The notes below the pieces were generated by a model. The model was not told the origin of the DNA. It saw only the letters and a list, made by a program, of their open reading frames with translations, and ran no database searches. Shown piece by piece: positions 1-46,215 of a stretch of 46,215 bases of DNA. Position 1 is the stretch's first letter. Each line of letters opens with the position of its first letter. The stretch spans positions 1 to 46,215 of the forward strand of contig JAFZFO010000022.1 of NCBI GenBank assembly GCA_017555845.1, given 5' to 3'. The DNA comes from Bacteroidaceae bacterium. GTDB lineage: Bacteria > Bacteroidota > Bacteroidia > Bacteroidales > Bacteroidaceae. The translations under genes and the position numbers were made by a program.

Positions 1-330
1 TGACATTCAGGGAATAAGCGAGGACCTGTTTGAAGTGCGGTAGCGTTATTTTTTATCCATAACGCTAAACCGCACAAGTCCCGGAGCGCCTGAATGGCAA
101 CGAGCAGCCTTTAATGGCACCATTGCGAGCGAGCAATGTTTGCGACGACGGAAGCTTTAGCTCCCCAAAGGAGTGCGCCCCAGCGCACAGCCAACCGAGG
201 GATGTCGCTTGCGACTCGTGAGCAAAAGGCTGTTGTGACTAATTTTGCCGGTGACGGGCGCTTTTGCTACTTTTCACGCGATGAAAAGTAGGGATAGAAC
301 GACATGAAGAGAATACAAGTGAACAATCAA
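1..330. repeat. Non-coding, structured intergenic repeat region (left edge)
   Basis: No credible gene lies here. The stretch is dense in short inverted repeats: GTGCGGT-AGCGTT (35-47) pairs with AACGCTAAACCGCAC (61-75) apart from a two-base bulge, CATTGC/GCAATG sits near 121-138, and CTACTTTTCA (267-276) pairs perfectly with TGAAAAGTAG (282-291) around a 5-nt loop. Positions 194-227 match 46088-46121 at 32 of 34 bases, and 293-323 match 46185-46215 at about 25 of 31, so this is one copy of a dispersed element whose other copy is at the right edge. The left boundary is outside the window. Confidence 0.7.
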
Positions 331-407
331 GGTTGATGACTGCCGTAGAATACAATAGTAAACAATAGCAAGTCCACAGTAAATTTCTACTGAGCCTTTT
401 TTTAGAG

Positions 408-430
408 ATCCCTCACACAAGGTGCGGGAT
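408..430. repeat. Small hairpin in the left intergenic region
   Basis: ATCCCTCAC (408-416) and GTGCGGGAT (422-430) form a 9-bp stem with one G-T pair and a 5-nt loop. It follows a T-rich run (397-403). The 13-mer at 384-396 is the exact reverse complement of 45512-45524, just after the last gene. Function unknown; probably another piece of the intergenic repeat family. Confidence 0.4.
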
Positions 431-466
431 GACATTGACTTTTGGGTCAACATCTATATTATTGCC

Positions 467-510
467 AAAAAGAATGCCATTCCTCAAATTAGTGGAATGG
501 CATTCTTTTT
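467..510 (-). terminator. Rho-independent terminator of the GH123/GH33 gene
   Basis: A perfect 17-bp stem (467-483 with 494-510) with a 10-nt loop has A5 at its left end and T5 at its right end, so it can terminate in either direction. It lies 21 nt beyond the stop of the minus-strand glycosidase gene, for which it is the natural terminator. Confidence 0.85.
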
Positions 511-530
511 ATAGAGTCAATTATTGAAAC

Positions 531-3500
531 TTACTTGACCAAGACCTTTTTGCCTTCGATGATGTAAATTCCTTTGCTTGGAGTTTCGACCTTTCTACCC
601 TGCAAATCGTAAATAGCTTTTACCTTTGACTTGCGTCGACCGTTGGTTCCGTTTTCAGCTTTCACCTCATCAACGCCTGTCTCTACGTCCACTGCATCAA
701 TGCGGAAATGGTTGCTGTAGTTGCCACTATATCCCTCGGAACCCGACCATGCGTCGAATGCACCCGACGCCATGAGGATGATTGAACCATCGTTGCCGTT
801 GGCTCTCTTGCTAACGATGTAGTATCTGTCGGCAACAGATGCCTGGTTGATGCTCCAGTCGCAATAGGTTGCATTGTAAGTAGCAAGTGTACCGCTATTG
901 TTGTTGTAGCCGTAGTTGCCACCGGCACGCCAAATCATATAGAGCTGTGCCTTCTCATTAAAAAAACTGTACTTGCCACTTGCCTCCTTCTTGCAAAGAA
1001 ACTGCGCTGACTCGCCAAGATCGGCAGCCGAAGATGTGCTCACCTCAAGGACATTGCTGTCATTGATGTAAAGCGCGCGCTCAGTACCCGACTGCTGTAC
1101 GTTGGTAAAGGTGAGAACCTTGCCGTCCCACTTGTCGGCAGGCTTGTTGCCCGCGAACACAGCATAGACAGCATCGAGCTCGGCCGGTGTTGGCTTCTCG
1201 CTCAAGGCAGCAAGCGCTGCTGCAAGAGCATCCTTATTGTCGGCTGACATGCCGGCCTCATCGGCCAAGGCATTGAAGTACTCACGTACGAATGCACGCT
1301 GGTCAACATCGCGCTTGATGCTGTAAGCACCGTTTGTGATGTATTCAAGGTCATAGGCAACATAGAGGTTGTCGAAACCGTCAAAGTTGTGCTGTCCGGC
1401 GCCTGTAGGGAAGCTTGTAGATACAGGGTTATCGCGTTTGCCGAAGCCTGTGAGTGTCTCCTCATAGATGAAACCGATGCGGTCATCGGCCTGAAGGTCC
1501 ATTGAGCTGTATGCCGAAGAGGTGTTGCTCACCTGGAAGTAGCCGTTCCAACCGTTAGCGAAGTTGGCAACAGTATTGAAATCGGCAAGCTCGGTCAACT
1601 CCTTGTAGAAGATACCAACGTTTGTGCGGCCGCTGCCTGTAGGCAATGACTGCAGAACAAGGTACATCTCCTTGCTGTCGCTGTTGCGCTGTACGGGAAC
1701 AACGAGAATCTCGCCATTGGTTGAGTTGCCGCCGGGTGTGAGACCCGAGCCTGCGAAAGTACTCTTTACATCGGTACTCCACTCGCCCTCGCCTGTGAGG
1801 GTGTTGCTATAGGTGTAGATGTTATAGATGCGGCCACCGCCAACACGGCTCGAGAGGATTACGCGGCCATCGGGCAACTCCTCGCACTTTGGCTCATCGC
1901 CGCCGGGAGCAGGGAGTGCATGTGCACCACCAAGGGCGTGCCATGTCTTGCCGAAGTCATCGGAATAGACAACGCGGTTACCGTTTGGGCGTGCACACAT
2001 GGCAGCATAGAGGCGGTAATACTTGTCCTTCTTTACAATGCGGCTCTGGAATACCTTACCGCCACCCACGAATGCCGACTGGATTGGGTTGCCGGCATCG
2101 AAAAGGCTGTAGATATCCTCGGTAACGTTGATTGGCTCCTCCCAAGTCTCGCCATTGTCCTTGCTGAGGATGGTGGCAATGAGGTTAGGGTTCTGGCGTG
2201 TGGTGTTGCCATTGCCATACACGGTACAGCCGGCAACTGCAATGATGAGTACCTCGTCGCTTGTGCGGTCGGCAACAATGGCAGGGTCACCGAATGCAGT
2301 ATCGAAATAGTTCACGGTTGCCGATGTGCGGCCTGTACCCACAGCAACATCAATCATGTCGCTCCATGTTGCACCGTGGTCGTCGCTTGTGCGGCATACT
2401 ACGTCAACCTGTCCGTAACCGGGATCGGTACCGCATACAAGACGCGCTGCGGCTGTTATAAGGCGACCATTGCTTGCTGTTGAGATACCGGGAATACGAT
2501 AAGGAGGAATCACACCATCGCCCTTACTTGTGTTGTAGAGGTCCTGTTTCTTTGGTGTCGCAAGAGTACTGATATTGTACACAGTGATTGTAGTGCCCTC
2601 GACCTTTACATCGGCACCCTTCAACACGTTGCCAACCATGTCTACTGCAAGCATTGACTCATCGATGGCAGAGGTTGTGATGAAGAAACCGCCATTGAAG
2701 GCCTTCTCGCCTGTAGTGTTGTTGATGACATATACATCGGCATTGTCCTCAACAACTACTTCATAGATATTCTTGCCCTCAATGTCCACCTGCTCTATAC
2801 GCCACAGGTTATCATCGGCTGTAGCAGGACCTGCAGCCCATGTGGTGAGGTGCTCGATACCACCTACCATATAACTTGAGTTATTGTTTGAGCAGTTCAA
2901 TGCTTCATTGAAGTAGTAGTAGCTGACACCACCATATTCGTAGATGTTGGCAATGCCAAGCTCGCTGAACGAACCCAGCAACGAAGCATTTGCACCACCT
3001 GCGACAATGGGGTTTCCGTCGCCGTTCTTGATGCCTACCTTGCCACCACCAAGCGAAGTGATGTGCCAGATACCATTGTTGGTTGTCACTTTAGTATCGG
3101 ACTGCAGAGTGAAACGCTGGCCGTTGCCTGTGTGGGTTGCATTGTTATAGAGGTGCTCCTTACGTGCTGTAGCCTTGCTGATAAGATGATAGTATCCGGT
3201 TGCGATAGTTGCAGGCTCGGGTATCTCAACCTCGAGACCGTTGAGGAATGCCTCGAGATCCTCAACCAATGCAGCACAATCCTCGCCTGCGACAGAACCT
3301 ATAAAGCGGCCAAGCAGGGTGTTGAGTTTATAGAGCTTATCTGCATTGTCGCTATACTCCTCGCGGAGAATCTGGATCTTCTCGTACTGATGGATACCCT
3401 CGATAAGGCGCTCGAAGCGTACGCTTGAACGGTTGCCTGGATAGTAGCAGTATGTATCGCCCGAGCCGAACTTACGGTAGCGGCTGTCGGTAAGCGGATC

Positions 3501-5555
3501 CTCGTCCCAGTTCATCCATGACCAGTGCAAGTAACCGTCGAGGTTCATCTTTGCCGCATAGATTGGCAGATAGGCAGCCTCGGCAGGATATGAGTTTGTA
3601 TAGATATTGGGCTCGCTGTTGGCACAACTGGTGTAGAATGTTGTGATGCGGTTCTTTGACTTGCGGTCGGCAAGCTGTGCGGCTGTGATGTAGTGCTCCT
3701 GACCGAGCTGCACGCACTTGTCGTGAAGGATGTCACAGAGCGCACTGTGGTAGTTACCCGCCAAAGCCATCTTGAAGCCAAGAGCGTTTGCAATCTCATG
3801 TGCCTTGAGCATTGCGGCCTCGCCACGCTCATCGACAGCGATGACAGTCTTCTCGAACCAGCCTTTCTGCTGCAAGTGAGCCTTGAATGCTGTGAGGAAG
3901 CTTGTCCACAACTCGCGGTACTCTGTAGAAGAATATGTAGTAGTGAGGTTCTTGTAGCTGTTTGAAGCCTCATCGAAATAGCGGAAGCTCATGTCCCATG
4001 GCAACATGCTGAAGCAGTTGATCTGCTTGTTGATGCCATACTCGGCACAAAGCTCTACATATTTGTCGAAAATTTCATAGTCATACTCCCAAGTGCCGTT
4101 GCTCTTCTTTGTTGTGAGAACCATCGGGTCAAAGAGGTCGTGTGTCTGCTCGCCCCATGGCTCATAGAAAAGGATTGCGCTGACAACACGCTGGCCGGCA
4201 CGGCCAAGAGCAGCGAGATATGGGCGCAGAGCCTCGAGGTGCTCATCGCTCCAACGCTCTACCTGATAGTAACGGCTAACGGCGTAGGGCTGCTGCCAGA
4301 AGTCGAGATGGAACTTCTGATCGGCCACTGTTGGCAATGAGTGGCTGTTGACATTCACTTTGAGAGTGAGGCTCTTTACCACGTTGCCGTTCTTGTCGAC
4401 AACCTCAAGGGCTGTTGTGTATTCGCCGGCCTCGATGTCGCGTGGAACCTCAACGGTACACCACACGGGGCGTGTCTCCATTGCAGGGACAGCATGTGGC
4501 TTGTCCTGGTCAATGACATCGGCTACCAACCATGTCGGCATGGTCATTGAGTTGTTGCCGCAAGAGGTAAAGTCATCGGTAATGACATAATTTACAAAGC
4601 GTGCCTCGGCTGCATTGATGCCGGTTGCCTTGCCATCCTTCTGCCATTCTGTCATGCGTACAGCGAGTGTATCCTGGTTGCTCTTGCTATAGAGGACTGC
4701 CTGAACATTGGCACGCTCGCCCTTCCATGCGTGGATTGTGGCAACATCCTTCTGTGCAACCTGTGGTACCTCGTGCAACTTATAGTGTACATCACGTGAT
4801 GCCCATGTAGCGTTGAGACCTGCAGGCAATGCATTCCATGATGCCTCGTCGGGTACTGTGCCCACACGTGGCTCGGCATAATTGTCAATTGGATAGCCAC
4901 CCTCTACCTCATCATTGGCCACGCCGTTGATTTTGAGTGTGACATCGATGATGGCGCCACCGTCACTGATGAAGTTGGCATAGGAGCCCGAAGGGTCGAT
5001 GCTATTCCACTGGATGGCATAACGCATGCGGTAGGTTGAGCCCTGCTCAAGACCCTCGGGGACGCGGAATGAACCGGGAGCGAGCACATCGCCGCTGCTC
5101 TGGTAAATACCGGCGCTGTTCCAGCCTGTATCGCCATTGGTATTCTTGCCATAGAGCGACCAGCACATGAGTTCGTTGCCCTCGCCCTTTGTGTATGGGC
5201 CATTACCCTCGAGGTTAACCTCGAACTGTTTGCTGTTGTCCCAATCGACAAACACATAGCCATGCATCCATGCACCGTTGATTGCAATGAGGGGAGTTAC
5301 GGTCTCGCCGCTCTTTACCTCAAAGACGGTTGATGTCTTGTCAAAATAGGCCGCGCAACGTGGTGCCGAAGCAATGTTGCTGAGCTGTTGTTGTGGACTT
5401 TGTGTACCTACAATGCCCACTGTCTTTGGATAGTGGGTTGCGTGGGTCACGTTCACATCGGCACCGTGCTTGACATAATAGTCGCTCTGCGCAGTCGCGC
5501 CCATGCTGATGAACATGGCCGACAAAGCCGAAAGAAGAATTGATTTGAGTTTCAT
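531..5555 (-). CDS. Secreted two-enzyme glycosidase: GH123/DUF4091-like domain fused to a GH33 sialidase, with a type IX-like tail
   Basis: This 1674-aa exported protein appears to carry two catalytic modules. Residues 1-22 are a signal peptide. Residues about 50-215 are a beta-rich adhesion-type region. Residues about 225-760 resemble the GH123/DUF4091 family (beta-N-acetylgalactosaminidases), including an adjacent Asp575-Glu576 pair (VDERGE) of the kind GH123 uses for substrate-assisted catalysis. Residues about 780-1000 form a beta-rich linker. Residues about 1005-1390 are a GH33 sialidase propeller with YRIPGIS near 1018 (the sialidase RIP motif), three Asp boxes (SDDHGATW, SKDNGETW, SDDFGKTW), an acidic stretch before LPDGR, and a late Tyr-Glu (GFIYEE). 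The C-terminus (YDLQGRK...KGIYIIEGKK) is like Prevotella type IX secretion tails. Family knowledge suggests release of terminal sialic acid and beta-GalNAc from host glycans. Pairing both on one substrate is inference. The GH33 call is firm; the GH123 call is fairly confident. Confidence 0.88.
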   Translation of the reverse strand: MKLKSILLSALSAMFISMGATAQSDYYVKHGADVNVTHATHYPKTVGIVGTQSPQQQLSNIASAPRCAAYFDKTSTVFEVKSGETVTPLIAINGAWMHGYVFVDWDNSKQFEVNLEGNGPYTKGEGNELMCWSLYGKNTNGDTGWNSAGIYQSSGDVLAPGSFRVPEGLEQGSTYRMRYAIQWNSIDPSGSYANFISDGGAIIDVTLKINGVANDEVEGGYPIDNYAEPRVGTVPDEASWNALPAGLNATWASRDVHYKLHEVPQVAQKDVATIHAWKGERANVQAVLYSKSNQDTLAVRMTEWQKDGKATGINAAEARFVNYVITDDFTSCGNNSMTMPTWLVADVIDQDKPHAVPAMETRPVWCTVEVPRDIEAGEYTTALEVVDKNGNVVKSLTLKVNVNSHSLPTVADQKFHLDFWQQPYAVSRYYQVERWSDEHLEALRPYLAALGRAGQRVVSAILFYEPWGEQTHDLFDPMVLTTKKSNGTWEYDYEIFDKYVELCAEYGINKQINCFSMLPWDMSFRYFDEASNSYKNLTTTYSSTEYRELWTSFLTAFKAHLQQKGWFEKTVIAVDERGEAAMLKAHEIANALGFKMALAGNYHSALCDILHDKCVQLGQEHYITAAQLADRKSKNRITTFYTSCANSEPNIYTNSYPAEAAYLPIYAAKMNLDGYLHWSWMNWDEDPLTDSRYRKFGSGDTYCYYPGNRSSVRFERLIEGIHQYEKIQILREEYSDNADKLYKLNTLLGRFIGSVAGEDCAALVEDLEAFLNGLEVEIPEPATIATGYYHLISKATARKEHLYNNATHTGNGQRFTLQSDTKVTTNNGIWHITSLGGGKVGIKNGDGNPIVAGGANASLLGSFSELGIANIYEYGGVSYYYFNEALNCSNNNSSYMVGGIEHLTTWAAGPATADDNLWRIEQVDIEGKNIYEVVVEDNADVYVINNTTGEKAFNGGFFITTSAIDESMLAVDMVGNVLKGADVKVEGTTITVYNISTLATPKKQDLYNTSKGDGVIPPYRIPGISTASNGRLITAAARLVCGTDPGYGQVDVVCRTSDDHGATWSDMIDVAVGTGRTSATVNYFDTAFGDPAIVADRTSDEVLIIAVAGCTVYGNGNTTRQNPNLIATILSKDNGETWEEPINVTEDIYSLFDAGNPIQSAFVGGGKVFQSRIVKKDKYYRLYAAMCARPNGNRVVYSDDFGKTWHALGGAHALPAPGGDEPKCEELPDGRVILSSRVGGGRIYNIYTYSNTLTGEGEWSTDVKSTFAGSGLTPGGNSTNGEILVVPVQRNSDSKEMYLVLQSLPTGSGRTNVGIFYKELTELADFNTVANFANGWNGYFQVSNTSSAYSSMDLQADDRIGFIYEETLTGFGKRDNPVSTSFPTGAGQHNFDGFDNLYVAYDLEYITNGAYSIKRDVDQRAFVREYFNALADEAGMSADNKDALAAALAALSEKPTPAELDAVYAVFAGNKPADKWDGKVLTFTNVQQSGTERALYINDSNVLEVSTSSAADLGESAQFLCKKEASGKYSFFNEKAQLYMIWRAGGNYGYNNNSGTLATYNATYCDWSINQASVADRYYIVSKRANGNDGSIILMASGAFDAWSGSEGYSGNYSNHFRIDAVDVETGVDEVKAENGTNGRRKSKVKAIYDLQGRKVETPSKGIYIIEGKKVLVK

Positions 5556-5713
5556 TTGGATTTATATTTAATGTTGATATTCAGTCACTGATGCACATTA
5601 ATATTATGCAAATTAAATAAAAAAATCCAACTTCAACCAACAAAAAACAACCTCTTTTCAATATATAAAAATGGGGGGGGGTAATACGTTGATATACAAC
5701 GTGATAGAAAGTG
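5556..5713. promoter_or_regulatory. Upstream region of the GH123/GH33 gene with a G9/C9 tract
   Basis: This 158-bp gap separates the rluA-type gene from the glycosidase gene, both on the minus strand. It contains nine consecutive G on the plus strand (5673-5681; C9 on the transcribed-sense strand), about 118 nt upstream of the glycosidase start. An ACGTTG/CAACGT hairpin (5686-5702) flanks the tract. A weak minus-strand -7-like box (TTAATTTG, 5616-5609) has upstream TTG triplets at roughly 17 and 21 nt. No classical terminator for the preceding gene is evident. The promoter assignment is tentative. Confidence 0.4.
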
Positions 5714-7360
5714 TTAAAATTCGAAGGAAATATTATTGCACTCGAGTGCAATAACGCCCTTGCCGGCAGGGTGGACAAAGGAGATGCGCGATGCATGGAG
5801 CATGAGCCTTTCGCCGGCCGTGCCATAGAGTGAATCGCCGAGAATTGGGCAGTCGAGCCCGTCCTTGTGGGCTGCATGGACGCGCAGCTGATGGGTGCGG
5901 CCCGTAACGGGCTCAAAGTGCACGACAGCACATTGACGGCCATTACGCTCAACAGTGCCGATGACCTTGTAACGTGTTACGACAGGCTTGCCATTGACGG
6001 TATCGACCTTTTGGCGCGGACGGTTGTCGTAATCGGGCGCAAGGGGCAGTTCAATGGTTCCTTCGCTCTTAACGGGCACACCATCAAGTATGGCGGTGTA
6101 CAGTTTCTTGACCTCGCGACCGGCAAAGGAGCGTTGCAGTTCCTTGTAGACCTCCATTGACTTTGCAGCCACAAGAAGTCCAGATGTCGCCATATCGAGA
6201 CGGTGCGCGACAAAGAGTTCGTTGCTGTGCAGATAGCAATCGCGCAGCCACTGCTGCACCGACATTCCGCCCATGATACCGGGCACGGAGAGCACGCCCG
6301 AGGGTTTGTCGACAACCACTATGTGTTCATCCTCAAAGATAATATTGATGCTGCTTATATCGCCGCCCTTTTCGAGGGCATTCTCATCGACATCGAGCCC
6401 CTGAAGCATGAAGCCGAGGATGGGCTCGCACTTGCTCTTGCAAGCGCCATAGAAACAGCCGTCGCGGCGCACCTCGCCGGCAGGCGACGCACCAATCCAG
6501 AACTCGGCTACAGCAATGGGTGTCAAGGAGTTGAGATAGGCATACTGCAGGAGTTTGGGCGCAGCGCACTCCCCTGCCCCACCCGGCGGAATGATGCCCG
6601 AATGTTGGGCAAAAATATCGAGCAGACTCTTTTCACTACCACTGCCGTTGAGCATCTTGAACTGCTCGAAGAGCCAACGTTGCAGAGCGGCTGAACGGCG
6701 CTTGCGCTCCTCCTTCATTGCGGCAATGGAGGCCTTGAAAGGAGCAACGGCGGCCTCGCACCCGGCAAGTTGCTGCAGCCACCTTGCAGTGGTGCGTTTG
6801 AGCTCGGCCTTCTGGTACTGGCTTTCGCGCACCAAGGCGGCCTCATCGGCGGCCGAGAGGTTACCGGCGGCACGCAACTCACTGCGGCGTTGCTTGTCAA
6901 GACGCATATCCTCGCGCATGGCGGCAAGCTGCTGTTCCATAGCGCGTTTCACATCAGCGACAGCGGCAACAGCAGCAATATATCCTTCACTGCATTCCGT
7001 ATCCTTGATTCTTTTGTTGAGGGCTGTAATCCCGCTCTCCTCCTGCTTGAAATAGCCACCGGGAGATTGCAGGTCGAAGACCGGCGGAACAAAGCCCGCA
7101 ACATTGTTGCTGCCGGCAAGAAGCCCCGAGAAAGCGGCAAGATAGCCAAGTGAGCCGGAGGCGTCGCGCACGACAAGGACACCGAACATCTTGCCCCTGG
7201 CGGCATCGGCAGCAAGGGCGCTGTCGAGCGAGAGCATATCGCGCACCTCGCCGGCCGCCATCATGCAAAGGGGATGGGGCGAATAGTAAAAAGGGTTGTT
7301 GAAGCGCTGTGGCGCTTCAACAACCGATATATCTGATTTGAAACGGTGGAGCAATGACAT
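5714..7360 (-). CDS. RluA-family RNA pseudouridine synthase with a long N-terminal extension
   Basis: This 548-aa protein has an RluA-type pseudouridine synthase domain in its C-terminal 220 residues. That domain begins at about IIFEDEHIVVVDKPSG and contains the catalytic-Asp motif HRLDMATSGLL, followed by the family motif GRTHQLRVH. The first 310 or so residues are an Ala/Arg-rich, partly coiled-coil extension seen in long Bacteroidetes and Vibrio RluA homologues. The enzyme should isomerise uridine in rRNA or tRNA in the cytoplasm; the site cannot be told from sequence. The ATG overlaps the stop of the upstream GH110 gene by one base (TGATG), so translation is probably coupled. A TTG codon one triplet earlier would extend the frame but is less likely as the start. 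Confidence 0.88.
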   Translation of the reverse strand: MSLLHRFKSDISVVEAPQRFNNPFYYSPHPLCMMAAGEVRDMLSLDSALAADAARGKMFGVLVVRDASGSLGYLAAFSGLLAGSNNVAGFVPPVFDLQSPGGYFKQEESGITALNKRIKDTECSEGYIAAVAAVADVKRAMEQQLAAMREDMRLDKQRRSELRAAGNLSAADEAALVRESQYQKAELKRTTARWLQQLAGCEAAVAPFKASIAAMKEERKRRSAALQRWLFEQFKMLNGSGSEKSLLDIFAQHSGIIPPGGAGECAAPKLLQYAYLNSLTPIAVAEFWIGASPAGEVRRDGCFYGACKSKCEPILGFMLQGLDVDENALEKGGDISSINIIFEDEHIVVVDKPSGVLSVPGIMGGMSVQQWLRDCYLHSNELFVAHRLDMATSGLLVAAKSMEVYKELQRSFAGREVKKLYTAILDGVPVKSEGTIELPLAPDYDNRPRQKVDTVNGKPVVTRYKVIGTVERNGRQCAVVHFEPVTGRTHQLRVHAAHKDGLDCPILGDSLYGTAGERLMLHASRISFVHPAGKGVIALECNNISFEF

Positions 7361-9186
7361 CAATAGCGGTACATTACATCCTTCTGCTCATCGAAGCCGG
7401 TAGAGAAGTCGTTGTCCTCGATGGTGACGTTTACAACCTTGTCGAGCAAGAAACGGTATTTGTTCCAGTGGAATGGAGCAAAGTCGTTGTTCTGAACCAC
7501 CTTGTTGCCACGGAACACAAGTCCGTCGATGGACTTTGCATAGACAATGGGGGCATCGAAAGTCTCGAACACGTTGTTCTCAATGACCACACCCTTGCCG
7601 TCGCCGCCATGGAAATACTTTGTCTGCGATGCGAGATCGGGGATTTCGGGGTAGATTGAGATTATACCGTTTGTAAACTGGAACATGCTTGTGAGGGCAT
7701 TGACAAAACGGTTGTTGCGGATAACGACATCGCGGCAGGCACCGGTCTCGAACCAGCCGTTGCAGTCGCCGCAAAGCAAGATTGCAGTACCTGATGTGTG
7801 GTCAAAGAGGTTATTCTCCACGAGTGTGCTCTTTGGAGTGCTGAACAATGCACCACGGGCGCGGTTGTTGCGGATTGTATTGCCGGCGAAATAGACCTCG
7901 GGGGTCCACTCGAGGTTCTCGATACCATACTTTCCGTTGGCGATGTCGGCCGGCAACGGTTTCTCGAACTTGATCTTGAACTCCTTGCAGCCGGCAAGCT
8001 GATCCTTGTCGTATGGTGCAATCTCAACGACGCGGTTGCCCTCGGTAATCTCCATGACATCGGAACGTACGAACTGCACGCTGTCGCCCTCGCCGCCCCA
8101 GTAGAAACCATAGGCCTGACCATGCATGTAACGGCCAACAAGAGTATTGTCATCGAGACGGTCCACTACGCGGAGGTAGGTACCATGAACGTTGATGGCA
8201 TCGTCCATCATACCCTCATACAAGCCGTTGACTGACACGATTTTACCCTTGCAGCCCGAGAAGTGTGTGGCATCGGCCTGTGTAGTGAAGTAACGGCCGT
8301 CGTCGCCGCGGAGTGCGACATTGAAACCGTCGAGTGTGAGATTCTCGCTCATCTGGGCAAGCAAGCCCATACCCTCGGCATAGAACACGCATGAGTTCAA
8401 CAGTGTTGTGTTCTTGCATTCTGTAACAAAAATGCCGGGTGTTGGACGGGCATAAGAGCGCATGGCTATTACACTGCCCGGAACAAGGCGATGGTCGCGC
8501 CAAGGAGCACGTATCACATATGGTTCGACCTCCTGGACACCCGATGTACCGACACCGATGTCGCTGGTGGTATAGATGATGCGTTTTGTATCGCCCTCAA
8601 AGGCAATACCCCAACCGGGAACAAAGTTCCAGTTGCTGCCATAGACAACGAGGTAGCCGTTTTCGATGCGGTAGTTGGCGTATGGCGCTATGCGGTAGGT
8701 TATATATCCGTTCTCGACATCATTCTCAAGGACCTCGACCTGTGTAATTTGAGGAACGCGTGTGTCGACGGCAATATTCTCAAGTTTACAGTTCTCGCAA
8801 CCGACCATTGCGATGGGCAACATGCGGCCGTTCATCATGAAGTTGGCATAGCCTTCGCCGGCACCCTTGACAGTGAGGTTACGGACACCCTCCAGGGCTA
8901 CCGCCACAAGCTTGGGATTGTCCTGGTCGTGGTTGCTGACGTAGTATTCGCGCACATTGGCACTGTCGGGGTAGAAATCGTACTCACCGGACTCAAGCAC
9001 AAGGACTGCAGGCTTGCCGTCACACTCGGCCTTGATGGTTTCGATGGCAAGAGCGACCTCCTGGGTCATATCCTCGCCGGTACCGGGCACAACACCGAAA
9101 TCGGATGCATAATAAACCTTTTCAACACCGCAAGATGCCAAAGTGAGCAACAGCGATGAACAGACTGTAAAAAATATCTTTTTCAT
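7360..9186 (-). CDS. glaB: GH110 alpha-1,3-galactosidase lipoprotein (GlaB-like)
   Basis: This 608-aa protein starts with a lipoprotein signal (LLLTLASC, Cys19). The rest is a parallel beta-helix matching GH110 enzymes of gut Bacteroides and Akkermansia that remove terminal alpha-1,3-linked galactose, for example from blood group B or linear alpha-Gal. Hallmarks are SYARPTPGIFVTECKNT (about 244-260), YAEGMGLLAQ, the acidic TTQADATHF (about 301-309) and EGMMDDAINVHGTYL (about 324-338), which hold the likely catalytic acids. Substrate range within GH110 (branched B antigen only, or also linear alpha-Gal) cannot be set from sequence. It is the first gene of a two-gene unit with the pseudouridine synthase. 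Divergent from secA, with a possible -7 box at 9203-9210. Confidence 0.87.
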   Translation of the reverse strand: MKKIFFTVCSSLLLTLASCGVEKVYYASDFGVVPGTGEDMTQEVALAIETIKAECDGKPAVLVLESGEYDFYPDSANVREYYVSNHDQDNPKLVAVALEGVRNLTVKGAGEGYANFMMNGRMLPIAMVGCENCKLENIAVDTRVPQITQVEVLENDVENGYITYRIAPYANYRIENGYLVVYGSNWNFVPGWGIAFEGDTKRIIYTTSDIGVGTSGVQEVEPYVIRAPWRDHRLVPGSVIAMRSYARPTPGIFVTECKNTTLLNSCVFYAEGMGLLAQMSENLTLDGFNVALRGDDGRYFTTQADATHFSGCKGKIVSVNGLYEGMMDDAINVHGTYLRVVDRLDDNTLVGRYMHGQAYGFYWGGEGDSVQFVRSDVMEITEGNRVVEIAPYDKDQLAGCKEFKIKFEKPLPADIANGKYGIENLEWTPEVYFAGNTIRNNRARGALFSTPKSTLVENNLFDHTSGTAILLCGDCNGWFETGACRDVVIRNNRFVNALTSMFQFTNGIISIYPEIPDLASQTKYFHGGDGKGVVIENNVFETFDAPIVYAKSIDGLVFRGNKVVQNNDFAPFHWNKYRFLLDKVVNVTIEDNDFSTGFDEQKDVMYRY

Positions 9187-9202
9187 AATAATTCATTTTC
9201 TG

Positions 9203-9210
9203 CGAAGATA
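9203..9210 (-). promoter_or_regulatory. Possible -7 box of the GH110 gene
   Basis: The minus strand reads TATCTTCG, one base from the Bacteroidetes -7 consensus TAnnTTTG, 17 nt upstream of the start codon. No TTG was found at the expected 20-nt distance upstream, so support is partial. Confidence 0.35.
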
Positions 9211-9358
9211 GGACATTTTAACTGAATTATGGCAGATTTCATGAAAAAACTGTCAAACTATGCCGCAGCATTTGTCTTGGCACGCTTTTTGTTATGCCAT
9301 AAGTGAAAAACATTGAATTTATTCTCTTTTATATAAGGGGACTTTGGCAAATTATAAT

Positions 9359-9366
9359 TATCTTTG
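9359..9366 (+). promoter_or_regulatory. -7 box of the secA promoter
   Basis: TATCTTTG fits the Bacteroidetes -7 consensus exactly and lies 54 nt upstream of the secA ATG. The base triplet 20 nt upstream is not TTG; the nearest TTTG (9343-9346) is only 12 nt away. The 234-bp gap between the GH110 gene and secA holds this and the divergent promoter and nothing else recognised. Confidence 0.5.
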
Positions 9367-9420
9367 CGAGTAATAGCGCATTGGACATGCGTTCTGACAA
9401 AGAATAAAAAAATACAATAT

Positions 9421-12735
<3,315 letters not shown>

Positions 12736-12746
12736 AAAATAAAGTC

Positions 12747-13181
12747 ATGTCATTAAGCAGAGAAACACAGGAGATGCTGCAGAGTGCCATTACCAAAATG
12801 GCGACAAGATACGTTTCTGCAGAGGAGAGCAAGGTTACCGATTTCCACATCAGAGTAAATGGGGACAACGGAGAACTCACCATCTTAGACGATGATGACA
12901 ACACCCTCGCGCGCGTACATATTAAAGAATGGGAAGGCGAGCACAACGAGGCTGTATACGAGAAAGAGCTGCAGAGCGAGCTGGCAAAGATGCATAAGAA
13001 TGGTGCATTCGACAGCATGAACATCGTGAAGCCCTACTCTTTCGTACTCACCGACGAGGATGGACAGTCTATTGTGGACCTGCTTATCATTGACGATGAC
13101 ACACTCATCCTGAGCGCCGACCTGCTCGAAGGCTTCGATGAGGAAATGAATGCTTTCCTAAAGGAGTTACTTGAAGAATAA
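12747..13181 (+). CDS. Small acidic conserved-type hypothetical protein downstream of secA
   Basis: This 144-aa protein has no signal peptide, no membrane segment and a strongly acidic composition (LDDDDN, LTDEDG, IIDDDT clusters). Predicted beta-hairpins in the first half precede a helical C-terminal tail ending LKELLEE. Its function is not recognised. It starts 11 nt after secA, and codon use matches the neighbours, so it is likely a real cotranscribed gene. The last codons and the stop lie inside a 17-bp perfect stem-loop (13153-13195) and inside the first unit of a tandem repeat, so the C-terminal residues may have been shaped by that repeat. A role in secretion is only guilt by association. 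Confidence 0.8.
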   Translation: MSLSRETQEMLQSAITKMATRYVSAEESKVTDFHIRVNGDNGELTILDDDDNTLARVHIKEWEGEHNEAVYEKELQSELAKMHKNGAFDSMNIVKPYSFVLTDEDGQSIVDLLIIDDDTLILSADLLEGFDEEMNAFLKELLEE

Positions 13182-13195
13182 CTCCTTTAGGAAAG
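13153..13195 (+). repeat. 17-bp perfect stem-loop spanning the stop codon
   Basis: Positions 13153-13169 pair perfectly with 13179-13195 around a 9-nt loop. The TAA stop occupies the first bases of the right arm (13179-13181). No U-run follows, so it is not a standard intrinsic terminator. It could block 3' exonucleases or slow ribosomes at termination. The right arm and loop belong to repeat unit 1; the full left arm is absent from unit 2. Confidence 0.75.
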
Positions 13196-13414
13196 TATCG
13201 ACAAACCGAGCAGCAATTGGTCACACGGAACGGGCGGGTTGCAAGAAGCGAGGTTTGTCAATGCAACATAGGAGTTACTTGAAGAATAACTCCTTTAGGA
13301 AAGTATCGACAAACCGAGCAGCAATTGGTCGCACGGAACGTGCGGGTTGCGAGGAGCGAGCTTTGTCAATGCAAAACAAAGGAATTACTCGAAGAGTGAT
13401 TCTTTCAAAAAAGA
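13162..13414 (+). repeat. Tandem repeat of about 108 bp, two full units plus a degenerate third
   Basis: Unit 1 runs 13162-13269 and unit 2 runs 13270-13379; both open with AGGAGTTACTTGAAGAATAA and are nearly identical for about 65 bases, then diverge at scattered positions. A degenerate third start (AGGAATTACTCGAAGAGTGA) begins at 13380. Each unit also has an internal inverted repeat: GACAAACC near the start and GGTTTGTC or GCTTTGTC near the end. Unit 2 contains a CGCAC/GTGCG mini-hairpin that is broken in unit 1. The region is non-coding apart from the end of the preceding gene. Confidence 0.85.
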
Positions 13415-13442
13415 GGGAACATAAATCCAATAAAAGAATGCT

Positions 13443-13478
13443 ATTGCCCGCCAAATGTCATTTTGGCGGGCAATTTTT
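13443..13478 (+). terminator. Rho-independent terminator after the secA unit
   Basis: A perfect 13-bp stem (13443-13455 with 13462-13474), GC-rich in the middle (GCCCGCC/GGCGGGC), has a 6-nt loop and is followed by a T5 run. It lies 262 nt after the last stop codon, beyond the tandem repeat, so the repeat is probably transcribed as the 3' UTR. Confidence 0.9.
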
Positions 13479-13559
13479 CCATTTTCACAGCACGGTTTCC
13501 TAATAAATCTGCCAAATAGTTAAATATTGAAAAATTTCCGTAATTTAAAGGAGAAACTT

Positions 13560-13591
13560 TTTGCTCCTATTAAGTTTTCGCAGTATCTTTG
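13560..13591 (+). promoter_or_regulatory. Promoter of the TetR-efflux operon
   Basis: TTTG (13560-13563), a 20-nt spacer and TATCTTTG (13584-13591) match the Bacteroidetes housekeeping promoter. Transcription should begin near 13598, about 20 nt before the GTG start. A TTTGC-ACA-GCAAA inverted repeat (13588-13600) overlaps the -7 box and could be an operator for the TetR protein encoded next; that is inference. Confidence 0.75.
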
Positions 13592-13618
13592 CACAGCAAA
13601 ATAAATTAGGGAACAGTA

Positions 13619-14266
13619 GTGAAAGTCAACAGCGAAAAAAAGGAGATTTACAGCTTGATTGTCGAAGCGGCGCACACGTTGTTCATTGAGCACGGAATCA
13701 AGGACGTGAAGATGGACGACATTGCAGCAAGGCTTTCGATATCAAAGCGTACCATATACGAGCTTTTCAAAGACAAGGAGGAGTTGTTGCTCGAAGTCTT
13801 GAAATTCCAGAATGACAAGATGAGCGAGAACGGACGCGAAATTGTACGCAACTCGTCACACATACTCGAGATTATCCTGAAGCTATTCAACCTGCATTTC
13901 AAACTGCTGAAAAAGGTCAACAACAAATTCTTTGCCGACCTTGGAAAATACCCGAGAATATGCCAGGAAAGACAGAGCAAGGAGGCGCTGAACGCAAAGA
14001 AATTCAGTGCATGGATGGAGGTTGGACGACAGCAGGGACTGTTCCGCGAAGATGCAGACTTCAATATCTTCACATTTATCCTGAAGCGTGACCTGACAAC
14101 GATTCTTGAAGTGAAGATGCAGAAAGGACACACCGATCTCGGCAAATACACCCCCGAGGAACTGGGAAGAAAGCTCATTCTCTTTTACCTGAGAGGCATA
14201 TCTACGCCAAAAGGCCAACAGATTATTGAAGAATATTTGAAGGAAAACGAAATAATAATAGAATAG
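13619..14266 (+). CDS. TetR/AcrR-family transcriptional regulator of the efflux operon
   Basis: This 215-aa protein has an N-terminal TetR DNA-binding domain: EAAHTLFIEHGIKDVKMDDI followed by ARLSISKRTIYELFKDKEELL, with the helix-turn-helix at about 29-50. The C-terminal ligand-binding part is poorly conserved, as usual. The start is GTG at 13619; no ATG precedes the DNA-binding domain, and the promoter at 13560-13591 gives a short leader that fits. It is followed 2 nt later by the TolC gene, so it most likely autoregulates the operon and represses the pump until an inducer binds. The inducer is unknown. Confidence 0.93.
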   Translation: MKVNSEKKEIYSLIVEAAHTLFIEHGIKDVKMDDIAARLSISKRTIYELFKDKEELLLEVLKFQNDKMSENGREIVRNSSHILEIILKLFNLHFKLLKKVNNKFFADLGKYPRICQERQSKEALNAKKFSAWMEVGRQQGLFREDADFNIFTFILKRDLTTILEVKMQKGHTDLGKYTPEELGRKLILFYLRGISTPKGQQIIEEYLKENEIIIE

Positions 14267-14268
14267 TT

Positions 14269-15603
14269 ATGAAGATGAAGATGCGATTAATGACAATTAT
14301 TGCTTTTCTGACAGCATTCACACTCACGACAAATGCACAGGAGAGCGCTCCTACAATGCACATCACACTCGACAAGGCTATCGAGTTGGCATTGAGCGAC
14401 AACCCGACAATGAAGGTTGCCGAGAAGGACATTCAGCTCAAGGAAATTTCAAAGACCGAGGCATGGCAGAACCTTTTGCCATCGGTAACACTTGACGGTG
14501 CAATCCAATATAATATCAAGGTTGCCGGCATGAAAGTCGATATGGGCGACGGCAATGTCAGAGAGATGAAGATGGGTAAGGACGGTTCTAACACTTGGAA
14601 CGCTGCATTGCAGGTGGCTATTCCACTCTATGCTCCTGCGGTATACAAGGCGATGAACCTTTCGGAGAGCGACCTTCAGCTTGCTGTCGAGAAGAGCCGC
14701 GGCTCAAAGATCGATCTCATCAACCAGGTTACAAAGGCTTACTATCAGTTGATGCTTGCACAGGATTCATACGAGGTACTCAACGAGAACTACAAGCTTG
14801 CTGTGGCAAACTACGATATCGTGAACAAGATGTACGAGCAGGGAAGAGTGAGCGAGTATGACAAGATCAACGCCGAGGTACAGAAGAACAACGCATGGCC
14901 ATCAGTGGTAAGCGGAAAGAACAGCGTTGAGCTTGCACAGTTGCAGCTGAAGGTGCTCATGGGAATCACTGCTGATGTAAAGTTCATCGTTGCCGACAAC
15001 CTAAAGAACTATGAAGGCGAAATGGCAAAGGCACTGACAAACGACATTGACCTGAGCAACAACTCATCATTGAAGCAGATTGACATGCAGGGCGAGCTCC
15101 TTCACAAGCAGTACAAGATGCTGAACACATCGTTCCAGCCAACGCTTGCGCTCGTGGGCAGCTATCAGTACCAGTCAATCTCAAACACTAATTGGAACAT
15201 TGCAAAATTCAACTGGAGCGATGCTGCATCAATAACATTGTCATTGAGCATTCCCCTTTACAAGGCCGGAAACTTCACAAGCCTCAAGACAAACAAGATT
15301 CAGCAGCAGCAGCTTGCCGAGACAAGAATAAACACAGAGCGTATGTTGAGCATGCAGGCACAGAGCTACGTTGACAACATGACTGCAAGCGCAGAGCAGC
15401 TGCAGAGCAACAAGGCTGCGGTGGAACTTGCCGAGAAGGGTGTGGAAATCAGCCAGAAGCGTTACGACGTGGGTAAAGGCACAATCCTTGAGCTTACAAA
15501 CTCACAGGTATCACTCACAAACACAAGATTGTCGTACAACAACACCATCTACGACTACCTGGTGGCAAAATCGGATTTGAACAAAGTACTTGGAATAGAA
15601 TAA
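14269..15603 (+). CDS. TolC-family outer-membrane efflux protein
   Basis: This 444-aa outer-membrane channel of a tripartite efflux pump has a signal peptide of about 23 residues (ending TTNAQ), then two repeats of the OEP fold. Typical features are ALSDNPTMKVAEKDI near the N-terminus, the long amphipathic helices, and SQKRYDVGKGTILELTNSQVSLTNTRLSYNNTIYDYL split across the second repeat. The length is normal. The start at 14269 is 2 nt after the TetR stop; an in-frame ATG two codons later would give nearly the same signal peptide. Placing the TolC gene first, then the adaptor, then the pump is the common Bacteroidetes order. Confidence 0.95.
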   Translation: MKMKMRLMTIIAFLTAFTLTTNAQESAPTMHITLDKAIELALSDNPTMKVAEKDIQLKEISKTEAWQNLLPSVTLDGAIQYNIKVAGMKVDMGDGNVREMKMGKDGSNTWNAALQVAIPLYAPAVYKAMNLSESDLQLAVEKSRGSKIDLINQVTKAYYQLMLAQDSYEVLNENYKLAVANYDIVNKMYEQGRVSEYDKINAEVQKNNAWPSVVSGKNSVELAQLQLKVLMGITADVKFIVADNLKNYEGEMAKALTNDIDLSNNSSLKQIDMQGELLHKQYKMLNTSFQPTLALVGSYQYQSISNTNWNIAKFNWSDAASITLSLSIPLYKAGNFTSLKTNKIQQQQLAETRINTERMLSMQAQSYVDNMTASAEQLQSNKAAVELAEKGVEISQKRYDVGKGTILELTNSQVSLTNTRLSYNNTIYDYLVAKSDLNKVLGIE

Positions 15604-15621
15604 ATAAAAAAACACATACCT

Positions 15622-16635
15622 ATGAAAAAGAATTTGAAATTCATTGCTATGGCAGCAACAGTGCTGTTGTGTGCCTGCGCAAAGACAGAGGAGACTGCAA
15701 CAACAGTAACAGTCGTGGAGAACCCAAAGGTAAAGATTGCGGGTGTTACAACAGAGGCAGTACCACAGTTGGAGGAGTATGCCACAACTGTTGAGGCAAA
15801 GGTCAAGAACAGCATCATCCCTAACTCTCCATTGCGTATCGAGAAGATTTTCGTGGAGGTTGGCGACAATGTGAAGAAGGGCGACAAGCTTGTACAGCTC
15901 GACGCAAAGGACCTCGACAAGTTGCAGTTGCAGTATGAGTACCAGTTGGTTGACTTCAAGCGTGTTGAGGAGCTCTACAAGGTGGGCGGTATCTCAAAGG
16001 CTGAATATGAGAATGCAAAGACACAGCTCGAGGTAACAAAGAAGACTCTCGACAGCCGCACCGAGAACACAGTTCTCGTTAGCCCTATCGACGGTGTGAT
16101 TTCGGCACGTAACTACGATGACGGCGACATGTACGGTGGTCAGGTAATCCTTGTTGTCGAGCAGATTTCTCCAGTGAAGATGAAGATCAACATCAGCGAG
16201 TCATACTATGCAAAGACAAACAAGAACCTTGACGTGACACTCAAGTTCGACGCTTATGGCGATGAGGAGTTCAAGGGTAACATCGATATCATCTACCCTA
16301 CAATCGCAGCAGCATCACACACATTCCCTGTTGAGATTACTGTGGCAAACGAGAACATGAAGATCCGTCCCGGAATGTATGGCAAGGCTGTGGTCAACTT
16401 CGGTACAAAGGAGCATGTCGTAGTACCTGACCAGGCTGTAATCAAGCAGGCAGGCAGCGGCGACTACTATGTATACACATACGAGAATGGCAAGGTTTAC
16501 CACAACAAGATTGAGCTTGGTCGCCGTCTCGGCAACCGCTATGAGGTAATTGAGGGTATCGTTCCCGGCTCACAGGTTGTAGTAGCCGGCAAGGAGGGCC
16601 TTGCAAATGGCATCGAAGTGGAAGTTATTGAATAA
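15622..16635 (+). CDS. RND efflux periplasmic adaptor lipoprotein (membrane fusion protein)
   Basis: This 337-aa HlyD/AcrA-type adaptor bridges the inner-membrane pump and the TolC channel. The N-terminus is a lipoprotein signal ending LLCAC (Cys19 probable). Then come the lipoyl/barrel-sandwich half (IEKIFVEVGDNVKKGDKLVQLD), a short alpha-hairpin (YELVEELYK-type region with GGISKAEYENAKTQLE), the second lipoyl half (TVLVSPIDGVISARNYDDGDM) and the beta-barrel and membrane-proximal domains (IRPGMYGKAVV, VVPDQAVI). It lies 18 nt after the TolC gene and 23 nt before the pump gene. Confidence 0.95.
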   Translation: MKKNLKFIAMAATVLLCACAKTEETATTVTVVENPKVKIAGVTTEAVPQLEEYATTVEAKVKNSIIPNSPLRIEKIFVEVGDNVKKGDKLVQLDAKDLDKLQLQYEYQLVDFKRVEELYKVGGISKAEYENAKTQLEVTKKTLDSRTENTVLVSPIDGVISARNYDDGDMYGGQVILVVEQISPVKMKINISESYYAKTNKNLDVTLKFDAYGDEEFKGNIDIIYPTIAAASHTFPVEITVANENMKIRPGMYGKAVVNFGTKEHVVVPDQAVIKQAGSGDYYVYTYENGKVYHNKIELGRRLGNRYEVIEGIVPGSQVVVAGKEGLANGIEVEVIE

Positions 16636-16658
16636 GAAACAGATTAAAACAAGACAAT

Positions 16659-19600
16659 ATGAGTGTATATGAAAGTGCCGTAAAAAGGCCTATTATGACC
16701 GCTCTATGCTTTATTGCGGTTGTAATATTCGGTATCTTCTCTTTCTCGAAGCTACCAATTGACCTCATGCCGGATATCGAGACAAACACCATCATGGTCA
16801 TTACCAGCTATTCAGGTGCAAGCTCATCCGACATTGAGAACAACTTGACACGCCCACTTGAGAACTCACTGAACTCGGTGGAACACCTCAAGCACATCAC
16901 ATCAAACTCAAAGGAGAACATCTCTATCATCACTTTGGAGTTTGAATATGGATATGACATCGACGACTTGACAAACGATGTACGCGACAAGCTCGACATG
17001 GTAACATCTATGTTGCCTGACGGCATCAGCAACCCTATCATCTTCAAGTTCTCTACCGACATGATTCCTATCATGATGCTTTCGGTAAAGGCAGAGGAGA
17101 GCCTTCCAGCGCTCTACAAGATCCTCGACGACAATCTCGCCAGCCCATTGGCACGTATTGACGGAGTGGGTACCGTGTCTATCACAGGTGCTCCAAAACG
17201 CGAGATCAACATCTACATGAACCCCGAGAAGATGGAGGCATACAACATCACCGTGGAGAGTGTAAGCTCGGCCATTGCAGCCGAGAACAGAAACGTCCCA
17301 GGCGGTAGCTTCGACATCGGTAACAACACCTATGCATTGCGCGTTGAGGGCGAGTTCAAGAGTCCAAAGGAGATGTTGAACATCGTGGTCGGCTCATTCA
17401 ACGGTGCAAACGTCTACCTCAAGGATATCGCACGCCTTGTGGACAGCACCGAGGAGCGTGCACAGAAGACATTCACTGACGGACAGCAGGGTGCGCTCAT
17501 CACCATTCAGAAGCAGAGCGGCGGTAACTCGGTTCAGATTGCCAACCTGGTTCGCGAAAAGCTCCCCGAGTTGCAGAAGACATTGCCATCGGATGTAAAG
17601 ATAGGTATCATCGCCGATACATCGGAGAACATCAAGCTTACCGTGAAGGCTCTTGCCGAGACCATCGCATATGCCCTTCTGTTCGTGATGGTGGTGGTAT
17701 TCATCTTCCTTGGACGATGGAGAGCCACAGTTATCATCGGTATCACAATTCCGTTCTCACTCATTGCTTCGTTCATCTACCTTCTGATAAGCGACGGTTC
17801 ATTGAACATCATCTCACTCTCTTGTTTGAGTATCGCTATCGGTAACGTTGTGGATGACGCCATCGTGGTTCTTGAGAACATTACAACACACATTGAGCGC
17901 GGTTCAAGCCCCAAGAGTGCTGCCGTACATGCTACAAACGAGGTGGCAATCTCCGTTATTGCATCAACCCTCACAATGTTGGCAGTGTTCTTCCCATTGA
18001 CAATGATTACCGGTATGGCCGGTGTACTTTTCAGACAGCTCGGCTGGATGATGTGTATCATCATGGTGGTATCTACAATCTCGGCGCTGACACTCATTCC
18101 AATGATGTGTTCTCAGATGCTCAAGTTGCAGAAGAAGCAGAGCAAGTTCTTCAAGGTATTCTACACACCAATCGGCCGTGGACTCGACAAGCTCGACAAC
18201 TGGTATGCGAAGCGAATCAATTGGGTTGTACGCCACCGTTGGACAACACTCATTGCCTGCTTCATGGTATTCATTGCCAGCCTTTTCACATTCCCACACA
18301 TAAAGAGCGAGTTCTTCCCACAGCAGGATAGCGCCCGCGCAGCTGCCACATTGGAGCTCCCTATCGGTACACGCGTGGAGAGAGCACAGGAGATTGGTGA
18401 GGAGCTTACCAACCTTTGGATGAGCCGCTATGGCAAGGACATGAAGGCATGTAACTTCAGCGTGGGACAGGCCGATGATGAGAATGCATTCGCTTCTATC
18501 AGTTCAAACGGTACACACATCATCAACTTCAACATGTCGTTCGTGCCATTGACCGACCGTTCAATAGGCCTGGCCGACATCTGCGACCAGATGCGTAAGG
18601 ACATCAAGAACTTCCCTGAGATTGCCCGCAGCAACGTCAAGCTTGGCGGTGGTGGCGGCGGTATGGGCGGCCAGACAAGTGCTTCGTTCGAGATTTACGG
18701 TTATGACTTTGCCATTACCGACAGCCTCGCAAAGCAGCTTTCCAACCGTCTCGATGATTCTCCACTCATCTCACAGGTAAACATCAGCCGTAGCGATTAC
18801 CAGCCTGAGTATCAGGTTGAGTTCGACCGCGAGAAGTTGGCCATGCATGGTTTGAACCTGAGCACAGCTGCCACATACCTGCGCAACCGTTTCAACGGTT
18901 CACTCGCTACATACTTCCGTGAGGATGGTGACGAGTACGATGTAAAGGTACGTTTTGAGCCAGAGAGCCGTACAAGCATTGCAAACATTGAGAATATCAT
19001 CCTATACTCAAACAGCGGTACAAAGGTACGCGTGAAGGATGTGGGCAAGGTCGTACAGCGCGAGTTGCCTCCAACCATCGAGCGTAAGGACCGTGAGCGT
19101 ATCGTAAAGGTTGATGCCATTATGGCTGCAGGCGCAGCACTCAGCGACGGTGTTGCCTACGGTATGGGAGTAATTGATGAGATGACAATCCCAAGCGGTT
19201 ATACAATACAGGTTGCCGGTTCGTATGAGGACCAGATGGAGTCAAATGCCGAGATGGGTGTTCTTGCATTGCTCATCATCATATTGGTATTCATTGTGAT
19301 GGCAGCACAGTTCGAATCACTCACCTATCCGTTCATCATCATGTTCTCTGTTCCATTTGCCTTGAGCGGTGTATTGCTCGCGCTCTACATTACCGGAACA
19401 ACAATGAACATCATGTCAATACTCGGTGCCATCATGCTTATCGGTATCGTAGTAAAGAACGGTATTGTGCTCATTGACTACACCATGCTGTTGCGTGGCC
19501 GCGGATTGGGTATCATCACCGCTACAGTGCGTGCAGCACGTAGCCGTCTGCGTCCTATCCTCATGACAACACTCACAACCATCCTTGGTATGGTGCCATT

Positions 19601-19832
19601 GGCAACAAGCCAGGGCGTAGGTGCCGAGATGTGGCGTCCATTGGGTGTGGCCGTTATCGGTGGTCTTACAATATCTACAATCATGACATTGGTATACACT
19701 CCTGTCATGTACTGTATCTTCGGTTGCAACGGTATCAAGCGCAACCGCAAGAAATTGAGAAAGCAGCGCGAACTCGATCAGTACTGGAACGAGCACAAGA
19801 GCGAGGAGATGCTCATTCACGCTAAGAAATAA
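16659..19832 (+). CDS. RND efflux transporter, AcrB/HAE1 family
   Basis: This 1057-aa inner-membrane proton-driven pump has 12 expected transmembrane segments and two large periplasmic loops. Hallmarks are the N-terminal VKRPIMTALCFIAVVIFG helix, LPIDLMPDI, the TM4 proton-relay pair in GNVVDDAIVVLENI, and the TM10 lysine in GIVVKNGIVLIDYT. A Gly-rich segment (GGGGGGMGGQ, about 665-675) lies in the second periplasmic loop. The substrate (drugs, bile acids, lipids) cannot be decided from sequence; CusA-type metal signatures were not seen. Confidence 0.96.
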   Translation: MSVYESAVKRPIMTALCFIAVVIFGIFSFSKLPIDLMPDIETNTIMVITSYSGASSSDIENNLTRPLENSLNSVEHLKHITSNSKENISIITLEFEYGYDIDDLTNDVRDKLDMVTSMLPDGISNPIIFKFSTDMIPIMMLSVKAEESLPALYKILDDNLASPLARIDGVGTVSITGAPKREINIYMNPEKMEAYNITVESVSSAIAAENRNVPGGSFDIGNNTYALRVEGEFKSPKEMLNIVVGSFNGANVYLKDIARLVDSTEERAQKTFTDGQQGALITIQKQSGGNSVQIANLVREKLPELQKTLPSDVKIGIIADTSENIKLTVKALAETIAYALLFVMVVVFIFLGRWRATVIIGITIPFSLIASFIYLLISDGSLNIISLSCLSIAIGNVVDDAIVVLENITTHIERGSSPKSAAVHATNEVAISVIASTLTMLAVFFPLTMITGMAGVLFRQLGWMMCIIMVVSTISALTLIPMMCSQMLKLQKKQSKFFKVFYTPIGRGLDKLDNWYAKRINWVVRHRWTTLIACFMVFIASLFTFPHIKSEFFPQQDSARAAATLELPIGTRVERAQEIGEELTNLWMSRYGKDMKACNFSVGQADDENAFASISSNGTHIINFNMSFVPLTDRSIGLADICDQMRKDIKNFPEIARSNVKLGGGGGGMGGQTSASFEIYGYDFAITDSLAKQLSNRLDDSPLISQVNISRSDYQPEYQVEFDREKLAMHGLNLSTAATYLRNRFNGSLATYFREDGDEYDVKVRFEPESRTSIANIENIILYSNSGTKVRVKDVGKVVQRELPPTIERKDRERIVKVDAIMAAGAALSDGVAYGMGVIDEMTIPSGYTIQVAGSYEDQMESNAEMGVLALLIIILVFIVMAAQFESLTYPFIIMFSVPFALSGVLLALYITGTTMNIMSILGAIMLIGIVVKNGIVLIDYTMLLRGRGLGIITATVRAARSRLRPILMTTLTTILGMVPLATSQGVGAEMWRPLGVAVIGGLTISTIMTLVYTPVMYCIFGCNGIKRNRKKLRKQRELDQYWNEHKSEEMLIHAKK

Positions 19833-19845
19833 GGATTAACAATAT

Positions 19846-19869
19846 CCGGGGTGGCCCACACCACCCCGG
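19846..19869 (+). repeat. GC-rich intercistronic hairpin between pump and PII-like genes
   Basis: CCGGGGTGG (19846-19854) pairs perfectly with CCACCCCGG (19861-19869) around a 6-nt loop, 18 nt before the next ATG. No U-run follows, so it more likely stabilises or separates the messages than terminates. Confidence 0.7.
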
Positions 19870-19887
19870 AACAAAAACAAGAAATAT

Positions 19888-20181
19888 ATGAAAGGTGTAT
19901 TTATAGCTTTTGACCAGGCGCACAAGGATGCTGTCATCAGCACACTTGACCGACTCAACTGCCGCGGTTTCTCATTCATCGAGCAGTTGCAGGGACGTGG
20001 CAGCAAGACCGGCGAACCACACTACGGCACACACGCTTGGGCATCAATGAACTCAGGCATCATCACAATGGTTGACGACGCAATCGTAGAGAAGCTGTTG
20101 GCTGCACTCAAGAAGATTGATGAGAATGCCGAGATGCTGGGTTTGAGAGCATTCGTATGGAACATTGAGCAGTACTATTGA
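19888..20181 (+). CDS. PII-like small protein linked to the RND pump
   Basis: This 97-aa cytoplasmic protein has the ferredoxin-like layout of the PII superfamily: beta-alpha with FDQAHKDAVISTLDRL, then a T-loop-like segment GRGSKTGEPHYGTHAWAS (about 37-54), a beta strand NSGIITMVDD and a closing helix and strand. PII-like relatives (DUF3240 and similar) are known beside RND pump genes. It is the last gene of the efflux operon and is followed by a strong terminator. PII proteins sense small ligands and switch partners, so it may tune pump activity; the ligand is unknown, and the PII tyrosine or nucleotide-binding details cannot be confirmed by eye. Confidence 0.72.
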   Translation: MKGVFIAFDQAHKDAVISTLDRLNCRGFSFIEQLQGRGSKTGEPHYGTHAWASMNSGIITMVDDAIVEKLLAALKKIDENAEMLGLRAFVWNIEQYY

Positions 20182-20201
20182 TATACTGCCTGAACAAAAT
20201 A

Positions 20202-20239
20202 GATAGCGCCGCCTTCTGAATCCAGAAGGCGGCGCTATC
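20202..20239. terminator. Bidirectional terminator between the efflux operon and the lnb-linked operon
   Basis: A perfect, very GC-rich 17-bp stem (20202-20218 with 20223-20239) has a 4-nt AATC loop and lies between two convergent genes. T-runs on either side are weak, but the stem strength and position fit a shared terminator. Confidence 0.85.
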
Positions 20240-20257
20240 ATATATACAGATATATTA

Positions 20258-21802
20258 TTACTCGAACACTCTCAGGCAGTTATCATTCGGACGGCGCACA
20301 CGCAGGATGCGTGCCATCTCGGTAGCAAGAATATTTGCAGGAGTCAGTTTCTCCTCTACAGAATGTTCAACACCTGCACCATATATCATTACGGGGAACA
20401 TTACAGGAGAACGATAGACCTGGCGCGACACGAGTAGTTCATCCTCTATAAGCCTCCAACCCGGCATCAGACGCAGCCACAGATCACCGGAACCTACAGG
20501 ATTATATCCGTTCTTCGCAAACTGCAGTTCCGGGCTCAACATACCGCCAAGGCGATAAATCGTGAAGACATCCTCAACACCGTCGAGCGACTTCAGGAAC
20601 TCCACAGCCTGTGAAACTACAGTCATCTTGTCAAGGTTCATGCGCTCTATGAGCTTGTTGTCAAGGAACAGCTGTGTTCCATGAACACCTTCGATATAAT
20701 CGCCCTTGCCGAACTTGGCACCCAGGTAGATATTCAACAATGTCTGGATGCGCTCTGAATACAACGTACCCGAGGGGAAACGGTAGCTGCTGTTCTCATC
20801 TCCGTTTTCCATGACATAGCCTGTTGATGACAACGAGATGACAACATTTGAAAGACCATAGCGTTTGTCGAGTTCGCAGAACAGCTGCGCAAGATTACGG
20901 TCAAGACGGGCATATATATCCTGGACCTCAATTGGACGGTGCGACATTGGCGCACCATCATAATTTCCGGCGTAATAGGTCAGGGCAAGACAATCCACGA
21001 CATCGTCCTTACCGACATTGCTGTTGTCAAGGAACGCAAAGGCCATCTCATTTATCTCGTCATTTATGCAGGCTGTTGTCTTGTATGTGATTACATTCTT
21101 CTTGCCATCGAAAGAGTATGAGAATGACGACGGTGCCTTCTCACCGAAATTGTTGTACTCGCCGGTGCGGAGCAGAGGTGTCCACTTGCGCGACTTGCCA
21201 TGGATCTCCTTGTTCATATCGGCTGCCCATGATGGATAGAGACCATAGTATGAGGAGCTGCTCCAATAACCGGCCATATTGTTCTTCCACAGCACGATAT
21301 CAGCAGCGTGACCGCCGGCAAGCACTGCTGCATCGCCATCGGGGGCAATTGAGCATACAATGGCATTGCCACGTGTAGAGCGTTTTATCTCATCGGTAAT
21401 TGTGATGGACTTCAACGATGCCGGCGACAAGGCCTCATTGGAGTATACTCCCTTACAGTTCTTGTCCTCGACACAGTTTACCACACGCAGTGATTTGCGG
21501 TCGAGCCAACGCTCGGCAACAATGCCGCTGACATAAGGGTTGGTTCCGGTTGAAAGTGTTGCGACAGCCGTTGCCCTGTCGATGTTGTCAAAGGCATAAT
21601 AGGCATTCTCATAGACCTTGCCACCATACATGAGACGCTTGAAACCGCCTTCGCAGTAGAGGTTCTCGAATTCGTAAAGGAAATCGGTCCTCAACTGGTC
21701 AACGACAATACTTACATAAAGTTTTGGAGCTTTATTGCTGCGCTGTGCGAAGAGTGATGTGGTACAGCACAGCAATGCAATCAGACAATATTTAAATCGC
21801 AT
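20258..21802 (-). CDS. Exported alkaline-phosphatase-fold (PafA-like) protein with apparently lost metal-ligand motifs
   Basis: This 514-aa protein has a signal peptide (cleaved near AQ20). It clearly belongs to the PafA-like alkaline phosphatase superfamily: VVDQLRTDFLYEF (Asp35), the nucleophile region RATAVATLSTGTNPYVSGI (about 76-94), GGHAADIVLWKNNMAGYWSSSSYY and VQDIYARLDRNLAQL all align by eye. However, family members normally carry an Asp-x-x-Gly-His motif before the VEDTYLRLD-type helix; here it reads GNYDGAPM (about 279-286). The usual TADHG metal motif is replaced by LSSTGY (about 324-329). The zinc site is therefore probably absent, suggesting a binding or scaffolding role. It overlaps the Lnb gene by 22 bp, so the two are made together. 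The start at 21802 gives a normal signal peptide. Confidence 0.82.
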   Translation of the reverse strand: MRFKYCLIALLCCTTSLFAQRSNKAPKLYVSIVVDQLRTDFLYEFENLYCEGGFKRLMYGGKVYENAYYAFDNIDRATAVATLSTGTNPYVSGIVAERWLDRKSLRVVNCVEDKNCKGVYSNEALSPASLKSITITDEIKRSTRGNAIVCSIAPDGDAAVLAGGHAADIVLWKNNMAGYWSSSSYYGLYPSWAADMNKEIHGKSRKWTPLLRTGEYNNFGEKAPSSFSYSFDGKKNVITYKTTACINDEINEMAFAFLDNSNVGKDDVVDCLALTYYAGNYDGAPMSHRPIEVQDIYARLDRNLAQLFCELDKRYGLSNVVISLSSTGYVMENGDENSSYRFPSGTLYSERIQTLLNIYLGAKFGKGDYIEGVHGTQLFLDNKLIERMNLDKMTVVSQAVEFLKSLDGVEDVFTIYRLGGMLSPELQFAKNGYNPVGSGDLWLRLMPGWRLIEDELLVSRQVYRSPVMFPVMIYGAGVEHSVEEKLTPANILATEMARILRVRRPNDNCLRVFE

Positions 21803-22968
21803 ATTCTATCCTTGTAAATGTGAAACAATGAACGCACGAGCAATGCTGCCGCGCAGAAGTATATGGGTGCTGGATAAACCTGCAGACCGAACAATGCCGT
21901 AAGTACAAAAAGTGCCACGAATGCAACCTGAACCCAAGCAACGGTCATGGATTTATGCTTTCTTATACGGCATACATATATTGGCATGAGCACGAGTGCC
22001 AATGGGTTGAGCAATACGATGAGCCAGTTAACATCAACCGCGGGATGCTCCGAGAAAAGAGCCATGAAAAGCAACAGAGCTCCCGCCAGTCCCTGCACCG
22101 ACATGAGCAGCACATCCACGCCCCAATAGGTCCTACGGCTGCGCAACTCGCACAGCATGGCAATGAATGTTGCAAGCAGCAGCAGCAACGAGGCATTGAA
22201 AGGAGTGAAATTGTTGCGTACTACGGGTTTCTGCACCTCCTCGAGCATCACACTCTTTTCACGCACAAACTTGCGCTCAGTTCCATCAGCGGCAACGATG
22301 TACATACCGTCGAGAGCATCCATATAGCTGAGCGGCAGGAACTGCGATGTTTCGCGTGTAAGCAGCTCATCGACACCGGCACCAAGCAGAAGATTGATAC
22401 CGAATGTATACCAGGGATGGTCAAACGAAGGCAGATTCAACGCATCGCGGTATGTTTTGTCAACCGGAGCATCGCCTTTGTACACCACTGTACCATTTGC
22501 AGCAACAGCCTCAAGAAGCTTGTCACGGACCTTTGTAGTACAGTTATTGTCGAGATAACGGTAGCGGTAAACCCTGTTCTCGGGCCTGATGTTGACAAGC
22601 AGAGTCCTGAACAACGAACGGGCCTCCTCATCACTCAGATCAATGGCCTGCTCCACCACTCCCGATCCACGCAACTCGTACTCGGGCAGGAAATTCTCAA
22701 AATCAATGCAGCCCACCAGGTAGTCGGTCTCGCCAAGAACAAAGCGCCACCCGAAGTTGGGAGTGCTGAAATCGAAACAGCCATAATTGAACACGACATC
22801 GATATCCTTTGCCGTATCGCGGTAACGCAGGGCCGTGTGGCCATAAAGCGCATAGGCTTCATCTCCCGGCGAACAGGTAAGCACACTGAACGTCGCCTCG
22901 GCACGTGCAGTATACGCCATTGATAGTCCAAGGAGACAAAACAACACTATTCGTCTGATTATATTCAT
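21781..22968 (-). CDS. DUF4105/Lnb-type membrane protein, probable lipoprotein N-acyltransferase
   Basis: This 395-aa protein has a signal peptide (about 1-23), a periplasmic DUF4105 (Lnb N-terminal) domain over about 25-240, and several transmembrane helices in the last 150 residues. The family's conserved His (YGHTALR, His44) and Cys (DNNCTTK, Cys143) are present and are the likely catalytic pair. Lnb of Bacteroides has been linked to N-terminal acylation of lipoproteins, replacing Lnt, which fits the many lipoproteins nearby. The assignment to acylation rests on family knowledge. It is the first gene of a two-gene unit, and its 3' end overlaps the next gene. Confidence 0.8.
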   Translation of the reverse strand: MNIIRRIVLFCLLGLSMAYTARAEATFSVLTCSPGDEAYALYGHTALRYRDTAKDIDVVFNYGCFDFSTPNFGWRFVLGETDYLVGCIDFENFLPEYELRGSGVVEQAIDLSDEEARSLFRTLLVNIRPENRVYRYRYLDNNCTTKVRDKLLEAVAANGTVVYKGDAPVDKTYRDALNLPSFDHPWYTFGINLLLGAGVDELLTRETSQFLPLSYMDALDGMYIVAADGTERKFVREKSVMLEEVQKPVVRNNFTPFNASLLLLLATFIAMLCELRSRRTYWGVDVLLMSVQGLAGALLLFMALFSEHPAVDVNWLIVLLNPLALVLMPIYVCRIRKHKSMTVAWVQVAFVALFVLTALFGLQVYPAPIYFCAAALLVRSLFHIYKDRICDLNIV

Positions 22969-22994
22969 AAATATATCTGATTCTTAAAATTATG

Positions 22995-23002
22995 CAAATA
23001 TA
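22995..23002 (-). promoter_or_regulatory. -7 box of the lnb-like gene
   Basis: The minus strand reads TATATTTG, an exact TAnnTTTG match, 26 nt upstream of the start codon. A TTG at the expected 20-nt spacing was not found. Confidence 0.45.
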
Positions 23003-23006
23003 GGAA

Positions 23007-23105
23007 CAAACGAGCGAGAAATACGAAGCTTGCTTCGGTATTTTTCAAAGCGAGTGCAGAATATTTTCAAACTTCAGCTCAAAGACAAATACAAACGAGC
23101 GAGAA
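23007..23105. repeat. Short direct repeat and hairpin in the lnb-coaX divergent intergenic region
   Basis: CAAACGAGCGAGAA occurs at 23007-23020 and again at 23092-23105. Between them ATACGAAGC and GCTTCGGTAT (23021-23041) form a hairpin with one bulged base, followed by TTTTTC. The 295-bp gap holds both divergent promoters and this element; no gene is seen in it. Confidence 0.55.
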
Positions 23106-23231
23106 TTATGAATTTGCCTAAAAAATTCACAGTTGGCTGTAAAAATGTTATAATTACACATAAAACTGTATATTTATAAGCCAAATGCAATATCCGCGAG
23201 CCATTTATTTAAAAATATGAATTATTTGATG

Positions 23232-23239
23232 TATCTTTG
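23232..23239 (+). promoter_or_regulatory. -7 box of the coaX operon
   Basis: TATCTTTG matches the Bacteroidetes -7 consensus; transcription would begin near 23246, 18 nt before the proposed TTG start, which supports that start. The -33 position reads TTA instead of TTG. Confidence 0.55.
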
Positions 23240-23263
23240 CAAACAATTTAACATTGACGGGTT

Positions 23264-23992
23264 TTGAATCTCATTATTGACATAGGGAACAACAGTGCCA
23301 AGTTTTTTCTTTTCAAGGGAGAACAGTTGATTCTCCATACAAGGAAAAGCAACTCATCATTCGACGTTATAGACGAATGGAACAGACTGTACAATATTGA
23401 GAAAGCCATAATTTCATCAGTCATTGTGGAGACCCCCGAACTGTCGGAGGCTATTTCGGGCCTGCAATGCCCAGTTGTAAGATTCAGCAACAGCATGCCA
23501 TTGCCGCTTGAAATAAACTACAGGACTCCACACACGTTGGGCAGTGACAGGATTGCGGCTGCAGTTGGTGCATGGAACGAGGCTCCGGGACGCAACATGC
23601 TTGTGATAGATGCGGGCAGCGCCATTACAATAGACTTTGTAGGGAAGGACGGAAAGTACAATGGCGGCAACATCGCACCCGGAATAAAGATGCGTCTGAA
23701 GGCACTGCACGAATACACCTCACGACTGCCAATGGTTGAAAAGGATGGCGACACACCTACCATAGGTTATGACACCGAAACTGCCATCAGAAGTGGCGTG
23801 ATAAATGGCATCTGCCACGAAATTGAGGGCTATATTAACGAATTTAAACAGAAATATTGCGATGTTTTGGTTTTTTTAACGGGCGGCGATGAAAAACCCT
23901 TGAAAAATCGCATAAAAAGTTGCATATTTGCAGATAAATATTTGGTCGCGAAAGGACTGAATAGAATTTTACTTGATTATGGCAATGAATAA
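23264..23992 (+). CDS. coaX: Type III pantothenate kinase CoaX
   Basis: This 242-aa cytoplasmic enzyme phosphorylates pantothenate, the first step of coenzyme A synthesis. Type III motifs are present: the N-terminal phosphate loop LIIDIGNNSAK, TLGSDRIAAAVGA, the catalytic DAGSAITIDF, and GGNIAPGIKMR. The length is typical. The start is TTG at 23264, because the conserved IIDIGN strand begins three residues later and no ATG is available upstream in frame. Its end overlaps the start of the next gene, indicating an operon. Confidence 0.95.
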   Translation: MNLIIDIGNNSAKFFLFKGEQLILHTRKSNSSFDVIDEWNRLYNIEKAIISSVIVETPELSEAISGLQCPVVRFSNSMPLPLEINYRTPHTLGSDRIAAAVGAWNEAPGRNMLVIDAGSAITIDFVGKDGKYNGGNIAPGIKMRLKALHEYTSRLPMVEKDGDTPTIGYDTETAIRSGVINGICHEIEGYINEFKQKYCDVLVFLTGGDEKPLKNRIKSCIFADKYLVAKGLNRILLDYGNE

Positions 23993-25250
23993 AAAGATAT
24001 TTGCACTTCTGATGGTTATGTTTTCCGTTATCGGCGCTTGGGCCGATAACGGAATCAACTCTCCATACTCACGTTATGGAGTGGGCATACTCTCGGACCA
24101 GAGCCTTGGCATCAACAGACAGATGGGAGGCTTGGGTTACGCATTGCGCACACACCGTTTCGTGAACATACAGAACCCTGCATCGTTTTCAGAAGCCGAC
24201 ACACTTACAATGCTTTTTGAGGCCGGATTCTCATTGCAGAATGTGAATTTCAAGGAGGGAAGCAGACGCATCAATGCAAAAAACGCGAGCTTTGACTACC
24301 TTGCCATACAGTTCCGCCTTTGCAAAGGCCTTGGATTGTCAGCAGGTTTCCTGCCCTATTCAAATGTAGGCTACTCGTTCAGCACTACATCGTCACAGGG
24401 CACAAACGAGGTGCACACCGAGACATACAGCGGAACAGGCGGACTTTACCAGCCATACATCGGCCTTGGATGGAAACCTTTCTCCTGGGTTGCAGTAGGT
24501 GCGATGGGTTCATACATCTATGGCGACATCACACACCAGGTTGTCTCGGAGTTCGCGAACAGCACAGCCCGTTCAAAGGTGTACAATGCGGCGATAAAGA
24601 ATTACAAGGTAGACTTCGGCGTGCAGTTCATGGCAAAATTGGCGGCAAAGCATCATCTGACACTTGGAGCGGCATATTCGTTAGGACATGATCTGAATGC
24701 CAAGGCGACATTGACAAGCACCACATCGGGTGCAATTGATGAGGTAACAATTCCGAACGGTTTCCACCTTCCACACACATATGGTGGAGGTTTGGCCTAC
24801 AGATACAATGACCGCCTGACAATCGGTGCCGATTATACCTACCAGCAATGGAGCACATCGACATTCTTTGACCAGGGAGAAACCGACAAGGATGACAGGA
24901 TAAGTACAGGTACCGACAGATGCAAGATATCTTTGGGTGCGGAATACTCTCCGAACGAAGTTTCGAAGAACCTGCTCAAGATGATGAGCTACAGAGCCGG
25001 AATACATTATGCACAGCCATACACCAAGATAAACGGTAAGGAAGGATGTGACGAATATGGTGTCAGCGCCGGATTTTCGTTGCCGCTTTATAACAGCAAC
25101 AACAACTACAGTCACGGCACGCTGCATATTTCGGGACAGTTCATCCACCTTAGACCACGTTCGGCAGGGCTCATTACCGAGAACTATCTGAGACTCAACA
25201 TCGGTATAACCTTCAACGAGAACTGGTTCATGAAGTTAAGAGTAAGATAA
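23985..25250 (+). CDS. Outer-membrane beta-barrel protein of the coaX-lptC cluster
   Basis: This 421-aa exported protein has a signal peptide (MNKKIFALLMVMFSVIGAWA) and then NGINSPYSRYGVG, a start typical of Bacteroidetes FadL/OmpP1-like barrels. Alternating aromatic strands run throughout, and the protein ends KLRVR. Its cargo is unknown. The start ATG at 23985 overlaps the coaX stop (ATGAATAA); another ATG at 23979 would add two residues. It lies in a run of envelope genes (TPR protein, lptC, CorC), so a role in outer-membrane biogenesis or lipid traffic is plausible. Confidence 0.78.
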   Translation: MNKKIFALLMVMFSVIGAWADNGINSPYSRYGVGILSDQSLGINRQMGGLGYALRTHRFVNIQNPASFSEADTLTMLFEAGFSLQNVNFKEGSRRINAKNASFDYLAIQFRLCKGLGLSAGFLPYSNVGYSFSTTSSQGTNEVHTETYSGTGGLYQPYIGLGWKPFSWVAVGAMGSYIYGDITHQVVSEFANSTARSKVYNAAIKNYKVDFGVQFMAKLAAKHHLTLGAAYSLGHDLNAKATLTSTTSGAIDEVTIPNGFHLPHTYGGGLAYRYNDRLTIGADYTYQQWSTSTFFDQGETDKDDRISTGTDRCKISLGAEYSPNEVSKNLLKMMSYRAGIHYAQPYTKINGKEGCDEYGVSAGFSLPLYNSNNNYSHGTLHISGQFIHLRPRSAGLITENYLRLNIGITFNENWFMKLRVR

Positions 25251-25272
25251 ACAAAATATAAGACGATTAAAG

Positions 25273-26700
25273 ATGAAAAGACTATTATTTGCACTTATTG
25301 CACTTGTTGCAATGACAGCCAACGCACAGAACGGCGTTAGCAACCCTTACCGTTTCGGTCAGGGCGAGGACAGTGTACGATGCATCCAGAGCATCAGTAT
25401 CATGAACACAAACGTAAAGAACAAGGATTACAAGATCGCATACGACGCATGGAAGGTCCTTTTCGACGAGTTCCCTGTAGCACGTGTCGATACATACACA
25501 AACGGTATCAAGATTCTGAATGAGTTCATCAGCAAAGAGTCTGACCCTCAGAAGAAGGAGGACTACATCAACGAGCTCATGTCAATCTATGACCAGCAGA
25601 TCAAGTACCTCAGCCAGCTCCAGGCCATCACAAAGACAAAGTTGTCTGAAGGTCAGATCCTTGGCAAGAAGGTCATCGACCTCATCAAGTACCGCAAGAA
25701 TGCTCCTGTAGAGGAGGTTTATGACATGCTCTCAAAGTCTGTAGCTCTTGAGCAGGGCCAGTCGGAGTATGTCGTGACCGAGCTTTTCATGAAGTATTCA
25801 GGTTTGAAGTACAAGAACGACAACAGCCACGGCGAGCAGATCATCGAGGACTACCTCAACGCATCGGTATATATCGTTGACGTACTTGACAAGTACCATG
25901 ACAATATCGAGAAGTGCCTCCAGAAGTATCAGGAGGAGGGCGATCCAAAGGATAGCATCAACGCCGGCAAATACAGCAAGATGATTGATGCATCACGTGT
26001 TGCAAAGAGCAATATCGATGCATACTTCATCAACAGCGGCGCAGCATCTTGCGAGGACCTCGACAGAATCTACGCACCTCTCATCGAGGAGAACAAGAAC
26101 AACATCGAGTACCTCAACAAGGTCATCACTGTAATGGCTATGCTCAGATGTACAAACCAGGATGCATATCTTGCAGCATCAGAGTATGCTTTCGAGATTG
26201 ATCCAAACCCGACATCAAAGGCTGCCATGGGTTGCGGTTACCGCTACTTCAAGAAGGGTGAGATTGACAAGGCTATGGAATACTTTGACCGCGCTATCGA
26301 GCTCGAGGCCAGTGTAACCAACAAGTCTGAGCTCTGCTACAAGGTTGCCGACATCTACTACCAGCTCAGCAAGTATGGCAAGGCACGTGCATATGCCCAG
26401 AAGGCTCTCGCCCTCAACTCAAAGTATGGTGCGCCACACATCCTCATTGCACAGTGTTATGCAGCAACTCCAACATGGAGCGATGACAACACACTCAACA
26501 ACTGTACATACTACTTGTGCATCGACCGTCTTGAGCGTGCAAAGAGCGTTGACCCATCAGTGAAGCGTGACGCCGACAAGCTCATCGCTGCTTACAAGAA
26601 GTACACACCTTCAAACGAGGAGTTGTTCATGAAGGGTTACAAGAACGGCGAAAAGGTTACAATCGGTGGTTGGATCAATGAGACAACTACTATCCGCTAA
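25273..26700 (+). CDS. Exported TPR-repeat protein
   Basis: This 475-aa protein has an 18-19 residue signal peptide (ALVAMTANAQ) and a helical body. TPR repeats are clearest at about 310-400: AAMGCGYRYFKKGEIDKAMEY...FDRAIELEASV, then CYKVADIYYQLSKYGKARAYAQKALALNSKYG. It presumably acts as a periplasmic protein-binding scaffold. The N-terminal half (CIQSISIMNTNVKNKDYKIAYDAWKVLFDEFP) also resembles TPR helices. It starts 22 nt after the barrel gene, and its last 23 bases overlap the lptC start. Confidence 0.85.
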   Translation: MKRLLFALIALVAMTANAQNGVSNPYRFGQGEDSVRCIQSISIMNTNVKNKDYKIAYDAWKVLFDEFPVARVDTYTNGIKILNEFISKESDPQKKEDYINELMSIYDQQIKYLSQLQAITKTKLSEGQILGKKVIDLIKYRKNAPVEEVYDMLSKSVALEQGQSEYVVTELFMKYSGLKYKNDNSHGEQIIEDYLNASVYIVDVLDKYHDNIEKCLQKYQEEGDPKDSINAGKYSKMIDASRVAKSNIDAYFINSGAASCEDLDRIYAPLIEENKNNIEYLNKVITVMAMLRCTNQDAYLAASEYAFEIDPNPTSKAAMGCGYRYFKKGEIDKAMEYFDRAIELEASVTNKSELCYKVADIYYQLSKYGKARAYAQKALALNSKYGAPHILIAQCYAATPTWSDDNTLNNCTYYLCIDRLERAKSVDPSVKRDADKLIAAYKKYTPSNEELFMKGYKNGEKVTIGGWINETTTIR

Positions 26701-27262
26701 TATAAGCAAAAAAATATGTCGTACAACAACTGCCTTTATGGTGGTTGTTGTACTGATTTTACTATCATCGTGCAAGGAGAGCAGCCGCGGAACTGTTCCA
26801 TCATTTGAGTTCCCCGACTCCATTGCCATCATGAGCACATATGACGTGAACACCATGATCAGTGATTCCGGGCACATAAGATACAACATAGAAGCCGAGG
26901 AGTGGTTTGTATACAGCAAGCGTCAACCGCCATATTGGGCATTCGAGAAGGGCATATACCTTGAACAGTATGACACGTTGATGAATGTCGAGTCGACCAT
27001 CAAATGCGACACCGCATACTACTTCAACCAGGCAAAGCTCTGGAAACTCATCGGCAATGTCAATATGACAAACCCAAACAACCAGCGTTTCTACACCGAC
27101 CTGCTCTATTGGGACCAGGAAGAGGAACTCATATACTCCGATGCCTATATCAGGGTCGAACAGGAGGACCAGATTACCGAGGGTGTGGGATTTTCATCGA
27201 ACCAGGACCTTTCGGTCTGGCAAATAAGGAACACAAAAGGAATTTATACCGTCGATAACTGA
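26678..27262 (+). CDS. lptC: LptC-like LPS export periplasmic protein
   Basis: This 194-aa protein has an N-terminal membrane or lipoprotein segment (AFMVVVVLILLSSC; Cys near residue 32) and an LptC-type beta-jellyroll. Typical phrases are IMSTYDVNTMISDSGHIRYNIEAEEW, GIYLEQYD, IKCDTAYYFNQAKLWKLIGNVNM and TDLLYWDQEEELIYSD. LptC hands lipopolysaccharide from LptBFG to LptA. The start ATG 26678 lies inside the end of the TPR gene; the segment before it (from 26666) is not needed. The CorC gene follows after 3 nt. Confidence 0.85.
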   Translation: MRQLLSANISKKICRTTTAFMVVVVLILLSSCKESSRGTVPSFEFPDSIAIMSTYDVNTMISDSGHIRYNIEAEEWFVYSKRQPPYWAFEKGIYLEQYDTLMNVESTIKCDTAYYFNQAKLWKLIGNVNMTNPNNQRFYTDLLYWDQEEELIYSDAYIRVEQEDQITEGVGFSSNQDLSVWQIRNTKGIYTVDN

Positions 27263-27265
27263 TAT

Positions 27266-28528
27266 ATGTTGACACTCATTCTACAACTTGCAATTGTCAT
27301 TCTATTCTCGGCACTTTTTTCGGGAATGGAAATTGCCTTTGTATCATCGAACAGACTATTGTTAGGCATTGACCAGAACAACCGTTCAATCACATCATAT
27401 GTGATAGACAAGTTCTACTCAAACAGCAACAATTTCCTTTCGAGCCTTCTCGTGGGCAACAACATATCCATTGTCATCTATGGTATGCTCATGGCCCAAC
27501 TGCTCAACATGACAATACTCAAAGGCCTTGAAGGAACAGCATCGCTCAACCTGCTGCTCGAGACCATCATATCTACAATTGTCATCATCTTTGCCGGCGA
27601 ATTCATTCCAAAGGCACTGTTCCGCATAAACCCCAACCGCTCACTCAAGCGTTTTGCGCTCATTACATACCCCATCTACATACTCCTATACCCATTGTCG
27701 CGTTTCACTACCATCTGTTCTACGCTGCTCCTGCGCCTTACAGGAACAAAAATAGAGAACGAGACACGCGATACGACATTCTCAAAGACCGAACTGAACA
27801 ACCTCATTCTCTCGTCAATAGAGAATGCCGATGATGAGGAGGCAATTGACAACGACGTGAGGATTTTCCAGAACGCGCTCGACTTCTCGAACATCAAGGT
27901 AAGGGACTGTCTTGTTCCACGAACCGAGATAGAAGCCGTAGAATACAATACACCGCTTGAGGAACTGAAATCGGTATTCATCGAATCGGGCCACTCCAAG
28001 ATTGTCGTATACAAGGAGAATATCGACGATGTCATCGGTTACATACACTCATCGGAATTGTTCCGTCTGGGCAAGAAATGGCAGCAGAAGATATGCAAGA
28101 TGCCTATCGTACCCGAGACTCTGTCGGCACAGAAACTAATGCGCACACTCATGCAGCAGAAGAAATCATTGGCAGTGGTTGTCGATGAATTCGGCGGCAC
28201 ATCGGGAATAGTGTCACTTGAGGACCTCGTAGAGGAGATTATCGGCGAGATCGAGGATGAGCACGACAACCAGAACCTTGTCGCCAAGTCATTGGGCAAC
28301 AACGAGTATCTCCTTTCGGGACGTCTCGAGATTGAGCGCATCAATGAGCTTTTTGATTTGGGCATCCCCGAATCAGATGAGTATCAGACACTTGGTGGTT
28401 TCATCCTATCACACCACCAGCGTTTCCCACAGCTCAACGAAGTAATAAACATCGGCAAGTACAAGATACGCCCGATCAAGCAGCACAGTACAAAGATTGA
28501 GCTGGTAAAACTGTCATTGATTGGATAA
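27266..28528 (+). CDS. CorC/HlyC-family (CNNM, GldE-like) membrane protein
   Basis: This 420-aa inner-membrane protein has a DUF21/CNNM transmembrane domain (about 1-190, opening LILQLAIVILFSALFSGMEIAFVSSNR), a CBS pair (about 205-330, with VRDCLVPRTEIEAV and VVVDEFGGTSGIVSLEDLVEEIIGEI), and a C-terminal CorC_HlyC domain (SGRLEIERINELF to the end). Such proteins are linked to magnesium or cobalt efflux, and in gliding relatives to GldE. Haemolysin is a legacy name. It ends the operon, followed by a strong terminator. Confidence 0.9.
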   Translation: MLTLILQLAIVILFSALFSGMEIAFVSSNRLLLGIDQNNRSITSYVIDKFYSNSNNFLSSLLVGNNISIVIYGMLMAQLLNMTILKGLEGTASLNLLLETIISTIVIIFAGEFIPKALFRINPNRSLKRFALITYPIYILLYPLSRFTTICSTLLLRLTGTKIENETRDTTFSKTELNNLILSSIENADDEEAIDNDVRIFQNALDFSNIKVRDCLVPRTEIEAVEYNTPLEELKSVFIESGHSKIVVYKENIDDVIGYIHSSELFRLGKKWQQKICKMPIVPETLSAQKLMRTLMQQKKSLAVVVDEFGGTSGIVSLEDLVEEIIGEIEDEHDNQNLVAKSLGNNEYLLSGRLEIERINELFDLGIPESDEYQTLGGFILSHHQRFPQLNEVINIGKYKIRPIKQHSTKIELVKLSLIG

Positions 28529-28578
28529 TATGAATACATGATGGCGCCGACAGGACCTTCGGCAATGCCACTTTGCAA

Positions 28579-28625
28579 GAATAATGGATGAAAATCGTAA
28601 AAAAGGCGATTTTCATCCATTATTC
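28579..28625 (+). terminator. Terminator of the coaX-corC operon
   Basis: A perfect 19-bp stem (28579-28597 with 28607-28625) has a 9-nt A-rich loop. A T6 run follows only at 28633-28638. It separates the CorC gene from the PpiD gene. Confidence 0.8.
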
Positions 28626-28671
28626 AGTTAAGTTTTTTACATAAGTATTACAATTATTCAAAGCAATTTAC

Positions 28672-28679
28672 TAACTTTG
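28672..28679 (+). promoter_or_regulatory. -7 box of the ppiD-like gene
   Basis: TAACTTTG matches TAnnTTTG and lies 50 nt upstream of the ATG. The -33 triplet at 20-nt spacing is not TTG. Confidence 0.45.
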
Positions 28680-28729
28680 CCGTGATATACATGCAAAAAT
28701 CAATAAACTAAAAATAAAAAAATAAGACT

Positions 28730-30934
28730 ATGGCTACATTACAAAAGCTACGTAACAAAGGCTCACTGCTCATTGCCTTCGTCGGCATCGCGCTCTTCGC
28801 GTTCATAGCAGGAGACATTGTAAAACTTTTCCAGAAAGCGCCTGAAGAGGCTGTTGTCGGTACAGTCAATGGCGAGGGTATTACCGTCAGCGATTTCTAT
28901 GAGTTCCGCAACCAGTGTGAGCAGGCATACAAGTTGCTCAACGGCGCAACATCTCTTGATGAAAGCAATCAGGAGGAGATTACACAGATGGCATGGAACA
29001 CTTTGACAAACTACAAGTCATTGACAGCTCAGGCTGCAAAGGCCGGTTTGACAGTTACTCCCGAGGAGCTCAGCTACATCCTGAGCACAAACTGGGGTGG
29101 TATTGCACAGCAGTACACAAGCCGTTTGCCACAGGTATTCGCTACACAGACAGGCGCATTCAACGTCGAGTTCATCAACTCTATCAACTCTGAGTACAAC
29201 ACATACAAGGAGAGCGGTGCAATGCCTGAGGAGTTGGCACTTCTTCACGATGCATGGAAGTTCATCGAGACAAGCCTTGTAAGCGACGTTATCAGCAGAA
29301 AGTTGATGAACGTATACGCATTTTGCTCAACTACACCTAACCAGGCTGTTGCACAGAGCAACTTCGACCTCAACAACAACACATACAGCGTTGAGATTGC
29401 AGCATACCCATACAACAGCTTTGATGAGAGCCAGGTAGCAGTAAGCGACCAGGAGATCGAGGAGTTCTACAACGCAAACAAGGAGAACTACTTCAAGGTT
29501 CCATTCAACTTGTATGACATCTACTACATCAACCAGGAGATCAAGCCAACAAGCAAGGACATCAATGCAGTACGCGCAGAGCTCGACAGATACGCTGCAT
29601 CATTGAAGGAGGAGAATGCCGATGTTGAGGATATCGCTCTCTACTCATCATCAGAGTGCCCTTACGATGGTTTCTTGTGGACAATCGACGCTATTACAAT
29701 TGACAGCGAGAACCAGACATACGTGAACAAGTTCAAGGAGAACCACAAGTTCCACGTTCAGCAGAACAATGTAGGTGAGGTTGCCGCTCCATTCGAGGAC
29801 AGAAACGACAACACTATCAGCCTCGTAATGAACGTAAGAAAGGCAATGGTTCCCGACACTATCAAACTTCGCGCAATCGCTATCCAGAGCGAGTCTGCCG
29901 AGGAACTCAACGCTACTGCAGACAGTCTGCTCAACGCATTGAACAACAAGGCTGACTTCAACAAGCTCGCTGAGAACTACAGCGCTGACACTGTAGAGTT
30001 CAAGACAAAGAACTTCATCACAACAATCGGTTTCATCCCAACACCTGAGGCTCAGAACAAGGTATACACAGCCAAGGTTGATGCTTATGACGTAATCGAG
30101 TTCGGCGAAAACGCAAAGCTCATCTTCCAGGTTATGGAGACAAAGGGTTCTGTTGAGGCATACGACGCACTCATCATCGAGCGTAAGATCCCTGTAAGCG
30201 CCGAGACATACAACCAGGAGTACAACAAGTTGAGCCAGTTGGTAACATCTTGCAAGAATGTAGAGGATTTGCAGAAGAACGTTCTCCCAACATCATACCG
30301 TCTTGAGCAGCAGCGTTCACTCAATCCAAACAGCATGAACATTGCAAACAAGCCAGGTACAAGAGAGTTGTTGAAGTGGGTTCTCGGTGGCAGAAACGTT
30401 GGCGACATCTCTAACATCCACGAGTACATCTCTGGCAACAAGAAGTACTTCATCGTTGCTGCTGTAAGCGAGATTACTCCAGAGGGCTATGTTGCTCTTG
30501 ACAAGGTTAAGGAGAACATCAAGTTCCAGCTCACAAACGAGAAGAAGGGCGACCTCATCGCAGCCGAGTTGAACGGCAAGAACATCGACGAGTTGAGAGC
30601 CAACGAGAACATCAAGTTCAGCACAACTGACCAGGTTGAGTACAAGAAGGCTACATCAGTACAGTCAATCAACGCTGACGAGTTGGTTATCAGCGCAGCA
30701 GTTGCCAACATGGAGGCAGGCGAGGTAAGCGCACCAATCAAGGGCGACAACGCTGTATATGTTGTAAAGGTTCTCTCTAAGGAGGCAAAGAACGCCGAGT
30801 TCAATGCACAGGCAGAGGCTGACTACATCCAGTCACTTGACTTCTACGGTAACCCTAACGTGATCGGCCAGCTCATCCAGGATGCAATTGGCAAGACATA
30901 CAAGGTTGAGAACAAGGTATACGAGCATATGTAA
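28730..30934 (+). CDS. PpiD/SurA-like membrane-anchored periplasmic chaperone
   Basis: This 734-aa protein has one N-terminal membrane anchor (about 13-30, LLIAFVGIALFAFIAGDIV) with a large periplasmic part, the PpiD layout. The SurA_N-type helical domain begins with VGTVNGEGITVSDFYEFRNQ, where VNGxxIT is diagnostic. Two parvulin-like segments follow (about 380-470 and 510-640); the first has ADSLLNALNNKADFNKLAENYS but lacks the full conserved parvulin core, so isomerase activity is uncertain. The protein would help fold outer-membrane and secreted proteins. It stands alone, with its own promoter and terminator. Confidence 0.88.
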   Translation: MATLQKLRNKGSLLIAFVGIALFAFIAGDIVKLFQKAPEEAVVGTVNGEGITVSDFYEFRNQCEQAYKLLNGATSLDESNQEEITQMAWNTLTNYKSLTAQAAKAGLTVTPEELSYILSTNWGGIAQQYTSRLPQVFATQTGAFNVEFINSINSEYNTYKESGAMPEELALLHDAWKFIETSLVSDVISRKLMNVYAFCSTTPNQAVAQSNFDLNNNTYSVEIAAYPYNSFDESQVAVSDQEIEEFYNANKENYFKVPFNLYDIYYINQEIKPTSKDINAVRAELDRYAASLKEENADVEDIALYSSSECPYDGFLWTIDAITIDSENQTYVNKFKENHKFHVQQNNVGEVAAPFEDRNDNTISLVMNVRKAMVPDTIKLRAIAIQSESAEELNATADSLLNALNNKADFNKLAENYSADTVEFKTKNFITTIGFIPTPEAQNKVYTAKVDAYDVIEFGENAKLIFQVMETKGSVEAYDALIIERKIPVSAETYNQEYNKLSQLVTSCKNVEDLQKNVLPTSYRLEQQRSLNPNSMNIANKPGTRELLKWVLGGRNVGDISNIHEYISGNKKYFIVAAVSEITPEGYVALDKVKENIKFQLTNEKKGDLIAAELNGKNIDELRANENIKFSTTDQVEYKKATSVQSINADELVISAAVANMEAGEVSAPIKGDNAVYVVKVLSKEAKNAEFNAQAEADYIQSLDFYGNPNVIGQLIQDAIGKTYKVENKVYEHM

Positions 30935-30960
30935 TTCCCAACCCGTACATATGTTCAAAC

Positions 30961-30992
30961 CCTGTCGCAGAATTCTGCGACAGGTTTTTTTT
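30961..30992 (+). terminator. Rho-independent terminator of the ppiD-like gene
   Basis: CCTGTCGCAG (30961-30970) pairs perfectly with CTGCGACAGG (30975-30984) around AATT, followed by T8. A textbook intrinsic terminator. Confidence 0.95.
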
Positions 30993-31089
30993 CTTTTAAT
31001 GACCTATTTCTTTGAATAAGGTCAAAAAAAGTAAAAAAAAAATGTTACAATTCGCTACATCTTTCGTTTACATGATAGAGAGACATATA

Positions 31090-31593
31090 ATGAGCGACAA
31101 GACACTTACCACGGTATTCACAAAGCTACGGAAGAAATTCCTGAACATGGCGATGACAATCCTCCCCGACGAGGAGGATGCTGCCGATGCCCTGCAGGAT
31201 GCATTCTGCAAACTTTGGCCACGGCGCGACACCATCAACGATGAAGCCAAGGCCGAGGCTCTGACCGGCGTAACCGTGCGTAACATATGCATTGACAGGA
31301 CAAGGAAACGTACATTACCCACAGTACCGCTCGACGAGGAACACGACACGATAAACAACGAAAGCACATACAGTGAACGTGAAGATAAATACAACAGAGT
31401 AAAAGCAATCATAGACAACGAACTTACCGAACTGCAAAGAAGGATAATTGAGTTGAAAGAGATTGAAGGAGTAGAGATAGTAGAGATTGCCAGACGACAG
31501 CAGATGACAGAAAGCGCAGTAAGGATGAATCTGTCAAGGGCAAGAAACAGAATCAGGGAATGCTACAGAAAGGAGGCCGGAGATGAACAATAA
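31090..31593 (+). CDS. ECF-type RNA polymerase sigma factor
   Basis: This 167-aa sigma-70 family ECF factor has region 2 (FLNMAMTILPDEEDAADALQD, then AFCKLWPRRD) and region 4 (LTELQRRIIELKEIEGVEI, then EIARRQQMTESAVRMNLSRARNRIRE, the DNA-binding helix-turn-helix). The start is set at ATG 31090 (MSDKTLTTVFTKL); ATG 31072 would add six residues, and the extension from 31012 is unlikely. The last 11 bases overlap the next gene, a probable anti-sigma factor. The four genes that follow without a visible terminator are candidate targets. No SusC/SusD pair is nearby, so this is not the usual polysaccharide-use arrangement. Confidence 0.92.
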   Translation: MSDKTLTTVFTKLRKKFLNMAMTILPDEEDAADALQDAFCKLWPRRDTINDEAKAEALTGVTVRNICIDRTRKRTLPTVPLDEEHDTINNESTYSEREDKYNRVKAIIDNELTELQRRIIELKEIEGVEIVEIARRQQMTESAVRMNLSRARNRIRECYRKEAGDEQ

Positions 31594-32062
31594 GAGAACA
31601 GACAGGAACTACGACGTTGAGTATTGGCTTGCGCTCAGCGAGAAATACTTCGATGCACTGACCACCATTGAGGAAGAGAAAACGTTGGCACAGTTCCTTG
31701 CAAGCGATGCGGCCAACGACCCGGCTTTCAACGAGATAAAGGTTGTCATGGGCTACTTCAGCACAGGCAAGAGCATTACTCAAAAGGCAAAGAAAAAACG
31801 CACGATCGGCAAAGTGACGCAATGGGCATCAATAGCTGCCTGTGCAGCAGCCATCGCATATATAGGCACACAGATGGGGCAAGACAGAACATTGGCCGAG
31901 CCGGAAAGCAAAGAGATTTACTATGCCTACATTGATGGAAAAGAGTACACCGATGAGGAGTTTGTAATGCAGCATATGCTCGCGACAATGAGCAGAATGA
32001 GTTCTTCGGGCGACAATGTCATCGAGCAGCAGATGGGAGCCATGTTCAGAATAAACAATTGA
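31583..32062 (+). CDS. Probable anti-sigma factor (single-pass membrane protein)
   Basis: This 159-aa protein has about 78 cytoplasmic residues, one transmembrane helix (about 79-97, VTQWASIAACAAAIAYIGT) and an exported C-terminus ending in a Met-rich acidic and polar stretch. That topology and the 11-bp overlap with the ECF gene are typical of anti-sigma factors, although no FecR or zinc anti-sigma motif is visible. The conserved segment EIYYAYIDGKEYTDEEFVMQHML in the exported part might be the signal-sensing region. Function is inferred from context. Confidence 0.6.
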   Translation: MNNKRTDRNYDVEYWLALSEKYFDALTTIEEEKTLAQFLASDAANDPAFNEIKVVMGYFSTGKSITQKAKKKRTIGKVTQWASIAACAAAIAYIGTQMGQDRTLAEPESKEIYYAYIDGKEYTDEEFVMQHMLATMSRMSSSGDNVIEQQMGAMFRINN

Positions 32063-32081
32063 AAACGATAGAATTAGAGAT

Positions 32082-32519
32082 ATGAAACGGCTGATATTTA
32101 TACTCACAATGTGTCTTATGGCAACAATTGCCAATGCACAGAAGAACATGGAGATCTCATCCCTGTTCAAGAGCAAAGAGAGAAGCAGATACGGTTTCAG
32201 TGCTGCAATCATTGAGGGCAAGAGCCTGAAAAAATATGACCTCACACTATTCAAGAGCGTTACCACAACCAAAGGAATGTGGTTCGATGAACTTGAAGGA
32301 ATGGTCGAGAATGACAGCAAGGCCGCTATCGACAAGGAGTGCGGTTATATCAACGGCAAGCTATACTATGGGTTCTACCAGTTCAAGCCCGAAAACGGGA
32401 AATACCGATACATATTCTACCGTAACAGTTCCCTGCGCGATGATGAGCCCGACGAAGTAACCATTGTATACATGGAGGGATACCCCACCCTTGAAGAACT
32501 TAAAAAAATGTTCCGCTGA
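32082..32519 (+). CDS. Exported DUF6108-like small protein in the ECF locus
   Basis: This 145-aa protein has a 19-residue signal peptide (ending IANAQ). Its body (KKYDLTLFKSVTTT, YYGFYQFKP, YRYIFYRNSSL, YMEGYPTLEELKKMF) resembles a small Bacteroidales family that I recall as DUF6108; the name should be checked. Function unknown. It starts 19 nt after the anti-sigma-like gene, and its stop overlaps the next start (TGATG), so it is part of the same operon. Confidence 0.72.
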   Translation: MKRLIFILTMCLMATIANAQKNMEISSLFKSKERSRYGFSAAIIEGKSLKKYDLTLFKSVTTTKGMWFDELEGMVENDSKAAIDKECGYINGKLYYGFYQFKPENGKYRYIFYRNSSLRDDEPDEVTIVYMEGYPTLEELKKMFR

Positions 32520-33097
32520 TGAAAAGACTCATTTTATCAATGCTGCTTTTGGTTATGGTAACGACAGCCTACCCGCAATTGGGAGGGCGATTGGGCAAGA
32601 TTGTTGACAGAGGGAATGAGAAGGTAGACATCATATTGGTCGATTCCGTAAACCTTGATGCAGAAACCGCACAACATTATATCGACGGTATAAGGAATTA
32701 TGTCAATAAAAAGGATATTCTCAAATACAGCAATGACCCGCAAGAACTTGAAAAGGAACTGGAAGAGATTAACGGTAGCGACATCATCATTTGGGAATGC
32801 AACACGACTAAAGGCTGGAAGAAACTGCATAAGACAATATCAAGACTTATACCGAAGACACGGTTCGGGATGGTTTGGAACCTCTACCTTTGGAAAAAGG
32901 AATGCGGCAAATATCCACGAATGCTCAAAAGCATCAGCATGTATGATGAGAAAGTCATACTTAAATACAACCACACGGCATACAGTCGCAACAAGTTGGA
33001 CAGGCTTGACTTGGCAGCACTTGACAAGAGTGACAACAGGCTTGTTGTAATGTGTTACACAGGCACAAGACTTATATATTGGAGTAACAAACAATAA
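32519..33097 (+). CDS. Exported hypothetical protein in the ECF locus
   Basis: This 192-aa protein has a signal peptide (MKRLILSMLLLVMVTTAYPQ) and no recognised domain. The body mixes acidic helices (DPQELEKELEEING) with Trp/Tyr-rich segments (GMVWNLYLWKKE) and ends VVMCYTGTRLIYWSN. Its start shares a base with the upstream stop, so it is translationally coupled to the DUF6108-like gene. It shares the opening MKRLI with that neighbour but is not clearly a paralogue. Probably periplasmic. Confidence 0.7.
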   Translation: MKRLILSMLLLVMVTTAYPQLGGRLGKIVDRGNEKVDIILVDSVNLDAETAQHYIDGIRNYVNKKDILKYSNDPQELEKELEEINGSDIIIWECNTTKGWKKLHKTISRLIPKTRFGMVWNLYLWKKECGKYPRMLKSISMYDEKVILKYNHTAYSRNKLDRLDLAALDKSDNRLVVMCYTGTRLIYWSNKQ

Positions 33098-33109
33098 AAA
33101 ACAACATAT

Positions 33110-34009
33110 ATGAAAAAGGTATTTTTAGCAGCGCTTATGCTGGTTTCCACACTTACAGCTACTGCGCAGAATGAGAAAAAGAGTACTGTCATTGAGAATG
33201 GTAATGAAACGACATTCATTTACCCAGCCAAGGTCATAGTAAACAAAGGTGCAACAACGACAGTGAAGATAACAGGAGAAACCGACGGCACTGAATACAC
33301 CTATGATATTACCCAAGGCGAAAACAGCAAGGCACTCTACAAAGAGACCGACACAAATTGGGATTTCACCATTCCTTTTGTAAACAAGAAAAACACATCA
33401 CTCTCGGGGCAACAGCGTGGTCGTTTCATCATTGACCCCACATTCGGGTTCGGATTGATTGGCGCAACAGAACAAGGCTCTAATGTAGACCTCTCTTTTG
33501 GCAATGGTTCTTTTGAGTATATTCTCGACCGCATAGTAGGCTTTGAATACAAGACCACACGCAAGTCACATGTTGGACTCACATTCGGTCTTGACTGGCG
33601 CAACTACAAGATGATTGGGAACAACAGATGGATGAAAAATGGCGACAACACCTTCATTGCCGGTTATCCCGAAGGTGCAGACATAGACTACTCACGCCTG
33701 CGTACACTCAGCCTCACATTGTCATTCATGTACGGATATGACTTCAACAGATATGTAAACATGAAGGTTGGTCCTGTTGTAAGTTTCAATACAAGAAGCA
33801 ATATAAAGACATGCTATACATTGAACGGCGAGTCGTTCAAGGAGAAAGACAAAGAGATAAACATCACCCCCGTTACTGTAGACTTCAGGGCAGAACTCAA
33901 CTTCCGTTTCGTGGGCCTGTATTTCAAATACTCACCCTGTAACGTGTTCAACACAAATTTTGGCCCCGCATTCAAGCCAATGTCGGCCGGTTTGCAGTTC
34001 AGTTTCTAA
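33110..34009 (+). CDS. Outer-membrane beta-barrel protein closing the ECF locus
   Basis: This 299-aa protein has a signal peptide (ending TATAQ), a small N-terminal beta domain (about 25-95) rich in Thr, and a barrel from about 115, starting GRFIIDPTFGFGLIG. Alternating strands and the final MSAGLQFSF, with the terminal Phe recognised by the BAM complex, support an outer-membrane protein. It starts 12 nt after the previous gene and ends before a bidirectional terminator, so it is likely the last member of the sigma-controlled operon. Confidence 0.75.
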   Translation: MKKVFLAALMLVSTLTATAQNEKKSTVIENGNETTFIYPAKVIVNKGATTTVKITGETDGTEYTYDITQGENSKALYKETDTNWDFTIPFVNKKNTSLSGQQRGRFIIDPTFGFGLIGATEQGSNVDLSFGNGSFEYILDRIVGFEYKTTRKSHVGLTFGLDWRNYKMIGNNRWMKNGDNTFIAGYPEGADIDYSRLRTLSLTLSFMYGYDFNRYVNMKVGPVVSFNTRSNIKTCYTLNGESFKEKDKEINITPVTVDFRAELNFRFVGLYFKYSPCNVFNTNFGPAFKPMSAGLQFSF

Positions 34010-34023
34010 AATCAATTATATGT

Positions 34024-34053
34024 GATAAATGGCAGCTATGGCTGCCATTTATC
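34024..34053. terminator. Bidirectional terminator between the ECF operon and trmO
   Basis: GATAAATGGCAGC (34024-34036) pairs perfectly with GCTGCCATTTATC (34041-34053) over 13 bp with a 4-nt loop, between convergent genes. Its right arm reaches into the trmO stop codon. Confidence 0.85.
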
Positions 34054-34738
34054 ATATATCCTTTATTTCAACTACCTCCAACACTCCTTCACTGGAAACC
34101 CTGAACCTCACATCATACCCCGCGAACGGCATTCCATAGACCCTCTCCGGGTCACTGTGATACTGCGGACGGGGGTCAAGTTCAAGCACCTTGCAAAGAG
34201 CGGCATAATCATCATTACTGAACATTGCGCGCAACTCATCGGGGATTGAGACCTCGACCTTTTCCCAGCGTTTCTCATCCACAAAGCCACTACGCACACC
34301 CACGTGTGCATCGGCATACTCAACATATGGCTTTATATCATATATTGGAGTGCCGTCTACAAGGTCGGCACCTGCAACCACAAGCGCAAGCCCGTCACTA
34401 CCCTGCTCAACACCCAACAGACGCACCGATGACAATCCGAGAGCATTGGGGCGGAACGGCGAACGCGTGGCAAATACGCCCATATACTCGTTGCCACCAA
34501 GCAACGGCGGACGCACAAGCGGCGACCACTCTCCCTCCTTCTTTCCGTTGAGCGAAAACTCCCATATAAGCCACATATAATCAAAACCTTCAATGCCGCG
34601 CAAGGCATCTGCATTGGCATATTCGGGTTCAAAGAGCACGCGCCCAACAAGTTCCGGCACAAGGCCGCTCTGGCGCGGAACGCCGAACTTTGTTGTCAGT
34701 TGTGATCGGTAATATGCTATAGGTCGAATCTCCATCAT
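34052..34738 (-). CDS. trmO: tRNA (adenine37-N6)-methyltransferase TrmO (TsaA family)
   Basis: This 228-aa enzyme methylates N6-threonylcarbamoyladenosine at position 37 of tRNAs reading ACY codons. The UPF0066/TsaA barrel motifs are clear: IRPIAYYRSQ at the start, GFDYMWLIWEF, GVFATRSPFRPNALGLSSV and DGTPIYDIKPYV. A C-terminal extension (YHSDPERVYGMPFAGYDVRF) is like other TrmO proteins. The start ATG at 34738 is followed by a second ATG. Single gene on the minus strand, divergent from the nan operon. Confidence 0.93.
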   Translation of the reverse strand: MMEIRPIAYYRSQLTTKFGVPRQSGLVPELVGRVLFEPEYANADALRGIEGFDYMWLIWEFSLNGKKEGEWSPLVRPPLLGGNEYMGVFATRSPFRPNALGLSSVRLLGVEQGSDGLALVVAGADLVDGTPIYDIKPYVEYADAHVGVRSGFVDEKRWEKVEVSIPDELRAMFSNDDYAALCKVLELDPRPQYHSDPERVYGMPFAGYDVRFRVSSEGVLEVVEIKDI

Positions 34739-34753
34739 CAAATCATTTGCACG

Positions 34754-34761
34754 CGAAGATA
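34754..34761 (-). promoter_or_regulatory. Possible -7 box of trmO
   Basis: The minus strand reads TATCTTCG, the same variant seen before the GH110 gene, 15 nt upstream of the start. No -33 element was found. Confidence 0.3.
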
Positions 34762-34800
34762 ATAAAGCTATGATTATCCATTAATATTTTGACACGCAAA

Positions 34801-34832
34801 TTTGCTGTTTAAGATATTTTTTCCTTTTTTTG
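34801..34832 (+). promoter_or_regulatory. Candidate promoter of the sialic acid operon
   Basis: TTTG (34801-34804), a 20-nt spacer and TTTTTTTG (34825-34832) match the Bacteroidetes pattern at the conserved TTTG positions but not the leading TA. Transcription would begin near 34839, about 60 nt before the nanA ATG. Confidence 0.5.
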
Positions 34833-34844
34833 TAGGTTAGAAAG

Positions 34845-34862
34845 TGTGTGCACCTGCGCACA
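34845..34862 (+). promoter_or_regulatory. Candidate operator of the sialic acid operon
   Basis: TGTGTGC (34845-34851) and GCGCACA (34856-34862) form an inverted repeat with a 4-nt centre and one mismatch. It sits just after the proposed transcription start and 38 nt before nanA, where a repressor would block transcription. No regulator gene is adjacent. Confidence 0.45.
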
Positions 34863-34899
34863 GATTACAATGTATTAACTTATAACATTATAATAGTAT

Positions 34900-35817
34900 A
34901 TGGAAAAGATTATCGGCTTGATTGATGCCCCTTTTACTCCATTTTATGAGAACGGCGAAGTGAATTACGAACCAATTCCTGCATACGCACAGATGCTTGC
35001 CAAGAATGGCATGAAAGGCGTATTCATCAACGGTTCATCGGGCGAGGGTTACATGCTTACCGAGGAGGAGCGCATAAAGCTTACCGAGGCTTGGGTGGCT
35101 GCAGCCCCCGAGGGTTTCAAAATCATTGTTCACGTTGGTAGCACATGTGTCAAATCGAGCCGCAGAATGGCAGAGCATGCACAGAAGATGGGTGTGTTCG
35201 GTATTGGTGCAATGGCGCCTCCATTCCCAAAGGTAGGCCGTGTTGAAGAGCTTGTTAAATATTGCGAGGAGATTGCATCGGCAGCCCCCGAATTGCCATT
35301 CTACTTCTACCACATCCCTGCATTCAACGGTGCATTCCTTCCAATGGTAAAGTTCCTTGAGGCTGTTGACGGCCGCATCCCCAACTTCGCGGGTATCAAG
35401 TATACATTCGAGAGCCTTTACGAATATAACCAGTGCCGTCTGTACAAGAACGGCAAGTTCGACATGCTCCACGGCCAGGATGAGACAATCCTTCCTTGCC
35501 TTGCCATGGGCGGCGCACAGGGTGGTATCGGCGGTACAACCAACTACAACGGCTGCAACCTTGCCGGCATCATCGATGCATGGAATGCCGGCGACCTTGA
35601 GAAGGCACGCGAACTGCAGAACTTCTCACAGGAGGTCATCAACGTCATCTGCCACTATCGCGGCAACATCGTTGGCGGCAAGCGCATCATGAAACTCATT
35701 GGTCTTGACCTTGGCAAGAACCGCACTCCATTCCAGAACATGACCGACGAAGAGGAGGCTGCAATGCGCAAGGAACTCGAGGCTATCAACTTCTTCGAGC
35801 GTTGCAACAAGTTATAA
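34900..35817 (+). CDS. nanA: N-acetylneuraminate lyase
   Basis: This 305-aa cytoplasmic class I aldolase splits N-acetylneuraminate into ManNAc and pyruvate. The dihydrodipicolinate-synthase-fold motifs are present: INGSSGEGYMLT (GSSGE 45-49, pyruvate carboxylate binding), the catalytic Tyr137 in YFYHIP and the Schiff-base Lys167 in GIKYTF, spaced as in known lyases. The length is normal. It is the first gene of the nan operon, divergent from trmO. It feeds the AGE epimerase encoded next. In Bacteroides the equivalent gene is called nanL. Confidence 0.95.
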   Translation: MEKIIGLIDAPFTPFYENGEVNYEPIPAYAQMLAKNGMKGVFINGSSGEGYMLTEEERIKLTEAWVAAAPEGFKIIVHVGSTCVKSSRRMAEHAQKMGVFGIGAMAPPFPKVGRVEELVKYCEEIASAAPELPFYFYHIPAFNGAFLPMVKFLEAVDGRIPNFAGIKYTFESLYEYNQCRLYKNGKFDMLHGQDETILPCLAMGGAQGGIGGTTNYNGCNLAGIIDAWNAGDLEKARELQNFSQEVINVICHYRGNIVGGKRIMKLIGLDLGKNRTPFQNMTDEEEAAMRKELEAINFFERCNKL

Positions 35818-35828
35818 AAACATTTACA

Positions 35829-35846
35829 GGGCGGGGCTACCCGCCC
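35829..35846 (+). repeat. Intercistronic GC hairpin between lyase and epimerase genes
   Basis: GGGCGGG (35829-35835) pairs with CCCGCCC (35840-35846) around GCTA, 20 nt before the next ATG. No U-run. Probably an mRNA stability or processing element. Confidence 0.6.
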
Positions 35847-35866
35847 CTATATAATACGACAATAAT

Positions 35867-37048
35867 ATGAATTGGAATGAATATCTGAACGGTTGGGCGC
35901 AGCAGTACCGCGACGACCTTGTAAACAATATTATGCCTTTCTGGCTCAAGAACGGACTCGACCGCGTGAACGGTGGTGTATACACTTGTGTCGACCGCGA
36001 CGGTTCACTCATCGACAGCACCAAATCGGTGTGGTTCCAAGGCCGTTTTGCCTTTGTATGCAGTTTTGCATACAACACTGTTGAAAAGAACCCCGAGTGG
36101 CTTGCAGCCGCAAAGAGCACAATCGATTTCATTGAGGCACACTGCTTCGACACCGATGGCCGCATGTACTTTGAAGTTATGGCCGACGGCACACCGCTAC
36201 GCAAGCGCCGCTATGTATTCTCGGAGAGTTTTGCTGCCATTGCCATGGCCGAGTATGCAAAGGCAAGCGGCGACATGACATATGCCCAGAAGGCACTTGA
36301 CCTTTTCAAGGACATACGCAAGTTCGTTGCCACACCGGGCTACATGGAGCCCAAGTACTTGCCATCACTGCAGGCTAAGGGCCACTCATTGGTAATGATC
36401 CTCATCAACACCGCATCGCGCATACGCAACGTCATCAGCGACCCTGTACTCGACCAGCAGATTGACGAGTCAATAGCATCGCTCAAAGATTTCATGAAGC
36501 CCGAGTTCGAGGCATTGCTTGAGATGGTTGGCCCCAACGGCGAGTTCATCGACACCATCAACGGACGCCTCATTAACCCGGGACACTGCATTGAGACAGC
36601 GTGGTTCCTGCTCGAGGAGGCCAAGCACCGCGGTTGGGACAAGGAACTTACACAGCAGGCCCTGCAGATTCTCGATTGGTCATGGGAATGGGGCTGGGAC
36701 AAGCAGTATGGAGGTATCATCAACTTCCGCGACTGCCGTAACCTTCCACCACAGGACTACTCTCAGGACATGAAGTTCTGGTGGCCACAGACCGAGGCCA
36801 TCATCGCCACACTCTATGCCTACGAGGCAACAGGCGACGACAAGTACCTCATCTGGCACAAGCAGATAAGCGAGTGGACATACGCCCACTTCCCCGATGC
36901 CGAATATGGCGAGTGGTACGGTTACCTGCACCGCGACGGCACCGTGGCACAGCCTGCCAAGGGTAACATCTTCAAAGGACCATTCCACATTCCACGTATG
37001 ATGATCAAGTCATTCGAACTGTGCAACATCCTCACAGAAGAAAAGTAA
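35867..37048 (+). CDS. nanE: AGE-family N-acylglucosamine 2-epimerase
   Basis: This 393-aa alpha/alpha-barrel enzyme should convert ManNAc to GlcNAc, the step after the lyase in the Bacteroides NanLET pathway, in which no ManNAc kinase is needed first. Family marks are WFQGRFAFVCSFAY (active-site Arg), FSESFAAIAMAEYA, NPGHCIETAWFLLEEA with the catalytic His, FWWPQTEAIIATLYAY, and the C-terminal GPFHIPRMM with the second His. The length is typical. It is called nanE by role and is not homologous to the E. coli NanE (ManNAc-6-P epimerase). Confidence 0.92.
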   Translation: MNWNEYLNGWAQQYRDDLVNNIMPFWLKNGLDRVNGGVYTCVDRDGSLIDSTKSVWFQGRFAFVCSFAYNTVEKNPEWLAAAKSTIDFIEAHCFDTDGRMYFEVMADGTPLRKRRYVFSESFAAIAMAEYAKASGDMTYAQKALDLFKDIRKFVATPGYMEPKYLPSLQAKGHSLVMILINTASRIRNVISDPVLDQQIDESIASLKDFMKPEFEALLEMVGPNGEFIDTINGRLINPGHCIETAWFLLEEAKHRGWDKELTQQALQILDWSWEWGWDKQYGGIINFRDCRNLPPQDYSQDMKFWWPQTEAIIATLYAYEATGDDKYLIWHKQISEWTYAHFPDAEYGEWYGYLHRDGTVAQPAKGNIFKGPFHIPRMMIKSFELCNILTEEK

Positions 37049-37098
37049 AAGAGCCGGTCATCATAAATGACGGCAACCTATTATAAACAATAAGACAC

Positions 37099-37147
37099 AG
37101 ACCACCTCCACCCCCTGCCTGACAAATGGAGCGAGAGGTGGTCTTTT
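37099..37147 (+). terminator. Terminator or attenuator-like hairpin before the sialic acid transporter gene
   Basis: AGACCACCTC (37099-37108) pairs perfectly with GAGGTGGTCT (37135-37144) over 10 bp with a 26-nt loop, then T4 in all (37144-37147). It ends 7 nt before the transporter ATG, so it would both attenuate transcription and mask translation. Whether it separates the two genes or regulates the third is unknown. Confidence 0.65.
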
Positions 37148-37154
37148 ACAATTT

Positions 37155-39689
37155 ATGAAAAAATACATAACTCTATCACTCCTTCTCCTTTGTTCAATGC
37201 TTGGCATGGCACAGAACCGCATTTCAGTGTCGCCAGCACAGCCATTGGACAATGCAGTCTCGGGGCACTATGCAGCCTGGACAAATGAAGGACTTGCGAC
37301 CTACGGAGGATGCAACTTCCCCGACGTACCCTGTGCCGATGGCGGACAGAAAGTATACTACCCACGTGCCTATGGCGCCAGCGTGCAAGTGCCCGGCGGT
37401 GCCGTGTATCTTGGCGGAATGGACTCAACTGCTTCAATCAGCGAGTGCCTGTTCATCAATGCCACCGATGGTGCGGCCACCCCAATCGCATCATTGCCTG
37501 TGGCATTGGACAACTTTGCAGCCACCTATTACGACGGCATGCTTTGGGTAGCCGGAGGACAGACCAACGGCACTCCAAACAAGAATGTGTACGCATTGGC
37601 ATTGTCAAGCGGAAATGTGAAAGCGGAAAGCAGTGGCAATGAATGGGCTGTTGTTGCCACACTGCCCGATGAGTGCCGCCTGCAGCCTTGCGTTACCGTA
37701 CAGAATACTGCCGCCGGCTATGCGCTCTTTGTCTTTGGCGGATACCAGCCAAAAGCCGAAGGCATGGAAGCCAAGGTGCACACCGATGGTGTATACATGA
37801 CCATCGCCGAACTGAAGAAAGGCGTTGCAGCACAATGGAAGCGCACTTCTCCGACATTGGCATGGATTGACAATGCCACGGATGGCAAGCGCAAGCAGAA
37901 TATTCAGGCCGTTGTGGGCAGCACATGCAGCCCTGTAGGTTACAGCCACGTGCTGTTCTTTGGTGGTGTCAACCACGACATTTTCCTCAGCGCCATCGAA
38001 GGCAAGCAGGACAGCCTGTACCTGCGTCATGAGCCACAGTGGTACAACTTCCGCGAGGACGTACTCACCTACCACACCATTACCGACTCATGGGGAATAT
38101 TGCCGGGCAACAGCCTGCTTGCACGTGCCGGTGCCTGCCTGACACCGGAGGTTGGAGGCAAGGGTTGGAGCTACAGCGGCGGCGAACTGATGCCGGGTGT
38201 ACGTAGCACAGACGTGACACACATTGAAGTAAGTAACGAAAAGAGTTTCGGATGGCTCAACTGGACAGTCCTTGCACTGTACCTTGTTGCCATGCTGGGA
38301 ATGGGATTCTACTTCATGCGCAAGGAGAATGGCGCCGAAGACTTTTTCAAGGGCGGCGGCCGCATCCCATGGTGGGCTGCAGGTATCAGCATCTATGCCA
38401 CAATGCTCTCGGCCATCACATACATGACCATCCCAGCCAAAGCATACACCACCAACTGGACATACTACCCAATGCTGTGGATGATTCTGCTTGTGAGCTT
38501 CCCAGTAATAAAGTACTACCTACCCTATTTCCGCAAGCTCAACGTAACAAGTGCATACGAGATACTTGAGCAACGTTTCAACCTCTTTACCCGCATGCTG
38601 GCATCTACGCTGTTCTGCATCTTCATGATCGTGCGTATGGCCATAGTACTCTATCTCCCATCATTGGCACTCACAGCCGTGACAGGAATAGACATCTACA
38701 TGTGCATTGTACTTATGGGACTGGTTACCATTGTATATTGTACCATGGGTGGTGTGGAGGCTGTCATCTGGGGCGATGTGGTGCAGGGCCTTATACTTGT
38801 CTTTGGAGCACTCTTTGCCGTTGTATACCTGGCAATGGGTACCGAAGGTGGAATCGGCGGTTGCATTGACATTGCATTGGAGAACGACAAACTGCGATTG
38901 TTCGACTGGAGCAACACATGGTCACAGGCTACATGGTGGGTAATCATACTCGGTGGCCTTGCCAACAACCTCATATCATACACCTCGGACCAGACCGTCA
39001 TCCAGCGCTACCTCACCACTCCCGACGAGAAATCGGCCGGCCGTGGAATCCTGGTAAACGGTGTAATGAGCGTGTTTGTCTCTGTGGCATTCTATATGAT
39101 TGGTACCGGTCTCTATACATTCTACAAGACCCACCCCGCCGAACTTGATATCACAATGGGACAGTCCGATGCCATCTTCCCATTCTTCATGATGAGCCAG
39201 ATGCCTGCCGGTATTGCCGGAGCACTCATTGCAGCCATCTTTGCAGCAACCATGAGCACCATCTCAAGCAACATCAACAGCGTGGCAACTGCGTTCTCCA
39301 TCGACTTCTGGAAGCGTTTCCGCCCCACTACTACCGATTCACAGACCGTAGTTGTTGCACGTTGGGCATCAGTTGTCAGCGGTATGGTAGGCCTGGTGCT
39401 TGCACTCCTCATGGCAACTTGGGACATACAGTCGTTCCTGGACTTCTTCAATGAAATCCTGGGATTGCTTACCAGCGGTTTGGGCGGCTTGTTCTTCATT
39501 GCCGTATTCATGAAACGCGTCAAGGGCTACGCTGCACTTGCCGGTTTCGTGGCTGGCGAAGCTGTAGTGTTCATGATGAGCGAATATACCGATGCCAATT
39601 TCCTGCTCTTTGGAGCAATTGGTATGGCAGTTTGCATTGTTGTGGCATGGTTGCTCTCGCTCGGCTCATATTTCAAGAGCAGCAAGTAA
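37155..39689 (+). CDS. Fusion of a NanM-like Kelch mutarotase and a sodium:solute symporter, probable sialic acid transporter
   Basis: This 844-aa protein joins two functions. A signal peptide (about 1-20) leads into a periplasmic six-bladed Kelch propeller (about 25-350) with Gly-Gly blades TYGGCNFPD, YLGGMDS, WVAGGQTNG, FVFGGYQPK, LFFGGVNHD and YSGGELMPG, like YjhT/NanM, which converts alpha-Neu5Ac to the beta form. From about 366, WLNWTVLALYLVAMLGMGFYF opens a sodium:solute symporter (SSS family, about 13 helices) with the conserved GGRIPWWAAGISIYATMLSAITY and the later SDQTVIQRYLTT. Its place after nanA and the AGE gene makes sialic acid the likely cargo. One polypeptide would handle anomer conversion and import. 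Such fusions occur in other Bacteroidetes; I rely on memory for this. Confidence 0.88.
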   Translation: MKKYITLSLLLLCSMLGMAQNRISVSPAQPLDNAVSGHYAAWTNEGLATYGGCNFPDVPCADGGQKVYYPRAYGASVQVPGGAVYLGGMDSTASISECLFINATDGAATPIASLPVALDNFAATYYDGMLWVAGGQTNGTPNKNVYALALSSGNVKAESSGNEWAVVATLPDECRLQPCVTVQNTAAGYALFVFGGYQPKAEGMEAKVHTDGVYMTIAELKKGVAAQWKRTSPTLAWIDNATDGKRKQNIQAVVGSTCSPVGYSHVLFFGGVNHDIFLSAIEGKQDSLYLRHEPQWYNFREDVLTYHTITDSWGILPGNSLLARAGACLTPEVGGKGWSYSGGELMPGVRSTDVTHIEVSNEKSFGWLNWTVLALYLVAMLGMGFYFMRKENGAEDFFKGGGRIPWWAAGISIYATMLSAITYMTIPAKAYTTNWTYYPMLWMILLVSFPVIKYYLPYFRKLNVTSAYEILEQRFNLFTRMLASTLFCIFMIVRMAIVLYLPSLALTAVTGIDIYMCIVLMGLVTIVYCTMGGVEAVIWGDVVQGLILVFGALFAVVYLAMGTEGGIGGCIDIALENDKLRLFDWSNTWSQATWWVIILGGLANNLISYTSDQTVIQRYLTTPDEKSAGRGILVNGVMSVFVSVAFYMIGTGLYTFYKTHPAELDITMGQSDAIFPFFMMSQMPAGIAGALIAAIFAATMSTISSNINSVATAFSIDFWKRFRPTTTDSQTVVVARWASVVSGMVGLVLALLMATWDIQSFLDFFNEILGLLTSGLGGLFFIAVFMKRVKGYAALAGFVAGEAVVFMMSEYTDANFLLFGAIGMAVCIVVAWLLSLGSYFKSSK

Positions 39690-39757
39690 AAAGATTTGCA
39701 TTATGTATCAATAGGTTATAACTCACAAGAGGAGTTTCCCTACACACTTTAGGAATA

Positions 39758-39800
39758 CCCCCTGCATCGATTAGGAATAATCAATTGCAGGGGGATTTTT
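39758..39800 (+). terminator. Terminator of the nan operon
   Basis: CCCCCTGCA (39758-39766) pairs with TGCAGGGGG (39786-39794), with further partial pairing of the loop (CGATT/AATC), followed by ATTTTT. Its right arm overlaps the -33 element of the next promoter. Confidence 0.8.
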
Positions 39801-39815
39801 ATGCCCATATCTTTG
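39785..39815 (+). promoter_or_regulatory. Promoter of the Lys-rich/Arg-rich protein pair
   Basis: TTG (39785-39787), a 20-nt spacer and TATCTTTG (39808-39815) match the Bacteroidetes consensus. The -33 triplet lies inside the nan terminator stem. The leader to the first ATG is about 90 nt. Confidence 0.75.
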
Positions 39816-39911
39816 CAGTGTAAATAATACACAGCGAATATTTGCATCAGAAACAAACGAGAAAATTTTCTGAAAACAGACAAACAGGTTTAACATTAAA
39901 ATTTAAAAGCT

Positions 39912-40307
39912 ATGAAAAAGATGATGATTTTTGCAGTGATGATGAGCATGATGCTTATGCCTGCACAGATGATGGCAAAGAACAACAAGGACAATGCCAA
40001 GCCAAAAGTTGAGTACAAGGTAGACAACAAGAAAGACAAGAAAGACGACAAGTTCAAGTACGACAAAAAAGACAAGAAGAAAGAGGAGAAGAAGTTCAAA
40101 GACAACAAGAAGAACGACAAAAAAAACGACAAGAAGTTCAAGGAGAACAAGAAAAAACAGCAGAAACCACAGATTGTCAAGCAACCAAAGCCACGCCCAA
40201 ATCCACAACCAAAAGTACAGGTAAAAGTTGTGAACGAAGTGAACCCAGTAAATGCAGTAGCAGCAGTAGTTGGCCTGGCAGCAGTGGTAGCATTGATAGC
40301 AAGCTAA
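39912..40307 (+). CDS. Exported, extremely Lys-rich small protein (paralogue 1)
   Basis: This 131-aa protein has a Met-rich signal peptide (10 Met in the first 22 residues, cleavage near AQMMA), then about 75 residues dominated by Lys, Asp and Asn (KDKKDDKFKYDKKDKKKEEK and similar), a Pro/Gln/Lys segment and a C-terminal hydrophobic helix (VNAVAAVVGLAAVVALIAS). No known domain was recognised. It is not just low-complexity noise: it has a strong promoter and a paralogue 62 nt downstream with matching signal peptide, layout and leader. It may be anchored by its C-terminal helix and bind polyanions such as LPS or nucleic acid; this is speculation. Confidence 0.78.
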   Translation: MKKMMIFAVMMSMMLMPAQMMAKNNKDNAKPKVEYKVDNKKDKKDDKFKYDKKDKKKEEKKFKDNKKNDKKNDKKFKENKKKQQKPQIVKQPKPRPNPQPKVQVKVVNEVNPVNAVAAVVGLAAVVALIAS

Positions 40308-40369
40308 ACAACAAAGATTTGAGATAACGACATATAAACAGAAGAACTGACCAATTAAAACTTACAGCT

Positions 40370-40774
40370 ATGAAAAAGATGATGATTATCGCAGTAATGA
40401 TGAGCGCAATGCTCATGCCTGCAGAGATGATGGCAAAGAACAACAACAGGGATTTTGCAAAGCCCAGAGTAGAAAACAGGATGAACAACAGGAAGGATTT
40501 CAAGGTTGCGGCCAAGAGGGACAACAGGAACGACAAGTTCGCGAAGGCACGCCCGGTAAAGCCCATTGACAAGAAGTACAGGAACGACAGACCGGCAAGA
40601 AGACCAAAGCCTGTAGCAAAGGTAAGAAGACCGGCTCCACGCCCAGCGCCAATGCCTCGCCCAAGACCTATAGTACGCCCCGTGTACCACAATCACTGTT
40701 GTGCGAATGATGCGATGGAAACAGCTGCAACAATAGTTGGAATAGCAGCATTGGCAGCACTGATTGCCGACTGA
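40370..40774 (+). CDS. Exported, Arg-rich small protein (paralogue 2)
   Basis: This 134-aa tandem paralogue of the preceding gene shares the opening MKKMMIIAVMMSAMLMPAEMMAKNN and the leader sequence AGCTATGAAAAAGATGATG, but the basic region is Arg-rich (NRMNNRKDFKVAAKRDNRND) and then Pro-Arg-rich (RRPAPRPAPMPRPRP). A YHNHCC motif (about 105-110), absent from the first paralogue, could bind metal or form a disulphide. It ends with a hydrophobic helix TAATIVGIAALAALIAD. It is presumably cotranscribed with the first. Function unknown. Confidence 0.78.
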   Translation: MKKMMIIAVMMSAMLMPAEMMAKNNNRDFAKPRVENRMNNRKDFKVAAKRDNRNDKFAKARPVKPIDKKYRNDRPARRPKPVAKVRRPAPRPAPMPRPRPIVRPVYHNHCCANDAMETAATIVGIAALAALIAD

Positions 40775-40775
40775 C

Positions 40776-40831
40776 AAAAGCAGTAAGATAATGATAATAA
40801 TGAATTTGTAATAACACCATGCACTGCTTTT
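40776..40831 (+). repeat. Long-loop inverted repeat after the Arg-rich gene
   Basis: AAAAGCAGT (40776-40784) and ACTGCTTTT (40823-40831) can form a 9-bp stem with a 38-nt AT-rich loop. It ends with four T only. Possibly a minor 3' structure. Confidence 0.4.
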
Positions 40832-40854
40832 CATACAGACTGATTAGAAAATAT

Positions 40855-40896
40855 TAGAGGAGAACGACAACTCAAAACGTTCTCCTCTATTTTTTG
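40855..40896 (+). terminator. Terminator of the Lys-rich/Arg-rich pair
   Basis: TAGAGGAGAACG (40855-40866) pairs perfectly with CGTTCTCCTCTA (40878-40889) around an 11-nt loop, followed by T7. From here to about 41076 no gene or other element was recognised. Confidence 0.93.
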
Positions 40897-41075
40897 GTAA
40901 CCGTAGCCACCATGGCGCTGCAACACAGCAAAAAAGATAATACAACTCAATGATATGGTTTATTCGTCCTGTATCCCGGACACTGCAAAATTAGTATCAT
41001 ACCAATGGCTGTACAATAGCAAATGATTGTGAATATTCAAGAATCCTATAGCAACATTTGTCCATCGTGCACTAC

Positions 41076-41095
41076 TTTAGTTATTTGTAACTAAA
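41076..41095. promoter_or_regulatory. Palindrome upstream of the feoAB promoter
   Basis: TTTAGTTA and TAACTAAA form a perfect 8-bp inverted repeat around TTTG, ending 30 nt before the -33 element. A candidate regulator site; no match to a known Fur box is claimed. Confidence 0.45.
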
Positions 41096-41124
41096 AAAAA
41101 GCCATTTTTAAGACAATATATCTA

Positions 41125-41155
41125 TTGTCAATGTAGCAAAAGAGAACTATTTTTG
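41125..41155 (+). promoter_or_regulatory. Promoter of the feoAB operon
   Basis: TTG (41125-41127), a 20-nt spacer and TATTTTTG (41148-41155) match the Bacteroidetes consensus. Transcription should begin near 41162, leaving a 69-nt leader that contains an AGGTTG/CAACCT pair (41182-41212). Confidence 0.75.
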
Positions 41156-41171
41156 CATAAAATGCAAAAAT
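41149..41171 (+). promoter_or_regulatory. Candidate operator over the feoAB -7 box and start site
   Basis: ATTTTTGCA (41149-41157) and TGCAAAAAT (41163-41171) are perfect inverted arms around 5 nt. The site covers the -7 box and the predicted start point, so a bound repressor (Fur-like or the LuxR-type protein of this operon) would shut the operon. The identity of the regulator is inference. Confidence 0.6.
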
Positions 41172-41230
41172 ATGAGTGGCAAGGTTGTTGTTTTTCATAT
41201 AAGTACCAACCTATAACGATATAGTAGAGG

Positions 41231-43714
41231 ATGAAATTATCGGAGCTGAAAAATGGTGAGACTGCGGTCATTGTGCGCCTGTCGGGACACGGTGGATTCC
41301 GCAAGCGCATAATGGAGATGGGATTCATTCGTGGAGAGAAGGTAACATCGGTACTTGACTCCCCGATGCACGACCCCATCAAATATAACGTTATGGGCTA
41401 TGAAGTGCTGCTGCGACGCAACGAGGCTGCAATGATTGAGGTGTTGCCCGAGGAGGACGCAAAGCGCGAACTCTCGCCCGCTCCCACATATAACTGCATC
41501 TCGCTGTGCGACAGTTGCGCCACATGTAACGGACAGTGCGGCACAACATACAGGAATGCAACCGAGAGAAGGAATGTAATTAATGTCGCACTGGTGGGCA
41601 ACCCCAACAGCGGCAAGACCTCCATATTCAATGCCCTGGCAAACAAGAACGAGCACGTGGGCAACTACAGTGGCGTGACCGTTGATGCAAAAACCGGCAG
41701 CTTCAACTACAAGGGCTACCGCATAAACCTTACCGACCTTCCCGGAACATACTCCATAGCGGCATACTCGCCCGAGGAGATCTATGTCCGCCGTCACCTG
41801 TATGAACAGATGCCAGACATCATCATAAACTCGGTTGTGGCATCGAACCTCGAGCGCAACCTTTACCTTACCACTGAGCTCATAGACATGAACATACGCT
41901 CAGTAGTGGCACTGAACATGTATGACGAGCTGTTGGCAAAGGGTGCCGAAATTGACTATGTACACCTTGGAGCGATGATGGGTGTCCCCATGATTCCCAC
42001 CGTTGCCCGCAACAACAAGGGTTTGGACAAGCTGCTTGACACGGTGATTGAACTGTTCGAAGGCAAGAACAATACCATACGCCACATCCACATCAACTAT
42101 GGCAGCATCATCGAGGAGCAGATTATACCATTATCGGCATCAATGCACAAGGCCGATGACCTGCCACAGCAGTTCCCCGTACGTTACTGGGCTTTGAAGT
42201 TGCTTGAAAAGGACAAAGAGGCTTTGCGCGACCTTGACAACTGCCTTGAACTGCCAAGATGGAAGGCTATGGCCGAGGAAGCTGCCAGACAGATACAGTC
42301 GCAGATGGGTGTCGATGCCGAGACTGCCATTAACGGTGCAAAGTACGGTTTCATCAACGGTGCATTACAGGAGACATACAAGCCTGGTGCAAAGGATGCG
42401 AACAGGAATACACGCCGCATTGACCGCCTTGTTGCCAACCGTTGGTTGGGATTCCCCATTTTCATTTTTGTAATGTGGGCAATGTTCAGCTCAGTATTCC
42501 TGCTTGGCGCATACCCACAGGAGTGGATTGAGAAACTGTTCACATGGTTTGGCGAGGCTGCAGCAAGCATCATACCACAGGGTGCCATACAGGACCTTGT
42601 TGTCAATGGAATAATAAGTGGTATTGGAAGCGTGGCGGTATTCATTCCGCAGATTCTTATATTGTACCTTTTCATCTCGTTGATGGAAGATTCGGGATAT
42701 ATGGCACGCGCGGCATTCATTATGGACAGGCTCATGCACAAGATGGGACTGCACGGAAAATCATTCATCCCTATGCTCATGGGATTCGGATGCAATGTGC
42801 CGGCAATTATGGCAACACGCACCATCGAGAGCCGCAGCAGCCGCATCATTACGGTACTGATTACCCCTTTCATGTCGTGCAGCGCACGCCTGCCGGTGCT
42901 CATACTGTTCGCCGGAGCATTCTTTCCACAACATGCGGCATTGGTGCTCATGGGGCTTTACCTGCTTGGAATTGTTGTTGCAATAGCTACAGCACGACTG
43001 TTGAGACTGGCGAAGTTCCATAAGGACGAGACACCGTTTGTGATGGAGTTGCCACCCTACCGTTGGCCCACGCTGCGCGCTACACTGCGCCACATGTGGG
43101 AGAAATGTGCACAATACATAAAGAAGATTGGCACAGTGATTCTGCTCTCAACCATTGTAATATGGTTCTTGAGCTACTATCCGAGACCAGAAAAAGGTGA
43201 AAGGTTAAAGGTGAAAGGTGAAAGCGAAATGCTCGCACAAGAAACGGAAAGTTCAAAGCTCAAAGCTCAAAGTAAAGAGGTGAAAGGTGAAAACTTTGAG
43301 CAGATTGCTGAAGAGACCACAATCAGCGGCATAAACGAGAACTCTTTCATTGCCATGCTTGGACATGCTGTAGAGCCGGTGCTTGCACCTATTGGGCAGA
43401 ACTGGCGCTCGGGCATTGCACTGATAACAAGTATCCCTGCAAAGGAACTTGTTGTTAGTACACTTGGCGTACTATACAGCAGTGACTCGGACGAGAGCAT
43501 AACCGAGGACCTGAAGAGGTCGGGCGACTTCACTCCACGCTCGGCAGCGTCCTTCCTTGTATTCATTCTGCTGTTCTTCCCCTGTATAGCAACAATTGCG
43601 GCAATAGCGAATGAAACGGGAAGCAAGAAATGGGCACTGTTCTCTATTGTATACAATACACTCGTCGCATGGGTGGCCGCATATATTGTATACGCCATTG
43701 GCGGATTACTATAA
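41231..43714 (+). CDS. feoB: FeoA-FeoB fusion, ferrous iron transporter
   Basis: This 827-aa protein begins with a FeoA SH3-like domain (about 1-73, KRIMEMGFIRGEKV), a Cys-rich linker (CDSCATCNGQC, about 93-103) and then the FeoB G-protein: G1 GNPNSGKTS (about 123-131), G3 DLPGTYS (about 168) and G4 NMYD. The membrane part follows with Gate motifs such as GFGCNVPAIMATRTIE and SCSARLPV. It imports Fe2+ across the inner membrane. A 34-residue Lys/Glu-rich insertion (about 654-688), encoded by short DNA repeats, sits in a variable loop before NSFIAMLGHAVEPVLAPIG. FeoA-FeoB fusions are usual in Bacteroidetes. It is the first gene of the operon, under a palindromic promoter. Confidence 0.95.
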   Translation: MKLSELKNGETAVIVRLSGHGGFRKRIMEMGFIRGEKVTSVLDSPMHDPIKYNVMGYEVLLRRNEAAMIEVLPEEDAKRELSPAPTYNCISLCDSCATCNGQCGTTYRNATERRNVINVALVGNPNSGKTSIFNALANKNEHVGNYSGVTVDAKTGSFNYKGYRINLTDLPGTYSIAAYSPEEIYVRRHLYEQMPDIIINSVVASNLERNLYLTTELIDMNIRSVVALNMYDELLAKGAEIDYVHLGAMMGVPMIPTVARNNKGLDKLLDTVIELFEGKNNTIRHIHINYGSIIEEQIIPLSASMHKADDLPQQFPVRYWALKLLEKDKEALRDLDNCLELPRWKAMAEEAARQIQSQMGVDAETAINGAKYGFINGALQETYKPGAKDANRNTRRIDRLVANRWLGFPIFIFVMWAMFSSVFLLGAYPQEWIEKLFTWFGEAAASIIPQGAIQDLVVNGIISGIGSVAVFIPQILILYLFISLMEDSGYMARAAFIMDRLMHKMGLHGKSFIPMLMGFGCNVPAIMATRTIESRSSRIITVLITPFMSCSARLPVLILFAGAFFPQHAALVLMGLYLLGIVVAIATARLLRLAKFHKDETPFVMELPPYRWPTLRATLRHMWEKCAQYIKKIGTVILLSTIVIWFLSYYPRPEKGERLKVKGESEMLAQETESSKLKAQSKEVKGENFEQIAEETTISGINENSFIAMLGHAVEPVLAPIGQNWRSGIALITSIPAKELVVSTLGVLYSSDSDESITEDLKRSGDFTPRSAASFLVFILLFFPCIATIAAIANETGSKKWALFSIVYNTLVAWVAAYIVYAIGGLL
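43192..43293 (+). repeat. Short-repeat tract inserted in frame in feoB
   Basis: AAAGGTGAAAGGTTAAAGGT-type heptads (43192-43223), a CAAAGCT triplet of repeats (43254-43273) and another GAGGTGAAAGGTGAAA (43278-43293) make up about 102 bp. The AGGTGAAA motif flanks both ends. The codon pattern is unlike the surrounding gene. Confidence 0.7.
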
Positions 43715-43736
43715 CAACTAATAACTAACAGAAAAA

Positions 43737-44441
43737 ATGAACCAGACTACCAGCATATATAACCGCAGAATGAAAATGGCCGACCTCGTGGCAAGCGACA
43801 TGAGCCTGCTGTCGATACTGCATCGCCTTGACATTGCGTTAGGTTTCGGCGAGGCAACGGTTGCCGAGGTGTGTGCACAGCATAACATATCGGCCGACCT
43901 GTTCCTGATGATATGTAACATATACTCTTTCCGCGACTACAGTCCACAGATTGAGACTCTCACGGATGATGACATAAGAAGCATCACAACCTACCTGCGT
44001 GCTTCGCACAGATTCTACTCAACCATCTGTTTCCCCACACTGCATAACAATATACACAAGATGGTGAAGGAACTGGACGATGTGAGCCGCCGCCTGATTG
44101 ACAAGTTCTACGACGACTATGACAATGAGGTAACAAGCCACTTCCAGTATGAGGAGGAGGTGGTGTTCCCATACATCGAGGACCTGCTCAGCAAAGGACA
44201 GAATGGTAACAGCGAGTACCGCATCTCACTTTTTGAGCACAACCACGGCAATGTCAACGAGAAACTCAACGACCTGAGCAACATCATCATCAAGTACCTG
44301 AACAAGGATTATGCATCGCAGTTGAGATTCGAGATTCTTGGCGAGATACACTACATAAGCAACGACCTTATGAAGCACTCAAACATTGAGAACAAACTGC
44401 TTGTTCCATTGGTTGAAAAAATTGAAAAGCGCTATGAATAA
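43737..44441 (+). CDS. Ric/ScdA-like hemerythrin-domain protein lacking the N-terminal Cys pair
   Basis: This 234-aa protein resembles Ric/YtfE/ScdA proteins that repair iron-sulphur centres after nitric oxide or oxidative damage. Residues 12-65 (MADLVASDMSLLSILHRLDI, then TVAEVCAQHNIS) match the ScdA_N layout, but the usual Cys-Cys-Gly-Gly motif is LGFGE (35-39). A helical diiron domain follows with His91, His103, His107, His135-x3-Glu139, His168/His170, His205 and His214-x3-Glu218, the expected ligands. It would hold a diiron site in the cytoplasm. It starts 23 nt after feoB and overlaps the next gene by 8 bp, in keeping with iron and stress handling. Confidence 0.82.
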   Translation: MNQTTSIYNRRMKMADLVASDMSLLSILHRLDIALGFGEATVAEVCAQHNISADLFLMICNIYSFRDYSPQIETLTDDDIRSITTYLRASHRFYSTICFPTLHNNIHKMVKELDDVSRRLIDKFYDDYDNEVTSHFQYEEEVVFPYIEDLLSKGQNGNSEYRISLFEHNHGNVNEKLNDLSNIIIKYLNKDYASQLRFEILGEIHYISNDLMKHSNIENKLLVPLVEKIEKRYE

Positions 44442-45027
44442 GGAAGGCAAATACAAGGTTATTCTCATTGAGCCGTCAGAGATTATAGCGACAGGCATTG
44501 CCGCCATAATAAACGGCAATCCCAAGTTCTGTGTCGCACAGACATTGAACGAACCGTCGTACTACAACTCCAACGACACCGATGTGGATATTGTAATCAT
44601 AAACCCCACGGTTGTAGACTATAACGACAGGCTCGACATACGTTCGTGGCTTGGAGTTGGCAATACCGCACTTGTAGCGCTCACACACAGCAACTACGAG
44701 GAGAGCGTACTGCGCCAATATGACGAGTGCATAGGCATATATGACAACGCAGCACGCATTGTGCAGAAGTTGAAGAATGCCATTGACGAGAACAACAAGA
44801 ACCCCAAGAACGACCTCAACGAGCTGTCATCGCGCGAAAAGGACATCCTTGCAGCTGTGGCAATGGGAAAGACCAATAAGGAGATTGCCGATGAGTTCAA
44901 CATCTCTATATACACCGTGATTTCGCACCGCCGCAACATATCACAGAAGTTAGGTATCAACTCCATCCCAGGCCTTACCGTATACGCGATAATGAACAAG
45001 CTGGTGGATATATCTGATTTCAGTTAA
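44434..45027 (+). CDS. LuxR/NarL-type regulator with a degenerate receiver domain
   Basis: This 197-aa protein has an N-terminal receiver-like fold (about 7-125) and a C-terminal LuxR DNA-binding domain (about 142-190, LSSREKDILAAVAMGKTNKEIA, with the recognition region TVISHRRNISQKLGI). In the receiver, the phosphoacceptor Asp is Asn57 (IVIINPT) and the acidic pocket is IEPSE, not Asp-Asp, so phosphorylation is unlikely. The start ATG 44434 overlaps the upstream stop (ATGAATAA); the longer frame from 44386 would lie inside the upstream gene. It probably regulates this operon in response to something other than a kinase. Confidence 0.87.
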   Translation: MNKEGKYKVILIEPSEIIATGIAAIINGNPKFCVAQTLNEPSYYNSNDTDVDIVIINPTVVDYNDRLDIRSWLGVGNTALVALTHSNYEESVLRQYDECIGIYDNAARIVQKLKNAIDENNKNPKNDLNELSSREKDILAAVAMGKTNKEIADEFNISIYTVISHRRNISQKLGINSIPGLTVYAIMNKLVDISDFS

Positions 45028-45033
45028 ACAGTC

Positions 45034-45501
45034 ATGGCCGAAGAACTACACATTGCCCAGGGTGGCAAGGAAGAGAAATATGCACTGCTGTACAAGCAGG
45101 TTACAGCTCTTGTGGAGAGCGAGAATGATACCATTGCAAACATGGCGAATGTTGCCGCAATGATCCACTATACATTCGGATTCTGGTGGACTGGATTCTA
45201 CCGCGTATCCGGAGAGCAACTTGTACTTGGCCCGTTCCAGGGGCCGCTCGCGTGCAGCCGCATTGCATACGGACGTGGAGTGTGCGGTACAGCATGGAAA
45301 GAAGCTTGCACACAGGTAGTGCCTGACGTAGAACAGTTCCCCGGCCACATCGCCTGTAGTAGCGCTTCGAAGAGTGAGATTGTAGTACCGCTGCTCAAGG
45401 ATGGCATAGTGGTTGCGGTGCTGGACATAGACAGCGAACACCTTGCTACGTTCGACGAGACCGACAAGCTTTGGCTTGAGAGGATTATGGAACTTATGTA
45501 A
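45034..45501 (+). CDS. msrC: Free methionine-(R)-sulfoxide reductase (GAF-domain fRMsr)
   Basis: This 155-aa cytoplasmic GAF-domain enzyme reduces free methionine-R-sulfoxide. The three key Cys (Cys74, Cys84, Cys108) have the same spacing (10 and 24) as Cys84, Cys94 and Cys118 of the E. coli enzyme. Other marks are FWWTGFYRV, LGPFQGPLACSRIAYGRGVCGTAW and SEIVVPLLKDG. It starts 6 nt after the LuxR-type gene, the last member of the feo operon, adding repair of oxidised methionine to iron uptake and Ric-like functions. No clear terminator follows. Confidence 0.93.
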   Translation: MAEELHIAQGGKEEKYALLYKQVTALVESENDTIANMANVAAMIHYTFGFWWTGFYRVSGEQLVLGPFQGPLACSRIAYGRGVCGTAWKEACTQVVPDVEQFPGHIACSSASKSEIVVPLLKDGIVVAVLDIDSEHLATFDETDKLWLERIMELM

Positions 45502-46215
45502 AGAAAGAAGGGGCTCAGTAGAAAAAAGGTGTGGGTAATTATTGGTTTTCTATTCTCTTGATTGCTTTTACACTTAATAGGTTATCTTATATTCTTTTTG
45601 TAGTCTTGCTATCTGTACTTTTTTAAAAAAGTACCAAAAACGGGGCAGTCGTGTACGGCATTCGGTGCTTCCTTTGTTCAAGAGTTGCCTTGCAACATCT
45701 TTCAGTCGGTTCACACCTCGCCACTCGCAGCTTGTCGCAATGCTTGGGGCGGCAAGAACTCGCTGCGCTCAAACATCTTGCCACCTGCTTCCAAGCATTG
45801 CTCGGCTGCTCATTGTGCCTCCCAACGCTGCCCTTCCGCCCTTGGCGGGGAATTACCTTTTGCAATGATAATGCATTGATGCACCCATCGCGAACTTTAG
45901 CGCACACAATGGTAATCCCAAAGAAAAACCGGCACTGTGTGAACAACAGTTATTGTTAGCGGCAAATGAGGAAAAAGAATGGGTGATGTCTGAGCGGTGC
46001 ATTATGACGTTGGTGGTTTTGCGTGAAAAGCGAGTTCTCCCATTCCCGAATTTGCCGCGTCAAGACAATGACGGCGAGAATAAAGTGACCGAGGGATGTC
46101 GCTCGCGACTCGCGAGCAAAACTTTATTCGAATTGTGAACTCTGTGCCGGAACCTTTTGGTTCTTTTCAGTTATGAAAAGAACGTATAGAAAGACTTGAA
46201 GAAAATTTAAGTGAA
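45502..46215. repeat. Non-coding, repeat-rich right edge
   Basis: No credible gene is seen in this 714-bp stretch. It holds a perfect 20-bp palindrome (45615-45634, GTACTTTTTT plus its complement), a GC-rich tract with phrases recurrent in Bacteroidales intergenic DNA (around 45730-45800), a nested inverted repeat (45959-46058), and the second copy of the left-edge element (46088-46215). GTTCTTTTCA (46160-46169) pairs with TGAAAAGAAC (46174-46183), like the hairpin at 267-291. The element continues past the window. Confidence 0.65.
45959..46058. repeat. Nested inverted repeat of about 100 bp
   Basis: GCGGCAAAT (45959-45967) pairs with ATTTGCCGC (46050-46058), and inside it GAATGGG (45977-45983) pairs with CCCATTC (46039-46045). 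A large cruciform or structured RNA, part of the right-edge repeat. Confidence 0.6.

Follow-up and report, generated by a model that had tools for sequence, protein, structure and literature searches.

A single gene on the minus strand of a 46,215-nucleotide stretch of DNA from a Bacteroidaceae bacterium (contig JAFZFO010000022.1; the whole stretch is called the window here) encodes a protein that joins a GH123 domain to an atypical GH33 sialidase domain. We propose that this protein is probably a secreted two-step exo-enzyme, whose GH33 domain would remove Neu5Ac and whose GH123 domain would then remove the uncovered β-GalNAc, likeliest on Sda- or GM2-type glycan ends. The two-step idea is not new, as it has already been shown for SiaBb3, a GH123-GH33 protein of B. 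bifidum that strips Sda and GM2 (PMC12856340, J Biol Chem, December 2025). The additions made here are an example from a bacterium other than Bifidobacterium, its distribution within one genus, and evidence that the two enzymes have been joined separately more than once.

Domain architecture and active sites of the fusion protein

The gene, its modules, and the neighboring genes discussed below lie at the following positions of the window.

531..5555, minus strand: whole gene, 1,674 amino acids with an ATG start; the stop codon is 531-533
5487..5555, minus strand: signal-peptide-like N terminus, residues 1-23, read from the sequence
4890..5489, minus strand: N-terminal domain, residues 23-222, with a weak GEVED match at 100-193
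4398..4805, minus strand: GH123 N-terminal domain (PF22680), residues 251-386
3366..4298, minus strand: GH123 catalytic domain (PF13320), residues 420-730
3828..3833, minus strand: catalytic pair D575-E576, from alignment with solved GH123s and from conservation
3468..3470, minus strand: F696, at the place of W482 of BvGH123 in the alignment
2547..3248, minus strand: linker region, residues 770-1003, predicted β-trefoil (ricin-B-like) and small β domain
1440..2612, minus strand: GH33 sialidase propeller, residues 982-1372, from profile and solved-structure matches
2496..2498, minus strand: RIP-motif R1020, Arg in all 53 GH33 rows
2364..2387, minus strand: Asp box 1, SDDHGATW (residues 1057-1064)
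2142..2165, minus strand: Asp box 2, SKDNGETW (residues 1131-1138)
1941..1964, minus strand: Asp box 3, SDDFGKTW (residues 1198-1205)
1893..1895, minus strand: E1221, probable partner of the nucleophile, Glu in all 53 GH33 rows
1509..1511, minus strand: Y1349, probable nucleophile; of 53 GH33 rows, 51 have Tyr and two a gap
681..1133, minus strand: second predicted β-trefoil, about residues 1475-1625, fair model
534..683, minus strand: C-terminal tail, residues 1625-1674, likely T9SS sorting signal
7360..9186, minus strand: GH110-type α-1,3-galactosidase, a neighbor and a separate protein
34900..39689, plus strand: sialic acid use genes, 29 kb away, from profile matches

Profile and structure searches fully support the assignment of the N-terminal half to GH123, which an earlier note had made from the letters alone. 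Two Pfam domains score far above their cut-offs: GH123_cat at residues 420-730 (321.5 bits, E 8.7e-96, cut-off 23.1) and GH123_N_2 at residues 251-386 (120.7 bits, E 5.4e-35, cut-off 27). The best solved match is PDB 5l7r, which we take to be BvGH123 (the record is titled glycoside hydrolase); it covers residues 234-740 at about 42% identity (E 3.1e-124). PDB 5fqe, presumably CpNga123, also matches (E 7e-58). The residues proposed in the note as the catalytic pair, D575-E576, align opposite the DE of both structures and are invariant across 87 GH123 rows, as are W420, W467, and Q470, while W520 is Trp in 78 of the 87. PDB 5fqg has N-Q at the DE place and by eye is otherwise like 5fqe in the alignment.

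To number 5l7r, we set the offset from what we assume to be D361 of BvGH123; this offset also accounts for the other named letters. In PMC11087588, the Asp of the GH123 pair is described as stabilizing the 2-acetamido group and the Glu as the acid/base, and W206, W253, Q256, W306, and W482 are named as the GalNAc-binding residues of BvGH123. The first four are identical here, and the fifth, W482, is replaced by F696. The 5fqe sequence, read by eye, likewise has Trp at this place, and both reference proteins differ further in being described as plain GH123 enzymes without a sialidase. At the F696 place, the 46-row GH123 subclade that holds the fusions has Phe in 44 rows, Tyr in one (L143), and Trp in one (L089); elsewhere in the 87-row alignment this place is usually Trp and sometimes Phe or Tyr. 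The GH123 half is predicted to hydrolyze β-GalNAc.

The C-terminal half is, with full support, a GH33 sialidase of an atypical kind. A solved sialidase, PDB 10qf, matches residues 982-1371 (E 1.8e-67), and the E-values for the GH123 and GH33 structures are so small that chance matches are excluded. The RIP motif and three Asp boxes reported in the note were found again, with R1020 and strict boxes starting at 1057, 1131, and 1198. The note had asked for both halves to be compared with CAZy families and Pfam; in the GH33 half, the single BNR repeat of Pfam scored above its cut-off (28.7 bits against 27) but BNR_2 fell just below (28.2 bits against 31.4). The best profile for this half, NCBIfam NF052328 (NeuramTDE0471), reached 272.4 bits against a cut-off of 900, and 10qf and NF052328, the best matches, are confined to the GH33 half. 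These scores for BNR_2 and NF052328 mark the propeller as atypical.

The GH33 residue set is nevertheless present. We take R1020 (the RIP Arg), R1237, and R1310 to be the Arg triad, E1221 and Y1349 the Glu/Tyr pair, and D1044 the Asp acid/base, by analogy with GH33 enzymes in general and with the description in PMC12856340. R1020, E1221, R1237, R1310, and Y1349 are invariant in all 24 rows aligned. In a set of 53 GH33 rows, R1020, E1221, and R1237 are kept in all 53, Y1349 in 51 (2 gaps), R1310 in 50 (2 gaps, 1 Ser), and D1044 in 48. In the 24-row alignment, conservation is higher across both catalytic domains than across the linker or the C-terminal part, and four pairwise comparisons gave dN/dS of 0.031-0.098 for GH123 and 0.029-0.056 for GH33, values that are rough because dS is near saturation.

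The note gave neither the strand nor any module other than GH123 and GH33. The GEVED match in the N-terminal domain reaches 19.6 bits against a Pfam cut-off of 24.4, and stretches similar to this domain (residues 23-222) occur in other proteins of the same genome. The linker is predicted with a mean pLDDT of 90; its fold weakly matches ricin-B-like and other β-trefoils (5 at E <= 0.001, best 1.2e-4), with a TM by target of about 0.6 against single-trefoil chains. The C-terminal part, residues 1390-1674, has a lower mean pLDDT of 69.7 and 26 β-trefoil matches at E <= 0.001. The same genome has 15 further sites with tails similar to the final 50 residues and also encodes SprA of the T9SS, but no T9SS tail model of Pfam or NCBIfam matched the protein. 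T9SS export is therefore likely, and the protein is probably secreted by this route.

The fusion gene is adjoined by a pseudouridine synthase gene and the GH110-type gene, a neighborhood kept in G214 and G312 and partly in G296 among 17 loci (13 of the window type; several too short to judge). The sialic acid use genes comprise a NanA-like lyase, a GlcNAc 2-epimerase-like gene, and a NanM-like Kelch domain fused to a sodium symporter; the symporter part is close to PDB 5nv9, presumably the SiaT sialic acid transporter. Their exact functions are predictions, as their scores fall short of the curated thresholds set for the specific NCBIfam models. Five further GH33 frames occur in the genome (2.08 Mb, 83% complete), including GH20-GH33 and GDSL esterase-GH33 fusions, so multi-enzyme sialidases appear to be a habit of this organism and a single shared substrate need not follow. 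A GDSL-SASA protein is also encoded. SecA, encoded in the window, shares 61-62% identity along almost its full length with SecA from Prevotellaceae and uncultured Bacteroidales records, and matches Lentisphaerae, Paenibacillus, and Mycolicibacterium records only in part, in keeping with Bacteroidales.

Distribution and ancestry of GH123-GH33 fusions

We searched a family sample of 399 genomes, in which 194 matched at E <= 1e-50, with few places scored per genome and listed matches reaching down to about E 1e-114. Among the matches listed, 25 genomes carry the fusion in the window's domain order in a single frame: 20 in the window's genus, two each in g30 and g11, and one in g16. The earlier note had asked how many genomes carry the fusion; within the genus the answer is 20 of 34 among the matches listed, where 34 counts the genomes listed with a match and genomes without one are only partly included. 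Contig ends or frame breaks interrupt three further fusions (G390, G067, and G268). Two window-type members, G326 and G231, have the GH123 domain, linker, and sorting tail with no GH33 in frame or in the fetched flank. An order sample of 393 genomes, partly shared with the family sample, gave 49 matched genomes and placed the window type also in two genomes of another family, G937 and G1170 (stop in the N-terminal part). An assembly artifact was rejected as an explanation, since at least 17 genomes of the genus, the window's own included, match the whole length in one frame. The versions in G134 and G334 have longer C-terminal ends (frames of 2,024 and 2,033 amino acids). The 1,287-amino-acid GH123 frame of G085 proved to be two ORFs flanking a stop and so was not counted as a fusion.

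Twelve matches were found among 394 Actinomycetes genomes; nine were to the GH123 part, three were to the GH33 part, and none covered both. Nine genomes of a GH112-marked genus (the marker occurs in 1 of the 394 Actinomycetes) held three weak GH33 matches and no fusion, and a 19-base pattern taken from the published SiaBb3 reverse primer had 25 matches, none in a record titled Bifidobacterium. In a sample of 382 genomes centered on the phylum of a Lentisphaerae record, 60 matched; no GH33 was found in the five listed frames above 900 amino acids, and the remaining listed frames were at most 832. An expectation that the fusion is common wherever GH123 occurs was not borne out in this one sample; rare fusions may escape samples such as the Actinomycetes and Lentisphaerae-centered ones. 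GH123 occasionally has other partners: GH89 in G013 and, in the Lentisphaerae-centered sample, DUF4838 (one genome) and YidC (two). When 14 of the 46 rows of the fusion-holding GH123 subclade were searched with Pfam, GH33 was the only catalytic partner.

Two other fusion types were found. In the reversed type, GH33 precedes GH123 in frames of 963 and 975 amino acids (G353 and G386). In G026, GH123 is joined within a 1,326-amino-acid frame to a canonical GH33, which scores 98.5 bits with BNR_2, has four Asp boxes, and is 27% identical to the GH33 of the window. The Glu-Tyr spacing also separates the GH33 types, being 124-133 in window-like and 106-107 in canonical domains, with 116 in one row. 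In G311, GH33 and GH123 genes are adjacent on the same strand and unfused.

All fused GH123s found belong to one 46-row subclade in a quick tree (82 of 87 rows), and a single subclade was recovered again in a careful tree of 38 rows. The window-type clade also contains an unfused GH123 (G338), and the window-type GH33 clade contains nested GH33 genes that lack GH123. A first round of AU tests, run with these unfused rows in, rejected the monophyly of even the window type by itself (p 4e-6); its values (<= 9e-6 for every grouping) were set aside, because those for the window type were inflated by the nested rows. The tests were run with the nested rows removed, on 28 GH123 rows and 31 GH33 rows. 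A grouping of the window and reversed types was rejected in the GH123 tree (p-AU 0.007) and not in the GH33 tree (0.085). For the window and canonical types the outcome was the opposite, with rejection in the GH33 tree (2.5e-7) and none in the GH123 tree (0.124). All three types together were rejected by both trees (p 0.018 and 1.5e-4), and the reversed and canonical types alone by GH33 (p 9e-6; first test only, with unfused rows still in); all of these p-values serve as guides only, since the groups were defined once the architectures and a first tree had been seen, and the row of the canonical GH33 sits on a long branch. Separate joining is argued for independently by the reversed order and by the distant GH33. 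The trees thus point to separate origins of the window, reversed, and canonical-GH33 fusions, and the relatives seem to have joined these enzymes repeatedly.

Likely substrate and competing readings

SiaBb3 is the closest described counterpart, as judged by its published description rather than by sequence alignment. According to PMC12856340, it releases Neu5Ac first and then GalNAc from GM2 and mucin Sda, converts GM2 to lactosylceramide, and clears Sda signals from mucin, and a GH33-dead mutant leaves Sda intact. Its preference for 6'- over 3'-sialyllactose is about 20-fold, it acts on sialylated O-glycans other than Sda as well, and its homolog BBPR_1596 is absent from the CAZy GH33 list (PMC12856340). 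Like SiaBb3, the window protein is a single polypeptide with a secretion signal (here read from the sequence), GH123 followed by GH33, an adjacent D-E pair, three complete Asp boxes, and an atypical sialidase domain. The Glu-to-Tyr spacing is 128 in both (E1430-Y1558 in SiaBb3, E1221-Y1349 here), which hints that the SiaBb3 GH33 is of the window-like subtype; its first-half spacing of 189, assuming that Y1241 is the RIP tyrosine, fits canonical GH33 better. Unlike SiaBb3, which has a sortase motif and a membrane span, the window protein has a T9SS-like tail, a GEVED-like domain, and two predicted β-trefoils. Judged by title and abstract opening, the open-licence PMC papers that our searches listed, from which absence says little, include no report of a GH123-GH33 protein in Bacteroidota and only PMC12856340 on any such protein; PMC12997984 and PMC12715198 offered nothing direct on the fusion.

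GH123 enzymes tested alone are blocked by the sialic acid. Uhgb_GH123 (BACPLE_01933), a gut GH123 of Bacteroides plebeius, is active on asialo-GM2 and Gb4-type sugars, leaves GM2 uncut, and cuts β1-3 and β1-4 GalNAc alike (PMC7531118); NgaP is active on GA2 and not on GM2 (PMC12856340). A sialidase-first order would therefore be natural here, and joining the two enzymes could pay. In Akkermansia, two GH33 enzymes are active on Sda, and of the five β-HexNAcases that cleave GA2, only a single GH20 works when the sialic acid of Sda is present (PMC11790493). The earlier note had proposed a dedicated two-step enzyme for Sda- and GM2-type glycans. The two-step part is supported by analogy, through SiaBb3 and the failure of lone GH123s on sialylated GM2, whereas "dedicated" goes beyond the evidence, since SiaBb3 also acts on non-Sda sialylated O-glycans and some relatives lack GH33.

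Several observations would also suit a fusion of convenience, in which two independent mucin enzymes share an export signal and binding modules and have no common substrate. The same genome encodes GH20-GH33, GDSL-GH33, and GH33-only giants with similar tails, the GH123 of G013 is fused to GH89, many GH123s stand alone, and relatives without GH33 persist, as do GH33 genes without GH123. This explanation is unlikely, however, given that fusion of these two families has occurred in both orders and has involved two lineages of GH33, and that no other catalytic partner turned up in the 14 subclade rows checked. There is likewise a small chance that the two domains act in sequence on a different glycan, chiefly sialyl-LacdiNAc (Neu5Acα2-6GalNAcβ1-4GlcNAc), which occurs on host glycoproteins and on which the sialidase would uncap GalNAc for GH123. 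The α2-6 preference of SiaBb3 (PMC12856340) and the tolerance of Uhgb_GH123 for both GalNAc linkages (PMC7531118) lean this way; SiaBb3 nonetheless acts on GM2 and mucin Sda (PMC12856340), and general literature searches, none made under the name of this glycan, surfaced no paper linking it to GH123. That either half has lost its catalytic function and acts as a module for glycan binding is very improbable: the subthreshold BNR_2 and NF052328 scores of the GH33 half would be in keeping with it, but the five GH33 residues invariant in 24 of 24 rows, D575 and E576 in 87 of 87, and the low dN/dS of both halves speak against it.

We therefore favor sequential removal of Neu5Ac and GalNAc, with both activities and their order inferred from the domains and from the enzymes above. 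The GH33 propeller would first take off the α-linked sialic acid, and the GH123 barrel would next cleave the β-GalNAc that the sialic acid had shielded, through the DE pair and aided by the 2-acetamido group of the substrate. The two predicted β-trefoils may hold the protein on mucin-type glycans. The likeliest natural substrate would be GalNAcβ1-4(Neu5Acα2-3)Gal, found in Sda/Cad on mucin O-glycans and in GM2-like ends, and the end product would be bare β-galactose. The freed Neu5Ac could feed the NanA, epimerase, and symporter genes in the same window. More tentatively, and with somewhat less than even confidence, we suggest that Sda is a two-key lock: a GH123 subclade with Phe or Tyr at the W482 place, adapted to desialylated Sda, may have been joined to a sialidase at least three times within one bacterial order, and perhaps again in Bifidobacterium, giving a guild of dedicated Sda feeders.

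Human colonic mucin is rich in Sda, and according to PMC12856340 it had not been known if gut microbes can use it. An exported enzyme of the same design across another genus, together with separate fusions, would, if the proposal is true, make Sda use more than a quirk of half of B. bifidum strains. GH123 and GH33 in one frame, with Phe at the W482 place, would be a possible genomic marker of Sda users, and such a marker could help to interpret the effects of B4GALNT2 on the microbiota. The natural versions in both domain orders offer a way to ask whether linking the two sites matters. If the repeated-joining reading is true, a guild of Sda feeders would be recognizable from genomes.

Neighboring genes in the window

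The GH123-GH33 fusion gene is adjoined by relatives of the same GH110-type and pseudouridine synthase genes in the related genomes G214 and G312 as it is in the window. In the window these two neighbors share a strand, and the GH110-type gene runs at its end into the TTG listed as the start of the pseudouridine synthase ORF (7360-7363). Elsewhere in the window, a gene located immediately after the NanA-like and epimerase genes (37155-39689) encodes a single 844-aa protein composed of a NanM-like Kelch domain and a sodium/solute symporter.

GH123 and GH33 in other architectures

Window-type proteins encoded by two related genomes, G326 (locus L039) and G231 (L040), lack GH33 and look as though it had been cleanly excised, since the linker and a sorting tail are both still present. 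GH33 domains close to that of the window are also found in giant proteins of at least 2,985 aa in G937 (L136:3111-12065) and at least 2,632 aa in G1170 (L137), both genomes from another family; a domain scan of the G937 protein revealed ten InlB-type B-repeats.

GH123 has other partners as well. It is combined with GH89 (NAGLU) in a 1,302-aa frame of G013 (L157:5590-9495) and with DUF4838 in a 1,743-aa frame of G1474 (L185:2531-7759). An unusual combination, a YidC-type membrane insertase joined to a GH123 catalytic domain, occurs in two 1,094-aa proteins (L186:2560-5841 and L187:1737-5018) from two genomes of the Lentisphaerae-centered phylum sample.

Further GH33 fusions in the same genome

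On contig C44 of the window's own genome, a canonical GH33 with a fused GDSL esterase domain (L010:7601-12259) is followed by a GDSL-SASA protein (L010:12380-14464); these are possibly sialate O-acetylesterases beside a sialidase. Contig C10 encodes a 1,882-aa protein in which a GH20 hexosaminidase is combined with a GH33 sialidase (L009:9861-15509). Because one GH20 of Akkermansia tolerates the sialic acid of Sda (PMC11790493), the GH20-GH33 protein might be an alternative means of attacking the type of glycan end on which the GH123-GH33 fusion is proposed to act.
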